NCBI GenBank assembly: GCA_007128135.1
Contig: SKYA01000010.1
Location: 1 to 57,197, forward strand
Direction of reading: 5' to 3'
DNA length: 57,197 nucleotides
Source of the DNA: Paracoccaceae bacterium
Lineage (GTDB): Bacteria > Pseudomonadota > Alphaproteobacteria > Rhodobacterales > Rhodobacteraceae
The position numbers and the translations under genes are program-made. Below, piece by piece: positions 1 to 57,197 of this stretch (position 1 is the stretch's first letter; the number at the start of each line of letters is the position of its first letter). A model generated the notes under the pieces. That model made no database searches. It was not told where the DNA came from and saw nothing but the letters and a program-made list of their open reading frames with translations.

Positions 1-1977
1 CTGCCAGGCGAAGACGCGCGCGCGCAGCCCGCCCTTGGCCGCGCGCACCTGCGCCACCAGATTGGCCATCGCCGCCTCCGCCTCGGCCTTCTGGCGGGCG
101 AATTGCGTCGCCTGATCGGCATCCTCGGGCGTGTCCATGTAGCTGCGGATCAGCTCCAGCACATAGGTCGGGTCTTCGGACCAGCGGGCGATGCCAGGGT
201 CGATCTCCCACAACGCGCGATGGCCGAAACGGTCGAGGAAAGCCGTGACGCCGGGGTGATCGGCCTTCGGCTCCACGCCCTCGGCGCGGAACTGTCGCGC
301 CAGCTGCCAGAGGGTCAGCCCCATCTCGGTGGTGATGTTGTGGGGCAGGGCGCGCTGGACGGGGGTAAAGAGGCTTTCATCGCCAAGCCAGTCGCGCAGC
401 TTCCTCTTCAAGGCCCCCTCGGCCATCAGCCCCGGGTTCATCACCGCGACCGGGATGATCCAGATGATCGCGCCCCGGCGCCCCAGCACGTCGCGAATAA
501 AATCGACACGCGCGCGCATGGTGGACAGGCCGCGCGCTTCCCGCTCGATCTGCCGGATCGCGGCGTCGGTATCGGCCAGAACCTTCAGCCGCGCGCGCTC
601 GTGGTTCAGCGACGCCATGAGCCCGCGCCAGCCCAGCCGGGCGAACAAGGGCCCCAGCCGCCACCAGAAACCGATGCCGCCCTTGCGCCCGATGATGCGG
701 TCCCCTTCCCTCTCGCGGAAGGCCAGTAGCGCCTGCCCGGTTACGGGATCCTTGTCCGATGCGGCCTCGGCCAGTTGCGGCCAGCGGCCGGGCTTGCGCA
801 GCATCGGGGTGATGTCGGCGAAGAGCCGCCCCGCGCCCTCCTTCAGCCAGGGCAGTTCGCGCTCGGGCCGGCCGGTGGCGGCATGGGCGAAGCCGCCGAC
901 GATGGCACGCCACCAGTCGAGGCCTGCGGGCGTGAAAGGCTCCAGCATCTGCTGGGCGTGGACGTTGAAGCAGAGGTAGAGGCGAAGCCCGTCCTCGGGC
1001 GCGGGCAGGGGCTTGGGCAGCGGAAAGAGCGAGGTGATGGGGCGTGACTGCACCAGATATATGCGCCCGCCCTCGATCGCCCATTCCAGATCCTGCGGGC
1101 TGTCGAAATGGGCCTGCGCCTTGGTGCCCAGCCGCGCCAGTTCCGCCACTTCGGTCTCTGACAGGCTGACGGCGCGGCGCTTGTCCTCGGGCATGGGGCG
1201 GTTCACCGTGCCCTTGCCCTCGCGAACCGTGATCACCTGCTTGTCGGACAGTTGGTGCGACAGTAAGTTGCCGGTTGCATCCAGCACCCAGTTGTCGGGG
1301 CTGACATCGCCGCCCACCACGGCCTCGCCCAGCCCGAACGAGGCCGAAAGCAGCATTCGGTCGCGGCGATGGTCCAGCGGGTTGGCGGTGAACAGCACGC
1401 CCGAGCGTTCCGCGTCGATCATCCGCTGCACGACCACCGCGATGCCGATCTCGGTGGTGTCCAAGCCCACGCGCTTGCGATAGCTCACCGCGCGCGGGTT
1501 CCACAGCGAGGCCCAGCAGCCGCGCACGGCCTCGGCCACTTCCGCGCGGCCTTCGATATTCAGGAAGCTGTCATGCTGGCCCGCGAAACTGGCGCCGGGC
1601 AGATCCTCGGCCGTGGCCGAGGAGCGCACCACCACCAGCCCCGCGCCGATATCGGCATAGGCGCTCGCGATGGCGTCGGCCACATGCGGCGGAATGCTGC
1701 CCGCCAGAAAACGGTCCTTCAGCGCCTGTGCCGCCATGGCCAGCGCGTCGGGGGCGTCGGCGGGCACATCCTCGACCAGATGTCGCACCGCCTCGTCAAA
1801 CCCGTTGTGCGCCACGTAATCCCGATAGGCCTGCGTCAGCACCGCAAAGCCCTCGGGCACCGGCAGCCCGGCCCCCAGCATCGCGCCAAGGCTCGCGCCC
1901 TTGCCCCCGGCCAGCGGCAGATCGGCGCTGCCGAGGATGCCGAGCTTCGCGATCAGGTCCGTCGGATCAATCGCCAT
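1..1977 (-). CDS. PEP-utilising enzyme, rifampicin phosphotransferase-like (partial)
   Basis: 659 residues are visible; the C-terminal end lies beyond the left edge. The N-terminal ATP-grasp domain of the PEP synthase/pyruvate phosphate dikinase type is clear: LAGGKGASLGAM near residue 23, VPEGFAVLTQAY near 40, VVVRSSATAEDLPGASFAGQ near 125, and QDLEWAIEGGRIYLVQSRPI closing the domain near 330. The next ~330 residues are divergent, as in the substrate domain of rifampicin phosphotransferase (order ATP domain, substrate domain, swivelling His domain); ordinary PEP synthase has its His domain there. The catalytic-His domain must be outside the window. It starts at an ATG divergent from a TetR gene, which may control it. 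The substrate cannot be read from sequence; a rifampicin-type phosphotransferase or an uncharacterised PEP-synthase paralogue are both possible. Confidence 0.85.
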   Translation of the reverse strand, partial: MAIDPTDLIAKLGILGSADLPLAGGKGASLGAMLGAGLPVPEGFAVLTQAYRDYVAHNGFDEAVRHLVEDVPADAPDALAMAAQALKDRFLAGSIPPHVADAIASAYADIGAGLVVVRSSATAEDLPGASFAGQHDSFLNIEGRAEVAEAVRGCWASLWNPRAVSYRKRVGLDTTEIGIAVVVQRMIDAERSGVLFTANPLDHRRDRMLLSASFGLGEAVVGGDVSPDNWVLDATGNLLSHQLSDKQVITVREGKGTVNRPMPEDKRRAVSLSETEVAELARLGTKAQAHFDSPQDLEWAIEGGRIYLVQSRPITSLFPLPKPLPAPEDGLRLYLCFNVHAQQMLEPFTPAGLDWWRAIVGGFAHAATGRPERELPWLKEGAGRLFADITPMLRKPGRWPQLAEAASDKDPVTGQALLAFREREGDRIIGRKGGIGFWWRLGPLFARLGWRGLMASLNHERARLKVLADTDAAIRQIEREARGLSTMRARVDFIRDVLGRRGAIIWIIPVAVMNPGLMAEGALKRKLRDWLGDESLFTPVQRALPHNITTEMGLTLWQLARQFRAEGVEPKADHPGVTAFLDRFGHRALWEIDPGIARWSEDPTYVLELIRSYMDTPEDADQATQFARQKAEAEAAMANLVAQVRAAKGGLRARVFAWQ

Positions 1978-2159
1978 GATCAAATTCTCCCCAACATTGC
2001 ATGGGAAAACAAAGGCGGCGCACCTGGGCCAGCCACTGCCGCCATGCGAGTCTTTCGAAGATACGGCAGCCTTTCAGGGATACCGCCGGCCTGCCTTGAC
2101 CTGCCTCAATATGGCTGTCCCGGCTCGACCGATTGCGGGGAAACACTTATCCTGCACGA

Positions 2160-2858
2160 ATGGCAGGAACAAACGACACAAAGGCGCCCGTTGCTGGAAA
2201 TCCGACAGATCCCTGTGGCCTGTCGGGAAATACCCGCGGCGTCCCCATCGATCCGCGGGTGGAGCGCACCCGAAGGGCGATCTGGAAGGCACTTCTGTCG
2301 CTTTCAATGGAACAGGGGTTCCACGCAGTCACCGTGGCGCAGATCGCGCGGCGGGCGGGGATCAATCGCTCCACCTTCTACGCCCATTTCCCCGACAAGC
2401 AGGCCGTGGTTCGCGAAGAACTGGCGCGATTGTTGCGTGATCTGCGCGCGCGGCAGGAAACACCGACACCCGAGAGTTACGCACGTTTCGACCCCGCGAC
2501 ACCGCACCCCAACGCGCTGCGCTGGTTCGCCCATGTGGCCGCGCATGAAGATTTCTACTCGGCTGTGCTGGTGACGGGCGAACTCGCGGCTTTCGAGGGC
2601 GAGGTGGTAGCGCTTGTAAACGGCTGGGCAGAGCAGCGCTTGCGCGAATGGCCCGGTCCTCTGCAGCCCGAGATCCCGCTACCGGCGCTGATCGCAGCGT
2701 CGACCGCACAAAATCTTGGCCTGGTGCGCTGGTGGCTCTCTCAGGACCCGCGCCCTGATCTCGACGAGATGGCCATGATGCAACAGAAACTCCAGACACA
2801 GGGGATCCTGCCGTTACTCGGACTGCGACAAGATACGCCAAGCCCGCAAGACGTCTGA
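2160..2858 (+). CDS. TetR/AcrR family transcriptional regulator
   Basis: 232 aa. The N-terminal third carries a TetR HTH: ERTRRAIWKALLSLSMEQGF, then VTVAQIARRAGINRSTFYAH with the usual FYxHFPDKQAV turn. The C-terminal ~150 residues are a helical ligand domain without recognisable specificity. A TTG start nine codons upstream is possible, but the ATG is preferred. It is transcribed away from the PEP-utilising enzyme with about 180 bp between them, the common arrangement of a local repressor and its target. No clear operator palindrome was found in that gap. Confidence 0.88.
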   Translation: MAGTNDTKAPVAGNPTDPCGLSGNTRGVPIDPRVERTRRAIWKALLSLSMEQGFHAVTVAQIARRAGINRSTFYAHFPDKQAVVREELARLLRDLRARQETPTPESYARFDPATPHPNALRWFAHVAAHEDFYSAVLVTGELAAFEGEVVALVNGWAEQRLREWPGPLQPEIPLPALIAASTAQNLGLVRWWLSQDPRPDLDEMAMMQQKLQTQGILPLLGLRQDTPSPQDV

Positions 2859-2977
2859 TTTTCGCTTTCGGGCGTGTGGTGCCATAGGCATGGTGTCCGT
2901 CGAGCGCCCGCAGTTTCCCGGATCGCACCCAGCCGGTTGTTTTCCGACAGTCCGGTTATTTCGTAGCAGGCCGCAAT

Positions 2978-3565
2978 TCAGTTGCGCTCGACAGATGCTC
3001 GATACCCCGCCCGCACGGTGCAGCGTTCGATCCAGGCACGAACTGCCGGATGGTCCGGTGTGGCGTCAGGGAAATATAGATAGGGCGAGCACAGCAGGAT
3101 ATCGGCGGCAGTGAACCGCGCGCCCATCAGCCAGTGGCGGCCATCCAGCGCCGTGATAAGCCGGGCGGCGATTTCGTCGCGGCCCCTGAAACTGGCCTGT
3201 GCGACCGGATGATCGGCCACGCCCAGCACTTCGGCGATATAGACAGGCTCGACCACGCCGCCATACCAGAAAAGCCAGGTCAGGTAGGCGCCGCGACCAG
3301 CTTCATTCGGGGCGATGCCAAGACCGCGGTCGGGGAACAGATCGGTCAGATAAAGCAGGATCGCGGCGCTTTCGGTGATCAGTGCTCCGTCATGTTCCAG
3401 TGCCGGAACCTTGCCCTCGGGGTGCGGGTTGCGCGGGTCACGCGCGCCTGATCCGTCCTGGCGGGGGATGTCGCAGCGCACGGTCTCGAACGGCACATCG
3501 AGTTCATGCAACAACCAGAGGACGCGGCCTGAGCGGGATTGCGGTGCGTGATAGAATGTCAACAT
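2978..3565 (-). CDS. Glutathione S-transferase family protein
   Basis: 195 aa, the normal length for a cytosolic GST. The thioredoxin-fold N-terminus (MLTFYHAPQSRSGRVLWLLH) contains the serine/arginine pair typical of beta/theta-like bacterial GSTs. The cis-Pro region reads EGKVPALEHDG and the glutathione-binding turn ITESAAILLYL. The helical C-terminal domain includes LMGARFTAADILLCSPYLYF, the N-capping-box region. The ATG at 3565 is chosen because a GGAGG lies a few bases upstream; a GTG four codons earlier would overlap that ribosome-binding site. Divergent from a YafY-type regulator that probably senses a related stress or substrate. The conjugated substrate is unknown. Confidence 0.9.
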   Translation of the reverse strand: MLTFYHAPQSRSGRVLWLLHELDVPFETVRCDIPRQDGSGARDPRNPHPEGKVPALEHDGALITESAAILLYLTDLFPDRGLGIAPNEAGRGAYLTWLFWYGGVVEPVYIAEVLGVADHPVAQASFRGRDEIAARLITALDGRHWLMGARFTAADILLCSPYLYFPDATPDHPAVRAWIERCTVRAGYRASVERN

Positions 3566-3607
3566 TTTTTCCTCCACGTTCGTTGTCTTGAAGTCCTAAA
3601 CGAAGCA

Positions 3608-3628
3608 TCCTGACATTTAGTGTCAGGA
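3608..3628. promoter_or_regulatory. Perfect inverted repeat, candidate YafY-regulator operator
   Basis: Two perfect 8-base arms, TCCTGACA and TGTCAGGA, separated by TTTAG. The site lies between the divergent GST and WYL regulator genes, and its right arm overlaps the AGGAG ribosome-binding site of the regulator. A protein bound here could block both initiation and translation of the regulator and influence the GST promoter. The symmetry is seen; the operator role is inferred. Confidence 0.6.
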
Positions 3629-3634
3629 GCCTGC

Positions 3635-4324
3635 ATGCCGCGCAGCGACCGCCTTCTTCGATTGATCCAGCATCTGCGGATTGAGCTCGCACCGGTGACG
3701 GCTGCACGCCTGGCTGAGCTGTCCGGCGTCTCTGAGCGGGCGATCTATCGCGATATCGCGGCGCTCAGGGCCGCTGGTGCCATCATCGACGGGCAGGCAG
3801 GCTACGGCTACACGCTGACCGAGGATTCCGCCCTGCCGCCGCAGATGCTGTCGCGGTTGGAGATCGAGGCGGTCATCCTCGGCCTGTCGTCGGTTCGTGC
3901 CGAGGGGGATGCGGAACTCGCAGGCGCGGCTGCGGATGCGCTGGCAAAGATCACGGCGGCCTTGCCGGAGCAGGCGAGGGACCATGCCCGGCACGCTGGC
4001 TTGCGCGCAGCGCGCGTGGACCCCAAACCCGAGCTTGCCATCGATCCGGGCGACGTGCGGCGCGCCATGTGGGACGAGCGGGCGCTTGATATCGATTACC
4101 AGGATGGTGAGGGCCGCAGGACAGAACGGCGCATCTGGCCATTGTCTGTCGTGTTCTTCGAACGCGCCTTGATCGTTCTGGCCTATTGCACGCTCAGGCA
4201 GGATTTTCGGGCTTTTCGACTTGACCGTATTCATGGCCTTGCTGTGACGAAGGAAAGCTTCCGCCCGCGCCGCGCCGCATTGCTGCTCCAATACCTTGAC
4301 CACCATTCCGGGCCGTTACGGTAG
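3635..4324 (+). CDS. YafY/DeoR-type HTH and WYL-domain transcriptional regulator
   Basis: 229 aa. The N-terminal winged HTH reads MPRSDRLLRLIQHLR, then TAARLAELSGVSERAIYRDI, the standard YafY-like start. Residues ~135-200 form the WYL domain, with DIDYQDGEGRRTERRIWPLS and a YCTLRQDFRAFRLDRI segment. The ATG is chosen because AGGAG lies six bases upstream. WYL domains sense ligands such as nucleic-acid fragments or small metabolites in characterised members. Divergent placement opposite the GST and the palindrome between them suggest local and autogenous control. Confidence 0.88.
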   Translation: MPRSDRLLRLIQHLRIELAPVTAARLAELSGVSERAIYRDIAALRAAGAIIDGQAGYGYTLTEDSALPPQMLSRLEIEAVILGLSSVRAEGDAELAGAAADALAKITAALPEQARDHARHAGLRAARVDPKPELAIDPGDVRRAMWDERALDIDYQDGEGRRTERRIWPLSVVFFERALIVLAYCTLRQDFRAFRLDRIHGLAVTKESFRPRRAALLLQYLDHHSGPLR

Positions 4325-4376
4325 AGCCGCCAGTCGCCAAACCTTGCACGGTGGCTTGATGGATCGCTTGCGATGC

Positions 4377-4631
4377 TCACCTGTGCGCGCGGTTTCGACG
4401 TTTCAACAGGAACAAGGTGAGGAAAAAACCGATCACCGCAGCCGGTAGAATCGACAGCGCCGCCACGCTGGCGGCTGCGAGGTCACATGACCCTGCACTG
4501 CAGGACCGCGTCGCATGAAAGTATGTCCTTGCGACAAGGAATGTCCCCCCTGGAGCGAAAAAGGCGGTGATTGCCGCGACAATCGCGGCACAGAAGTGGT
4601 TTGAAATGGAACCGGGTCGTGGCGCACACAT
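4377..4631 (-). CDS. Small two-TM membrane protein, unknown
   Basis: 84 aa with two hydrophobic stretches: residues ~11-33 (FCAAIVAAITAFFAPGGTFL region) and ~51-75 (AAASVAALSILPAAVIGFFL onward), then a basic tail (KRRNRAHR), suggesting an inner-membrane hairpin with a cytoplasmic C-terminus. A GGAGAG sits five bases before the ATG. It starts 18 bp after the stop of the truncated aminoglycoside phosphotransferase, on the same strand, in the same stretch of lower GC content, so it probably arrived with that fragment. No family recognised. Confidence 0.55.
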   Translation of the reverse strand: MCAPRPGSISNHFCAAIVAAITAFFAPGGTFLVARTYFHATRSCSAGSCDLAAASVAALSILPAAVIGFFLTLFLLKRRNRAHR

Positions 4632-4649
4632 TTCTTCTCTCCGAACCTT

Positions 4650-5205
4650 TCAAAAGAACTCGTCGAGTAAGCGGAGCAAGGCATTCTTCTCCTCATTTGC
4701 CGATATCCCATAGTGCCTGAGAAACACGGGCAGCCATACTTCGCCGAGATTATGGGCGATGTCGCGCATCGTTAGTGACAAGTCTTGGTGCCTGCCGGCA
4801 ACTCCTAGCCTTGCGCAGTCAACGAAGCCCGAAAAGCCGCGACAATCTGCCAGCAGATTCGAAAGACATGCATCTCCATGCGTCACGACCAACTCCTCAT
4901 GCTCTGGGATGTCCGATTCAAGCCGTTCAAACAGCGTTTCCGCCCGGCAGTTCCGGTGCTCCTCATCGAAGTCATCTTCATCGACGAGGCCTGCCTCCAT
5001 CCGGATGCGCGCCTGTTCGATTCGTGTCCTGTTGCGGCCATCAAACGGGCAACTGGTAATTTCCAGTTGGTGGAGCTTGCGAAGGCCCTCAGCCGCAAAC
5101 GCCACAATTCTTGCAGGTTCCAAGCCTGACGCGGAAGCAAGGTTTGCCCCGCGAACCCTGCTCATCAACAGCCAGACTCTGCCAGCTTCCTGTGTTTCTG
5201 CCAGT
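4650..5205 (-). pseudogene. 5'-truncated aminoglycoside 3'-phosphotransferase (APH(3'))
   Basis: About 180 codons match the C-terminal two thirds of APH(3') enzymes of the NPTII type: EAGRVWLL, RIEQARIRMEAGLVDEDDFD, catalytic loop VVTHGDACLSN, Mg-binding GFVDCARLGVAGRHQDLSL, and the family ending RLLDEFF. The first ~90 residues, which in the family hold the ATP-binding N-lobe and its lysine, are missing. Upstream of about 5200 the frame runs into the 3' end of the LysR gene and is unrelated, so the open frame to 5303 is accidental. Codon use and GC look unlike the neighbours. Almost certainly non-functional as a kinase; a foreign resistance-gene remnant. Confidence 0.82.
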
Positions 5206-6091
5206 ATCCGGCCAGCGCCTGCGGCAAGTGTTCGGCCAGATGGTCGGCGAGCAACCTTACGCGGGCGCTCTGGCGCAGATCGGCGTGCAGGACCAGCCAG
5301 CATTCGAGGGTGAAGGCGACGTGCCTTTCCAGCACCGGGCGCAGATCAGGGTCGCAGCGTGCGATCCCGGCTTGCATGACGCCGATGCCGAGGCCTGCGC
5401 GGATGGCGTTCAACTGCGCGGCCTCGCGGTCGCAACGCAAGCGGATCTTGCGGCGGGGAATGCCGGCCTGTGCGAAGCCTTGCAGCGCCATCAGGTCACT
5501 GTCGGGGCCGATGAGGATGTGATCGGCCAGTGCTTCCAGCGTTTCGGGCGTGCCGTGCCGGTCCAGATAGCGCGCATGGGCGTAAAGCCCGATCCGCACA
5601 TCCGCCAGTTTCCGCGCCACCAGCCCACTTTGCGTGGGCCGAACCATGCGTAGTGCCAGATCGGCCTCGCGGCGCAACAGATCGTCATTGCGGTTAGACA
5701 GTGCCAGTTCCACCGCCAGCCCCGGGTGTTCCGCCATCAGCGGCGCGAGTATGGCGGGCAGCACCTCTGCCCCCACCACCTCGGACGCGCTCAGCCGCAC
5801 GACCCCGCGCGCAGCCTCCGGCGGGGCCGAGGCCGCGCGCTCCAGTGCCGCTGCCGAGGCCGCCATGGCGCTGGCCTCGGGCAGCATCTGCTGGCCGAGA
5901 TCGCTCAAACTCATGCCCTGCGGCGCGCGCAGGAAAAGCGCCGCACCGATGGACGCCTCGAGCAGATCGACATGGCGGCTGACCGTCGGCTGCGTCAGGC
6001 CCAGCGCGCGCGCCGCGCCCGACAGGCTGCCTGCTTCGGCCACGGCGATGAAACTGCGCCAGTGGTCCCACTGGATCGGAAGGATGCTCAT
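5165..6091 (-). CDS. LysR family transcriptional regulator
   Basis: 308 aa, usual LysR length. The HTH is at residues ~8-60 (WRSFIAVAEAGSLSGAARAL, LTQPTVSRHVDLLE), followed by the two-lobed periplasmic-binding-type effector domain (GVVRLSASEVVGAEVLPAIL; ADLALRMVRPTQSGLVARKL; AGLGIGVMQAGIARCDPDLR). The last ~13 residues (YWQKHRKLAESGC) are encoded by DNA that in another frame codes the start of the surviving APH(3') fragment, so the native C-terminus was probably replaced or extended at a recombination junction. Divergent from the SRPBCC-GNAT pair, its likely target. Confidence 0.9.
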   Translation of the reverse strand: MSILPIQWDHWRSFIAVAEAGSLSGAARALGLTQPTVSRHVDLLEASIGAALFLRAPQGMSLSDLGQQMLPEASAMAASAAALERAASAPPEAARGVVRLSASEVVGAEVLPAILAPLMAEHPGLAVELALSNRNDDLLRREADLALRMVRPTQSGLVARKLADVRIGLYAHARYLDRHGTPETLEALADHILIGPDSDLMALQGFAQAGIPRRKIRLRCDREAAQLNAIRAGLGIGVMQAGIARCDPDLRPVLERHVAFTLECWLVLHADLRQSARVRLLADHLAEHLPQALAGYWQKHRKLAESGC

Positions 6092-6109
6092 GCATTCTTC
6101 TATATCAGG

Positions 6110-6136
6110 TATCCGCCTTATCGCAATTCTCGGATA
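6110..6136. promoter_or_regulatory. Inverted repeat in LysR/SRPBCC divergent promoter region
   Basis: TATCCG and CGGATA arms separated by 15 bases, within the 94 bp between the divergent LysR and SRPBCC starts. LysR regulators normally bind partly palindromic sites in such a gap. The six-base arms are short and the operator role is inferred. Confidence 0.35.
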
Positions 6137-6185
6137 GGTGTGTATGCGCTATCCCGGTCCCGCACCCTGACCGGAGACCCCAGCC

Positions 6186-6746
6186 ATGACCGCCCTGCTG
6201 CTCACCGCCTCTGCTCTGGCCCTCGGCCTTGCCGCCGCATTCGCCCGTGCCCCGCGCGACGAGTTCGAGACCGAGATCTTCATCGCTGCCCCGCCCGAGC
6301 GGGTCTGGGCGCTGCTGACTGATCCGGTCGCGCACGCCGATTGGAACCCGATGATCTCGGCCGTCGCGGGACGCTTCACTCCCGGCCAGCGCGTTCGGCT
6401 GACCATGCGCACGCCCTCGGGCGGCACAATGCGTTTCCGCCCGCGCGTGCTGGTGGCCGATCCGGGCCGCGAGCTGCGCTGGCTGGGCCGGCTGGGCTTG
6501 CCGCGCCTCTTCGATGGCGAGCATTTCTTCCGACTGATCCGGGAGGAGGGAGGCACCCGGCTGATCCATGGTGAAAGCTTTTGCGGCGTGCTGCTCTGGG
6601 CGATGGATGTCCAGCAGTTCCGCGCCGGGTTCGAGGCCGGGAATGCGGCGCTGAAGGCGCGCGCGGAAGGCACCGAGGTATTGCAAGCCCGGTCCGAAAA
6701 CGGCTACCCGGCACAGGCAGACACCCGCAAAAGGTTATCGGCATGA
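6186..6746 (+). CDS. SRPBCC (START-like/polyketide cyclase) family protein
   Basis: 186 aa. A short hydrophobic N-terminus (LLLTASALALGLAAAFARAP) precedes a typical SRPBCC fold: FIAAPPERVWALLTDPVAHA at ~37, the WNPMISAVAGRF strand, GQRVRLTMRTPSGG and a C-terminal long helix ending FEAGNAALKARAE. The fold makes a hydrophobic cavity; no ligand can be assigned. The N-terminus may be a membrane anchor or signal. Its stop overlaps the start of the next GNAT gene by four bases (ATGA), so the two are translationally coupled. Confidence 0.82.
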   Translation: MTALLLTASALALGLAAAFARAPRDEFETEIFIAAPPERVWALLTDPVAHADWNPMISAVAGRFTPGQRVRLTMRTPSGGTMRFRPRVLVADPGRELRWLGRLGLPRLFDGEHFFRLIREEGGTRLIHGESFCGVLLWAMDVQQFRAGFEAGNAALKARAEGTEVLQARSENGYPAQADTRKRLSA

Positions 6747-7195
6747 CCCGTGACTTTGTGCTGCGCCCCTATACCGAGGCGGATCGCGATGCCTGTCTGG
6801 CCATCTGGCGCGCGGCCTCCGAGTCCGGACACCCGTTTCTGACGCTCGCGGATCTCGACGCCGATCAGGTGCTGGTGCGCGACATCTATCTGTCGAAGGC
6901 CGCGATCACCCTCGCTTGCGAAGGCCAAGAACCGGCCGGTTTCATTGCATTGATCGACGATTTCATCGGCGGGCTGTTCGTGCAACCCGCCCGGCATCGG
7001 CAAGGGGTCGGGCGTTTGCTGATCGCCACCGCCTCGCGACAGGCTGGCCCGCTGCGGGTTGAAGTCTATGCAGCGAATGAGAACGCGCTGCGCTTCTACG
7101 AAACGCTCGGTTTCGAGCAGACAGCCGTGCGCGCGACCGACGATCAGGGGCGTCCCCATGCGCTGGTTCGGCTGGAACAGCCGCGCAGTGGGTGA
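6743..7195 (+). CDS. GNAT family N-acetyltransferase
   Basis: 150 aa. Typical GNAT architecture: LRPYTEADRDACLAIWRAAS at the start, the acetyl-CoA pyrophosphate-binding loop as VQPARHRQGVGRLLI (Q/RxxGxG/A form), and the terminal VYAANENALRFYETLGFEQ. The start is the ATG that overlaps the SRPBCC stop codon; the reading frame stays open far upstream, but that part is antisense-like noise. The amine substrate is unknown. Confidence 0.87.
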   Translation: MTRDFVLRPYTEADRDACLAIWRAASESGHPFLTLADLDADQVLVRDIYLSKAAITLACEGQEPAGFIALIDDFIGGLFVQPARHRQGVGRLLIATASRQAGPLRVEVYAANENALRFYETLGFEQTAVRATDDQGRPHALVRLEQPRSG

Positions 7196-7317
7196 CTGGT
7201 TTACCCATCGAATGCTGCGCGGCATGCAGAGGCTCACGCACCATCAGACCATGCATCAACGATCATGGTGACCTGGACAAGCATTGACCTTCGCGGCTCG
7301 GAGAGTAAGCCGACACT

Positions 7318-8238
7318 ATGTTCTGGAACCCGAAACCGTCCTATCGCTCCGACGCTGGGCGCGCGGCGTTGCTGGCGGTTTATGACCGATGGCTGGCGCT
7401 GCTGCCCGCCGGGGTCGAGCGCATCGAGATGCAGACGCGCTTCGGGCCGACCAATGTGCTTGCGGCCGGACCGGCGGAAGCGCCGCCCCTGATGATCCAT
7501 CAGGGCGGCAACTTCCCCAACACCGCCACCTTGCACTGGTTCGCCCCACTTATGGATCGCTTCCGGGTCTACGCACCGGATCTGCCGGGCGCCCCCGGTT
7601 ACAGCGCCCCGCATCATCTAAATGGCCGCAAGGGCGCGCTGCACGGCTGGGCGCGCGACGTGCTCGACGCGCTGGGTCTGGAGCGCGTGCCGCATCTGGG
7701 TGTGTCCTTCGGTGCAGGGATCATCCTTGAACTGGCAAGCGTCGCACCCGAGCGGATCGCGCGCATTGCGCTGATCGCGCCAGCCGGGCTGCTCAAGCCC
7801 GCGATGTGGCCGTTGATCGCGCAACTGGCCGTGCCGATGCTGCGCTACCGGCTGCGCCCCACGCGGGCCAATCTCACCGCTGCTGTCGCACCGCTGCACA
7901 GTGACCCGCCTTCGGAGTTGATGCTCGACACCCATGCTGCCGTGTTCCAAAACCTGCGGCTCGCCCACCGCATGCCCGGCCCGATGGCGGATGGCGCGCT
8001 GGCCGGTTTCAACCGCCCCGCGCTGGTCGTCGGCGCGCAGCGCGACCCGCTGTTTCCTGGCGAAGCACTTCTGACCCGCGCCCGGCACCTTCTGCCGCAA
8101 GCCGAGACCCGAATGTTGCCGGGCAGCCGTCACTTCCCGTCGGCGAATGACTTGGAGGTGATCGCAGGCTGGCTCGACGACTTCCTGTCAGGATTGCCTC
8201 AACCGCCAAACACGGCCAGCCCCGCCACCAGCGGATAG
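7318..8238 (+). CDS. Alpha/beta hydrolase
   Basis: 306 aa. The nucleophile elbow is GVSFGAG with Ser130; the acid is probably Asp243 (VVGAQRDPLFPG) and the base His272 (LPGSRHFPS), in correct order and spacing for an alpha/beta-hydrolase triad. The oxyanion segment is IHQGGNFPNTAT. The N-terminus lacks a signal peptide, so it is cytoplasmic. The last ~40 bases overlap, tail to tail, the 3' end of the convergent MAPEG gene. Substrate (ester, lactone or epoxide) not predictable. Confidence 0.87.
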   Translation: MFWNPKPSYRSDAGRAALLAVYDRWLALLPAGVERIEMQTRFGPTNVLAAGPAEAPPLMIHQGGNFPNTATLHWFAPLMDRFRVYAPDLPGAPGYSAPHHLNGRKGALHGWARDVLDALGLERVPHLGVSFGAGIILELASVAPERIARIALIAPAGLLKPAMWPLIAQLAVPMLRYRLRPTRANLTAAVAPLHSDPPSELMLDTHAAVFQNLRLAHRMPGPMADGALAGFNRPALVVGAQRDPLFPGEALLTRARHLLPQAETRMLPGSRHFPSANDLEVIAGWLDDFLSGLPQPPNTASPATSG

Positions 8239-8768
8239 CCCAACGCGGCGGGCATCATGGTCAGACTCATCCCGAGCGACCGGCCTTGCGCGCCGCGCGG
8301 ATAGCCGCGGTAGAACAGCACCCGCCCGACAACGAACAGCCCCGCCGCAACCGGCAACAGCGCCAGCCACGCCCCGCCCGCCACGGCGGCCAGCGCGAAG
8401 TAGAAGCCTGCCGCCAGCACGGTCTGTTCCAACGTGTTCTGCAGAAACGCGGCCTTGATCGCCAGCCGTTCGCTGGGCGGCCCGGCGGCCTGCCCGCCGA
8501 TATCCTCGGCCGAGAAGCGCCGCGTGGTCGAGACCATCAGGACGGCTACCAGCAGCACGAAGCCCGGCACCGCGAAGACCTGCGCCGCAAAGGCCAGCCG
8601 GTCGGCGACCTCCACAGGTAGATCGGCCAGCGCCGGGCCGAGCCAGAAGGCCGCCGCGAAACCCGCGAGCGTTCCCGCCGTCGCGATGGTCGTGTCGCGC
8701 CGGATCGCACGCTCCTCGGCGGCCATGTCAACGGCTTCGGGCGGTCGGCGATAGGCGTTTTGGGACAT
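8199..8768 (-). CDS. MAPEG family membrane protein
   Basis: 189 aa with four hydrophobic helices. The C-terminal half has the MAPEG signature: AFLQNTLEQTVLAAGFYFAL, then GRVLFYRGYPRGAQGRSLGM, the glutathione-contacting region in characterised members. The N-terminal ~35 residues are polar and cytoplasmic. The start is the ATG preceded by GAGGAGA four bases upstream; an in-frame start 15 codons earlier has no such site. The family includes microsomal glutathione transferases; bacterial activity is not established from sequence. Confidence 0.82.
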   Translation of the reverse strand: MSQNAYRRPPEAVDMAAEERAIRRDTTIATAGTLAGFAAAFWLGPALADLPVEVADRLAFAAQVFAVPGFVLLVAVLMVSTTRRFSAEDIGGQAAGPPSERLAIKAAFLQNTLEQTVLAAGFYFALAAVAGGAWLALLPVAAGLFVVGRVLFYRGYPRGAQGRSLGMSLTMMPAALGYPLVAGLAVFGG

Positions 8769-8809
8769 GCGGTCTCCTCTTGCTCTGGCCGCACAGCCTA
8801 TCAGCCCTG

Positions 8810-9013
8810 TCAAGCGCGCCGTGGTCTTCTGGCAGGGGCCCTACGCTGGGGCGCCGCGTCCCGGCACGCTCGCAGCGAATGGCTCAGCCGGGCGCGCCAG
8901 GCGAAGACCCGCCACAGCCCGGCCCATTCGTGCGCATTGAGCGGGTCGTCGAGCGGATGGTGGCGGCGGGGGCGCAACAGGGCACGCCCCATGAGTGCGA
9001 GACGCAGCTGCAT
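8810..9013 (-). CDS. Small arginine-rich hypothetical protein
   Basis: 67 aa from an ATG with GGAG six bases upstream. The first 45 residues (MQLRLALMGRALLRPRRHHP, then NAHEWAGLWRVFAWRARLSH) have balanced composition; the tail is a run of arginines, alanines and prolines that could be read-through of GC-rich DNA. No family recognised. It faces the broken LysR gene across a 100 bp gap. It may be real or a chance frame. Confidence 0.4.
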   Translation of the reverse strand: MQLRLALMGRALLRPRRHHPLDDPLNAHEWAGLWRVFAWRARLSHSLRACRDAAPQRRAPARRPRRA

Positions 9014-9112
9014 GGGAAGCTCCAATTCTGATCGGCGTTTCGTTGTGAGCCCAAGGTAACTGCGCCAAATCCGGTGCTTTTAGCCCGTGCGTTCGAATGC
9101 TTTCATTCAGGA

Positions 9113-9353
9113 GTGAACGTCCTCGACTGGAAGTACCTGCGTCTTTTCTGCCATGTTGCGCGCGAGGGCACGCTCGCAGGTGCCGCTGACCGCACCGGCA
9201 TCAGCACGCCCACGTTGGGTCGCGCGATGCGCGCGCTGGAGAATCGGCTGGGCCAGGCACTCTTCACGCGTCATCGCACTGGCTACCACCTGTTGCCCGA
9301 CGGGCAGGCGCTCAATGACAAGCGCGGTCGCCCGGATGCGGGTGATCGTCTAG
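9113..9353 (+). pseudogene. LysR family regulator, 3'-truncated fragment
   Basis: The HTH region is intact: LDWKYLRLFCHVAREGTLAG, then ISTPTLGRAMRALENRLGQA and LFTRHRTGYHLLPDGQAL. About residue 70 the family similarity fades; a switch of frame would give a few more LysR-like residues before a stop near 9353. The whole effector domain (~200 residues) is missing. Immediately downstream is sequence with paired direct repeats like the ends of IS21-family elements, the likely cause of the truncation. The GTG start overlaps an AGGAG, which is poor spacing. Confidence 0.7.
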
Positions 9354-9377
9354 ACGCTGGTTATCCCAACCCCAAAG

Positions 9378-9580
9378 TGGCAACATTTTGCGCTGCCCTT
9401 TGGCCCACTTTTACTCTGCTGTTGACACCACGATCCATCCACGGATCTTCATTGCCGTATCCATCAGCAGCACCTGATCTTCCTCCGTGCCAAAGCGCAC
9501 GGAAGTTAACAATGCAGGTGGGTCAATTCTGGATGATCATAACCCACCCAAGTGGGTCACTTTTGCATGCCAATTCACAC
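9378..9580. mobile_element. Insertion-sequence remnant with IS21-like subterminal repeats
   Basis: No gene is visible across 9355-9849. Two pairs of imperfect direct repeats stand out. One pair begins TGGC at 9378 and 9401, sharing TTTT and CTGC with ~23-base spacing. The other begins GTGGGTCA at 9518 and 9552 and continues similarly (16 of 22 bases). Repeated subterminal motifs of this type are characteristic of IS21-family ends. No istA or istB frame survives between them. The identification rests on repeat style only, so the family name is tentative. The remaining bases up to 9849 hold nothing recognisable. Confidence 0.4.
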
Positions 9581-9849
9581 GTCTGGGCAATATGCAGGTT
9601 TCCGGGCGCGGTCCTGGCGCGGCGCGTCTGACCTTGCCGATGTCCAGTTTCTGCAAGGCAGCTATACAGCGTGACTATGCCCCATAGGTGGCGGGATGCA
9701 ATTCTCGGGAAAACGCTGTCATGTAAGGCTCTCGGAAGGTATCGACCCGTCCGTCCAGCCTGTCGATGGTCAAACTGCCATGCCCCGGCTGAAGGCAAAG
9801 GGACCTCTGCCTTCAGCCGAGAGGCAAGGCAATGGCCCAGGGATCAGGA

Positions 9850-10107
9850 TCAGGCGACGACCATTTCCGCCTTGGAAGCGCGTGGCTTGTTCGCGGGCGA
9901 TTTGCGCAACCCGGAACGACCTGTCTTGCCGGAGGGACTGAGCATTTGCTTCATCGCTTCTGCCTCGCGTGCCAGTTCCACCGAATCCTCGTGCGGAATA
10001 TTGGCGGCAAATGCTCCGAGTGCTCGCAGATACGCGTCGTGTTGCATTTTGAACACCCTCATCCAGAAGACCGAACTCTGCATACAGAGCGATACCGGAT
10101 CAAACAT
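9850..10107 (-). CDS. Conserved-looking small protein, phasin-like N-terminus
   Basis: 85 aa. The body (SSVFWMRVFKMQHDAYLRAL, then GAFAANIPHEDSVELAREAE) is an amphipathic helical pair like those of phasin or short 'FWM..Q..YL' proteins of Rhodobacteraceae. The tail is basic (KTGRSGLRKSPANKPRASKA), as in DNA- or granule-associated proteins. GGAG lies eight bases before the ATG. A role in polyhydroxyalkanoate granules is possible but not shown. A perfect 7-base inverted repeat (10128-10144) sits just upstream. Confidence 0.5.
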   Translation of the reverse strand: MFDPVSLCMQSSVFWMRVFKMQHDAYLRALGAFAANIPHEDSVELAREAEAMKQMLSPSGKTGRSGLRKSPANKPRASKAEMVVA

Positions 10108-10452
10108 CTTTTTTCTCCCCTTGCTCAGACCGGCGCGGCCGGTCCGTGAACGTCCCTGAACCCGACTACTCCTACCAATGCCTTCATGACATTGCATTGA
10201 CATTGCGCAAGCCCTGACGGGAAATTGACCCGCTTCGTTTGACAACCAGGACGCGAAGTGACGCGGTGTCATATCTGTCAGGCCCTGCGGACGAAGTCAA
10301 AACGTCATCGCGCCCTTCAGCGGATGTTAGCGCAAATGCCCTCCGCTTGGGCGCAAGCCGCCGCCTGATGTCGGTTTCGGCAGCAGCATGGGAACCGAAC
10401 ACGCCAGTGCGAAGAGGTCAGGGAGCGCTACGCCGCCGATGTGCCGGACAGG
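10108..10452. other. Gene-free stretch with small repeats
   Basis: No convincing gene. It holds a GACCGGC/GCCGGTC inverted repeat (10128-10144), which could be an operator or leader hairpin of the 85 aa gene, and a tandem TGACATTGC (10187 and 10198, 11-base period). The right part, up to the ftsB-like stop codon, shows nothing recognisable. Confidence 0.5.
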
Positions 10453-10749
10453 TCAGCGGATCACGATCTCGTCCGGGCGTGCAAGTCCCAGCACGTCGCG
10501 TGCGCGCTCGTCGAGAAGATCGAGATCCAGATAATCATCCGATAGCCGGTGGGTACGGTTGCGCAGTTCGGCCAGTGTAACATCAAGCCGGTCGCGCCTT
10601 TCCCGCAATTCGACGATTTCGGCCTCGATCTGGACACGGTTGAACAGACCGAAAGCGCCCTGCACGGCCGAAAACGTGAAATAGAGCCCGAGCACGATCG
10701 CCGTGCCGAAATAGAAGAGCGCGCCGATGGCGGGGCGAGTGTGTTTCAT
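10453..10749 (-). CDS. ftsB: Septum formation initiator family protein (FtsB/DivIC-like)
   Basis: 98 aa. One TM helix near the N-terminus (GALFYFGTAIVLGLYFTFSA), then a coiled coil (NRVQIEAEIVELRERRDRLD) and the short conserved region YLDLDLLDERARDVLGLARP that ends the family. Known members link FtsL and FtsQ in the divisome on the periplasmic side of the inner membrane. The topology here, short cytoplasmic N-terminus and periplasmic coiled coil, agrees. It lies downstream of the pgk operon, as commonly seen in this order. Symbol by family similarity. Confidence 0.82.
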   Translation of the reverse strand: MKHTRPAIGALFYFGTAIVLGLYFTFSAVQGAFGLFNRVQIEAEIVELRERRDRLDVTLAELRNRTHRLSDDYLDLDLLDERARDVLGLARPDEIVIR

Positions 10750-10847
10750 GGAGTCTGCCTGTCCATGCGGGTTTTCTCCCGCTTCGGGCCACAGTATCGC
10801 ATATCGGGCAAGGCTTGTGAATCCCCATGGTCAGGCCGGAATGCGGA

Positions 10848-11063
10848 TCAGCGCAGGAAGAGACCGGCCACGACCATCATCAATCCCAGGGTCGAGATGG
10901 CGAGGGCTGCGAAATTCACCAGGACAGCCTTTTGCATTCGTGCGCGCATCGTCGCCTCGTCCAGTTGCGCACGACGCAGACCGACCACATAGATGATGCA
11001 CCAGACCAGCGCGGCCACCCCCCCGAGCGACAGTGCCGCTCCGATCCAGACAAGAGCTGCCAT
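10848..11063 (-). CDS. Small two-TM inner membrane protein
   Basis: 71 aa with hydrophobic helices at ~2-28 (ALVWIGAALSLGGVAALVWC) and ~46-70 (VLVNFAALAISTLGLMMVVA), joined by a charged loop RRAQLDEATMRARMQK. It starts five bases after the pgk stop on the same strand and so is cotranscribed with pgk. The reading frame continues upstream inside pgk, but this ATG gives a compact hydrophobic protein. No function known. Confidence 0.7.
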   Translation of the reverse strand: MAALVWIGAALSLGGVAALVWCIIYVVGLRRAQLDEATMRARMQKAVLVNFAALAISTLGLMMVVAGLFLR

Positions 11064-11068
11064 CCGCT

Positions 11069-12265
11069 TCAGCTCCCGTGCATCAGGGCGGCGACCCCCG
11101 GAAGGGTCTTGCCTTCCATCCATTCCAGAAACGCCCCGCCAGCGGTCGAGATATAGCTGAAGGCCTCGCCCGCGCCGGCCCTGTTCAACGCGGCGACCGT
11201 ATCGCCTCCTCCCGCGACCGAGATGAGCTTGCCTTCCGAAGTCAGGCGTGCGGCCTCCTGTGCGCTCGCATTGGTCGCTGCATCGAAGGGCACAATCTCG
11301 AAGGCCCCCAGCGGGCCGTTCCAGATCAGCGTCCTGCACTTGCCAAAGACCTCGGCAATCGCAGCCACGGTCTCGGGCCCGGCATCAAGGATCATTGCAT
11401 CCTCGGGGCAGGCATCGGCCGGCAGGACCTCATGCGCGGCGCCTGCCGCGAATTCGCGCGCCACGACGATGTCGCGCGGAAGATGCAGGGTGCAGCCCCG
11501 GCCTTCGGCTCGGGCGATGATTTCGCGTGCGGTCTCGGCCATGTCGCGCTCGGCCAGCGACTTGCCGATCTCGATTCCTTGCGCCACGAGAAAGGTATTG
11601 GCCATGCCGCCCCCGATGATCAGATGATCGACCTTGTCGAGCAGATTGCTCAGCAGGTCCAGCTTGGTCGAGACCTTGGCGCCGCCCACCACCGCCGCGA
11701 CAGGGCGCTTCGGATCGCCCAGCGCGGCTTCCAGCGCCTTGAGTTCGGCCTCCATCAGCCGCCCGGCGCAGGCAGGGCGCAGATGGGCAATCGCCTCGGT
11801 CGAGGCATGGGCGCGATGCGCTGCCGAGAAGGCGTCATTGACATAGATATCGCCCAGCGCCGCAATGGCGGCGGCAAGCATCTTGTCATTCTTCTCTTCG
11901 CCCGCATGAAAGCGCGTATTCTCCAGCAGCAGCACATCGCCGGCAGCCATGGCCATGACCGCCTGCTTGGCCGGGGCACCCATGCAATCCTCGGCAAAGC
12001 CGACCGGCTGGCCAAGTGCGGCCTCCAGCGCCGGGCGCACAAGACTCAGCGACATTTCGGGCACGCGCGCGCCCTTTGGGCGGCCGAAATGTGCCAGCAG
12101 GACCGCCTTGCCGCCTGCTTCGGTGACATGTCGGATCGTTGGCAGGATGCGTTCGATCCGTGTCGAGTCGGTTACCTTCCCGTGCTCCACGGGCACATTG
12201 ATATCCACCCTGATCAGCGCGGTCTTGCCCGCGAAATCCATGTCGTCGAGCGTCTTGAACGCCAT
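11069..12265 (-). CDS. pgk: Phosphoglycerate kinase
   Basis: 398 aa, the normal bacterial length. Converts 1,3-bisphosphoglycerate plus ADP to 3-phosphoglycerate plus ATP in glycolysis, and the reverse in gluconeogenesis and the Calvin cycle. Signatures: [16 protein letters not shown] at the N-terminus, [52 protein letters not shown], and the nucleotide loop [14 protein letters not shown]. The ATG is preceded by AGGAG; an upstream in-frame start has no support. A divergent cyclophilin gene shares the promoter region. Confidence 0.97.
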
Positions 12266-12405
12266 CGCCCCACTCCTGCCGGTCACTTTGGCGCAATCTG
12301 GCTTGAAAGGCAGGGCAGGGTCAATGGTCTGCAAGGCTGATAGGGGTTTTCCTGCGCGCGCCTGCGCAGTAGGGTGCAGCCAGACCCAAGACAGAGGAGC
12401 CTCGA

Positions 12406-12912
12406 ATGGCCGAGATCAAGGACCCGGAAAACACCATCCTCATGGAACTGAAAGGCGGCACGGTCGTGATCGAGCTGTTGGCCGACATCGCACCGGGTCA
12501 TTGCGCCCGGATGAAGGAACTCGCCCGCGCCGGAGCCTATGACAATGTGGTGTTTCACCGCGTCATCGAGGGTTTCATGGCGCAGAGCGGCGATGTCGCC
12601 AACGGGAATACCGAAGTGAACTACAATCCGGGGCGCTGTGGCACGGGCGGCTCGGACCTGCCCGACCTGAAGGCCGAGTTCTCGGGCATCCCGCATGATC
12701 GCGGCACGCTGGGAGCGGCGCGGTCGGCCAACCCCGACAGTGCCAACAGCCAGTTCTTTATCAATTTCAAGGACAACCACTTCCTGAACCGCCAGTACAC
12801 GGTCTATGGTCGCGTGATTTCGGGGATGGAGCATGTCGATGCCATCACCCGGGGCGAGCCGCCCGCGACCCCTGACAAGATGCTCAGCGTCAAGGTGGCA
12901 GCCGATGCGTGA
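12406..12912 (+). CDS. ppiB: Peptidyl-prolyl cis-trans isomerase, cytoplasmic cyclophilin
   Basis: 168 aa, cyclophilin type. Catalytic region [16 protein letters not shown] with the active-site arginine (HRV), then [20 protein letters not shown] including the conserved QFFI and the tail residues of the proline pocket. No signal peptide, so cytoplasmic. GAGGAG sits upstream of the ATG. The gene overlaps the next, exported paralogue by eight bases; the two look like a tandem duplication. Confidence 0.94.
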
Positions 12913-13519
12913 CCGGCTGATCTTCGGCGGGCTGTTCGCGCTCGGTTTCGCTATCCTGGGGGCGTCCTGGCTGAACCTGATGGGGGCCAGGGCCGAGACC
13001 GAGATTCCGTCCGATCACACCGGTCCGGTCATGGTGATCGCGGTCGAAGGCGAGGCCAATGGCGAGATTCGCATTGTGCTGCGTGATGATCTGGCGCCGG
13101 GTCACGTCGAGCGGATCGTGACGCTCGCCGAGCGCGGCGATTATGACGGCGTGGTATTTCACCGTGTCATCGAGGGTTTCATGGCGCAGACCGGCGATGT
13201 CGCCCATGGCAAGGCCGACGGCAATCCGCGCATGTGGGGCATGGGCGGCTCGGACCTGCCCGATCTTCAGGCCGAATTCAGCGCGCAGCCTTTCGAGCGG
13301 GGCGTGGTCGGCATGGCCCGTTCGCAAAGCCCGCACTCGGCCAACAGCCAGTTCTTCATAATGTTTTCTGCCGCCCCGCATCTGAACGGCCAGTACACGG
13401 TGGTGGGACAAATGATCGACGGCTATGAGGTGCTTGACGCGATCAAGCTCGGCATGGGCAGCAACGGCGCTGTCATAGGGGCGCCTGACCGGATGTCGCG
13501 TGTCATGATCGAACGCTGA
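12905..13519 (+). CDS. Exported cyclophilin-type peptidyl-prolyl isomerase
   Basis: 204 aa. The N-terminus is a signal or anchor helix (LIFGGLFALGFAILGASWLN) followed by a cyclophilin domain with [20 protein letters not shown] and [20 protein letters not shown]. Substrate-pocket residues match the upstream paralogue. It starts inside the last codons of ppiB (8-base overlap), so it is translationally coupled. Expected to fold proteins in the periplasm or at the membrane face. The start is chosen as the first ATG giving a clean leader. Confidence 0.9.
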   Translation: MRDRLIFGGLFALGFAILGASWLNLMGARAETEIPSDHTGPVMVIAVEGEANGEIRIVLRDDLAPGHVERIVTLAERGDYDGVVFHRVIEGFMAQTGDVAHGKADGNPRMWGMGGSDLPDLQAEFSAQPFERGVVGMARSQSPHSANSQFFIMFSAAPHLNGQYTVVGQMIDGYEVLDAIKLGMGSNGAVIGAPDRMSRVMIER

Positions 13520-13525
13520 ACGAAA

Positions 13526-13552
13526 CGCGCCGGGGCCACAAACCCCGGCGCG
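13526..13552. terminator. Bidirectional hairpin terminator
   Basis: Perfect 10-base stem CGCGCCGGGG/CCCCGGCGCG with a seven-base loop, between the convergent cyclophilin and DUF4168 genes. No long T run on either strand, so it may act as a weak terminator or mRNA 3'-end stabiliser for both. Confidence 0.65.
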
Positions 13553-13569
13553 ATTCGAAAAGGCAGGCA

Positions 13570-13962
13570 TCAGCCGCCATGGGTCTCGTTGAACCGCGCA
13601 TCGATGCGCGCAGCCAGTTCGGGGTCGGCGGCTGCCGCCTCGCCAATCGCGATATATTCCTCGACAGTGATATCGGGCGTCGCTTCGACAACATCCATAA
13701 TGGCGGCATCGGCTTCCTGCACGATGGCCATCTGCTCGTTCTGATCGGTGGTCGCCTCCAGCTGTGCCAGATAGCCCTGGCGCGTCTCGGCCACGGCCAG
13801 AGCTGCGACGATGAAAGCGTCGATCTTGAATATGTCCTGCGCGATTTCTGCGCCATGTTCGGCCGTCCCGGTCTCTTGCGCGTCAGCCTGATGGACCATC
13901 AAGGGTGTTGTCACCAGTCCGGCGGCGAGGATCGTTGTTGCAAGAAGGCGGTTGAGTGCCAT
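13570..13962 (-). CDS. DUF4168 domain-containing secreted protein
   Basis: 130 aa. A signal peptide (LLATTILAAGLVTTPLMVHQ, ADAQ|E cleavage likely) is followed by an acidic helical domain with the DUF4168 ending: ITVEEYIAIGEAAAADPELA, RIDARF. GGAGA lies six bases before the ATG, which excludes the 27 codons of open frame upstream. Function of the family is unknown; members are secreted and helical. A single-gene unit between a terminator hairpin and the VWA operon. Confidence 0.8.
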   Translation of the reverse strand: MALNRLLATTILAAGLVTTPLMVHQADAQETGTAEHGAEIAQDIFKIDAFIVAALAVAETRQGYLAQLEATTDQNEQMAIVQEADAAIMDVVEATPDITVEEYIAIGEAAAADPELAARIDARFNETHGG

Positions 13963-14115
13963 GAAAGTCTCCTGTCTGTTACGGACACGCCGGGCCTTGT
14001 GGCCCGGCGCTTGTGACAGACCTATGCGGGCGGAGCCGATCATGCAAATCTCTCGGCGGGAATCTGCTTACAAGCAGACCGGTTGCGACGCTATCTTCAT
14101 GAATTACCAGAGAAT

Positions 14116-15300
14116 CTAGCGTCCCAGTTCCCTGATCCCGCGGCCAATTCCCTCCAGGGTCATGGGCACCATGCGATCCTCGAATATCTCGCGGATGATC
14201 CCGATGGATTGTGTATAGCCCCAGTGGTTTTCGGGGGTGGGGTTGATCCACAGATGGTCGGGCCATTGCGTGCGGGCGCGGTCCAGCCAGACTTGCCCGC
14301 TCTCGGCGTTCCAGTGCTCATTGGCGCCCCCGGGATAAAGGATTTCGTAGGGTGACATGGCGGCATCGCCCACGAAGATGCATTTCCAGTCCGACCCATA
14401 GTGGCGCAGCAGATCCCAGGTGGACTGGCGCTCGGTCCAGCGCCGCGCGTTGTCGCGCCAGACGAATTCATAGAGGCAGTTGTGGAAGTAGTAATGCTCG
14501 AGGTGCTTGAACTCGGATTTCGCGGCACTGAACAACTCTTCCACGCTGCGCACATGGTCATCCATCGACCCGCCGATATCAAGCAGCAGCAGGACCTTCA
14601 CGGCATTCCTGCGCTCGGGCCGCGTGCGAACATCCAGCCAGCCCTGCTCGGCGGTCGAGCGGATCGTGCCGTCCAGGTCGAGTTCTTCCTCGGCCCCGTC
14701 GCGCGCCCATTTGCGCAGCCGTTTGAGCGCCACCTTGATATTGCGGGTGCCCAGTTCGACCGTGTCGTCAAGATTGCGGAATTCGCGCTTGTCCCAGACC
14801 TTCACGGCCCGGCGGTGGCGTGATCCGTCCTGCCCGATCCGCACCCCCTCGGGGTTGTATCCATACGCGCCAAAGGGCGAGGTGCCAGCGGTGCCGATCC
14901 ATTTGTTGCCGCCCTGATGGCGGCCCTTCTGCTCTTCGAGACGTTGCTTTAGCGTCTCCATCAGCTTGTCGAATCCGCCCAGAGCCGTGATCCGTTCGCG
15001 TTCCTCGGCGCTCAGGTGCTTCTCGGCCAGTTTCTCCAGCCAGTCGCGCGGCAGATCCAGCGTTTCGATGACCTGATCGAGGCTGATCTCTTCCAGCGCA
15101 CCGAACGACGCGGCGAATGCCTGATCGAACCGGTCCAGATGGCGCTCGTCCTTCACCATAGCCGCGCGTGCGAGATAGTAGAAGCCTTCAATGTCATAGG
15201 TCACAAGCCCGGCCTGCACGCCTTCGAGAAACCCGAGATATTCGCGCAGCGTCACCGGTACGGCATGGTCGCGCAGGGACTGGAAGAAAGGCAGGAACAT
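14116..15300 (-). CDS. VWA domain-containing protein (CoxE-like)
   Basis: 394 aa. The N-terminal half is helical and charged; the VWA domain begins near residue 230 with VKVLLLLDIGGSMDDHVRSV. The metal-binding MIDAS reads DIGGS (Asp241), with Gly in place of the first Ser of canonical DxSxS. Last gene of an operon starting with a MoxR AAA+ ATPase; MoxR/VWA pairs act together as chaperone-like assembly or metal-insertion systems in studied cases. Its ATG overlaps the stop of the 54 aa gene by one base. The client protein is unknown. Confidence 0.88.
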   Translation of the reverse strand: MFLPFFQSLRDHAVPVTLREYLGFLEGVQAGLVTYDIEGFYYLARAAMVKDERHLDRFDQAFAASFGALEEISLDQVIETLDLPRDWLEKLAEKHLSAEERERITALGGFDKLMETLKQRLEEQKGRHQGGNKWIGTAGTSPFGAYGYNPEGVRIGQDGSRHRRAVKVWDKREFRNLDDTVELGTRNIKVALKRLRKWARDGAEEELDLDGTIRSTAEQGWLDVRTRPERRNAVKVLLLLDIGGSMDDHVRSVEELFSAAKSEFKHLEHYYFHNCLYEFVWRDNARRWTERQSTWDLLRHYGSDWKCIFVGDAAMSPYEILYPGGANEHWNAESGQVWLDRARTQWPDHLWINPTPENHWGYTQSIGIIREIFEDRMVPMTLEGIGRGIRELGR

Positions 15301-15464
15301 CAGAGCATCTTCTCAACCCCGATCGTGACGAACAGGCCCAACAGGCCGCCGATGATGCCGCCGACAGCGGCATATTGCGCCTTGTCCTTGGTGTTGCCGC
15401 CCTGCCTGCGCGCCGAGGCATAGCCCCACCACGCGCCCGCCACTATGCCCAGGAGCACGATCAT
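15300..15464 (-). CDS. 54 aa glycine-rich membrane protein in the MoxR/VWA operon
   Basis: Short gene: MIVLLGIVAGAWWGYASARR, a polar GGNTKDKAQYAA linker, then a GGIIGGLLGLFVTIGVEKML helix. Two TM helices with a basic connection. AAGGA lies upstream of the ATG, and the stop overlaps the VWA gene start by one base (TGATG), so it is translationally coupled. Similar small proteins with a 'RRxGGNxxDxAQYA' centre are familiar in Rhodobacteraceae; no function is known. Its position suggests a membrane partner of the VWA protein. Confidence 0.8.
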   Translation of the reverse strand: MIVLLGIVAGAWWGYASARRQGGNTKDKAQYAAVGGIIGGLLGLFVTIGVEKML

Positions 15465-15497
15465 GCCATTGTTCCTTGTCTCTGTCCTGCCATCATC

Positions 15498-16859
15498 TCA
15501 TTGCCGGATCAGCGCCGCGATCTCGTCGCGCCGGCCTTGTGCCGCGGATTCCGAGCCGAAACCGAAGATCGCGTAGGGCTGCGCCTCCTGGCGCAACCGC
15601 TCGGCCTCGGGCAGGCGGCCCGTACGCTCCAGAGCCTGCGCCCGCAAGAGCATCAGCGACGACAGCAATGCCCCGTTCTCGCTGCGCCGCGCGGGCGACA
15701 TGGCGTTCTCTGTCAGGCGCAGCACCAGTGCATATTGTCCCGAGGCCAGTGCCTGTGCGGCCAGATGCATTTCGATATGGGCGCGCGGCACCTGCCCTCC
15801 GGGGCGCGCGTCGTAGATACTCGCGGCCTGCATCAGCGCGTCGAGCGCGCGACGGCCTTCGCCTTCAGGTGCGAAACGCCCCGCAACAAAAAGCGAGAAT
15901 GCCAACCGCTCGTCACGCCAGCCCTGCCGCATGGCAATGCCCAGCGCCTGCTGCGCCAGCGCAAAGGAGCGGCGGCGATTGGGCGTGCCGAGAGCGCTTT
16001 CCACGGCCACTGTCCAGGCGCGCGGGGTCGGCGTCGGGTCGAGTGACGGGCCCGAGCGCCCGCCTGCGGGGTTGAGCCGCGCAAGGATCGCCGGCAGCCT
16101 TGCGGCGACCTCTTCGGCGGTCATGCCAAGCCGAAGGGCAGGGTCATTCCAGACCCGCAGAACCAGCATGTCATATCCGGTCAGCGCGGTCTGGAAATTG
16201 TCGTCGTTCCAGACCGTCTCTCCAATGCGGAACAGGTCATTGAGCGGCCCCAGCGCCTGGGCAACCTCTTCATGCAGGCAGTCGCGCATTTCCTGCACCG
16301 TGGTGTCGGACGGTGTCACGACCAGTACCTTCTCGCGCTGCACGACCTGCGTCCAGTCCAGATGCGCTGCTCGCGGATTGGCGCGGAATTCCTCCCAGCT
16401 TGACACATTGGGCAGGATGAAACAGGCGGCCTCTGGCACCACGCGGCGCATCGTGGCGCGCGGCACGAATTCGACGGTGATCTGCGTGGGAGCCTCGCCA
16501 CGGCGGATATCGAGCCGCGCCTCGTTGCGCAGCCGCGCGATCAGACGGTCTGTCTCGATGGCCGCCAGAGGCGGCAGCGACCCGGTCAGGCGCACCCCCA
16601 CCGGGCCCTCGAAGCGCGAGAAGCGCGGGATTGAGCGACCCGATTCCAGCCTGAAGCCGAGCGCGATGATATCCTGCGCGATCTGGGCATTGCTGCGCGC
16701 AGGGGGGTAGGGGCGAGGGGTGCCGAAGAGTGCGCGCGACGAAATCGCGGGCGATTGGACGGCAAGATCAACCGGCGCGCGGCTGGGAGGCAGCGGGGCC
16801 GGTGCAGGGGCGCAGGCTGCAAGCGCCAGCGCCAGTACAAGAAGCGCCGCGACCCTCAT
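15498..16859 (-). CDS. DUF2927 domain-containing lipoprotein
   Basis: 453 aa. Starts with a lipoprotein signal (LLVLALALAACAPAP; Cys near residue 16). A proline-rich spacer leads to the DUF2927 domain, including GFRLESGRSIPRFSRFEGPV, ITVEFVPRATMRRVVPEAAC and MRDCLHEEVAQALGPLNDLF, which resembles a zinc-metalloprotease-like HExxQ helix. The C-terminal ~200 residues are helical repeats (TPR-like: AAQALASGQYALVLRLTENA). The start overlaps the GNAT stop as ATGA. Probably outer-membrane or periplasmic-face attached. Confidence 0.85.
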   Translation of the reverse strand: MRVAALLVLALALAACAPAPAPLPPSRAPVDLAVQSPAISSRALFGTPRPYPPARSNAQIAQDIIALGFRLESGRSIPRFSRFEGPVGVRLTGSLPPLAAIETDRLIARLRNEARLDIRRGEAPTQITVEFVPRATMRRVVPEAACFILPNVSSWEEFRANPRAAHLDWTQVVQREKVLVVTPSDTTVQEMRDCLHEEVAQALGPLNDLFRIGETVWNDDNFQTALTGYDMLVLRVWNDPALRLGMTAEEVAARLPAILARLNPAGGRSGPSLDPTPTPRAWTVAVESALGTPNRRRSFALAQQALGIAMRQGWRDERLAFSLFVAGRFAPEGEGRRALDALMQAASIYDARPGGQVPRAHIEMHLAAQALASGQYALVLRLTENAMSPARRSENGALLSSLMLLRAQALERTGRLPEAERLRQEAQPYAIFGFGSESAAQGRRDEIAALIRQ

Positions 16860-17302
16860 TCGGGCCGCACATATCTGATGAAGGGCGTGCATCGCGCCAC
16901 GCGGTCATAGAGCTGCCGTGCGGTCGTGTTGAATTCCTGCGTCAGCCAGTAGACTCCGGGCACGCCGCGCGCATCGGCGGCCGCATAGACCGCCTCGATC
17001 AGCGCCCGGCCTGCGCCGCCCGCGCGGGCCCCGGGCGCCACGAAGAGGTCCTGCAGATAGCAGATCCCCTCGGGCCGCCAGCAATGCGCATGAAACAGGA
17101 AGTGCACCAGCCCGATGACCCGGCCCTCGCTTTCCGCCAGCAGGCAGGCGGGGCTGCGCGGGTCATCGGACAGGAGCGCGGCAAAGGTTGTATCATATGT
17201 CAAAGCGGGCAGGGCGGTCTCGTAAAAGGCAAGATAGCCCTGCCAGAGTTCTGCCCAGCGGGGCCAGTCGTCAGCGTGCAGTGGGCGAACCGCAAGGCGC
17301 AT
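16856..17302 (-). CDS. GNAT family N-acetyltransferase in the MoxR operon
   Basis: 148 aa. VRPLHADDWPRWAELWQGYL at the start, CYLQDLFVAPGARAGGAGRA as the acetyl-CoA loop (last part of the Q/RxxGxG/A motif modified to RAGGAG), and a YWLTQEFNTTARQLYDRVAR ending typical of the family. The start is one base after the MoxR stop; the stop overlaps the DUF2927 start. It could modify a component of the MoxR/VWA system or be an unrelated passenger; the sequence does not tell. Confidence 0.85.
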   Translation of the reverse strand: MRLAVRPLHADDWPRWAELWQGYLAFYETALPALTYDTTFAALLSDDPRSPACLLAESEGRVIGLVHFLFHAHCWRPEGICYLQDLFVAPGARAGGAGRALIEAVYAAADARGVPGVYWLTQEFNTTARQLYDRVARCTPFIRYVRPE

Positions 17303-17303
17303 C

Positions 17304-18146
<843 letters not shown>

Positions 18147-18375
18147 GTCGGTTCCCGTGTCGTGCCCGCCCTGGGCCTTGTCTGTGCTCAGCGGCAACCT
18201 AACCCGCAAACTGCTGCGCGACAAGCAAACTTCCCGGCAGGATTTGTGCAATTGCGCGAAAGGGCGTGACAAGTCGCGGCGCTTCCGCTATCGCACCGGC
18301 GAGGGAAAGGCAGATAGGTGAATCGCGATGGGAAACCACAACACCTATGATGAGACACAGACCGAGGAGCGGGGC

Positions 18376-18798
18376 ATGAAACCAGAAATTTTCCTTCCTG
18401 AAGACTATCGGCCAGCAGAGGACGAGCCGTTCATGAATGAACGCCAGCTTGAGTATTTCCGCCGCAAGCTGATTGTCTGGAAGGAAGACATCCTCAAGGG
18501 CTCACAGGAAACATTGCTTGAACTGGCCAATTCCAGCCGCAACATTCCCGACATCGCCGACCGCGCCTCGGAAGAAACCGACCGTGCCCTGGAACTGCGC
18601 ACCCGCGACCGCCAGCGGAAGCTGATATCGAAGATAGACGCCGCGCTGCGCCGGATCGAGAATGGTGAATTCGGCTATTGCGAGGTGACAGGCGAACGCA
18701 TCTCGCTCAAGCGGCTGGACGCCCGCCCGATCGCCACGATGACATTGCAGGCACAGGAAGCGCATGAGCGCAACGAGCGCGTCCATCGCGACGACTGA
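18376..18798 (+). CDS. dksA: RNA polymerase-binding transcription factor DksA
   Basis: 140 aa. The N-terminal coiled-coil hairpin carries the tip motif D59-I-A-D62-R-A64 that reaches the RNA polymerase secondary channel. The C-terminal zinc-finger position reads GYCEVTGERISLKRLDARPI: only Cys102 of the four zinc cysteines of E. coli DksA remains, as is known for Rhodobacter DksA proteins, so it probably folds without zinc. GAGGAG precedes the ATG. With ppGpp it should adjust rRNA and amino-acid promoters in starvation. A strong hairpin follows. Confidence 0.93.
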   Translation: MKPEIFLPEDYRPAEDEPFMNERQLEYFRRKLIVWKEDILKGSQETLLELANSSRNIPDIADRASEETDRALELRTRDRQRKLISKIDAALRRIENGEFGYCEVTGERISLKRLDARPIATMTLQAQEAHERNERVHRDD

Positions 18799-18835
18799 TC
18801 GAAGGTCTTGCGCGGGGAATCCGACATGAGTTGTG

Positions 18836-18864
18836 CAAGGCACCGGGCAGCGCCCGGTGTCTTG
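18836..18864 (+). terminator. Hairpin terminator after dksA
   Basis: CAAGGCACCGGGC pairs with GCCCGGTGTCTTG across a three-base loop, 13 pairs including one G-U. It lies ~40 bases after the dksA stop and just before the monooxygenase start. The T run is short (CGTTAG), so strength is uncertain. Confidence 0.65.
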
Positions 18865-18880
18865 CGTTAGGGACGGGCCG

Positions 18881-20071
18881 ATGCGTTTGCGCGGAGTTGA
18901 GGTGCTGGTTGTGGGTGGCGGGGTCGCCGGACTGGCGGCAGCGGCGGCGCTGGCGAAGGCGGGGGCTTCGGTCCGGTTGCTGGAACAGGCAGGCGGGTTT
19001 CACGAAGTCGGCGCCGGAGTGCAGATCAGCCCGAATGGTGCGCGCGTGATCGCGGCGCTGGGGCAGGGCGAGGCTCTTGCGCGCAAGGCCCGGCGCAGCC
19101 GCGCCGTGGTGCTGCGCTCGGGAGCACGCGGGGGCGAGGTGCTGCGGATGGCCCTGCCTGAAAGCGGGCCGGGCTTCCACCTTGTCCACCGCGCAGACCT
19201 GATCTCGGTGCTGGAAGGGGCCCTGGACGGCGTCGAGGTGCGGTTTCACGCAACAGTGGAATCGGTGTCTTTCGAGGGCGCGCGACCTTCGGTCGCGCTG
19301 AGGGGCGGCGCGCGACTGAGCGCGGATCTGATCCTCGGGGCAGACGGGTTGCACTCGAAACTGCGCCCGGTGGTTCTGGGGGCGGCGCCTGCGGCGCCGT
19401 TCTTTACCGGGCAGGTGGCCTGGCGCGCGCTTATCCCGGCCGAGGCAGGGGCCGCGCCCGAGGCGCAGGTCTTCATGGGGCCGGGACGGCATCTGGTCAG
19501 CTATCCGCTGCGCGGCGGGTCTCTGCGCAATCTCGTGGCGGTCGAGGAACGAGGCGACTGGGCGCGAGAGGGCTGGAATCACCGGGATGATCCGGTGCAT
19601 CTGCGCGCGGCCTTCAAGGGCTTTGGCGGAGCGGTGCCCGGCTGGCTGGAGCAGGTCGGCGAACTCTGGCTCTGGGGGCTGTTCCGGCACGAGGTCGCAG
19701 CGCGCTGGTATCGGCGCGGCGTGGCAATCCTGGGCGATGCCGCCCATCCGACGCTGCCATTCATGGCGCAGGGAGCCAATCTGGCACTGGAAGATGCCTT
19801 TGCGTTGGTGCGCGCGCTGGAGCATGCCCCGGGGCTGGAAGCGGGGCTCGGGGCTTGGCAGGCCACGCGCCGTCCGCGCGTGCAGCGCGTGGTGCAGGCG
19901 GCCAACCGCAATGCGCGCAATTACCATCTGCGCGCGCCGCTGGCGCCGCTCGCGCATCTGGGGCTGCGTCTGTCATCGCGGCTTGTGCCGGATGCACCGC
20001 TGCGCCGGTTCGGCTGGATTTATGACCATGACGTGACGGCCCCGATCTCACGGAGCCGTGATCCGGGATGA
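18881..20071 (+). CDS. FAD-dependent monooxygenase, salicylate/3-hydroxybenzoate hydroxylase-like
   Basis: 396 aa. The Rossmann motif is VLVVGGGVAGLAAAAALAKA near residue 7; the DG motif region reads ADLILGADGLHSKLR, and the second FAD motif GVAILGDAAHPTLPFMAQGA contacts the ribityl phosphate. These three define class A flavoprotein hydroxylases, which use NAD(P)H and O2 to hydroxylate aromatic rings. The substrate cannot be read from sequence; a UbiH-like ubiquinone hydroxylase is less likely from the C-terminus. The ATG lies right after the dksA terminator hairpin. Confidence 0.85.
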   Translation: MRLRGVEVLVVGGGVAGLAAAAALAKAGASVRLLEQAGGFHEVGAGVQISPNGARVIAALGQGEALARKARRSRAVVLRSGARGGEVLRMALPESGPGFHLVHRADLISVLEGALDGVEVRFHATVESVSFEGARPSVALRGGARLSADLILGADGLHSKLRPVVLGAAPAAPFFTGQVAWRALIPAEAGAAPEAQVFMGPGRHLVSYPLRGGSLRNLVAVEERGDWAREGWNHRDDPVHLRAAFKGFGGAVPGWLEQVGELWLWGLFRHEVAARWYRRGVAILGDAAHPTLPFMAQGANLALEDAFALVRALEHAPGLEAGLGAWQATRRPRVQRVVQAANRNARNYHLRAPLAPLAHLGLRLSSRLVPDAPLRRFGWIYDHDVTAPISRSRDPG

Positions 20072-20121
20072 TTTCCTGTCCCTTTACCCCCAGATAAGCT
20101 CCACGCAGCACGAGGAACATC

Positions 20122-20709
20122 ATGGACAGCGATCAGATCATGCGGCTGGTCTATCTGGGCGTCTGGGGAACTGTGCTGATCAGTTATTTCCTGATCGCGC
20201 GGACTCAGGGACTGGGCCAGAGCCTGCGCCAGCTAATGCTCTGGGGGCTTATATTCGTCGGGGTGGCGGCGGGTTACGGGCTGTGGCAGGACATCACCCG
20301 GCAACAGGCCACCATCGCCGTCACGGGCGACGGAGCGGTTGTGCTGCGCGCAGGCCGTGACGGTCATTTCCGGATCGAGCTTGGGGTGAACGGCGCGCCC
20401 GTGGAGTTCATCATCGACACGGGCGCCTCGGATCTGGTGCTCTCGCAGGCAGATGCGGCGCGGGTCGGGTTCGATCCGCAGGCGCTAGCCTATCTCGGCC
20501 AGGCGCGCACTGCAAACGGCGTGGTCGGCATAGCGCGGGTCACGCTCGACGAGGTGCTGCTGGCCCAGGACGGGCTGGAGATCCGCGACACCAATGTTTC
20601 CGCCTTTGTCAATGAAGGCCAGCTTGATGTCTCGCTTCTGGGTATGGGCTATCTGCGCCGCTATGCGCGTATCGCGATCGAGGGCGACCGGCTGATCCTG
20701 GAACGGTAG
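20122..20709 (+). CDS. Retropepsin-like aspartic protease, membrane-anchored (TIGR02281 type)
   Basis: 195 aa. Two TM helices lead the protein (RLVYLGVWGTVLISYFLIAR and LMLWGLIFVGVAAGYGLWQD), followed by one retropepsin-like domain. The catalytic motif is IIDTGASDLVLS with the DTGA triad; the later LLGMGYLRRYARIAIEGDRL supports a single-lobe, dimer-forming enzyme. GAGGAA precedes the ATG. The active site should face the periplasm. Likely in the same transcription unit as the upstream monooxygenase (50 bp gap); substrate unknown. Confidence 0.88.
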   Translation: MDSDQIMRLVYLGVWGTVLISYFLIARTQGLGQSLRQLMLWGLIFVGVAAGYGLWQDITRQQATIAVTGDGAVVLRAGRDGHFRIELGVNGAPVEFIIDTGASDLVLSQADAARVGFDPQALAYLGQARTANGVVGIARVTLDEVLLAQDGLEIRDTNVSAFVNEGQLDVSLLGMGYLRRYARIAIEGDRLILER

Positions 20710-20901
20710 CGGCGTGTACGGCCCGCCCGCACGCCCGCAAACGGCCCGCCCCCCCCACCCTCGCGGCGCGCCTTGCGGCGCTTGCTTGCCGTTTGCTGGC
20801 TGGGCTGCGAGGCGTTGTGCGCGGGCTGTCCGAGCTATTCCCCTTGCCCGGTCGCCTGCCGCGCGCTAGGACCACCTGACAGCCAGCCAGAGGACAGTGC
20901 C

Positions 20902-22128
20902 ATGCCTGATGATCTGATCAATTCCTTCATGACCGGCCCGGACGAACAAGGGCGCTTCGGCATCTATGGTGGCCGATTCGTGTCGGAAACCCTGATGCCG
21001 CTGATCCTTGAACTTGAAGCCGAATATGAGCGCGCCAAGACCGATCAGAGCTTCTGGGCGCAGATGGACGATCTGTGGACACATTATGTGGGCCGCCCCT
21101 CGCCACTGTATTTTGCCGAACGCCTTACCGAACATTGCGGCGGCGCGAAGATCTACCTCAAGCGCGACGAGTTGAACCATACCGGCGCGCACAAGATCAA
21201 CAATGTCCTGGGCCAGATCCTGCTCGCGATGCGCATGGGCAAAACCCGCATCATCGCCGAGACAGGTGCCGGCCAGCACGGAGTTGCGACCGCGACGGTC
21301 TGCGCGCGGTTCGGGCTGAAATGCGTGGTCTACATGGGCGCGCATGATGTCGAGCGGCAGGCACCGAACGTGTTCCGCATGAAGCTTCTGGGTGCAGAGG
21401 TGGTTCCGGTGCGCTCGGGGCGCGGCACGCTCAAGGACGCGATGAACGATGCGCTGCGCGACTGGGTGACCAATGTTCGCGACACGTTCTACTGCATTGG
21501 CACGGTTGCAGGCCCGCACCCCTATCCTGCAATGGTGCGTGATTTCCAGTCCATCATCGGCAAGGAGACCCGCGAGCAGATCATGGCGCGTGAGGGCCGC
21601 CTGCCAGATACCATTATCGCCGCGATCGGCGGGGGGTCGAACGCTATGGGGCTGTTCTATCCGTTCCTTGATGACAAGGACGTGGCCATCATCGGGGTCG
21701 AGGCTGGCGGTCGCGGGGTGGATGACCGCATGGAGCATTGCGCTTCTCTGACCGGCGGGCGTCCGGGGGTTCTGCATGGCAACCGCACCTATCTGTTGCA
21801 AGACGAGGACGGGCAGATTCTCGAAGGGCACTCCATTTCGGCGGGGCTGGATTATCCGGGCATCGGGCCGGAACATGCCTGGCTGAAGGATGTCGGCCGC
21901 GCCCGATATGTCTCGATCACCGATGACGAGGCGCTGGGCGCTTTCCAGACCTGCTGTGCGCTGGAGGGGATCATTCCCGCGCTGGAACCCAGCCACGCGC
22001 TCGCGCATGTCTTGAAGATGGCGCCATCGCTGCCGGCCGACCACCTGATCGTGATGAACATGTGCGGACGGGGTGACAAGGACATTTTCACTGTCGCGCG
22101 TCATCTCGGAGTGGAGATCGGCGTATAA
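20902..22128 (+). CDS. trpB: Tryptophan synthase beta chain
   Basis: 408 aa. Joins indole and serine to give tryptophan using pyridoxal phosphate. The PLP-lysine is K98 in [20 protein letters not shown]; the phosphate-binding loop is [20 protein letters not shown] and EPSHALAH are family signatures. GAGG sits upstream of the ATG; the 43 codons of open frame before it are GC-rich noise. No trpA or trpF lies nearby, although trpF-trpB-trpA clusters are common, so its partner genes are elsewhere. Confidence 0.97.
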
Positions 22129-22357
22129 ACGAAAGTTTATTCGCCAGAAATAAACCCTTTCCCGATAGTTTGACGCCTCGCTTGTTATTATATTACCTGT
22201 CACGTCCGGTTGACACATGGTGACCCCGCCCCTGATAGCGGAATGATCTTTCGAGTCTGACGGGGTCGATTGGGTGCACCCATCTGCGTGGCAGGGCATC
22301 TCCGCCGTGCTTGAGCGGCATGAGCTACCCCGGCCTATCCCGGAAAGGACGGGTGAC

Positions 22358-22453
22358 ATGCGATTGTGTAACGAGTATGGAGAGTATGACCGCACTTCGC
22401 GCAGGGCGCGAAGTGCGGCGCTCGCCTGCCGTATTCCCGTGTCGGTGTTCTGA
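22358..22453 (+). CDS. Possible leader peptide, 31 aa
   Basis: MRLCNEYGEYDRTSRRARSA, then ALACRIPVSVF. An AAGGA eight bases before the ATG is a good ribosome-binding site, whereas the following PepSY gene, starting two bases after this stop, has none visible. Translation of the leader could carry ribosomes into the PepSY gene, and the hairpin inside the leader could make this conditional. The peptide itself has no known relative. Confidence 0.35.
   Translation: MRLCNEYGEYDRTSRRARSAALACRIPVSVF
22390..22418 (+). promoter_or_regulatory. Strong hairpin in the leader of the PepSY gene
   Basis: CGCACTTCGCGC and GCGCGAAGTGCG (plus an outer C-G pair) form a perfect 13-base stem with an AGG loop. 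It lies inside the short leader frame and 38 bases before the PepSY start, without a following T run. It may be an attenuator, a processing site or a repeated palindromic unit. Confidence 0.55.
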
Positions 22454-22455
22454 CC

Positions 22456-22806
22456 ATGACCCTGCGCAAGCCTGCCTTCCAAGCGCTTTGCCTGATGGTC
22501 TGCCTGGTCGCCACCGCCAGTCCTGCATCTGAGCATGGCGTGACCCCTGAAATGGTGGTCGAGGCACTGGCGGGGCAGGGTTATTCGGTGGATTCGGTCA
22601 CGCGCACGATGCTCGGGAGGATGCGCTTTGTCGCCTCGCAGGGGCTGATCTGGCGCGAGGTCGTGCTCGATCTTTCCTCGGGGCAGATCCTGCGCGATTA
22701 CGCCGTCGAGTTCACCCCGCAGCAGGCCCCCCGGACAGGACAGCCGAACATGCCGCGCGGCGGCACGCGGATCGATCTCGCCGAGGCGGAGAGTCTGGGA
22801 CAGTAG
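22456..22806 (+). CDS. PepSY-like secreted protein
   Basis: 116 aa. A signal peptide (LCLMVCLVATASPASEHG) is followed by one PepSY-like unit: MVVEALAGQGYSVDSVTRTM, MRFVASQGLIWREVVLDLSS, GQILRDYAV. Known PepSY domains bind or inhibit peptidases or act as small periplasmic sensors. The C-terminal tail is polar. No ribosome-binding site lies directly before the ATG, so coupling to the upstream leader frame is likely. Followed by a membrane-anchored LuxR-type regulator with which it may form a sensing pair. Confidence 0.75.
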   Translation: MTLRKPAFQALCLMVCLVATASPASEHGVTPEMVVEALAGQGYSVDSVTRTMLGRMRFVASQGLIWREVVLDLSSGQILRDYAVEFTPQQAPRTGQPNMPRGGTRIDLAEAESLGQ

Positions 22807-22871
22807 ATGACAGCCACTTTTCGCGCAGGTTTCCCGTTCAGGCTCCGATTGGCCTTGTCCTGCGGGGTGGC

Positions 22872-23366
22872 ATGCGGCTGAAACTGGTCATTCTTGTCAT
22901 GGTGCTGGTGCAGGCTCTCGGCGCGATGTTCTTCATCAGTGCCATCCTGCTTTCGGTGCTCGGGATCGACCGTCAGCCGATGGACTGGCACCGGCGCGAA
23001 CTGGTCGAGATCCTGGCGGCAATCGCGCTGCTGATCGGACTTGTCCTTTCGGGGGTGCTTCTGTTCCAGACACAGCGCCGCCTGGGGCGCGCCGAGGCGC
23101 AGTTGCAGCGCGCGTCGGGGGCCTTCATGGAAGTGCTGGAGGAGCATTTCGTCCAATGGACCCTGACCCCTGCCGAGCGCGACGTGGCGCTGTTCCTGAT
23201 CAAGGGCTTCTCGACTCAGGAGATCGCCCGCTTCCGCAACACGTCCGAGGGCACCATCAAGGCGCAGACCAACGCAATCTATCGCAAGGCCGGTGTCAGC
23301 GGGCGCGGGCAGTTGATGAGCATCTTCATCGATGACCTGATTGACGAGAAGTGCGGCGCGCGCTGA
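22872..23366 (+). CDS. Membrane-anchored LuxR-type HTH regulator
   Basis: 164 aa. Two TM helices (residues ~4-29, LVILVMVLVQALGAMFFISA; and ~46-67, VEILAAIALLIGLVLSGVLL), a short coiled region (RRLGRAEAQLQRASGAFMEV), then a LuxR HTH: LTPAERDVALFLIKGFSTQE, FRNTSEGTIKAQTNAIYRKA. No receiver or autoinducer domain. The topology puts a ~15-residue loop in the periplasm and the HTH in the cytoplasm, so it could be a one-component sensor working from the membrane. Downstream of a PepSY protein, in one apparent unit. Confidence 0.8.
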   Translation: MRLKLVILVMVLVQALGAMFFISAILLSVLGIDRQPMDWHRRELVEILAAIALLIGLVLSGVLLFQTQRRLGRAEAQLQRASGAFMEVLEEHFVQWTLTPAERDVALFLIKGFSTQEIARFRNTSEGTIKAQTNAIYRKAGVSGRGQLMSIFIDDLIDEKCGAR

Positions 23367-23372
23367 ACCGGT

Positions 23373-23756
23373 CTAACCGAGATCAAGCGCGTAGCGGCGC
23401 AGGATCGCGAGCGGCACGATCTCGAGCGCCCGCTGATGGGTGCTCTTGAGATAGATCTTCGGTGCAGCGTCTTCGTCATGCGCCTGCAAAAAACGACCTG
23501 CGCACAGGCACCACTGGTCGCCCGGCTTCAGCCCTGGAAAGCCGAATTCCGGCCGCGGCGTGCTCAGGTCATTGCCGAGATATTTTGAATGGGCCAGGAA
23601 TTCGGCCGACATGACGGCACAGACAGTGTGGCTGCCGCGATCTTCGGCGCAGGTGTCGCAGGACCCGTTGCGAAAGAACCCGGTCTTGGGGTCATGCGAA
23701 CAGGGTACCAGCCTGCTCCCCAGAACATTGACAGATGGTGCAGTGCGCAGGGCCAT
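23373..23756 (-). CDS. DUF2237 family protein
   Basis: 127 aa. Family signature: PKTGFFRNGSCDTCAEDRGS, then GNDLSTPRPEFGFPGLKPGD, QWCLCAGRFLQA and THQRALEIVPL. The cysteines (C34, C37, and the WCLC pair) may bind a metal or be redox active; function unknown. GGGAG lies upstream of the ATG. Convergent with the LuxR gene, with six bases between the stops. Confidence 0.85.
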   Translation of the reverse strand: MALRTAPSVNVLGSRLVPCSHDPKTGFFRNGSCDTCAEDRGSHTVCAVMSAEFLAHSKYLGNDLSTPRPEFGFPGLKPGDQWCLCAGRFLQAHDEDAAPKIYLKSTHQRALEIVPLAILRRYALDLG

Positions 23757-23837
23757 GGTGTCTCACTCCCTTTGAAACATCCTGTCAGTTAATTCATGCG
23801 CGATGCGTGTCCACAAAAAATGACAGATCAGCAAGGA

Positions 23838-24056
23838 TCAGGGCTGCGGCGCGGACCACTCCACCCAGCGACCATGAAAATCTGCCTGGCCAGGCGCGTT
23901 TGTCTCATTCCCTGGCCATAGATGCAGCCGTGACTCTGCACCGGGACCTGCGCCATCGGCTTCCATGGCCAGATGGGCGAGCGGTTCGTCCGGCCGGACC
24001 CGCGCTCCGGCCCGCGCGAGCAGGTCCTGCCCGCGGGCATGGGCGCGAAAGCTCAC
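23838..24056 (-). CDS. Hypothetical protein coupled to pth
   Basis: 72 aa, from a GTG that overlaps the pth stop codon (GTGA), so translation is coupled. Residues AHLAMEADGAGPGAESRLHL, then WPGNETNAPGQADFHGRWVE are not low-complexity and look like a real strand-rich core, but no family is recognised. If real it is cotranscribed with pth. The DNA up to the DUF2237 start holds nothing else. Confidence 0.5.
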   Translation of the reverse strand: MSFRAHARGQDLLARAGARVRPDEPLAHLAMEADGAGPGAESRLHLWPGNETNAPGQADFHGRWVEWSAPQP

Positions 24057-24727
24057 CGGAACCTGTCCATCAGTTTCTGCAGCGGGCTGCGCTTGTCCTC
24101 TTGCACCGGAGCGGGGGCCTGTGCTGCGGCGGCAGGCCTTGTCGAGGAGGTCTTGCGTGGCGGGCTGGTGCGCAGTGCGACCGCATTGGCAAAGCTTGGG
24201 CCGTCGCCCTTTGCCAGGGCCTTGGCCCCGTCCGAAATGCCGCAGAGCAGCGCCTCCAGCCAGTCGGCATCGGCTTTCGCGAAATCCGAGAGGACATAGG
24301 CCGAGACGCGGTCCTTGTGGCCCGGATGACCGATGCCCAGGCGCACGCGCGCATGATCGGGGCCGATATGCTCATGGATCGAACGCAGCCCGTTATGGCC
24401 AGCATGCCCGCCGCCCTGCTTGAGGCGCATCCTGCCGGGGCTCAGGTCCAGTTCGTCGTGGAACACGACAAGATCGGCCGGGGCGAGCTTGTAGAAGCGC
24501 ATGGCCTCGCCGACAGGCTGGCCCGAACGGTTCATGTAGCTCTGCGGCTTGAGCAGTACCACCTTTTCCGACCCCAGCCGCCCCTCGCTGATCTCAGCCG
24601 AGAATTTCGACCGCCAGGGCGTGAAGCCATGATCGGCGGCGATGCGCTCGACGGCCATGAAGCCGATATTGTGCCGGTTGGCGGCATAACGTGCGCCCGG
24701 ATTTCCAAGACCTGCAAAGAGTTTCAT
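24053..24727 (-). CDS. pth: Peptidyl-tRNA hydrolase
   Basis: 224 aa. Releases peptides from dropped-off peptidyl-tRNA. MKLFAGLGNPGARYAANRHN gives the catalytic His (RHN) and the N-terminal strand; KPQSYMNRSGQPV, FHDELDLSPGRMRLKQGGGH and HNGLRSI follow in family order. The last ~40 residues are an alanine/proline-rich extension ending KRSPLQKLMDRFR, longer than the E. coli enzyme (~194 aa), as in other Rhodobacteraceae. GAGGAG lies upstream of the ATG. rplY-pth is a common pair; here two plus-strand genes sit between them. Confidence 0.95.
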   Translation of the reverse strand: MKLFAGLGNPGARYAANRHNIGFMAVERIAADHGFTPWRSKFSAEISEGRLGSEKVVLLKPQSYMNRSGQPVGEAMRFYKLAPADLVVFHDELDLSPGRMRLKQGGGHAGHNGLRSIHEHIGPDHARVRLGIGHPGHKDRVSAYVLSDFAKADADWLEALLCGISDGAKALAKGDGPSFANAVALRTSPPRKTSSTRPAAAAQAPAPVQEDKRSPLQKLMDRFR

Positions 24728-24842
24728 GGCGCTGCACTCCTCTTTTGCGCTGCAGCATAAACCGACGCGGGGGCACTGAAAAGCACCGGCTTGCACGTCG
24801 GGGCCGCGCGACTATGCTGCCCGGTGCAGACAGGAGAGACGC

Positions 24843-25157
24843 ATGTATCTGACCATCAACCGTTTCAAGGTTCGACCGGGGCAGGAAACGGCCTTCGAGG
24901 AAATCTGGACCTCGCGCGAAAGCAGGCTGCCTGACATGGAAGGCTTTGTCGAGTTCCACCTGTTCCGCGGCGAAAGCGCGCAGGATCACACGCCCTATCT
25001 CTCGCATACGCTGTGGCGCGACAAGGCCGCCTTTGACGGCTGGGTGCGGTCGCAGAATTTCCGCGGCTCGCACAAGGGGGTACGCGAGCACGGCAGTATC
25101 TATCTGGGTCCGCCGGAACTCGAGGTCTTCACCTCGGTCCAGACGATCACGGGTTGA
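24843..25157 (+). CDS. Antibiotic biosynthesis monooxygenase (ABM) domain protein
   Basis: 104 aa, one ABM/dimeric alpha-beta barrel unit: YLTINRFKVRPGQETAFEEI, MEGFVEFHLFRGESAQD, SHTLWRDKAAFDGWVRSQNF. The fold covers cofactor-free monooxygenases and heme-degrading IsdG/HmoA-type enzymes; the asparagine-tryptophan-histidine set for heme degradation is not fully clear. Seven bases separate its stop from the FkbM-type methyltransferase start, so both form a two-gene unit inserted between pth and rplY. Confidence 0.82.
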   Translation: MYLTINRFKVRPGQETAFEEIWTSRESRLPDMEGFVEFHLFRGESAQDHTPYLSHTLWRDKAAFDGWVRSQNFRGSHKGVREHGSIYLGPPELEVFTSVQTITG

Positions 25158-25164
25158 GGCGGGA

Positions 25165-25851
25165 ATGCCGTTCTACCAGCTTGGCGAGATCACGCTCGAG
25201 ATACCTTCCGAACATCTGGGCGCACGGGTCGAGGCCGCGCTCGAACGCGGCAGTTTCGAGCGTGACGAGGCACGCGCGCTCGCGCGCCATTTCACACCCG
25301 CAGACCGGTTGCTCGATCTGGGCGCGGGCACCGGCTATATGGCCAGTATCGCCGGGCGCATCGCCGGAGGGCAGGCCGTGACCGGGGTCGAAGCCTTGCC
25401 CGCCATGGTCGAGGTTGCGCGCGCGAACCTGCTCCGCAACGGCGTCGAGGGGGCACAGATCCACTGGGGGGCCGTGGTGCCGGATGCGTATTGCGACGCG
25501 CAGGTGCGTTTCGCGGCGCGGCGGCAGTTCTGGGCCTCTGGCATCCTGCGCGCGCAGGACACGCGCTACCGCGCGGCGCTGGACGTGCCCGCGCTGCGGC
25601 TGGGGCCATTGCTGCACGAGACGCAGGCGACGGTGCTCTCATGCGATATCGAGGGCGGCGAGCAGGATCTGTTCGAGGCCGACCTGCCCGAAGGGCTGCG
25701 GCTGGTCATCCTGGAAATCCACCCCAGGCGCTATGGCGATTCCGGCACCGCACAGGTCTTCGCGACGCTGCTGCGCAACCGGATGGTCTATTGCTCCAGG
25801 GGTTCGGTCGGCACGACGCTTGTGTTCCGCCGGATCGGGACAGAGCCTTGA
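25165..25851 (+). CDS. FkbM-family SAM-dependent methyltransferase
   Basis: 228 aa. The SAM-binding loop is LLDLGAGTGYMASIAGRIAG near residue 50; TGVEALPAMVEVARANLLRN is the ribose-binding acidic strand; the family ending is VLSCDIEGGEQDLFEADLPE, then RLVILEIHPRRYGD. The protein lacks a signal peptide. FkbM-type enzymes usually O-methylate sugars or polyketides; the substrate is unknown here. Cotranscribed with the ABM gene. Confidence 0.83.
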   Translation: MPFYQLGEITLEIPSEHLGARVEAALERGSFERDEARALARHFTPADRLLDLGAGTGYMASIAGRIAGGQAVTGVEALPAMVEVARANLLRNGVEGAQIHWGAVVPDAYCDAQVRFAARRQFWASGILRAQDTRYRAALDVPALRLGPLLHETQATVLSCDIEGGEQDLFEADLPEGLRLVILEIHPRRYGDSGTAQVFATLLRNRMVYCSRGSVGTTLVFRRIGTEP

Positions 25852-25858
25852 AGCGCAA

Positions 25859-25880
25859 GGGGCGCCCTTGCGGGCGCCCC
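25859..25880. terminator. Bidirectional hairpin terminator
   Basis: Perfect nine-base stem GGGGCGCCC/GGGCGCCCC with a TTGC loop, between the convergent methyltransferase and rplY genes. T-rich tails are absent; it likely protects or ends both transcripts. Confidence 0.7.
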
Positions 25881-25908
25881 TCGAAAGATGTCGCTGCGGT
25901 GGCGCGGG

Positions 25909-26529
25909 TCACTCGTCCGCGGTCGCGGTCTCTTCCGTATCATCATCCGCTGCCGCCAGTGCGCGGGGTGCCGCGATATTGGCGATGACGAAATTGCGTT
26001 CGATCGTGGGCCTCGTGCCCTCTGGCAGTACGATCTCGGAGATGGTGATCGTATCACCGATCTTGTGACCTTCGAGATTGACGATCAGTTTCTCGGGGAT
26101 GTCCCCCGCCACGACGTTCAGTTCCACCTCGGGGCGCACAACCGTCAGCGTGCCGCCGCGTTTGAGGCCTGCACATTTTTCGTGGTTGATGAACTCGACC
26201 GGGATGAACAGGTTGATGCGGCTGGTGCGGCGCAGGCGCATCAGGTCCACATGCGTGGGCAGACCCTTGACCACATCGCGCTGCACGCCACGGCAGATCA
26301 CGCGCACATCGTCCTGTCCCTCGACCTTGAGGTTGAAGAGCGTTGACATGAAGCGACCGGCCTTGAGCTGTGCGATAAGGTAGTTGTACTTGAAATTCAC
26401 CGGCAGGGGGTCGCCCCCCCCACCATAGACAATACCGGGTACGAGTTGCTCACGACGAGCTTGACGGGCGGCCCCCTTGCCTGTCCCCGTCCGTACCTCG
26501 GCCAAAAGATCCGGGATCTCACCAGCCAT
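25909..26529 (-). CDS. rplY: 50S ribosomal protein L25/general stress protein Ctc
   Basis: 206 aa, the long (Ctc-type) form. The N-terminal 5S-rRNA-binding barrel: [52 protein letters not shown]. The C-terminal TL5-like domain: [33 protein letters not shown]; it ends in an acidic tail. AAGGAA stands seven bases before the ATG. A hairpin ~30 bases upstream may be part of the leader. Confidence 0.95.
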
Positions 26530-26557
26530 TTGACATTTCCTTTGTTGCCAGATTGAA

Positions 26558-26583
26558 CAGCCCGCCTCCAAGGGTGCGGGCTG
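26558..26583 (-). promoter_or_regulatory. Hairpin in the rplY 5' leader
   Basis: Perfect eight-base stem CAGCCCGC/GCGGGCTG with a ten-base loop, ~30 bases before the rplY start on its coding strand. It could be a leader structure for autogenous control or the terminator of accC read from the other side; accC ends ~190 bases away, so the leader reading is preferred. Confidence 0.4.
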
Positions 26584-26770
26584 CGAGTAGCGGCGCTTTA
26601 GGGGAGAGCGGTCCGGATGGCAAGAAGAAAGCGGTGACAAGCCCCTGCACGCGCCTGGAAGTGACTATCTGGTGCAAGAAAACGGGGGCGGTCGCGGGGC
26701 GGGTCCGGTCACGGTCCGGGCCGCAGCCCCAGGATGGACATTTCCGGCACGAAGACGCCGCAGGGCAGGG

Positions 26771-28120
26771 TCAGCCGGGAACCGATCGGGCAAGATAGGC
26801 TTCGAGCCAGTGGATGTTGTAGTCACCGCGCAGCACCTCGTCTTCGCCCAGCAGCGCGTGGAACAGCGGCACGGAGGAATCCACCCCGTCGATGATCAGC
26901 TCGCCCAGCGCGCGTTTCAGCCGCGCCAGGGCCTCGGGGCGGTCGCGGCCATGTACGATCAGCTTCGCGATCAGGCTGTCGTAATGCGACGGCACGCGGT
27001 AGCCGGAATAGAGCGCGCTGTCCATCCGCACACCCAGGCCGCCAGGCGCGTGATAGGTTGCGACGGTCCCCGGGCAGGGCGTGAAATTGGGCAGGCGCTC
27101 GGCATTGATCCGCACCTCGATGGCATGGCCATTCAGATTCAGCTCGTCCTGCGTGAAAGAGAGCGGCAGCCCTGCGGCCACGCGGATCTGTTCGCGCACC
27201 AGATCGACACCGAAAATGGCTTCGGTCACCGGGTGCTCGACCTGAAGCCTCGTATTCATCTCTATGAAGAAGAACTCTCCGTTTTCATAGAGAAATTCGA
27301 TCGTGCCAGCGCCGCGATAGCCGATCCGGGCTATCGCCTCAGCGCAGGTCTGGCCGATGCGGGCGCGGGTGGCGGCATCGAGCGCGGGGCTTGGCGCCTC
27401 CTCGAGCACTTTCTGATGGCGGCGCTGAAGCGAGCAGTCACGCTCGCCCAGATGCACGGCATTGCCCTTGCCGTCGCCAAAGACTTGAATCTCGATATGG
27501 CGCGGCGCACCGAGATATTTCTCGAGATAGACCTCGTCATTGCCGAAAGCGGCCTTGGATTCCGCGCGCGCAGTGCGGAAGGCCGATTCAAGGTCGGCGG
27601 CCGTGCGCGCGAGTTTCATGCCGCGTCCGCCACCGCCTGCCGTGGCCTTGACGATGACCGGAAAGCCGATCTCTTCGGCCACGCGCCGCGCGGTCTCGAG
27701 ATCGGGCACGCCACCCTCCGAGCCCGGCACGCAGGGCACGCCCAGTGCCTTCATGGTCTCCTTGGCGGTGATCTTGTCGCCCATCAGGCGGATATGTTCC
27801 GCCGAGGGCCCGATGAAGGTGATGTCGTGATCCTCGACCACCTGGACGAAGGCGGCGTTCTCGGACAGGAAACCATACCCGGGATGGATCGCATCCGCCC
27901 CCGAGATTTCGCAGGCCGAGATGATGGCAGGCACATGCAGGTAGCTTTGCGTCGAGGGGGGCGGGCCGATGCAGATGGCCTCGTCGGCCATGCGCACATG
28001 CATCGCGTCCGAATCGGCCGTGGAATGCACCGCAACCGAGGCTATGCCCATCTCGCGGCAGGCGCGGATCACGCGGAGCGCGATCTCGCCGCGATTGGCA
28101 ATCAGGATCTTCTCGAACAT
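26771..28120 (-). CDS. accC: Acetyl-CoA carboxylase, biotin carboxylase subunit
   Basis: 449 aa. Uses ATP and bicarbonate to carboxylate biotin on AccB, the first step of fatty-acid synthesis. [20 protein letters not shown] at the N-terminus, [20 protein letters not shown] for the ATP loop, [15 protein letters not shown], and [16 protein letters not shown] with the catalytic Glu and Arg. Full length for the family. Starts ten bases after accB on the same strand. Confidence 0.97.
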
Positions 28121-28130
28121 CGCGCGGGCC

Positions 28131-28625
28131 TTATTCGATGATCATCAGCGGAGCGCCGAATTCGACCGGGCTGCCATCGCTGATCAGTATGCGCCTGACC
28201 GTGCCTGCGCGGGGCGCGGGGATGTGGTTCATTGTCTTCATCGCCTCGATGATCATCAGCGTTTCGCCCTCCGAGACCTGCGTTCCGATGCTCACGAAGG
28301 GCGCGGCTCCTGGTTCGGCGGCCAGATAGGCCGTGCCCACCATGGGCGAGGTTACGGCGCCAGGGTGCTGCGCCGGGTCGGAGGGCAGTTCCCCGCGCGC
28401 CGGTGCGGGGGCAGGGGCGCCCGGGGCGGGCGAGGCCGCCGGGGCAGGGGCGGCTGCAAAAGTTTGGACCATCGCAGCGGCACTCTGGCGCGCCACGCGC
28501 ACGTTGAGACTGTCATTCTCGCCATATTTGCGCTTGACGCTCAACTCGGCGAGGTCGTTCTCCTGAAGCAGTTCCGCAAGGGCTCGGATAAAGGCAACAT
28601 CGGCGTCATTGCGGTTCTTGGTCAT
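28131..28625 (-). CDS. accB: Acetyl-CoA carboxylase biotin carboxyl carrier protein
   Basis: 164 aa. The C-terminal biotinyl domain has [17 protein letters not shown] with the biotinylated lysine K130 (EAMKTM in place of the usual EAMKMM). Residues ~57-80 form an Ala/Pro-rich flexible linker; the N-terminal ~45 residues are the oligomerisation part typical of AccB. Cotranscribed with accC. Divergent from the XRE regulator, with ~195 bp between. Confidence 0.95.
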
Positions 28626-28782
28626 GGGATTCCTCGAGACAAGTCAGACCGGCAGGCGCGCGAGGGTCTGCGCACTCAGCATGTGGCGGGGCTTATACTT
28701 GAGCGATCCGTCCCTGTGAAGCCGCGTTTTTGTTGTGCCGCAGGGCGGGCGGAAAGACGCAAGTTTCAGGCTTCACGCCTGA

Positions 28783-28802
28783 GTCAATTTCTGTAAATTG
28801 AC
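28783..28802. promoter_or_regulatory. Perfect inverted repeat upstream of the XRE/ScfR-type regulator
   Basis: GTCAATTT and AAATTGAC separated by CTGT, in the accB/regulator gap and 19 bases before the regulator ATG, just ahead of its AAGGGAG. Eight perfect bases per arm make an attractive autoregulatory operator. It differs from the TTTGCAAA-like sites reported for PccR/RamB relatives. Confidence 0.55.
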
Positions 28803-28820
28803 AGAGAAGGGAGTTTTCAG

Positions 28821-30143
28821 ATGCCCCGTCCCGCCCTGACCGGCACGCGAATCCGTGCAAGACGCAACCTGCGCGGGTTGCGCCAGGCGGAGCTTGCGCG
28901 AGAGGTCGGGGTCTCGCCCTCCTTCCTCAACCTGATCGAGCACAACCGCCGCAAGGTCAGCCCGCAACTTCTTGATGCGCTGGCAACGGCGCTCGGGGTC
29001 TCGGCGGACGCACTGATCGAGGATACCGATGCCCGGCTGATCGAGGGCGCGCGGGCAGCGGCGCAGCGCAGCGAGGCCGATCTGACCGAACTCGAGCGGA
29101 TCGACGAGTTCACCGGGCGTTTTCCCGGCTGGGCCAAGGTGCTGGCGGAAACCCAGGCGCGGGTCGAACGGCTGGAACGTGTGGTCGAGCAACTCAGCGA
29201 CCGCATGACCCATGACCCCTATCTGGGCGAGGCGCTGCACGAGATCATCTCGGCCGTGACCTCGGTGCAGTCGACTGCCAGCATCCTCATCGATGCCGAC
29301 GAAATCGATCCCGACTGGCAGGCGCGCTTTCACCGCAACATCGTGCAGGACTCCGCACGGCTGGCCGAAGGGGCGGTGGCGCTGGTCAATTACCTTGATA
29401 CCGCGCAGAGCGACGAGGCCGGGCTTGCCGCGCCGCAGGAAGAGGTCGAGGCCTGGCTGGCGCGGCTGGGCTTTCACCTGCCCGAGATAGAGAGCGGCAT
29501 GACCGATGCAGAGGCGCTGGTGCGGGGACAGGTGGAACTTTCCTCAGATGCCTCGCGCGCGCTTGCGCGGCAATGGATCGCCCGGTTCGCCGCCGATGCC
29601 GAAGCGCTTCCGCTTGACGAAATGGCCGCAGCCCTGACCGAGACGGGACTCGCGCCCGAGGCACTGGCCCAGCGCTTCGGCGTGCCTTTCGATCTGGTCC
29701 TGCGCAGGCTGGCACTGTTGCCGGAAGCGACATTGCAGGGTGCCGGCCTGCCGCCGCTCGGGCTGGTGATCTGCGACAGTTCGGGCACGATGGTGTTTCG
29801 CCGTGCGCTCGAAGGCTTTCGCCTGCCGCGTTTCGGTGGAGGCTGTCCGCTCTGGCCGCTCTACCAGGCGCTACAGCGTCCGCTGGTGCCGCTGAGGCAA
29901 GTGCTGGTTACGGCCGGGCGTCTCGGACGACGCTATCTGACCTATGCCTTTGCCGCGCCGCTGGGAGAGGTGGGCTATGACGCCCCGGTGGTGCTGCGCG
30001 CATCAATGCTTGTCGCACCGCTGGCCGCCGCCGGGGGGGATGGCGCAGGCGCGCCGGTTCCAGTCGGGGCCAGTTGCCGAACCTGTGCCCAGCTCGACTG
30101 CACGGCCCGGCGCGAGCCCTCCATCCTTGTGACCGGAGGATGA
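28821..30143 (+). CDS. XRE-family regulator, ScfR/DUF2083 type, with HisKA-like centre
   Basis: 440 aa. XRE HTH at ~8-65 (RNLRGLRQAELAREVGVSPS, FLNLIEHNRRKV); coiled segment 105-130; residues 131-192 resemble a kinase dimerisation/phosphoacceptor helix pair (EALHEIISAVTSVQSTASIL, then RNIVQDSARLAEGAVALVNY, with His140 where HisKA has its His); 260-303 is an IrrE-like remnant (ALAQRFGVPFDLVLRRLALL); 305-435 is DUF2083, ending VGASCRTCAQLDCTARREP with conserved cysteines. ScfR-type regulators sense short-chain acyl-CoA state. AAGGGAG precedes the ATG. It heads a module with a receiver and a sensor kinase. Confidence 0.85.
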   Translation: MPRPALTGTRIRARRNLRGLRQAELAREVGVSPSFLNLIEHNRRKVSPQLLDALATALGVSADALIEDTDARLIEGARAAAQRSEADLTELERIDEFTGRFPGWAKVLAETQARVERLERVVEQLSDRMTHDPYLGEALHEIISAVTSVQSTASILIDADEIDPDWQARFHRNIVQDSARLAEGAVALVNYLDTAQSDEAGLAAPQEEVEAWLARLGFHLPEIESGMTDAEALVRGQVELSSDASRALARQWIARFAADAEALPLDEMAAALTETGLAPEALAQRFGVPFDLVLRRLALLPEATLQGAGLPPLGLVICDSSGTMVFRRALEGFRLPRFGGGCPLWPLYQALQRPLVPLRQVLVTAGRLGRRYLTYAFAAPLGEVGYDAPVVLRASMLVAPLAAAGGDGAGAPVPVGASCRTCAQLDCTARREPSILVTGG

Positions 30144-30335
30144 GGCGGGAATGATGCGGGCATCTGGCGCTATCTTGCACTTTGACAGGCGCGGACGAAT
30201 GCAGGATACAGGAAAAGTTGCAAGGCAGTCCGGGAGGAGAAGACCTGCCATGCAATATCGGGCGGGGGGTTGCGGGGGTCAGGTCCGGTGGGCACCTTCC
30301 GGCGCCCGGTCGTGAGCTTTGGGAGGAGCCTTGCG

Positions 30336-30704
30336 ATGCAGAAGCGCGTGCTGGTCATCGAGGATGAGCCCAACATTTCCGAGGCATTGAGCTTCATCCT
30401 CAGTCGAAATGGCTGGCGGGTCGATGTGACGGCGGACGGAAAGGCGGCGCTGGGCCGCCTGTATGCCGACCCGCCCGACCTGCTCATCCTCGATCTGATG
30501 CTGCCGGGGGTGAGCGGTTTCGACATTCTTCGATCGGTGCGCGCGTGCGATGATACCCGCGCGCTGCCGGTACTGATGCTGACGGCCAAGGGGCAGGCCG
30601 CCGATCGGATCGAGGCCGAGCGTCTGGGAGTCACGCGCTTCATGACCAAACCCTTCGCGAATGCCGAGGTGCTGGCCGCCGTGCATGAGATGGCGCGGAC
30701 ATGA
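30336..30704 (+). CDS. Stand-alone response-regulator receiver protein
   Basis: 122 aa, one receiver domain and no output domain. Acidic pair E9/D10, phosphoacceptor D53 (LLILDLMLPG), switch T83 (LMLTAKGQ), and K105 (FMTKPF) are all present, so it should be phosphorylatable. GGAGGAG precedes the ATG by about seven bases; earlier in-frame starts are less good. Stop and next start overlap (ATGA). It lies between an XRE protein with a HisKA-like segment and a symporter-kinase, suggesting a phosphorelay shuttle. Confidence 0.92.
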   Translation: MQKRVLVIEDEPNISEALSFILSRNGWRVDVTADGKAALGRLYADPPDLLILDLMLPGVSGFDILRSVRACDDTRALPVLMLTAKGQAADRIEAERLGVTRFMTKPFANAEVLAAVHEMART

Positions 30705-30994
30705 AACCGCCAAGGACACAGCAATTCCTTGGGCGTGAAAGCTATCGGATGCGCCGTCTGATGGACGCCGCGCGAATTCTGCCCGTCTTTGCCCTTGTCC
30801 TGCTGCTGCTCCCGCTGATGCGCCACAGCCCCGAACTGGAGGCGCCGCCGACAGCCACCGAAAGCGTCTATCTGTTCGCGGTCTGGGCCGTCATGATCCT
30901 GCTGGCCTTCCTGCTCTCGCTCTGGCTGCGGCGCGCACTCGACCCGGCTGACAAGGGCAAGCGTCCGCACCGTGCCGGCCCCTCCGGGGAGTAG
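30701..30994 (+). CDS. Two-TM protein between receiver and symporter-kinase
   Basis: 97 aa; possibly 81 if the inner ATG (MRRLMDAARIL) is used. Hydrophobic helices near residues 24-42 (ARILPVFALVLLLLPLM) and 55-77 (SVYLFAVWAVMILLAFLLSL), with a basic C-terminal tail. The start overlaps the receiver stop, and the next gene starts six bases after the stop, so it is an integral part of the operon. Similar short proteins precede symporters and SSS-type kinases in other bacteria; a role in stabilising the transporter is inferred. Confidence 0.75.
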   Translation: MKPPRTQQFLGRESYRMRRLMDAARILPVFALVLLLLPLMRHSPELEAPPTATESVYLFAVWAVMILLAFLLSLWLRRALDPADKGKRPHRAGPSGE

Positions 30995-30999
30995 CGCGT

Positions 31000-33729
31000 A
31001 TGTCGTTCAACCTTCTGGTCCTGACCTGCCTTGGCTATGTGGTGCTGCTCTTCACAGTCGCCTCTGCAGCAGAGCGGGCAGCAGTGGCGGGGCGCGCAGG
31101 CTGGCTGCGCTCGCCCATGGTCTACACGCTATCGCTCTCGGTCTATTGCACGGCGTGGACCTTTTATGGCGCGGTCGGCTATGCGGCGCGCTCGGGGCTG
31201 GAGTTCATGACCATCTATCTGGGCCCGACGCTGGTCTTCGTCGGCTGGTGGGTGGTTCTGCGCAAGCTGGTGCGGATCGGGCGCGAGAACCGCGTGACCT
31301 CGATCGCCGACATGATTTCGGCGCGCTACGGAAAGTCCAACCTGCTGGGAGTGATCGTGACGCTCCTGTGCATCATGGCGGGCACGCCCTATATCGCGCT
31401 GCAGCTGCAATCCATCTCGCAGTCCTTCACGGTCTTCGTGACCGATCCGACCGGCCCTTCGCTTGCGACCGATACCACGCTGATTGCCTTCTGGGTGGCA
31501 GTGGGGCTTGCGTTTTTCACCATCGCCTTTGGCACGCGCACGCTCGATGCCAATGAACAGCATCCCGGCGTGGTCACAGCAATCGCGGTCGAGGCCGTGG
31601 TCAAGCTGCTCGCGCTGCTGGCGGTGGGCGTGTTCGTGGTCTGGTTCGTGGCCACCGGCCCGAGCGACATCCTTGCCCGGATCGACGCGCAGGCGCTGCC
31701 GGAATGGGAGATCCAGCCCGGGCGCTGGACAGGGCTGATCCTGCTGTCGGCCATCGCGATCATCTGCCTGCCGCGCATGTTTCAGGTCACGGTGGTCGAG
31801 AATACCAATGACCAACACCTTGCGACCGCAAGCTGGGCCTTTCCGCTGTACCTGTTCCTCATCAGCCTCTTCGTGCTGCCCATTGCAGTGATCGGGATGG
31901 AACTGATGCCTGCAGGCAGCAATCCCGACATGTTCATGCTTACCCTGCCGTTGCATCTGGGCCAGGACGGACTGGCGCTGCTGTCCTTCCTTGGCGGGTT
32001 TTCGGCCGCAACCTCAATGGTGATCGTGGCCTCGCTGGCACTGGCTACGATGGTGTCGAACCATATCGTGGTGCCACTCTGGTTGCGGGTGCGTGCCGTG
32101 CGGCAGCGCGACACGGGCGACATGCGGCTTCTGGTGCTCAGCGTGCGGCGGTTGTCGATCTCGCTCGTCCTGGGGCTGGGCTACGTCTATTACGTCATCA
32201 CCGGCGGCTCGGCTGCGCTGGCGTCCATCGGACTGATTGCCTTTGTCGGGGTCGCGCAATGCCTGCCGGCGCTGATCGGCGCGCTGTACTGGCGCGGTGC
32301 CAGCCGCAATGGCGCGGCACTGGGGCTCATTGCGGGCATGGTGCTGTGGTTCTATACGCTGTTCCTGCCCAGTTTCGGCCCGGAAGTCTTTCTCTCGGCG
32401 CGCGTCATGGAAAGCGGGCCATTCGACCTTGCATGGCTCAGGCCCTACAGCCTGTTCGGCCTGACGACACTCGACCCGCTGTTGCACTCACTGTTCTGGT
32501 CGCTCATGGTCAACATCGTGGCCTTCTGTTTCGGCTCCATCCTGTCCTTTCCCAGCCCGATCGAGCGGGTGCAGGGGGCGCTCTTCGTCGATATCTTCGA
32601 CCGTCCCGGCACTGCCCGAAGCTGGACCCGACCCATGGCCGAGGCCGAGGATCTGTTGCCCATGGCACAGCGCATCTTCGGCGCGACCGAGGCTCAGGCC
32701 TTTTTCCGCGCGCAGGCCGAGTTGCAGGGAAAGCAGGGCTTTCTGCCCGATATCACACCCGAGTTCCTGGAAGCGCTGGAGTTGAAGCTGGCGGGTTCGG
32801 TCGGGGCGGCCACGGCCTATGCCATGCTCGCCCAGACTGTCGGCACGTCGGTTGTCTCGGTCGATGACCTGATGGCCGTGGCCTCCGAGACAGCGCAGAT
32901 CATGGAGTATTCCGCCCAGCTTGAGGCGAAATCCGAGGAACTGACCCGCACCGCCCGCAAGCTGCGAGAGGCCAACGAGAAACTTCAGACACTCTCGGTC
33001 CAGAAGGATGCTTTCCTGAGCCAGATCAGCCACGAGTTGCGCACTCCGATGACCTCGATCCGGGCCTTCTCGGAGATCCTGATGGACGCAGATGGCATGT
33101 CGGACGAGGAGCAGATCCATTTCGCCCGAATCATCCATGACGAGTCGATCCGCCTGACGCGCCTGCTCGATGACCTGCTGGATCTGAGCGTTCTGGAGCA
33201 CGGCCAGGTGCAGCTCAACATCACGACCGCCAATCTGCGGGAATTGATCGACCGCGCGATCACGGCCTCGAATTCGGTGCAGGCCGAACGCAATTTCACA
33301 TTGCATCGCAGCCGCGACCGCGAGGATGTCGACATTACCACCGATGCCGGGCGGCTGGCGCAGGTCTTCATCAACGTGCTGTCGAACGCGCGGAAGTATT
33401 GCGATGCGGCGGACCCGCAGTTGCGGATCAAGGTCAAGCGGCGCAATGGCATGGTCGATGTGGATTTCATCGACAATGGCATCGGCATTCCGCGTGACAA
33501 GCAGGCGCTGATCTTCGAGAAATTCTCGCGACTGACCGATTCGATGCAGGCCGGCGGCGCGGGTCTGGGGCTCGCGATCTGCCGCGAGATCATGCATAAT
33601 CTGGGCGGCGATATTACCTATGTGCCGGGGCAGGGCGGGGCCGCCTTCCGCGTCAGTTTCCCGATGCAGCTGGAGGCCCGCGAGAGCAGCGCAAGACCCG
33701 CAACCGACCCCGCCGAGGCAGCCGAATAG
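31000..33729 (+). CDS. Sodium:solute symporter-fused sensor histidine kinase (CbrA-like)
   Basis: 909 aa. Residues ~1-510 form a multi-TM SSS transporter-type domain (YCTAWTFYGAVGYAARSGLE, ASIADMISARYGKS region, LPRMFQVTVVENTNDQHLAT). A soluble linker (~530-640) and coiled segment (AKSEELTRTARKLREANEKL) lead to HisKA with FLSQISHELRTPMTSIRAFS (His678), then HATPase: NVLSNARKYC, VDFIDNGIGIPRDKQALIFE, GGAGLGLAICREIMHNLGGD. CbrA-type kinases couple solute passage or presence to signalling. No receiver is fused; the neighbouring stand-alone receiver is the natural partner. Confidence 0.92.
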   Translation: MSFNLLVLTCLGYVVLLFTVASAAERAAVAGRAGWLRSPMVYTLSLSVYCTAWTFYGAVGYAARSGLEFMTIYLGPTLVFVGWWVVLRKLVRIGRENRVTSIADMISARYGKSNLLGVIVTLLCIMAGTPYIALQLQSISQSFTVFVTDPTGPSLATDTTLIAFWVAVGLAFFTIAFGTRTLDANEQHPGVVTAIAVEAVVKLLALLAVGVFVVWFVATGPSDILARIDAQALPEWEIQPGRWTGLILLSAIAIICLPRMFQVTVVENTNDQHLATASWAFPLYLFLISLFVLPIAVIGMELMPAGSNPDMFMLTLPLHLGQDGLALLSFLGGFSAATSMVIVASLALATMVSNHIVVPLWLRVRAVRQRDTGDMRLLVLSVRRLSISLVLGLGYVYYVITGGSAALASIGLIAFVGVAQCLPALIGALYWRGASRNGAALGLIAGMVLWFYTLFLPSFGPEVFLSARVMESGPFDLAWLRPYSLFGLTTLDPLLHSLFWSLMVNIVAFCFGSILSFPSPIERVQGALFVDIFDRPGTARSWTRPMAEAEDLLPMAQRIFGATEAQAFFRAQAELQGKQGFLPDITPEFLEALELKLAGSVGAATAYAMLAQTVGTSVVSVDDLMAVASETAQIMEYSAQLEAKSEELTRTARKLREANEKLQTLSVQKDAFLSQISHELRTPMTSIRAFSEILMDADGMSDEEQIHFARIIHDESIRLTRLLDDLLDLSVLEHGQVQLNITTANLRELIDRAITASNSVQAERNFTLHRSRDREDVDITTDAGRLAQVFINVLSNARKYCDAADPQLRIKVKRRNGMVDVDFIDNGIGIPRDKQALIFEKFSRLTDSMQAGGAGLGLAICREIMHNLGGDITYVPGQGGAAFRVSFPMQLEARESSARPATDPAEAAE

Positions 33730-33799
33730 GCCTTATGCCGCGTTTCCGGGCAGGCGTGGCGAAAAATGCGGCAACGGGGGTGGCATCGGCGCGTGCAAA

Positions 33800-33823
33800 A
33801 ATTTTTACTAATTGATAAAAATT
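33800..33823. promoter_or_regulatory. AT-rich inverted repeat upstream of preT
   Basis: AATTTTTA and TAAAAATT separated by CTAATTGA, in the 146 bp between the symporter-kinase and preT, about 50 bases before the preT ATG. It is the most AT-rich spot in the surrounding GC-rich DNA. Probably the promoter/operator of the pyrimidine cluster; the regulator is not known. Confidence 0.5.
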
Positions 33824-33875
33824 CAGAACCGTGGTTTCCTGTTCGCGACACGCTTGCAGGAGGATGAGGCCAGCC

Positions 33876-35180
33876 ATGTCCAATTCCGTAACCACTCCCG
33901 GCATCCGGCACGGCCGACTTCCGGCCGAGCTTTATGCCAGCCATTTTGACGACCTCTACCCCGTTTATGATCCGCATGAAGCGATGGTCGCCGCCGACCG
34001 GTGCTATTTCTGCCACGATGCGCCTTGCATCACGGCCTGTCCGACCGAGATCGACATTCCGCTGTTCATCCGCCAGATTCAGGCCGGCCAGCCTGAGGCA
34101 GCGGCAAGGACGATTTTCGACCAGAACATCCTCGGCGGTACCTGCGCGCGCGTATGCCCCACCGAAACGCTGTGCGAAGGCGCCTGCGTGCGCGAGGCCG
34201 CCGAAGGCAAGCCGGTCGAGATCGGCCGCCTGCAACGCTACGCCACCGACGCGCTGATGGCGCGGCAGGGGCACCCCTATGCGCGCGCTGACAGCACCGG
34301 CAAGCGGGTCGCGGTTGTGGGGGCGGGGCCAGCGGGGCTGGCCTGTGCGCACAGGCTGGCGATGCACGGGCACGAGGTCACGATCCATGAGGCCGAGGCC
34401 AAGCCCGGCGGGCTGAACGAATACGGGATCGCCGCCTACAAGATGGCAGGCGGCTTTGCCGCGCGCGAGGTCGAGTGGCTCATGGGCATTGGCGGGATCA
34501 CGCTCGAGACCGGCAAGGCACTGGGGCGCGATCTCTCGCTCGATCAGTTGCAGGCCGGGTTCGACGCCGTGTTTCTCGGGATCGGCCTGGGAGATGTGAA
34601 CCGCCTGGACATTCCTGGCGAGAACCTTGACGGGGTACGCGATGCTGTCGAGTTCATTGCCGAACTGCGCCAGACCGAAGACCTTTCGCGCCTGCCGATC
34701 GGGCGCGACGTCGTGGTGATCGGGGGCGGCATGACGGCCGTGGACGCCGCCGTGCAGTCGAAGCTGCTGGGCGCCGAACATGTCAGCATGCTCTACCGGC
34801 GCGGGCGCGAGGCGATGAGCGCTTCCGATCACGAGATCGAACATGCCGCGACCGAAGGTGTCACGATCATCACCAACGCGACCCCGGTTGCGATCCATGG
34901 CCAGGGAGCGGTTGCCGAGGTGGAGTTTGCCTATACAGATGGGACGGGAGAGAATTTCCGTCTGCGCGCCGATCAGGTGTTCAAGGCCATCGGGCAGAAG
35001 CTCGCCGGCATGGACGGGCTGACGATGGAGGGCCGCAAACTCGCAGCCCAGCCAGCAGCCGGCGTCTGGGCCGGGGGCGACTGCACGGGCGGCGGGGAGG
35101 ATCTGACCGTGACGGCGGTCGCGCAGGGGCGCGATGCGGCAGCGGAGATTCACGCCTATCTGACAGGGAATGGTGGGTGA
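33876..35180 (+). CDS. preT: NAD-dependent dihydropyrimidine dehydrogenase subunit PreT
   Basis: 434 aa. The flavin/NAD subunit that feeds electrons to PreA for reduction of uracil or thymine. N-terminal Fe-S cysteines: CYFCHDAPCITACP and GTCARVCPTETLCEGAC; FAD motif RVAVVGAGPAGLACAHRLAM; NAD motif DVVVIGGGMTAVDAAVQ; FAD tail WAGGDCTGGGEDLTVTAVAQ. GAGG at -10 supports this ATG; an ATG four codons earlier touches an AGGAGG directly and is less likely. Its last codons lie in a palindromic repeat. Confidence 0.93.
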   Translation: MSNSVTTPGIRHGRLPAELYASHFDDLYPVYDPHEAMVAADRCYFCHDAPCITACPTEIDIPLFIRQIQAGQPEAAARTIFDQNILGGTCARVCPTETLCEGACVREAAEGKPVEIGRLQRYATDALMARQGHPYARADSTGKRVAVVGAGPAGLACAHRLAMHGHEVTIHEAEAKPGGLNEYGIAAYKMAGGFAAREVEWLMGIGGITLETGKALGRDLSLDQLQAGFDAVFLGIGLGDVNRLDIPGENLDGVRDAVEFIAELRQTEDLSRLPIGRDVVVIGGGMTAVDAAVQSKLLGAEHVSMLYRRGREAMSASDHEIEHAATEGVTIITNATPVAIHGQGAVAEVEFAYTDGTGENFRLRADQVFKAIGQKLAGMDGLTMEGRKLAAQPAAGVWAGGDCTGGGEDLTVTAVAQGRDAAAEIHAYLTGNGG

Positions 35181-35194
35181 ATCATCCACCCTAC
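35172..35194. repeat. Imperfect palindrome at the preT 3' end
   Basis: GGTGGGTG...CATCCACCC followed by TAC, one mismatch in the arms. A second copy of the same type lies at the end of the M20 hydrolase gene of the same cluster. In both the palindrome contains the stop codon of the gene. Looks like a short dispersed repeat of the GGTGGGT/ACCCACCCTAC kind seen in many bacteria. Confidence 0.55.
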
Positions 35195-35208
35195 AGGAGA
35201 CACGGACC

Positions 35209-36507
35209 ATGGCTGACCTGAGCACCAATTTCGTCGGAATCAAATCGCCCAATCCATTCTGGCTGGCCTCGGCCCCGCCCACCGACAAGGAATACAACGT
35301 GGTGCGCGCCTTCAAGGCGGGCTGGGGGGGCGTCGTGTGGAAGACGCTGGGTGCCGAAGGCCCGCCCATCGTCAACGTCAACGGTCCGCGCTATGGCGCG
35401 GTCTGGGGCGCGGATCGTCGCCTCATGGGGTTGAATAATATCGAGCTGATCACCGACCGCCCGCTGGAGGTGAACCTGCGCGAGATCAAGCAGGTCAAGC
35501 GCGACTGGCCCGACCGGGCCATGGTCGTGTCGCTGATGGTGCCCTGCGACGAGGACTCGTGGAAGGCGATCCTGAAACGGGTCGAGGAAACCGAGGCTGA
35601 CGGGGTGGAGCTGAATTTCGGTTGTCCGCATGGCATGAGCGAGCGTGGCATGGGCTCGGCCGTGGGGCAGGTGCCAGAATATATCGAGATGGTCACGCGC
35701 TGGGTGAAGCAGCATTCGCGCATGCCCTGTATCGTGAAACTGACCCCCAACATCACCGACATCCGCAAACCGGCCGAAGCGGCGAAGCGCGGCGGCGCCG
35801 ATGCAGTGAGCCTGATCAACACGATCAGTTCCATCACCTCCGTTGATCTGGACAGTTTCAGCCCCGAACCCTCGATTGACGGCAAGGGCGCGCATGGCGG
35901 CTATTGCGGCCCGGCCGTGAAGCCCATCGCACTGAACATGGTCGCCGAGATCGCGCGTGACCCGGCCACTGCCGGCCTGCCCATCAGCGGCATCGGCGGT
36001 GTCACCACATGGCGCGATGCGGCCGAGTTCATCGCGCTGGGCGCAGGCACGGTGCAGGTCTGCACGGCAGCCATGACCTACGGGTTCGGCATCATCAAGG
36101 AAATGACCGCCGGGCTCTCGCTCTATCTCGATGACAAGGGCATGACGCTGGACCAGCTGCAGGGCCGCGCGGTGCCGAATGTCACCGACTGGCAATACCT
36201 GAACCTCAACTATGTGACCAAGGCGCGGATCAACCAGGATCTGTGCATCCAGTGCGGGCGCTGCTATGCGGCCTGCGAGGACACCTCGCATCAGGCGATT
36301 TCGATGTCCCCCGAGCGCGTCTTCGACGTGATCGACGAAGAATGCGTGGCCTGCAATCTCTGCGTCAATGTGTGCCCGGTTCAGGATTGCATCACAATGG
36401 AGCAACTGCCCAAGGGTGCAACTGATCCGCGCACAGGTCACGAGGTCGGCGACTATGCCAACTGGACCACGCACCCGAACAACCCGATGGCCAGCGCTGC
36501 CGAGTAG
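35209..36507 (+). CDS. preA: NAD-dependent dihydropyrimidine dehydrogenase subunit PreA
   Basis: 432 aa. Catalytic FMN and Fe-S subunit reducing uracil/thymine to the 5,6-dihydro form. FMN barrel: NPFWLASAPPTDKEYNVVRA, LNFGCPHGMSERGMG, GISGIGGVTTW-type phosphate loop; catalytic loop around MVSLMVPCDEDSW. The C-terminus has two 4Fe-4S motifs, CIQCGRCYAACEDTSHQ and CVACNLCVNVCPVQDC. GGAGA precedes the ATG. Cotranscribed with preT, 28 bp apart; convergent with the RutR gene. Confidence 0.95.
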   Translation: MADLSTNFVGIKSPNPFWLASAPPTDKEYNVVRAFKAGWGGVVWKTLGAEGPPIVNVNGPRYGAVWGADRRLMGLNNIELITDRPLEVNLREIKQVKRDWPDRAMVVSLMVPCDEDSWKAILKRVEETEADGVELNFGCPHGMSERGMGSAVGQVPEYIEMVTRWVKQHSRMPCIVKLTPNITDIRKPAEAAKRGGADAVSLINTISSITSVDLDSFSPEPSIDGKGAHGGYCGPAVKPIALNMVAEIARDPATAGLPISGIGGVTTWRDAAEFIALGAGTVQVCTAAMTYGFGIIKEMTAGLSLYLDDKGMTLDQLQGRAVPNVTDWQYLNLNYVTKARINQDLCIQCGRCYAACEDTSHQAISMSPERVFDVIDEECVACNLCVNVCPVQDCITMEQLPKGATDPRTGHEVGDYANWTTHPNNPMASAAE

Positions 36508-36519
36508 CCCGTCAGATTG

Positions 36520-37170
36520 TCAGGGTGCCAGCAGCCGCTTGTATAGATGATCGAGAAAGGCCCCGGCCCCCTCGAACGGGTCATGGCCGGGGCCGCGGAT
36601 CATGTCGATTTGTGCGGTGAAATCGGCGTAATGCTGCGTAAGCGCCCAGATCGAGAAGATCAGGTGATGCGGGTCTATCGGTGCAATGCGCCCCGCGCGC
36701 GCCCATGCCGCGATGACGCTTGCCTTTTCATCGACCAGCGCCCTCAACTCGGTCGAGATGAAGCCTTCCAGCCGGGGTGCGCCCTGCAGGATCTCGTTTG
36801 CGAAGAGGCGGCTCTCGCGGGGATAGGCGCGCGACATCTCGAGCTTGCGATGCATGTAGGACAGGATCTCGACATCCGGCGCGCCGGACGGGTCGAGCTT
36901 GCGCAGGGGAGCCAGCCAGTCATCGAGCAGGCGCGTCAGCAGCGCGCGGTGAACGGTTTCCTTGCTGTCGAAGTAATAGAGCAGGTTTGGTTTTGACAGC
37001 CCTGCCTCGGCTGCGATCTGGTCAAGCGTCGCGCCACGAAAGCCATGATTGGAAAACACCTCGAGCGCGGCATCCAGTATCCGTTGGCGGTTGCGCTGCT
37101 GGATACGCGAGCGCGCGGGTTTCGCCAGCGTGCCGGGTTTTTCAGCGGAGGGCGGGCGCGGCGCAGGCAT
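36520..37170 (-). CDS. rutR: RutR-type TetR regulator of pyrimidine catabolism
   Basis: 216 aa. TetR HTH (NRQRILDAALEVFSNHGFRG, LDQIAAEAGLSKPNLLYYFD) followed by a C-terminal domain very like E. coli RutR: WLAPLRKLDPSGAP, YPRESRLFANEILQGAPRLE, PIDPHHLIFSIWALTQHYAD. RutR binds uracil and thymine and then leaves its operator. A TTGAC...GGTCAA site 16 bases before its start matches the RutR box, so autoregulation and control of the divergent hydrolase operon are expected. Confidence 0.88.
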   Translation of the reverse strand: MPAPRPPSAEKPGTLAKPARSRIQQRNRQRILDAALEVFSNHGFRGATLDQIAAEAGLSKPNLLYYFDSKETVHRALLTRLLDDWLAPLRKLDPSGAPDVEILSYMHRKLEMSRAYPRESRLFANEILQGAPRLEGFISTELRALVDEKASVIAAWARAGRIAPIDPHHLIFSIWALTQHYADFTAQIDMIRGPGHDPFEGAGAFLDHLYKRLLAP

Positions 37171-37185
37171 GGCATGACAAGCTTC

Positions 37186-37201
37186 TTGACTGAATGGTCA
37201 A
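37186..37201. promoter_or_regulatory. RutR box between rutR and the hydrolase operon
   Basis: TTGACTGAATGGTCAA, 14 of 16 positions matching TTGACCANNTGGTCAA when the two free centre bases are counted (right half perfect, left half two changes). It lies between the divergent rutR and M20 hydrolase genes. The consensus is known for E. coli RutR; binding here is inferred. Confidence 0.72.
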
Positions 37202-37307
37202 AGTTGATAGCGTCTTGTGACGAAGAGTGCAAGGTGGCGCTGCGCCGCCCAGCAGGGACTGCGAACAAGAGCAGCCGGAAAATGCTGCCATGACGGGGGG
37301 TTGAGAG

Positions 37308-38561
37308 ATGTCGGCACCAGGTGCGAACCTGAAGATCAATGGCGAGCGGCTCTGGGACAGCCTGATGGAGATGGCGCGGATCGGCCCCGGAATTGCCGGG
37401 GGAAACAACCGCCAGACAGTGACGGATGAGGATGGCAAGGCCCGTCACCTGTTCCGCAAATGGTGTCAGGAGGCCGGCGGCAGCGTCGGCGTGGACGAGA
37501 TGGGCACGATGTTCGCGCAGTTCGATGGTGCCGATCCCGAGGCGCTGCCGGTCTATGTAGGCAGCCATCTCGACACCCAGCCAACGGGCGGCAAGTATGA
37601 CGGCGTTCTGGGAGTGCTCGCCGGGCTGGAGATCATCCGCTCGATGCGCGATCTGGGCATCAGGACACGCCGCCCCATCGTGGTGGTGAACTGGACCAAT
37701 GAGGAGGGCACGCGTTTTGCTCCGGCGATGCTGGCCTCTGGCGTGTTCGCAGGCGTGCATGATCGCGACTGGGCCTATGACCGGGTCGATGCGCAGGGCA
37801 AGCGCTTCGGCGACGAGCTTGAGCGTATCGGCTGGAAGGGTGACGAGCCTGTCGGCAGGCGCAAGATGCATGCGTTTTTCGAACTGCATATCGAGCAGGG
37901 GCCGATTCTGGAGGCAGAGGGCAAGGATATCGGGGTGGTCACGCATGGTCAGGGCCTGCGCTGGATCGAGTGCACCGTGACCGGAAAGGGCCAGCATACG
38001 GGCTCGACGCCGATGTACATGCGCCGCAACGCGGGCCGGGGGCTCGCGCGGGTGACGGAACTGGTTCATGAGATCGCACTGAAGCACCAGCCCAACGCGG
38101 TCGGCGCGATCGGGCATGTCGATGTCTATCCCAACAGCCGCAACATCATCCCGGAAAAGGTTGTGTTCACGATAGATTTCCGCAGCCATGTTCTGGAGAC
38201 GCTGGAGGCGATGGTGGCAGAGCTGAACACCCGTGCACCGGGAGCCTGCGCGGATATAGGGGTAAAGTTTTCCGCCCGGATTGTCGGCCAGTTCAACCCA
38301 CCCGCCTTTGACGAGGTTCTGCTGGGTCGTATCCGCGATGCCGCCGCCCGACTGGGCTGCAGCCATATGGATATCGTCTCTGGCGCGGGCCATGATGCCT
38401 GCTGGATCAACCGGCTTTATCCGACCGCGATGATCATGTGCCCCTGTGTGGATGGTCTGAGCCATAACGAGGCCGAGGAGATCACACCCGCATGGGCCGA
38501 GGCGGGGGCCAATGTGCTGATGCATGCGGTGCTGGAAACCGCAGAGGTGGTGGGTGCGTAG
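37308..38561 (+). CDS. M20-family N-carbamoyl amidohydrolase (beta-ureidopropionase-like)
   Basis: 417 aa. Expected to hydrolyse N-carbamoyl-beta-alanine to beta-alanine, CO2 and ammonia, the last step of reductive pyrimidine breakdown. Zinc-binding motifs of the HyuC/AMA family: VGSHLDTQPTGGKYDGVLGV, VVNWTNEEGTRFAPAMLASG, FFELHIEQGPILEAEG, and terminal GAGHDACWINRLYPTAMIMC. The dimerisation domain is residues ~215-330 (GQHTGSTPMYMRRNAGRGLA). N-carbamoyl-L-amino-acid hydrolase is the main alternative; the preTA and dihydropyrimidinase neighbours favour the pyrimidine role. Its stop lies inside a palindrome. Confidence 0.9.
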   Translation: MSAPGANLKINGERLWDSLMEMARIGPGIAGGNNRQTVTDEDGKARHLFRKWCQEAGGSVGVDEMGTMFAQFDGADPEALPVYVGSHLDTQPTGGKYDGVLGVLAGLEIIRSMRDLGIRTRRPIVVVNWTNEEGTRFAPAMLASGVFAGVHDRDWAYDRVDAQGKRFGDELERIGWKGDEPVGRRKMHAFFELHIEQGPILEAEGKDIGVVTHGQGLRWIECTVTGKGQHTGSTPMYMRRNAGRGLARVTELVHEIALKHQPNAVGAIGHVDVYPNSRNIIPEKVVFTIDFRSHVLETLEAMVAELNTRAPGACADIGVKFSARIVGQFNPPAFDEVLLGRIRDAAARLGCSHMDIVSGAGHDACWINRLYPTAMIMCPCVDGLSHNEAEEITPAWAEAGANVLMHAVLETAEVVGA

Positions 38562-38569
38562 CACCCACC
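38549..38569. repeat. Perfect palindrome at the M20 hydrolase 3' end
   Basis: GGTGGGTGC and GCACCCACC around GTA; the TAG stop is within it, and CTACGGGTTGTGCCC follows. Related to the element at the end of preT (shared GGTGGGTG and CCACCCTAC). Could act as a weak terminator between the hydrolase and dihydropyrimidinase. Confidence 0.6.
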
Positions 38570-38620
38570 CTACGGGTTGTGCCCGCTTCGTGCGGGGGGA
38601 AGAAAACGAGGAGTAGCACC

Positions 38621-40072
38621 ATGTCCACTGTCATCAGGAACGGAACCGTCGTCACCCATGACCTGACTTACAATGCCGATGTGCGGGTCGAGGGCGGCAA
38701 GATCACCGAAATCGGCCCGAACCTTTCGGGCGACAGGGAACTCGACGCCACAGGCTGCTTCATCATGCCGGGCGGCATAGACCCGCATACCCATCTGGAA
38801 ATGCCCTTCATGGGCACCTATTCCAGCGATGATTTCGAATCCGGCACGCGCGCGGCACTTTCGGGCGGCACCACCATGGTGATCGACTTCGCGCTGCCCA
38901 GCCCCGGGCAGGGGCTGCTCGATGCGCTGTCGATGTGGCACAACAAGTCGGGCCGCGCGCATTGCGACTACTCGTACCACATGGCCGTGACCTGGTGGGG
39001 ACCTCAGGTCTTTGACGAGATGCCAAAGGTCGTCGAGCGCGGCATCACCAGCTTCAAGCATTTCCTTGCCTACAAGGGCGCGCTGATGGTCAATGATGAC
39101 GAGTTGTTCGCCTCCTTCCAGCGCCTGCGTGAACTCGGGGCCATCGCCATGGTCCATGCCGAGAATGGCGATGTGGTGGCGGAACTGTCCGCGAAACTGC
39201 TGGCCGAGGGCAATACCGGCCCCGAGGCGCACGCCTATTCGCGCCCCTCCCAGGTCGAAGGCGAGGCCACCAACCGCGCCATCATGATTGCCGACATGGC
39301 AGGTGTGCCGCTCTACGTGGTGCATACCTCCTGCGAGGAAGCGCATGAGGCCATCCGCCGCGCGCGCCAGCAGGGCAAGCGCGTCTGGGGCGAACCGCTG
39401 ATCCAGCATCTGACGCTCGACGAATCCGAGTATTTCCATCCCGACTGGGACCACGCGGCGCGGCGCGTCATGTCGCCCCCCTTCCGCAACAAGATACATC
39501 AGGACAGCCTGTGGGCCGGGCTGGCTGCGGGGTCGCTCTCGGTCGTTGCCACCGATCATTGCGCCTTCACCACCGAACAGAAGCGCTTCGGTGCGGGTGA
39601 TTTCACCAAAATCCCCAATGGCACCGGGGGCCTTGAGGACCGTATGCCCATGCTCTGGACCCGTGGCGTGCGCACGGGGCGGATCACGATGAACGAATTT
39701 GTCGCCGTGACCTCGACAAATGTCGCCAAGATCTTCGGGATGTATCCGAAGAAGGGCGCGGTCGCTGTCGGGGCTGATGCCGATCTGGTCGTCTGGGACC
39801 CGGAAAAATCGAAGACCATCACCGCCAGCACGCAGCAATCGGCCATCGACTACAATGTCTTCGAGGGGCAAGAGGTGACCGGCCTTCCGCGCTTCGTGCT
39901 GTCGCGCGGACGGGTCATGGTCAAGGACGGTGCCTTCGACGGGCAGGAGGGGCATGGTGAATACGTCGCGCGCGAGCCGAACGGTCCGGTCAGCCAGGCG
40001 CTTTCGACCTGGAAGGACCTGACCGCCCCGCGTCCGGTGTCGCGCGCGGGCATCCCCGCGACGGGGGTGTGA
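38621..40072 (+). CDS. hydA: Dihydropyrimidinase (D-hydantoinase)
   Basis: 483 aa. Opens dihydrouracil to N-carbamoyl-beta-alanine. Two-metal amidohydrolase barrel: GGIDPHTHLEMPFMG with H56 and H58, the SFKHFLAYKG segment (145-153) with the carboxylated bridging lysine, YVVHTSCEEAHEAIR, and ATDHCAFTTEQK with the catalytic Asp. Full length for the family. GAGGAG lies upstream of the ATG. Follows the M20 enzyme by 59 bases, with an unknown 170 aa gene three bases after its stop. Confidence 0.95.
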   Translation: MSTVIRNGTVVTHDLTYNADVRVEGGKITEIGPNLSGDRELDATGCFIMPGGIDPHTHLEMPFMGTYSSDDFESGTRAALSGGTTMVIDFALPSPGQGLLDALSMWHNKSGRAHCDYSYHMAVTWWGPQVFDEMPKVVERGITSFKHFLAYKGALMVNDDELFASFQRLRELGAIAMVHAENGDVVAELSAKLLAEGNTGPEAHAYSRPSQVEGEATNRAIMIADMAGVPLYVVHTSCEEAHEAIRRARQQGKRVWGEPLIQHLTLDESEYFHPDWDHAARRVMSPPFRNKIHQDSLWAGLAAGSLSVVATDHCAFTTEQKRFGAGDFTKIPNGTGGLEDRMPMLWTRGVRTGRITMNEFVAVTSTNVAKIFGMYPKKGAVAVGADADLVVWDPEKSKTITASTQQSAIDYNVFEGQEVTGLPRFVLSRGRVMVKDGAFDGQEGHGEYVAREPNGPVSQALSTWKDLTAPRPVSRAGIPATGV

Positions 40073-40075
40073 AGC

Positions 40076-40588
40076 ATGGCGTGGGCTCCGCTTCAGATCG
40101 GCGAAACGTTGCGGATCGCAGGATTCTTTGGCAAGGCCCTGTTCCTGCGGTCCCAGCCTTCACACGAGATCGAGCGGCGCCTCGGGTATCGCGCGGGACG
40201 CTTGCAGAAGGGATGGTACCTGCTGTTTCTCACCCAGATGCCGAAACCGACAGATTTCGAAGTGGCCGGATACAGCCACTTCTCCGGGGGTGTGCCCCAG
40301 GGACATCTTGGCAAGCCGCCGGATCCGCGAACCTCGGAACAGAGGCTGTCCGCCGAGGGCTATGATCTGCATAAGATCAAGCAAGGCCTGATCCGGCAGA
40401 CATTCCATCTCGTTGGGTCTGATCGCCTCGCAAAGGTCATTCCCGTTGCGGACGAGCACCGCGAGCGCGGCATCCCTGACTATCCGCCCGGAAGCGGGGT
40501 GCCACAATGGAAACTCGTGTCCCCTTTGAACTGGCGGGTCGCTGCGGCGATCGGTCCCGGTGAGACCTACACGGGAAACTACCTGTGA
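40076..40588 (+). CDS. Unknown 170 aa protein in the pyrimidine cluster
   Basis: Starts three bases after the dihydropyrimidinase stop, so it is probably translated from the same message. No signal peptide or TM helix. Recognisable features: GYRAGRLQKGWYLLFLTQMP, FEVAGYSHFSGGVPQGHLGK, RTSEQRLSAEGYDLHKIKQG, PDYPPGSGVPQWKLVSPLNW. It is aromatic- and glycine-rich and evenly composed, like a real enzyme or binding protein, but I recognise no family. The position between catabolic enzymes and the transporter suggests a pathway-specific role, perhaps in ligand handling. Confidence 0.78.
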   Translation: MAWAPLQIGETLRIAGFFGKALFLRSQPSHEIERRLGYRAGRLQKGWYLLFLTQMPKPTDFEVAGYSHFSGGVPQGHLGKPPDPRTSEQRLSAEGYDLHKIKQGLIRQTFHLVGSDRLAKVIPVADEHRERGIPDYPPGSGVPQWKLVSPLNWRVAAAIGPGETYTGNYL

Positions 40589-40634
40589 CACAAAGGACGA
40601 ATTCGATGCGATCGCGACCGACAAAGACAGGGCG

Positions 40635-41432
<798 letters not shown>

Positions 41433-41447
41433 TCCTCTGTTTTCCTG

Positions 41448-41490
41448 CATGAAATACTCCGGAGGTCCGGGGTCAGAGCCCCCGGCGCTG
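41448..41490. repeat. Intergenic repeat with hairpin inside the transporter operon
   Basis: GAAATACTCCGGAGGTCCGG followed by a CCGGGG/CCCCGG hairpin (41467-41485). Resembles a repeat family I know as frequent between genes in Rhodobacteraceae (AAATAnnCCnGGGG head, then GC hairpins). A related copy lies near 51244. It separates the ATPase and first permease genes and leaves the permease without an obvious ribosome-binding site. Confidence 0.5.
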
Positions 41491-41494
41491 CGTC

Positions 41495-42391
41495 ATGCGT
41501 AATCTGCTGCCAGTGCTCACTGTCGTCGCGGCCCTGATCGCGCTCTGGTATGTCGCGGTGGTACCGATGAATGCCCAATGGGCGCAGGATCAGGCCCGTC
41601 GTGCCGGGCAGGACCTGAGTCTTGCGGCTCTTGTCGCCGACACGATGTCGCAAAGCCGCCCCCGCCTTCCCGCCCCGCATCAGGTGGCGACGGAACTCTG
41701 GAACTCCACTGTGGTCGAGGAGTTGACCGGGCGGCGCGGGTTCATGAATACGGGAACGCTCTCCAATCGCAGCCTGATCTATCATGGCTGGGTCACGCTC
41801 TCGGCCACGCTGCTGGGCTTCGCCATCGGCTCGGCCCTGGGGATCGCGCTGGCGGTCGGCATTGTCCATAACCGCGCCATGGATGCGAGCGTCATGCCCT
41901 GGGCGATTGCCAGCCAGACCATCCCGATCCTCGCCATCGCGCCGATGATCATCGTCGTGCTGAACGCCATCGGTATTACCGGACTGATCCCCAAGGCGAT
42001 CATCTCGACCTATCTGAGCTTCTTTCCGGTCGTGGTCGGCATGGTGAAGGGCCTGCGCGCACCCGAGCAGATGCAGCTTGACCTAATGAAGACCTATAGC
42101 GCCAGCGGCGCACAGGTCCTGGCGAAGCTGCGCTGGCCGTCGGCCATGCCCTATCTGTTTGCGTCGCTCAAGGTTGCGATTGCGGCCGCGCTGGTGGGCG
42201 CGATTGTGGCTGAACTGCCGACCGGGGCCGTGGCGGGGCTGGGCGCACGCCTGCTGTCGGGCAGCTATTACGGGCAGACCGTTCAGATCTGGTCTGCGCT
42301 GTTTGCTGCGGCCATCCTGGCCGCGACCATGGTGGCGCTGATCGGGCTGATCCAGCGCGCCACGCTCAGGCGCATGGGGATGGCGACATGA
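41495..42391 (+). CDS. ABC transporter permease 1
   Basis: 298 aa. A single N-terminal TM helix (LLPVLTVVAALIALWYVAVV), a periplasmic segment, then a BPD_transp_1 permease with five or so helices. EAA-type cytoplasmic loop: DLMKTYSASGAQVLAKLRWP, with SAMPYLFASLKVAIAAALVG. Overlaps the second permease by four bases (ATGA). With permease 2 it probably forms a heterodimeric channel. Confidence 0.9.
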   Translation: MRNLLPVLTVVAALIALWYVAVVPMNAQWAQDQARRAGQDLSLAALVADTMSQSRPRLPAPHQVATELWNSTVVEELTGRRGFMNTGTLSNRSLIYHGWVTLSATLLGFAIGSALGIALAVGIVHNRAMDASVMPWAIASQTIPILAIAPMIIVVLNAIGITGLIPKAIISTYLSFFPVVVGMVKGLRAPEQMQLDLMKTYSASGAQVLAKLRWPSAMPYLFASLKVAIAAALVGAIVAELPTGAVAGLGARLLSGSYYGQTVQIWSALFAAAILAATMVALIGLIQRATLRRMGMAT

Positions 42392-43500
42392 CCCTGTTGC
42401 GCGAGAGTGGTGGTTTTCAGGGCACCGGGATGGTTCTGGGGTTGCTCATGGCGGTCGGGCTTGCCGTGGCTGGAGCCGAAGGGCAGCCCGAAGCACTGCC
42501 GATGATCTCGCTGCTGGGGGCCGTGCTGATCTGGGGCTTTCTTCCCCGCACATGGGGCGTCGCGCGTGCTGCCATGCTCGGGGCGCTTTGCGCGGCCATC
42601 CTGCTGGCGGCCTGGGGGCTGGCGGGTGGGCCGATGGGACATCCGGCCTTCTGGGCAGCGGTTCTGGCGGTCTGGCTCGGGGCGTGGATGCTGGTCGCGC
42701 TCTTTGCCGATCTGCCAAGGCGCGGGGGTATTGCGGGCACTGTGCAGGCCCTGCTCGCACCGCTGACCTTCGGCGCAACGCTGCTATGGCTGTGGGAGGT
42801 CGTCGTGCGCGCGCTCGAGGTCCCGCGCGTGATCCTGCCCGCGCCATCGGCCATCTGGGCGCGCATCCTGCGCTCGACGGATGTGCTCTGGGTCGATTTC
42901 GTACAGACCTTCGTCAAGGGTGCGCTGTCAGGCTATGCGATTGGCGTCGGCGCAGCGCTGGTTTTCGCGCTGCTGGTTGACCGCTCCGATTTCCTGCGCC
43001 GCGGCCTGCTGCCGGTGGGCAATTTCCTCGCCGCCCTGCCGATCATCGGCACGGCCCCGATCATGGTGATGTGGTTTGGTTTCGACTGGCCGTCGAAGGC
43101 TGCGGTCGTGGTGGCGATGGTGTTTTTCCCGATGCTGGTGAACACCGTTCAGGGTCTGGCCGCAACCGAGGCGATGCAACGCGATCTCATGCGCACCTAC
43201 AGCGCAAGCTGGGGCCAGACGCTTCTGAAACTGCGCCTGCCGGCGGCGATGCCCTTCATTTTCAACGGGCTGAAAATTTCATCGACTCTGGCGCTGATCG
43301 GGGCGATTGTTGCTGAATTCTTCGGCTCGCCCACACGCGGGATGGGGTTTCGCATCTCGACCGAAGTGGGGCGGTTGCAACTGGATATGGTCTGGGCAGA
43401 AATTGCCGTGGCAGCCCTTGCCGGGTCGCTGTTCTATGGCCTGATTGCGCTTGTGGAACGGGGGGTGACTTTCTGGCACCCGTCGCAACGCGGGCGATAA
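42388..43500 (+). CDS. ABC transporter permease 2
   Basis: 370 aa. An extra N-terminal hydrophobic block (~110 residues, four helices, e.g. GMVLGLLMAVGLAVAGAEGQ) precedes the core permease. EAA loop: RDLMRTYSASWGQTLLKLRL, with PAAMPFIFNGLKISSTLALI. The two permeases are clearly related in the loop. The extra block is not usual for SsuC-type proteins and may be a small regulatory or stabilising domain. Nearly contiguous with the binding-protein gene. Confidence 0.9.
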   Translation: MTLLRESGGFQGTGMVLGLLMAVGLAVAGAEGQPEALPMISLLGAVLIWGFLPRTWGVARAAMLGALCAAILLAAWGLAGGPMGHPAFWAAVLAVWLGAWMLVALFADLPRRGGIAGTVQALLAPLTFGATLLWLWEVVVRALEVPRVILPAPSAIWARILRSTDVLWVDFVQTFVKGALSGYAIGVGAALVFALLVDRSDFLRRGLLPVGNFLAALPIIGTAPIMVMWFGFDWPSKAAVVVAMVFFPMLVNTVQGLAATEAMQRDLMRTYSASWGQTLLKLRLPAAMPFIFNGLKISSTLALIGAIVAEFFGSPTRGMGFRISTEVGRLQLDMVWAEIAVAALAGSLFYGLIALVERGVTFWHPSQRGR

Positions 43501-43544
43501 CCCCTGACCCCGAAACCGGGGCAGGCACTATGGAGGTGAAGACA

Positions 43545-44534
43545 ATGAAGAAGACAGTTTTCGGTTCTGTTGCGGCACTGGGGCTTGGCCTCGCCCCTGC
43601 GGCCTGGGCGCTTGATGATGTGACACTGCAGCTCAAATGGGTCACGCAGGCGCAATTCGCGGGGTATTACGTCGCGCTGGAGAACGGGTTTTACGAGGAA
43701 GAGGGCCTCAATGTGACCATCCGCCCCGGTGGCCCCGATATCGCACCGCCACAGGTGATTGCGGGCGGTGGGGCAGATGTGATCGTGGAATGGATGCCCG
43801 CTGCCCTGGCAGCACGCGAGAGCGGGCTTGCCCTGGTCAACATCGCGCAGCCCTTCAAGTCTTCGGGCATGATGCTGACCTGTCTGGCCGAGACCGGCAT
43901 CACTGGCCCCGAGGATTTCCCGGGCCGCACGCTGGGTGTGTGGTTCTTCGGTAACGAATACCCGTTCCTGTCCTGGATGAGCACGCTGGGCATCCCGACC
44001 GAGGGTGGCGAGGATGGCGTGGAGGTGCTGCGTCAGGGTTTCAATGTCGATCCCCTGCTGCAGCGCCAGGCGGATTGCATCTCGACCATGACCTACAACG
44101 AATACTGGCAGGTCATCGATGCAGGCATCGGCGAGGATGAACTGGTCACCTTCAAGTATGAGGATCAGGGCGTCGCCACACTGGAAGACGGTCTCTATGT
44201 GCTCGAGAGCAATCTCGAAGACCCTGCTTTCGTTGACAAGATGGCCCGCTTCGTGCGCGCCTCGATGCGTGGCTGGGAATGGGCGGCTGAGAATGTCGAA
44301 GAGGCCGCGATGATCGTTCTGGAATATGATGATACTGGTGCGCAGACCGAACAGCACCAGATCCGCATGATGGGCGAAGTCGCGCTGCTGATCGAAGGCT
44401 CGGACGGCACGCTCGACATGGAGGATTACGCTCGCACGGTGGCCACCCTGCTGGGCGGCGGGTCGGACCCTGTCATCACGGCTGAGCCGGTGGGTGCGAC
44501 CACAAGTGTTGTGACCGACGCGGCCTTCAACTGA
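43545..44534 (+). CDS. ABC transporter substrate-binding protein, NMT1/THI5-like
   Basis: 329 aa. Signal peptide (MKKTVFGSVAALGLGLAPAA, cleavage after AWA), then the NMT1/ThiY fold: VTLQLKWVTQAQFAGYYVAL, GLNVTIRPGGPDIAPPQVIA, MTYNEYWQVI. Family members bind pyrimidine-like compounds (formylaminopyrimidine, riboflavin precursors). In this cluster uracil, thymine, dihydropyrimidine or hydantoin is the likely cargo. GGAGGTGA precedes the ATG. A strong hairpin follows. Confidence 0.92.
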   Translation: MKKTVFGSVAALGLGLAPAAWALDDVTLQLKWVTQAQFAGYYVALENGFYEEEGLNVTIRPGGPDIAPPQVIAGGGADVIVEWMPAALAARESGLALVNIAQPFKSSGMMLTCLAETGITGPEDFPGRTLGVWFFGNEYPFLSWMSTLGIPTEGGEDGVEVLRQGFNVDPLLQRQADCISTMTYNEYWQVIDAGIGEDELVTFKYEDQGVATLEDGLYVLESNLEDPAFVDKMARFVRASMRGWEWAAENVEEAAMIVLEYDDTGAQTEQHQIRMMGEVALLIEGSDGTLDMEDYARTVATLLGGGSDPVITAEPVGATTSVVTDAAFN

Positions 44535-44540
44535 CCAGAA

Positions 44541-44565
44541 GACCCCGGCCCTTCGGGCCGGGGTC
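44541..44565 (+). terminator. Rho-independent-type terminator after the pyrimidine transporter
   Basis: GACCCCGGCCC and GGGCCGGGGTC, 11 perfect pairs with a TTC loop, six bases after the binding-protein stop, followed by GCCTTGTTG. Marks the end of the pyrimidine operon. Confidence 0.82.
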
Positions 44566-44663
44566 GCCTTGTTGCCAGCAATGCGCGCGGTGGAGGGGTT
44601 CCGCCGACTGACCACAACGTGACCCAACGTCGTGAACACTGCGCTTCAGTGTCGTTGAGCCAC

Positions 44664-47240
44664 TCACCCCTGCATGGCCTGACCCAGCATCCGGCCGACC
44701 ATCTCGGTCATGTCGCGGCTCAGCGGATCCTGCGCCATGATCCGCTCCAGTTCAGCCCGGAGCAGCGCCTGACGTCGGTCGTCATACCGCCTCCAGGTCT
44801 CGAACAGGGTCGAGACCCGCGCTGCGGTCTGCGGGTTGACCGAGTCCAGACGGATCAGCCAGTCCGCAACCAGCCGGTAGCCAGAGCCGTCGCGCGCATG
44901 AAACCCTGCCGGGTTCATGCCCAGCCCCCCGATGACCGAGCGGAAACGGTTGGGGTTCTTCCAGTCGAAATCGGGGTGGTCGGTCAGTGTCTGCGCAATG
45001 GCTGCGGCCCTGTCGGGGCGGGCATGCATCACTTGCGCCGCGAACCACTTGTCCACCACCAGACGGTCATGCGCCCACTGGCGGTAGAACTGCATCCCTT
45101 CTGCGGTGCCCGCGCCAATGCCAAGCAGTGCAACCCAGGCCCCCATCTGTTCGGTCATGTTGTCGGCGCCTGCAAACAGATCGGCCGCTTTCGCGCCCTT
45201 GTCGGCAAAGGCCAGAATCCCGACCGCCTGCACGCGCAGCGCGCGACGACCGGCATCGCGGGCATCGGCACTGTAGGGGCCGGGGGTGGCCATGGCGGCC
45301 ACGATCTGCCCGAGTTCGGGCGCAAGCGCGGCGGCAATGATCCGGTTCGCCTCGATCCGTGCGGCATGGATTGCATCGGGGTCGGGGACATGGCCGGCCT
45401 TATGCAATGAGGCGGCGATGTCCTCCTGACCCGGCAGGCGCAGCGCCAGCGCGCGAAAGGCGGGATCAAGCCCCTCATCGCACAGCGTCCTGCGCAGGGC
45501 GTCCAGGTATTCCGGGCCCGGCTTCGCATCTTCCAGCACCATCGCATGCAGGATGTCGCGGGCGAGCGCCCGGCCTGCCTCGAACCGGTTGAAGGGATCG
45601 GTGTCATGTGCAAGCAGTTGCGCGCGCTGCGCGTTTGTCAGGCGCTGGCCGAGCACCACCGGTGCGGAAAAGCCGCGCAGCAACGAGGCGATGGGACGCG
45701 CGGGCAGGTCCTCGAAGGTGAAACTCTGCTCGGGTGAGTCGAGTTCCAGCACCTGCGTGGGCAGCAGCTCTGCCCCGTCGGGGCCAATGAGCCCCATGGC
45801 CACCGGGATCAGCAGCGGCTCTTTGAGGGGCTGACCGGGGGTAGGGGGTGTATGCTGGCGCAGTGTTAGGGTATAGCGTCCGTCCTGCCAGTGCTCGGCG
45901 GCATCCACACACGGGGTGCCTGCCTGGCTGTACCAGCGCTTGAACTGCGAAAGGTCGCGGCCGGTTGCCTCCTCGAAGACCGCGAGCCAGTCCTCGATCG
46001 TGCAGGCCTGCCCGTCATGGCGGGCGAAATACAGATCGAGCGCGGCAGAATAGCCGTCCTCTCCGACCAGAAGCTGCAACATGCGGATCAGCTCCGCGCC
46101 TTTTTCATAAACGGTCGCAGTGTAGAAATTGTTGATCTCGACATAGCTCTCGGGACGGACAGGATGCGCCAGCGGGCCGTCATCCTCGCGGAACTGGCGT
46201 GCCCGCAGCGTCAGCACATCCTCGATACGCTTGACGGCATGGCTGCGCATGTCGCCCATGAACTGCTGGTCGCGAAAGACCGTCAACCCTTCCTTCAGCG
46301 AAAGCTGGAACCAGTCACGGCAGGTGATGCGGTTGCCGGTCCAGTTGTGGAAATACTCATGTGCGATGATCCGCTCGATCGAGGCGTAATCGGCGTCCGT
46401 CGCTGTCTCGGGCGAGGCCAGAACATAGCGAGAGTTGAAAATGTTCAAGCCCTTGTTCTCCATGGCGCCCATATTGAAGTCATCGACGGCCACAATGTTG
46501 AAAATGTCCAAGTCGTAGACACGTCCATAGACCTGCTCATCCCAGATCATCGAGCGTTTCAGCGCCTCCATCGCGTAGCCGGTCTTGTTCTCGTCGCCTG
46601 CGCGCACCCAGATATTGAGTGTCACCCGCCGCCCCTCCCTTGTGATGAAGGCGTCCTTCCGCGCGACCAGATCGCCGGCCACGAGCGCGAAGAGATAGGC
46701 GGGTTTGGGGTGCGGGTCGTCCCACTCGGCCCAGCCAGGGCCAGCGGCAACCGGGTTGCCGTTCGACAGCAGCACCGGCAGGTCGGAGACGATACGCACG
46801 CGGAACGGGGCCATCACGTCGGGGCGGTCGGGGTAGAAGGTGATCTTGCGGAACCCCTCGGCCTCGCACTGGGTGCAATACATGCCGCGCGACATGTAGA
46901 GCCCCTCGAGTGCCGTGTTGCCCTCGGGGGCGATCTCGACTTCGGACTGCCAGTCGAACGCACCTTCGGGCAGGTCGCGCGCGGGGATGGTCAGGCCCGT
47001 CGCATCGGGTCTGGCCGTGATCGCAGCGCCATTGATCGCAGCCGAGATGAGTTTCAGCCCCTCGCCGTCAAGGCGCAGGTCCTGATCGGGCGCGGCTTCG
47101 GGATTCGGACAAAAGCGGACCCGCGCCTTTACCCGCGTGGCTTGCGGGTGAAGATGGAAGTCCAGCGCCACCTGCTCTACCAGAAAGGGCGGTGGCTGGT
47201 AATCGGCAAGAAAGATCGGTTGCGGGGCTGTATCGCGCAT
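44664..47240 (-). CDS. pepN: Aminopeptidase N
   Basis: 858 aa, family length. Zinc metallopeptidase removing N-terminal residues from peptides in the cytoplasm. GAMENKG substrate motif, HEYFHNW with the glutamate exactly 18 residues after (HExxH-x18-E), and ETATDADYASIERIIAHEYF before it. The M1 C-terminal helical domain occupies the last third (e.g. FNRFEAGRALARDILHAMVL). The ATG is placed where the family begins (MRDTAPQPIFLADYQPPPF). Confidence 0.96.
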   Translation of the reverse strand: MRDTAPQPIFLADYQPPPFLVEQVALDFHLHPQATRVKARVRFCPNPEAAPDQDLRLDGEGLKLISAAINGAAITARPDATGLTIPARDLPEGAFDWQSEVEIAPEGNTALEGLYMSRGMYCTQCEAEGFRKITFYPDRPDVMAPFRVRIVSDLPVLLSNGNPVAAGPGWAEWDDPHPKPAYLFALVAGDLVARKDAFITREGRRVTLNIWVRAGDENKTGYAMEALKRSMIWDEQVYGRVYDLDIFNIVAVDDFNMGAMENKGLNIFNSRYVLASPETATDADYASIERIIAHEYFHNWTGNRITCRDWFQLSLKEGLTVFRDQQFMGDMRSHAVKRIEDVLTLRARQFREDDGPLAHPVRPESYVEINNFYTATVYEKGAELIRMLQLLVGEDGYSAALDLYFARHDGQACTIEDWLAVFEEATGRDLSQFKRWYSQAGTPCVDAAEHWQDGRYTLTLRQHTPPTPGQPLKEPLLIPVAMGLIGPDGAELLPTQVLELDSPEQSFTFEDLPARPIASLLRGFSAPVVLGQRLTNAQRAQLLAHDTDPFNRFEAGRALARDILHAMVLEDAKPGPEYLDALRRTLCDEGLDPAFRALALRLPGQEDIAASLHKAGHVPDPDAIHAARIEANRIIAAALAPELGQIVAAMATPGPYSADARDAGRRALRVQAVGILAFADKGAKAADLFAGADNMTEQMGAWVALLGIGAGTAEGMQFYRQWAHDRLVVDKWFAAQVMHARPDRAAAIAQTLTDHPDFDWKNPNRFRSVIGGLGMNPAGFHARDGSGYRLVADWLIRLDSVNPQTAARVSTLFETWRRYDDRRQALLRAELERIMAQDPLSRDMTEMVGRMLGQAMQG

Positions 47241-47300
47241 GGGCTCTCTCACAGGGGATATGTTCCGGGCAGACATAGCGCGGCGCGCGCAGCGCGGCAA

Positions 47301-47753
47301 TCAGCAGGGTCCTGCGAAAAGCTGCACCCAATACGCCCCGGGGCCACGCCCGAATCCGACATGGCTGAACCCGCGACCCAGCATGTTGCGCCGGTGGCCG
47401 GGTGAACGCATCCAGCTTGCCACCACACTGGGCACGTCCGGCTGGCCTTGCGCGATATTCTCGCCCATCGCGCAATACCCGCGCAGCCCGGCGCGGCTGG
47501 CACGGTCCATCATCGTGCGGCCTTCAGGCGTGGTGTGGCTGAAATAGCCGCGCTGCGACATGTCGCAGGCATGCGCCTGCGCCAGCGCGCTGAGGCTGGT
47601 GTCCAGCACCAGTCCCGTTCGTCCGGCGCGCGCGCGTTCGGCATTGAGCGCGGCAAGGTGGATTTCCATCTCCTGCGCCGGAGGGGCCGTGCAGGCCAGG
47701 GCCGGGCCTGCGCACAGAAAAATGGCCAGAAACAGACTCGTCGCGCGCATCAT
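47301..47753 (-). CDS. CAP (SCP/PR-1) domain secreted protein
   Basis: 150 aa. Signal peptide (SLFLAIFLCAGPALACTAPP). CAP domain: IHLAALNAERARAGRTGLVL, LAQAHACDMSQRGYFSHTTP, YCAMGENIAQGQPDVPSVVA, SWMRSPGHRRNMLGRGFSHV, with the usual His/Glu/His pocket. Paired cysteines may form disulfides. Upstream of pepN on the same strand by 60 bp; the relation is probably incidental. Divergent from gatC. Confidence 0.9.
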   Translation of the reverse strand: MMRATSLFLAIFLCAGPALACTAPPAQEMEIHLAALNAERARAGRTGLVLDTSLSALAQAHACDMSQRGYFSHTTPEGRTMMDRASRAGLRGYCAMGENIAQGQPDVPSVVASWMRSPGHRRNMLGRGFSHVGFGRGPGAYWVQLFAGPC

Positions 47754-47903
47754 GTCCTCGCTTGCAGGGCAGGGCGATCATGCCGCGCCTTGTGGATGAC
47801 CGGGCATGACTTTCGCGTGAGCCGTCGCAGAGGCACGCCCGCTTGCACCTTGCGCGCCATGGAGCTAAAGCCCTCAGGCAAACCCTGTCAGACCGGAGTC
47901 CGC

Positions 47904-48194
47904 ATGTCCGAGATCGACCTTGAGACCGCGCGCAAGGTGGCCCATCTGGCCCGCATCGCCGTGCCCGAGGACAAGCTGCCTGCGCTGGCGCAGGAACTCA
48001 GCGATATCCTGAATTTCATGGAACAGTTGAACGAGGTCAATATCGAGGGCGTCGAGCCGATGACCTCGGTCACGCCGATGCGGCTGAAGCGCCGCCCCGA
48101 TGGCGTGACTGACGGGGGCATGCAGGACAGGATCCTCGCCAATGCGCCCGATGCGCGCGAAGGCTTCTTTGCAGTGCCGAAGGTGGTGGAATGA
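47904..48194 (+). CDS. gatC: Asp-tRNA(Asn)/Glu-tRNA(Gln) amidotransferase subunit C
   Basis: 96 aa. Small scaffold of the GatCAB amidotransferase. [60 protein letters not shown] and the tail [18 protein letters not shown] are family features. It overlaps gatA by four bases (ATGA). gatB is not in the window. Confidence 0.96.
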
Positions 48195-49672
48195 GCGCTC
48201 TGAACACACTCACCATTGCCGAAGCGCGGGACCTTCTGCGCAGGGGCGATGTGACCTCGGTCGCCCTGACTGAGGCCTGCCTGACGGCGATCGAGGGGGC
48301 AGGGCGGCTGAATGCCTTTGTCCATCACACGCCCGACCTCGCACTCAGGCGCGCAAAGGCGGCCGATGTGCGGCTTCAGTCCGGCGATGCCCCGTCAATG
48401 TGCGGCATTCCCGTCGGCATCAAGGACCTGTTCTGCACCGAAGGCGTTCCGTCACAGGCTGCCTCGCGCATTCTGGACGGTTTCCGCCCGCCCTATGAGT
48501 CGACCGTCTCGGCACAGTTGCGCGATACGGGTGCGGTGATGCTGGGCAAGCTGAACATGGACGAATTCGCCATGGGCTCGAGCAACGAGACTTCAGTCTA
48601 TGGCAATGTCATCAACCCGTGGAAGGTAGACGCGCGGGATCTGACACCGGGTGGTTCCTCGGGCGGATCGGCAGCAGCGGTTGCTGCGGATCTGTGTCTG
48701 GCGGCCACCGGCACCGATACCGGCGGCTCCATCCGCCAGCCTGCGGCCTTTACCGGCACGGTGGGCATCAAGCCGACCTATGGGCGCTGCTCGCGCTGGG
48801 GGATCGTGGCCTTTGCCTCGTCGCTCGATCAGGCCGGGCCGATGACCAGAACCGTGCGCGATGCAGCGATCATGCTGCAGGCGATGTGCGGCCATGACCC
48901 GAAGGATTCGACCTCGGCCGACCTGCCCGTGCCCGATTTCGAGGCCCTGCTCACGGGCGATATTCGCGGCACGAAGATCGGCATTCCGCGTGAATACCGC
49001 ATGGAGGGGATGCCTGCCGAGATCGAGGCGCTCTGGGCCAGTGGGGCCGAGATGCTGCGCGATGCAGGCGCCGAGATCATCGACATCACCCTGCCGCATA
49101 CGAAATACGCGCTGCCAGCCTATTATGTCATCGCGCCCGCCGAGGCCTCGTCGAACCTCGCGCGCTATGACGGAGTGCGCTATGGCCACCGGGCAAGACT
49201 GTCGGCGGGGGATGGCATCACCCAGATGTACGAGAAGACCCGTGCCGAGGGCTTCGGCCATGAGGTGCAGCGCCGCGTGATGATCGGCACCTATGTCCTC
49301 TCGGCTGGCTTTTACGACGCCTACTACAACCGTGCGCGCAAGGTCCGCACGCTGATCAAGCGTGACTTCGAGGAGGCCTTTGCGCAGGGCATCGACTGCA
49401 TCCTGACCCCCGCGACGCCTTCGGCGGCCTTCGGGCTGGGCGAGATGGCCGATGCCGACCCGGTGCAGATGTATCTCAATGACGTGTTCACGGTCACCGT
49501 GAACCTGGCCGGGCTGCCCGGGATCGCGCTGCCTGCCGGACTTGATTCGCAGGGGTTGCCGCTGGGGCTGCAACTGATCGGGCGACCCTGGGAGGAAGCT
49601 GCGCTGCTGAACACTGCACAGGTTCTTGAAACCGCTGCCGGGTTTGTTTCCAAACCCGCGAAATGGTGGTAA
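48191..49672 (+). CDS. gatA: Asp-tRNA(Asn)/Glu-tRNA(Gln) amidotransferase subunit A
   Basis: 493 aa. The glutaminase subunit with the amidase Ser-cisSer-Lys triad: K78 in [15 protein letters not shown], cis-Ser156 in [15 protein letters not shown], nucleophile S180 in [17 protein letters not shown]. Supplies ammonia to GatB for conversion of Glu-tRNA(Gln) or Asp-tRNA(Asn). Coupled to gatC. Confidence 0.97.
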
Positions 49673-49706
49673 TGTCGTCGCAAAACCGCTTGAGGCAATA
49701 ATTGAG

Positions 49707-50579
49707 ATGCGCTTTCCTTATGCCCTGATGACGGCCGGCATGGCACTGGCCCTCGTGGCCGCCTGCGACACAGCCGCCCCATATTCCAACATCATCGACA
49801 CGACCGGGCGAGGCGTGGGCTTTTCCGATTACGCGCAATACATGCGCGCGCAGGAGGAACTTTCGCGCATCCGCCGTGCCGAGGCCGCGCAGGCGCGCGG
49901 GCTCCAGCAGCCGCCGACCAATGCGCCACAATATGCGCAGTCACAAACGCAGCCCCAACAGCAGCCCGGCACGATCGGACAGCAGGCCGTGGCTGCAGTG
50001 CGCGGAGGGCAGACCCCACAAACGCAGGGTGCAACGCAGTTCCCGCTGGGCCAGCAAGATCAGTTCGCCCGGCAGCAGACTGCTCAGGCCCCGCTGAGAC
50101 AGCCCCCTGCCACCATGCAACCCCTCTCGGCGACGGCGCCGCAGTCGCAGCAGATGGCCAGTTCCGCGCCTGCCACCACCGGCGCGTCCAGTGTGAGCAA
50201 CCAGCAATTCACGCCGCAGCCCTTCGGCACGCCGCAGCAGAACCGTCTGGTCGAGCGCGATTTCGTCCCGCAGGTGCAGGTGGGCGCGCATGAACTGGGC
50301 CAGGGCGGCGGCGTGCCCAATCTCTTTGTCTATGCGCTTGCGACACAGCACAATGTCGGCGAGACGCGTTTTTCGCGTCCCAACCCGCTGCGCTGGCGCC
50401 GGTGGGAGGCCGCCTGTGCGCAGTATCCGAGCCAGGATCTGGCGCAGGAAGCCTTCCTCGCGGCGGGAGGGCCCGACCGTGATCCGAACAATCTCGATCC
50501 TGACGGGGACGGGTTCGCCTGCTGGTGGGACCCGGCCCCCTTCCGTCAGGCCGCCCGCACTGTGCGCGCGCGCGAGTGA
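49707..50579 (+). CDS. Lipoprotein with Gln/Pro-rich centre and Ca-binding-like tail
   Basis: 290 aa. Lipoprotein signal (ALMTAGMALALVAACDTAAP, Cys20 lipidated). The middle (~65-185) is low-complexity, rich in Q, P, S and A; the last ~80 residues are structured, with WRRWEAACAQYPSQDLAQEA and a DPDGDGFACWWDP loop resembling an excalibur/EF-hand calcium loop. Its stop overlaps the start of the AmiD-like amidase (GTGA), suggesting a joint cell-wall role. Confidence 0.75.
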   Translation: MRFPYALMTAGMALALVAACDTAAPYSNIIDTTGRGVGFSDYAQYMRAQEELSRIRRAEAAQARGLQQPPTNAPQYAQSQTQPQQQPGTIGQQAVAAVRGGQTPQTQGATQFPLGQQDQFARQQTAQAPLRQPPATMQPLSATAPQSQQMASSAPATTGASSVSNQQFTPQPFGTPQQNRLVERDFVPQVQVGAHELGQGGGVPNLFVYALATQHNVGETRFSRPNPLRWRRWEAACAQYPSQDLAQEAFLAAGGPDRDPNNLDPDGDGFACWWDPAPFRQAARTVRARE

Positions 50580-51229
50580 TCCTCAGCCGGCCATCGCCAA
50601 ATTACGGTGTACGCCGCGATGGGATTCGTCCGCATATGCTGGTGCTGCACTATACCGGGATGCGCGACACCGAGGCCGCGCTCGACCGGCTTTGTGATCC
50701 GGGTGCGCAGGTCTCGGCGCATTATGTCATCTGTCCGCGTGGCACACTCTGGCAACTTGTCTCGGAAGAGAACCGCGCCTGGCATGCCGGGGCCGGGGAA
50801 TGGGCAGGGCTGCGGGACATCAATTCCCGCTCGATCGGGATCGAACTGGTCAACACGGGTGCGCAGCCTTTCCCCGAGCCGCAGATGCGCAGGCTCGAAG
50901 AGCTCATGCGTCAGGTGATGGACCGCCACGCCATCGCCCCGCGCGATGTGATCGCTCATTCCGACATGGCCCCCGAGCGCAAGGAAGACCCCGGTCCGCG
51001 CCTGGACTGGCGCCGCCTTGCGCGTCTGGGGCTGGCATTCTGGCCCGAGGGGATGGGCGAAGACCGCCCCCTCGCCCCCAGTCTCGACGCGATCGGCTAT
51101 CCGCCCGCAGAAACCTCCAGACGCCTTCAGGCCTTCCGTTTCCGCTTCCACCCCGCAGGCACCGGCCCGGAATCTGTCGTAGACCGTCGCCGTGCCGCTG
51201 CTGTTGCCGCGGCATTCGGCCCGACATAG
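50576..51229 (+). CDS. N-acetylmuramoyl-L-alanine amidase (AmiD-like, amidase_2)
   Basis: 217 aa from a GTG overlapping the lipoprotein stop. PGRP/amidase_2 fold: MLVLHYTGMRDTEAALDRLC, VSAHYVICPRGTLWQLVSEE, RAWHAGAGEWAGLRDINSRS, IGIELVNTGAQ, VIAHSDMAPERKEDPGPRLD. Zinc ligands are the His of LHYTG and of AHSDMAP with D/K near the end; these cleave muropeptide amide bonds in recycling. The N-terminus has no signal, so it may be cytoplasmic, or the true export signal is missed. Confidence 0.88.
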   Translation: MILSRPSPNYGVRRDGIRPHMLVLHYTGMRDTEAALDRLCDPGAQVSAHYVICPRGTLWQLVSEENRAWHAGAGEWAGLRDINSRSIGIELVNTGAQPFPEPQMRRLEELMRQVMDRHAIAPRDVIAHSDMAPERKEDPGPRLDWRRLARLGLAFWPEGMGEDRPLAPSLDAIGYPPAETSRRLQAFRFRFHPAGTGPESVVDRRRAAAVAAAFGPT

Positions 51230-51243
51230 CGCTTTCATCCCTG

Positions 51244-51293
51244 GTCAAATATCCGCGGGGACTCCGCGCAGCGGAGGGGGGCGGCAGCCCCTG
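51244..51293. repeat. Intergenic repeat with two hairpins between amidase and DUF2244 genes
   Basis: CAAATATCCGCGGGG head, then CTCCGC/GCGGAG (51262-51276) and GGGGC/GCCCC (51278-51291). Same style as the element at 41448. Lies between convergent genes and may double as a terminator. Confidence 0.55.
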
Positions 51294-51297
51294 CAGG

Positions 51298-51834
51298 TCA
51301 GCGCAGGTGGAGCAACGCCCGGGACAGGTCGTCATGGAGTGTGGCGCGTTCTTCGGGGCTCAGGAAGGCGCCGAGTTCCACCGCGCGGCCCGCCCCTTCG
51401 AGTGTCAGATAATTCTCGACCGGCGCGCCCTTCTCCGTCAGACGCAACCGCACCCAATAGGGGTTGGCCTGCCAGTGCTGTGCTGGTTTTCGGGGATTGG
51501 TGCGCACAAGTTCGATGCTTTCGCGTGTGAGCAGCAGATCCTCGCGCAGGGTCTGGCGTTCGGCGCTGTTGCGCTGCAGCGCATACCACAGACCCCAGAG
51601 TGCCAGCCCGGCAAAGGGCAGCAGGCCCCAGAGCACCGGTGTTCCCAGCACTGCCAGCAATGGCAGTGCAAGAAAACCCGCGCTGATCGCAATCATCCGT
51701 ACGAATCCCACGCGTCCCATCGACAGGTTCGGGACCAGTTCCAGCCGGTATTCCGCCCGATCGCCCGAGGCCAGCGCAAAGGCCCCGGGCGTGATACCCG
51801 GGGCCTGAGGCCGTATCGTCCAGTGGATGGGCAT
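51298..51834 (-). CDS. DUF2244 domain-containing membrane protein
   Basis: 178 aa. Two close TM helices (MIAISAGFLALPLLAVLGTP; WGLLPFAGLALWGLWYALQR) with an N-terminal strand-rich part and a C-terminal domain holding WVRLRLTEKGAPVENYLTLE, VELGAFLSPEERATLHDDLS. DUF2244 genes are often placed next to cytochrome oxidase genes; here it starts eight bases after the ctaD stop. It may assist oxidase assembly; no proven function. Confidence 0.85.
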   Translation of the reverse strand: MPIHWTIRPQAPGITPGAFALASGDRAEYRLELVPNLSMGRVGFVRMIAISAGFLALPLLAVLGTPVLWGLLPFAGLALWGLWYALQRNSAERQTLREDLLLTRESIELVRTNPRKPAQHWQANPYWVRLRLTEKGAPVENYLTLEGAGRAVELGAFLSPEERATLHDDLSRALLHLR

Positions 51835-51841
51835 CACCGCG

Positions 51842-53509
51842 TCAATGCGCGGGCTGCCTGTCCCAGTCCTCGCGCTTGGGGAGTTGCTCGAAAGTGTGCT
51901 CCGGCGGCGGCGTGGGCAGGGTCCATTCCAGCGTATCGGCGTGTTCGTTCCAGTAGTTCTTTTCGGTGATACGCGCGCCGCGCGTCAGCGTGTAATAGAT
52001 CACGCCGAGGAAGAACAGGAAGGAGGCGAAGCTGATGAAGGCACCGATCGAACTGACATAATTCCAGAGCGCATAGGCTTCGGGATAGTCGATATAGCGC
52101 CGCGGCATCCCCTGACGGCCAAGGAAGTGCTGCGGGAAGAATGTCAGGTTGGCACCGATGAACATCGCCCAGAAATGAAGCTTGCCCGCCCATTCCGGAT
52201 ATTGCCGCCCCGACATCTTGCCGATCCAGAAATAGATGCCGGCGAACAGCGCGAAGACAGCGCCCAGGGACATCACATAGTGGAAATGCGCCACCACATA
52301 GTAGGTGTCATGATAGACCCGGTCAATCGGCGCCTGCGACAGGACCAGACCCGTCACCCCGCCTACCGTGAACAGGAACAGGAAGCCGAAGGCCCAGAGC
52401 ATCGGGGTCTCGAAGCTCACCGAGCCGCGCCACATGGTGGCGATCCACGAGAAGATCTTGATCCCCGTCGGCACCGCGATCACCATCGTCGCCGCCATGA
52501 AATAGGTCTGCTGGGTCAGCGACATGCCCACGGTATACATGTGATGCGCCCAGACGATGAAGCCCAGCACAGCGATCGCGATCATGGCCCAGACCATCGG
52601 CAGGTAGCCGAAGATCGGCTTGCGCGAGAAGGTCGCGATCACATGGCTGATGATCCCGAAGCCGGGCAGGATGATGATGTACACTTCCGGGTGCCCGAAG
52701 AACCACAGGATGTGCTGGTAGAGAACAGGGTCGCCGCCGCCCGCCGGGTCGAAGAAGGACGTGCCGAAATTGCGGTCGGTCAGCAGCATTGTGATCGCCC
52801 CGGCCAGAACCGGCAACGCCAGCAGGATCATCCATGCAGTGATGAAGATCGACCACGCGAACAGTGGCACCTTGAACAGGGTCATCCCCGGCGCGCGCAT
52901 GTTCAGGAAGGTGGTGATGATGTTGATTGCGCCGAGGATCGACGAGGCCCCCGAGACATGGACTGCGAAGATCGCCAGATCCATCGCGTAACCTGCTTCG
53001 GTTGTCGAGAGCGGCGGGTACAGAACCCAGCCGACGCCCGTGCCAAGCTGGCCATTGCCGCCCGGCGACAGCACCGAGGCCACGGCCAGCGCCGAGCCTG
53101 CGACGAACAGCCAGTAGCTGAGATTGTTCAGACGCGGAAACGCCATGTCCGGCGCGCCGATATGCAGCGGCATGAAATAGTTGCCGAAACCACCGAACAG
53201 TGCCGGGATCAGAACGAAGAACATCATCAGCACGCCATGGGCCGTGACCAGCACGTTCCAGATATGGCCGTTGGGGGTGCAGTCCTCCTGTGCCCGGAAG
53301 CTCGCGCCCTCCATGCACATGTACTGCACGCCTGGTTCCATCAGTTCCATGCGCATGTAGATCGAGAAGGCTACCGCGATGAAGCCGACAACACCGGCCG
53401 TGAAGAGATACAGGATCCCGATATCCTTGTGGTTCGTGGACATGAACCAGCGGGTGAAGAAGGACCGTTTGTCCTCGTGCCCGATGTCATGGGTGGCTGC
53501 GTCGGCCAT
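51842..53509 (-). CDS. ctaD: Cytochrome c oxidase subunit I (aa3 type)
   Basis: 555 aa, full length. Twelve TM helices with heme and CuB ligands: [20 protein letters not shown] (His-Pro-Glu-Val-Tyr), WAHHMYTVG, and later HFHYVMS for heme a/a3. The K-channel (HPEVY tyrosine, TFKM region) and the D-channel [14 protein letters not shown] are readable. N-terminal [20 protein letters not shown] is classical. Upstream within ~200 bp is an FNR-type box, suggesting oxygen control. Subunit II is not in the window. Confidence 0.97.
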
Positions 53510-53686
53510 TGGCTACTCCAGTTCCCGGTTCCGGTTGCTTGTTCCGCAACTGTTATGGTCATGGGCGCGTGCAGCCACTGGGGCTGCCCGCGCCGGAATC
53601 CCCGTGTCGGTGTGGCACGGTATACCCAGCTTTTAGAATGTGTGTTTTCGCAGGGCAATGCTCCAAGTGTCGCAGGCGCGGTTTTT

Positions 53687-53700
53687 TTGACATGGATCAA
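53687..53700. promoter_or_regulatory. FNR-type box upstream of ctaD
   Basis: TTGAC ATGG ATCAA, nine of ten positions of the FNR/FnrL consensus TTGAT-N4-ATCAA. Located about 178 bases upstream of ctaD. The 306 bp between ctaD and the Flp-like gene holds only this site and a small GCAGCC/GGCTGC hairpin (53571-53587). FnrL control of respiratory oxidases is known in Rhodobacter; binding here is inferred. Confidence 0.62.
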
Positions 53701-53815
53701 TGCATCTGCGTCAGGCGCGCAGCGCGGTGCTCGGGGTTGCGTTCCGATGGTGCCGGGGGAAGGTCCGTCCTGTGCGGTGCATCCGGCGCCGTCACCTCAT
53801 CCGCTGGCGCGGGCA

Positions 53816-54034
53816 TCAACCGTCGTCATCTTCCCCGATGTCGTCATCACCATTCCCGGCGCCATCCTCCGAGAAGCCGTCGATGATCAGCGCAGCCTCG
53901 ATTTCCTCTCCCAGTGCGCCGGTGGAGTTTTCGACAGACAGAACCATGACGATCGCGAGGCCCACAAGCGCGGCTGAAAGCCCGACCCATTCAATCGTGA
54001 CAGCACCTGATTCATCCTTGAAAAAAGAAGTCAT
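53816..54034 (-). CDS. Orphan Flp-type pilin-like small protein
   Basis: 72 aa. Short charged leader MTSFFKDESG, then a type IVb pilin-like helix AVTIEWVGLSAALVGLAIVM, and an acidic tail rich in D, E and G. The ESGAVTIEWV segment is the typical class III pilin start in alphaproteobacteria (G followed by hydrophobic, Glu at +5). No tad secretion genes are nearby, so it is an orphan minor pilin or pseudopilin. The ribosome-binding site is weak. Confidence 0.7.
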   Translation of the reverse strand: MTSFFKDESGAVTIEWVGLSAALVGLAIVMVLSVENSTGALGEEIEAALIIDGFSEDGAGNGDDDIGEDDDG

Positions 54035-54115
54035 GCTTACAAACCCGTTCTTGCACGTTCTCCCCGTGAAGCCAGTCGAACGAGACCTGTTTCAGACAGT
54101 TTGATGGCTTTTTCG

Positions 54116-54128
54116 TGACCATTGGTCA
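54116..54128. promoter_or_regulatory. Short palindrome upstream of the Flp-like gene
   Basis: TGACCA-T-TGGTCA, arms of six bases, 80 bases before the Flp-like start and eight bases past the lipB stop. Similar in core to the RutR half-sites (TGACCA/TGGTCA) but with a one-base centre, so a different factor is likely. Confidence 0.35.
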
Positions 54129-54135
54129 ACCGCCT

Positions 54136-54816
54136 CTAACTGGCCTGCGCCGGGTCGAAAACAGATCTGAAGTTGCGCTGCAGGGCGAGGTCGAGGTCGT
54201 CCATCGTCACCGGCAGACCGAGATCGACCAAAGAGGTCACGCCATGCGCGTGGATACCGCAGGGGATAATTCCGTCGAAATGGCCAAGGTCGGGCTCGAG
54301 ATTGATCGACAGGCCGTGAAAGCTGACCCAGCGCCGCAGCTTGATTCCTATGGCGGCGATCTTTTCCTCGCACGCAAGGCCATCCGGCGTCGGCGACTTG
54401 TCGGGGCGCGTGACCCAGACCCCGACGCGGCCCGTCCGCCGTTCGCCGCGGATGCCGAACTCGGCCAGCGTGGCGATCACCCAGTCCTCCAGCTTGCAGA
54501 CGAAGCGGCGCACATCGCGGCCGCGCCGGTTCAGGTCGAGCATCACATAGACCACGCGCTGGCCGGGGCCATGATAGGTGTATTGCCCCCCCCGCCCTGC
54601 CACATGCACCGGAAAGCGGTCGGGTGCGACCAGATCGGCCGGGTTGGCACTGGTGCCTGCGGTATAGAGGGGCGGATGCTCCAGCAGCCAGATTGCCTCG
54701 GGGGCGGAACCCGCTGCGATGCCGGCGACGCGCGATTCCATGGCCGCAAGCGTGGCCGCGTAATCGGACAGGCCCGGCAGGATGCGCCATTCGATATCCG
54801 TGGCGTGCGTCGTCAC
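54136..54816 (-). CDS. lipB: Lipoyl(octanoyl) transferase
   Basis: 226 aa from a GTG with AAGGGAA nine bases upstream; in-frame ATGs up to 15 codons earlier lack such a site. Moves octanoate from acyl carrier protein to lipoyl domains. [30 protein letters not shown], catalytic lysine in [16 protein letters not shown] and the nucleophilic cysteine in [14 protein letters not shown]. Genomic neighbours on the same side are incidental. Confidence 0.94.
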
Positions 54817-54971
54817 AGGGTGATTCCCTTGCATGAACATGGCGCCACGGACATAGCGCATTTCTGCATGGCCCGGCCAGACACAGGCATGCTGCGCGAT
54901 CGGGTGATTTTCGCTTTTCCCCCTTCACAAGCGAAAACCGAACGCGTAAAGACGCGCTCACCAAGTCATGT

Positions 54972-55058
54972 GCGGTCGTGGCGGAATTGGTAGACGCGCA
55001 GCGTTGAGGTCGCTGTGGGGTAACTCCCGTGGAAGTTCGAGTCTTCTCGACCGCACCA
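54972..55058 (+). tRNA. tRNA-Leu (anticodon GAG)
   Basis: Acceptor stem GCGGTCG/CGACCGC with encoded ACCA; long variable arm as in leucine tRNAs; anticodon stem CAGCG/CGCTG with loop TTGAGGT, anticodon GAG, reading CUC and CUU codons. A T-run directly after the CCA may terminate the transcript. The next 220 bases up to the ABC ATPase show no gene. Confidence 0.95.
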
Positions 55059-55301
55059 TTTTTTCCCTTTCCTGTCAGGCTGGCGACGTCCCGAGGGCGC
55101 ACAAGGCGCGAGGTGGAAGTCGCTGTTGGCCACTGTCGATGTCGCTTGCGACGCGTGATGTGACGTTTTCTGCATTCGACGTCTTGTTGGGCAGCGTAGG
55201 TGCCCCGGATCGGGTCATGCCGACTTTTGGGTTGCAATCCGGGGTCAGCCTGTTTTTACTGACGACAAGACAAAGAGCGGGTGACCGCCAGAAACAGGGA
55301 G

Positions 55302-56414
55302 ATGACTGTGGTCGCAGCAAATGGTGGCGACGGATTCGTCGTATTCGACGGCGTCCAGAAGAGCTATGATGGCGAGTCTCTGGTGGTCAAGGACCTGAAC
55401 CTTTCCGTGGCGAAGGGCGAATTCCTCACCATGCTCGGCCCGTCCGGTTCCGGCAAGACGACGTGTCTGATGATGCTGGCAGGGTTCGAGACGGCGACCT
55501 CGGGCGAGATTCTGCTCGATCAGCGCCCGATCAACTCTGTCCCGCCGCACAAGCGCGGCATCGGGATGGTGTTCCAGAATTATGCGCTTTTTCCGCACAT
55601 GACCGTGGGCGAGAACCTGTCCTTCCCTCTCGAAGTGCGCGGCCTGGGCAAGTCCAAGCGCGAGGAAAAGATCAAGCGCGCACTCGACATGGTGCAGATG
55701 GGCGCCTTTGCCAACCGTCGGCCTGCGCAGCTTTCGGGTGGGCAGCAGCAGCGTATCGCGCTGGCGCGCGCGCTGGTGTTCGAGCCCGAACTGGTGCTTA
55801 TGGACGAGCCGCTCGGCGCGCTGGACAAGCAGCTTCGCGAGCACATGCAGTTCGAGATCACGCGCCTTGCGCATGACCTTGGCATCACCACGGTCTATGT
55901 GACCCACGATCAGACCGAAGCATTGACGATGTCGGACAATGTGGCCGTGTTCGAGGATGGTCGCATCCAGCAGCTTGACCCGCCCGATGTTCTCTATGAA
56001 GAGCCGCGGAATTCCTTTGTTGCTCAATTCATTGGTGAAAACAATACTTTGGACGGCGTTGTGAAGGAAATCAAGGGTGAGACCTGCGTGGTACAGCTTG
56101 ATGGCGGCGCGCTGATCGATGCCAAGCCGATCAATGTCTCGCAGGTTGGCGAACGGACCCGTGTCTCGATCCGCCCCGAGCGCGTCGAGGCGAACAAGGA
56201 CCGGCTGGATGCAGACGCCCATCTGATCGATGCAGAGGTGATGGAGTTCATCTACATGGGCGATGTCTTCCGCACCCGGCTGAAAGTGGCAGGAAACGAG
56301 AATTTCATCATGAAGACACGCAACGCACCCGATCAGATCCGCCACCGCAAGGGCGACAGGATCCAGATCGGCTGGTTGCCGAAGGATTGCCGTGCTCTCG
56401 ATTGTCCTGAGTGA
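55302..56414 (+). CDS. Spermidine/putrescine-type ABC transporter ATPase (PotA-like)
   Basis: 370 aa. Walker A LGPSGSGKTTCLMMLAGFET, Q-loop GMVFQNYALFPHMTVGENLS, signature QLSGGQQQRIALARALVFEP, Walker B LVLMDEPLGALDKQLREHMQ, H-loop TVYVTHDQTEALTMSDNVAV, then a TOBE domain (~285-370, VSIRPERVEANKDRLDADAH). Typical of PotA/FbpC-like importers. Start ambiguous: ATG here touches an AGGGAG, while a GTG two codons later has better spacing. With the following binding protein it forms a polyamine- or iron-type importer. Confidence 0.92.
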   Translation: MTVVAANGGDGFVVFDGVQKSYDGESLVVKDLNLSVAKGEFLTMLGPSGSGKTTCLMMLAGFETATSGEILLDQRPINSVPPHKRGIGMVFQNYALFPHMTVGENLSFPLEVRGLGKSKREEKIKRALDMVQMGAFANRRPAQLSGGQQQRIALARALVFEPELVLMDEPLGALDKQLREHMQFEITRLAHDLGITTVYVTHDQTEALTMSDNVAVFEDGRIQQLDPPDVLYEEPRNSFVAQFIGENNTLDGVVKEIKGETCVVQLDGGALIDAKPINVSQVGERTRVSIRPERVEANKDRLDADAHLIDAEVMEFIYMGDVFRTRLKVAGNENFIMKTRNAPDQIRHRKGDRIQIGWLPKDCRALDCPE

Positions 56415-56511
56415 CAGCCGGGTCGCGGCACCGAAAACGGTCCGAGGGACAGGACTGTGTAAATCTGCGAGGGGACAACCTCTTGCGGAAACCCAACCAA
56501 GGAGGAATGCA

Positions 56512-57197
56512 ATGTCATCCAAAATGAAACTGGTCGCTCTGAGTTCGGCCGTCAGCGCAATGGCGCTGGGCGCGGCCGCACAGGACCCGGTCTCGCTGAC
56601 CGTCGTATCCTGGGGCGGGGCGTACACGGCCAGTCAGGTTCGCGCCTATCATGAGCCCTTCATGGAAGCGAACCCGCATGTGACCATCATCAACGATGAT
56701 GGCTCGGCCAATGCTCTGGCCAGTCTCCGGGCGCAGGCTCAGGCCGGCAACGTGACCTGGGACCTGGTGGACATGCTGCCGTCGGATGCGCAGCTTGCCT
56801 GTGACGAGGGTATCATCCTGCAGATCGACCACGACGCGATGCTGGCGCCAGCCCCTGATGGCACGCCCGCAAGCGAGGATTTCCTGCCCGGCAGCCTTGG
56901 CGAATGCTTCATCCCGCAGATCGTCTATTCGACTGTGCTGAGCTTCCGTCCCGGTGCTTTCCCGGATGACAACCAGCCGTCGAGCATTGCGGATCTCTTC
57001 GATGTCGAGAACTTCCCGGGCCGCCGCGCGTTGCAGGACCGTCCGGGGACGAATCTGGAATGGGCGCTCTATGCCGACGGGGTCGATCCGGATGATATCT
57101 ATGACGTTCTGAGCACGCCGGAAGGTGTGGATCGTGCCTTTGCCAAGCTCGACACGATCAAGGAGCACATCATCTTCTGGACCGAAGGTGCACAGGC
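56512..57197 (+). CDS. Extracellular solute-binding protein, PotD-like (partial)
   Basis: 228 residues visible, running off the right edge. Signal peptide (KLVALSSAVSAMALGAAAQ), then the PotD/family 1 fold: LTVVSWGGAYTASQVRAYHE, PFMEANPHVTIINDDGSANA, WDLVDMLPSDAQLACDEGII, then PSSIADLFDVENFPGRRALQ. GGAGGAATGC precedes the ATG. Expected cargo: spermidine, putrescine or a related organic cation. Confidence 0.9.
   Translation, partial: MSSKMKLVALSSAVSAMALGAAAQDPVSLTVVSWGGAYTASQVRAYHEPFMEANPHVTIINDDGSANALASLRAQAQAGNVTWDLVDMLPSDAQLACDEGIILQIDHDAMLAPAPDGTPASEDFLPGSLGECFIPQIVYSTVLSFRPGAFPDDNQPSSIADLFDVENFPGRRALQDRPGTNLEWALYADGVDPDDIYDVLSTPEGVDRAFAKLDTIKEHIIFWTEGAQ

Follow-up and report, generated by a model that had tools for sequence, protein, structure and literature searches.

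An ScfR-type regulator with an inserted kinase-like phosphoacceptor domain in a putative phosphorelay of Rhodobacteraceae

Genes of the locus

The window analysed here, a 57,197-nucleotide stretch from a Paracoccaceae bacterium (contig SKYA01000010.1), contains a run of four genes whose layout is collected in Table 1. The first encodes a regulator that is of the ScfR type, since the HTH and the ScfRs C-terminal domain (PF09856, residues 312-435; 53.4 bits, cut-off 24) both score above their Pfam cut-offs. The receiver carries the complete catalytic set E9/D10/D53/T83/K105; among 197 collected receivers no variation occurs at D10, D53 or K105, position 83 is Thr in 193 and Ser in 4, and 195 of them are 118-145 aa long. 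In the large protein at the end of the run, a symporter domain is fused to a kinase in the manner of SLC5/STAC histidine kinases: residues 3-460 match 10ed_A, a solved chain that bears simply the name 'histidine kinase', with E 4.5e-72, the Pfam SSF model itself is not matched, no model of the STAC linker domain appears among the matches, and the kinase domains lie at 659-886. Pfam found neither a receiver nor a DNA-binding domain in this protein, so that the original prediction of an output-free receiver beside a kinase devoid of both domains was accurate, as was its grouping of these genes, for regulator, receiver and symporter-kinase stand together in 189 of 200 loci surveyed for synteny. 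The gene of the 97-aa protein, which the prediction had passed over, shares 4 bases with the receiver gene, and its product gave no significant family match in Pfam or NCBIfam.

Table 1. Features of the locus, in window positions
Feature	Position	Strand	Remarks
Palindrome TCAATTT-N4-AAATTGA with one TGTAAA box, candidate local operator	28784..28801	.	20-37 bp upstream of XRE start
XRE/ScfR-type regulator with inserted HisKA-type (DHp) domain	28821-30143	+	440 aa
HTH_3 DNA-binding domain of regulator	28851..29012	+	residues 11-64; Pfam 52.6 bits, cut-off 23
DHp/HisKA-like helix pair of regulator	29211..29396	+	residues 131-192
His140 codon, proposed phosphoacceptor of regulator	29238-29240	+	
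ScfR core of regulator, DIII domain shortened	29433..30140	+	residues 205-440
Single-domain receiver	30336-30704	+	122 aa; PF00072 only
D53 codon, receiver phosphoacceptor	30492-30494	+	
97-aa protein, two hydrophobic stretches (two-TM-like)	30701-30994	+	between receiver and kinase genes
Symporter-fused histidine kinase	31000-33729	+	909 aa; SLC5-like 3-460, HisKA 669-735 (His678), HATPase_c 782-890
preT start	33831		downstream of symporter-kinase gene

The kinase-like helix pair of the regulator

Residues 131-192 of the regulator form a HisKA-type (DHp) helix pair, a homology accepted on the strength of a profile-profile comparison, of Pfam matches in distant relatives and of a structural search. 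The profile built from the middle domains of 73 regulators scored 63.8 (E 2e-11) against the DHp domains of the partner kinases, a value that none of 150 column-shuffled profiles equalled (mean 11.9, maximum 19.2). With 18 further kinases from the same genome the score was 26.6 (shuffles mean 10.9, maximum 18.0). The alignment of regulator and partner-kinase DHp is a single helix-turn-helix hairpin of equal length. In nine distant relatives scanned, Pfam HisKA exceeded its cut-off of 26.9 in four (L295 38.7, L297 33.8, L298 33.1 and L303 31.9 bits), all four with the domain order HTH_3-HisKA-M78-ScfRs, and HisKA (PF00512) was matched at E<=1 in 20 of the 73 regulators of set A1, at best with 3.4e-5. 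The AlphaFold model places helices at 102-131, 133-158 (which holds His140) and 164-197, and kinase or hybrid-kinase-type chains, including HK853/RR468, LvrB, VC2136, SrrB and DivL, account for all but one of the top 16 Foldseek matches, at E 0.07-0.5; an unrelated coiled coil takes rank 5, and no match reached E 0.001. The phosphoacceptor-like helices noticed in the original prediction are thus real, in profile, in predicted hairpin and in the fold to which the structural search leads. Where a kinase would continue with HATPase_c, Pfam found none in the regulator and the ScfR core stands there instead.

Taken by itself, the regulator of the window gave no HisKA match in Pfam even at E<=1. The lone Pfam match of its middle domain, FAD-SLDH (E 0.0011), lies below that family's cut-off and was discarded. 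Against PDB sequences the middle-domain profile gave five matches at E<=1, the best an exosome protein (0.064) and none of them a kinase, a result that, viewed in isolation, counts against DHp homology.

Conservation of the histidine, on which the original prediction had staked its phosphoacceptor, is close to complete: of 200 family orthologues, 198 have His at position 140 (three PccR-type rows left out of the count), as do 30 of 37 relatives from beyond the family at the equivalent position. Measured against the H-box H-E-x-R-T-P, the family has kept the histidine, the acid at H+1 (E or D in 183/200) and the S or T at H+4 (193/200); the Arg of H+3 is replaced by L, I or V in 200/200, and Pro is absent from the residues listed at H+5, both being present in 40/40 of the kinases compared. 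At the receiver-facing offsets the regulator DHp shares an identity of 0.56 with the kinase of the same locus, as opposed to 0.16 with 18 unrelated kinases. Mutual information between receiver and DHp, computed from 134 complete triples, was dominated by variable columns, and the kinase-receiver positive control failed alike.

A tree built on 65 columns places 55 regulator DHps in one group (100/99) that joins the DHps of 4 symporter-kinases (96/78), and the canonical HELRT forms of the regulator domain sit near the base of the regulator group. The topology suggests that the regulator DHp was probably captured from the partner kinase, in one event.

Operator, probable target and loss of the CoA pocket

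The target of the regulator is probably acetyl-CoA synthetase (acs), as judged from gene neighbourhood and operator sequence. acs lies within 12 kb of the regulator locus in 22 of 52 genomes. The operator consists of TTGTAAA boxes 32 bp apart, and its sole exact match in the window's own genome is at the acs promoter, at L344:1501-1538 (control 0), the same search giving one further site with two mismatches. The search allowing one mismatch returned two sites in that genome and three in the reversed control, which makes this count uninformative on its own; the scores are 55.4 for the acs site and -3.6 for the other one-mismatch site (L345).

Extended to acs promoters of other genomes, with the threshold of 5 set after the training minimum of 4.6 had been seen, the operator score passed in 19 of 21 unlinked promoters with a regulator in the genome, in 0 of 8 linked ones and in 0 of 1 without regulator (set 1, n=30; 1 of 10 shuffles passed in 2 of the 30 loci). 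In a second set (n=20), the upstream regions above threshold were 7 of 15 with a regulator, a class made up of second acs copies and three long-form genomes, one of which (G017) was taken as such from its match in a single search, and 2 of 5 without, where 'without' means, as in set 1, none among the at most 11 candidates scored per genome and one member (L413) repeats the no-regulator genome of set 1. Both passing regions without regulator have shuffles of their own that reach 10-14. Pooling both sets gives 26 of 36 promoters above threshold where acs is unlinked or a second copy, and 0 of 8 where it is linked.

Upstream of the regulator itself, 173 of 200 family members carry TGTAAA (mononucleotide shuffles mean 12). 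The paired, 32-bp-spaced operator of many family members is absent upstream of the window's XRE gene (best PWM score -25), a score that lends no support to binding of the window's regulator to such an operator at its own promoter. The preT gene does begin just downstream of the locus, as originally pointed out; a role of it in the system found no support, for its upstream region scores -10.5 at best and the whole window <= -8, compared to 55.4 for the acs promoter, and among loci with enough flank preT neighbours the locus only in close relatives. Strict operator sites outside the regulator locus were found at L351 (17.4) and L362 (24.6), where a search for ABC genes found none.

The ScfR core has retained its iron-sulphur ligands: C342/C419/C422/C427 align with C363/C447/C450/C455 of PrpR, and these cysteines are kept in 199, 198, 198 and 197 of 200 family members. 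The position of PrpR F240, in the CoA pocket segment, is deleted in 196/200, H319 has become R in 192/200, and R338 and K347 are mostly replaced; these four were the contacts counted, and they are kept in 28-32 of the 37 more distant relatives. With this segment missing and the other contact residues replaced, an acyl-CoA input to the window-type (Rhodobacteraceae) regulator appears unlikely, and the originally proposed transcriptional response to acyl-CoA finds no support. In distant Alphaproteobacteria the DHp precedes a complete ScfR core of the CoA-binding type. The Rhodobacteraceae regulators would have lost the CoA pocket after DHp capture, leaving phosphorylation as the likely main input.

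The proposed relay, its rivals and known systems

On the collective evidence, we consider it probable that the locus is a phosphorelay from kinase to receiver to His140, ending in a transcription factor and controlling acs. The symporter-kinase would autophosphorylate at His678 and hand the phosphate on to Asp53 in the single-domain receiver. Docked on the regulator's DHp-like domain, the receiver would then pass the phosphate to His140, or exchange it reversibly with that residue. Phosphorylation of His140 would alter the coil and the DHp dimer between HTH and ScfR core, and the altered dimer would bind TTGTAAA-type operators differently and so change acs transcription. The kinase His, the receiver Asp and a second His acceptor are all present and conserved, and none of the locus's four genes encodes a second receiver, though one may be encoded elsewhere. 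Kinase and receiver, which lack an output themselves, probably hand phosphate to the regulator for the control of acetate use. The phosphotransfer, its direction and its effect on DNA binding are what we infer; the original prediction, confirmed in its observation, is in this interpretation partly supported.

Docking without transfer, with the phosphorylated or unphosphorylated receiver bound to the DHp-like domain as an allosteric switch and His140 serving as binding surface only, would agree with the conserved receiver-facing residues and with the absence of the canonical H-box Arg and Pro. A contact residue should drift more than this histidine does, however, within the family and also outside it, where H+1 varies freely, and we regard such a switch as improbable. 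Still less probable is it that the regulator is a direct substrate of the kinase, its DHp paired with the kinase DHp or shown to the ATP-binding domain and the receiver reduced to a phosphatase or sink. The proximity of the regulator DHp to the partner kinases' DHps, the HELRT kept by basal members and the H+1 acid of the window's family, a residue needed for autokinase chemistry, would all be understood thereby; yet the acid is dispensable for transfer from a receiver and outside the family is mostly gone (E in 15/55 of a mixed set) while the histidine stays, and the Arg of H+3 and Pro of H+5 have disappeared.

That the DHp-like insert is a dimerisation scaffold only, in a locus co-inherited without any relay, we hold to be very improbable. 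Seven relatives outside the family do lack the histidine, and their genomes hold an unlinked receiver-kinase pair elsewhere, as a scaffold would permit. The losses are concentrated in unlinked loci, however (7/15, compared to 2/221 linked, the latter being L108 with N and L188 with Y; Fisher p 3e-8, which overstates the effect since only about two independent events occurred per class), and a scaffold leaves the near-invariant histidine unexplained. The histidine was not lost after the receiver-kinase system: the symporter-kinase is kept in 21/21 genomes, with the receiver adjoining in the 16 regions examined. The loss fits loss of linkage instead, with only about two clades involved by the tree.

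Regarding the Alphaproteobacteria as a class, we lean towards a common architecture, with somewhat less assurance than for the relay of the window: a transcription factor would have captured the phosphoacceptor of its partner kinase, the output-free receiver would deliver to the histidine of the transcription factor, the relay would end on His and control acs, and the pocket would have been discarded later in one family. We know of no precedent for a two-component relay that ends on a histidine as opposed to an aspartate. In ChpT, Spo0B and PhyT, phosphotransferases derived from DHp, the kinase-like fold is reused to take phosphate from a receiver; a response regulator is the next acceptor, and fusion of these proteins to a DNA-binding domain is not known. 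Here, in contrast, the DHp sits inside the DNA-binding protein. PRD-containing regulators are transcription factors controlled by phosphohistidine via the PTS, with HPr/EII as donor, an unrelated domain and no two-component proteins.

Clear analogies exist with CrbS/CrbR (MxtR/ErdR) and RpuS/RpuR, which likewise employ a symporter-fused histidine kinase and, for CrbS/R, share the theme of acetate use with acs among the outputs (PMC5436829, PMC9100948). In these systems the promoter is a direct target of the response regulator (LuxR-family in those of S. fredii), and CrbS has its own receiver (PMC5436829, PMC9100948); the kinase here has none, a DNA-binding response regulator partner is missing, and the DHp-bearing ScfR protein is the proposed output. 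From the ScfR family, PrpR/MccR, RamB and PccR have in common with the present regulator the HTH, the ScfRs C-terminal domain, the four 4Fe4S cysteines and paired-box operators, those of Paracoccus RamB being two boxes with an 18-bp spacer (PMC6765138, PMC10370305) as opposed to TTGTAAA at a 32-bp period; the inserted DHp, and in Rhodobacteraceae the lost CoA pocket, set the regulator apart.

The proposed relay, if true, would explain how many output-free symporter-kinases and orphan receivers reach genes, and would clearly exemplify how a transcription factor can gain the phosphoacceptor domain of its kinase. Acetate control in Rhodobacteraceae is thereby open to direct test, with H140, D53 and H678 mutants and the acs promoter. 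Published work on the ScfR network of Paracoccus describes Pden_1785 and Pden_2985 as clustered with two-component genes or an isocitrate lyase-type gene, 'respectively' (PMC6765138, PMC10370305), and Pden_1785 of Paracoccus denitrificans may offer a tractable case.

Regulator middle domain as a proposed phosphoacceptor helix pair

The proposal that residues 131-192 of the XRE/ScfR-type regulator form a HisKA-like helix pair (DHp) stands: the middle domain is a DHp, settled because four of nine outside-family relatives scanned with Pfam (L295, L297, L298, L303) exceed the HisKA cut-off, in the architecture HTH_3-HisKA-Peptidase_M78-ScfRs; L296, L300 and L288 have only sub-threshold HisKA matches, and L268 and L292 have none. 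In the regulator itself, the NCBIfam CreC model (positions 240-306) covers residues 115-183 at E 6.8e-4, and the regulator as query against the whole genome retrieves the window's kinase (E 3.2e-5). Compared by hhalign, an alignment of 73 middle domains (selected out of 158 rows) matches the partner-kinase DHps with probability 97, E 2e-11 and 28% identity, and the HisKA domains of 18 other kinases in that genome with score 26.6; none of 150 column shuffles was as high as either score. AlphaFold (pLDDT 78 for the middle domain alone, 91 for the full regulator) places helices at 102-131, 133-158 and 164-197. Among the first 16 Foldseek matches of the domain, 15 are kinase-type chains (E 0.07-0.5), including HK853 with RR468, LvrB, VC2136, SrrB and DivL, and one is ING3 at rank 5; none reaches E 0.001, and the matches are singly weak and jointly consistent.

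The candidate phosphoacceptor His140 proved conserved, as predicted, in 198 of the 200 family orthologues (203 aligned rows minus three PccR-type proteins, L212-L214); the two exceptions are L108 (N) and L188 (Y). When 385 genomes of the class were searched, the matches listed included full-length ones in 39 genomes; the 37 compared have H (30), F (4), Q (2) or Y (1) at this position. The H-box of the partner kinases (n=40) retains H+1 E, H+3 R and H+5 P. Among family regulators H+1 is an acid in 183/200 and H+3 is L, I or V in 200/200, with P absent at H+5 among the residues listed (n=200); across a mixed group of 55 regulators, of which 37 come from outside the family, the H+1 residue counts are 15 E, 14 R and 10 Q. 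Offsets +7, +8, +11, +12 and +15 are taken, following published specificity work, to face the receiver. There, regulator identity is 0.56 to the same-locus kinase versus 0.16 to unrelated kinases, and at neighbouring offsets 0.55 versus 0.31. Retention of the histidine and receiver-facing residues, with other H-box residues dropped, is how a receiver-fed phosphoacceptor should be expected to look in sequence.

In a DHp tree of 65 columns, few for 112 rows, for which the program warned of long branches and unsettled bootstrap, 55 regulator DHps group together (support 100/99) and four symporter-kinase DHps join them (96/78), a grouping consistent with the regulator having captured its partner kinase's DHp once. 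Regulators whose H-box has the textbook form, for example THELRTFLTSIRSFSEIL in L295, lie close to the base of that group of regulators. The PccR-type paralogue in the window's genome is without the DHp insert. Besides the window's regulator, that genome encodes two ScfR-type regulators (G000:C177, L002; G000:C197, L003); the C177 protein, alignable to PrpR across residues 69-460, has no DHp insert.

Linkage to receiver and kinase

The window, contig G000:C129, is part of a 3.3-Mb draft genome, and accB and accC are the divergent neighbours of its regulator cluster. The nearest loci among named records are from Rhodobacteraceae MAGs and, with genus names, from Roseinatronobacter, Natronohydrobacter and Roseibaca.

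Features of the regulator locus and the adjoining cluster
Feature	Position	Strand	Remark
XRE/ScfR regulator	28821-30143	+	
Single-domain receiver	30336-30704	+	
97-aa protein, two hydrophobic stretches	30701-30994	+	between receiver and symporter-kinase
Symporter-fused histidine kinase	31000-33729	+	
preT	33831-35180		directly after symporter-kinase
preT, preA, TetR-like regulator, amidohydrolase-like gene, hydantoinase-like gene	33831-40072		

The 97-aa protein gave no significant match in a family search; tblastn (E<=1e-6) matched it in 89 of the 115 first loci, many of whose stretches are short, and its position resembles that of cbrX upstream of cbrA. The preT-hydantoinase cluster, which adjoins the regulator locus in close relatives, presumably serves reductive pyrimidine breakdown, by resemblance.

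The survey of gene order upheld the predicted grouping: regulator, receiver and kinase lie on the same strand in 189/200 family loci, 3 more have a kinase truncated, or left too short, by the end of the stretch, and receiver and kinase are both missing in 8, among them L064, cut by a contig end. Outside the family, a receiver or kinase lies within the stretch in 29/37 loci, all 29 with the histidine, and the histidine is lost in seven of the eight others. All combined, it is absent in 2/221 linked versus 7/15 unlinked loci (L064 dropped; Fisher p 3e-8), an association that is suggestive because the seven outside-family cases fall in about two clades of the DHp tree. These genomes still hold receiver-kinase pairs elsewhere, and acs shares a stretch with the pair in 5 of 16 regions examined. 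In two other-family genomes whose regulator has Gln for His (L333, L334), the pair is neighboured by accB and accC, which in the window adjoin the cluster as a whole.

On the relay model, which explains the locus best, the kinase would pass phosphate to receiver Asp53, Asp53 would pass it to regulator His140, and the state of His140 would control acs. The parts, their homology, conservation and linkage, and the operator are observed; phosphate transfer, its direction, activation as against repression, and the signal we infer. Three alternatives compete with this model: that the receiver docks on the regulator and does nothing further, that the kinase phosphorylates the regulator directly, or that the DHp-like domain is a scaffold. 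The nearest working analogues are CrbS/CrbR and RpuS/RpuR (PMC5436829, PMC9100948); PMC10370305 places Pden_1785, an ScfR-network protein, beside two-component genes. In the openly accessible literature, none of the matches listed on ScfR or XRE regulators, or on DHp phosphotransferases with DNA-binding domains, describes this arrangement; papers under subscription may do so.

CoA pocket and iron-sulfur ligands

In M. tuberculosis PrpR, PMC6765138 gives CoA contacts at F155, K217, F240, H319, R338, K347 and K410, and 4Fe4S ligands at C363, C447, C450 and C455. The acyl-CoA input originally suggested for the window's regulator is unlikely: 196/200 family regulators have a deletion at the F240 position, 192/200 have R in place of H319, and R338 and K347 are mostly hydrophobic (n=200). 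Outside the family, 28-32 of 37 regulators retain these four residues. The cluster cysteines are kept in 197-199/200 and 36/37, respectively, and median length is 436 aa in the Rhodobacteraceae form and 528 aa in the long form outside the family. With pocket residues kept outside the family and lost within it, the long form probably combines a CoA input with phosphate, and the Rhodobacteraceae form has discarded its CoA pocket.

Operator and acs

TGTAAA occurs upstream of the regulator in 173/200 family loci (mononucleotide-shuffle mean 12), and in 91/200 as two copies exactly 32 bp apart, mostly ~88 and ~56 bp before the regulator start among the sites listed. Across 25 genomes, a strict operator pattern had a site in 16, with 15 of 17 sites at the regulator (reversed control, 2). 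Strict matches away from it, at L351 (G073; score 17.4) and L362 (G007; 24.6), are possible further targets.

The paired operator is absent at the regulator in the window's own genome, where the refined pattern has one exact match and one additional match with two mismatches (control 0). The exact match, TGTAAATATATTCACATTATGACCGTAAATATCGTAAA, precedes an acetate--CoA ligase gene (acs, L344) by ~150 bp. The matrix score of the acs site is 55.4 versus a training median of 57.6. The L344 product, a partial protein, scores 701.8 bits against NCBIfam PRK00174 (cut-off 657) and 692.5 of 725 against equivalog TIGR02188. Across the family, acs lies <=12 kb from the regulator in 22 of the 52 genomes with both. 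The operator stands at the acs promoter in 19/21 unlinked versus 0/8 linked cases of a first set, and in a second, weaker set in 7/15 upstream regions from genomes with the regulator versus 2/5 from genomes without it. From acs linkage and these promoter sites, acs is, with moderate certainty, the probable conserved target of the regulator.

A UrtA-like ABC transporter substrate-binding gene is the divergent neighbour in 127/187 family loci with enough flank, and in 20 loci it separates the regulator from acs, which there lies on the opposite strand ~5.5 kb upstream. In L072 (1492-6853) it belongs to a five-gene ABC transporter, and the protein scores 66 bits, far under the 493-bit cut-off for urea.
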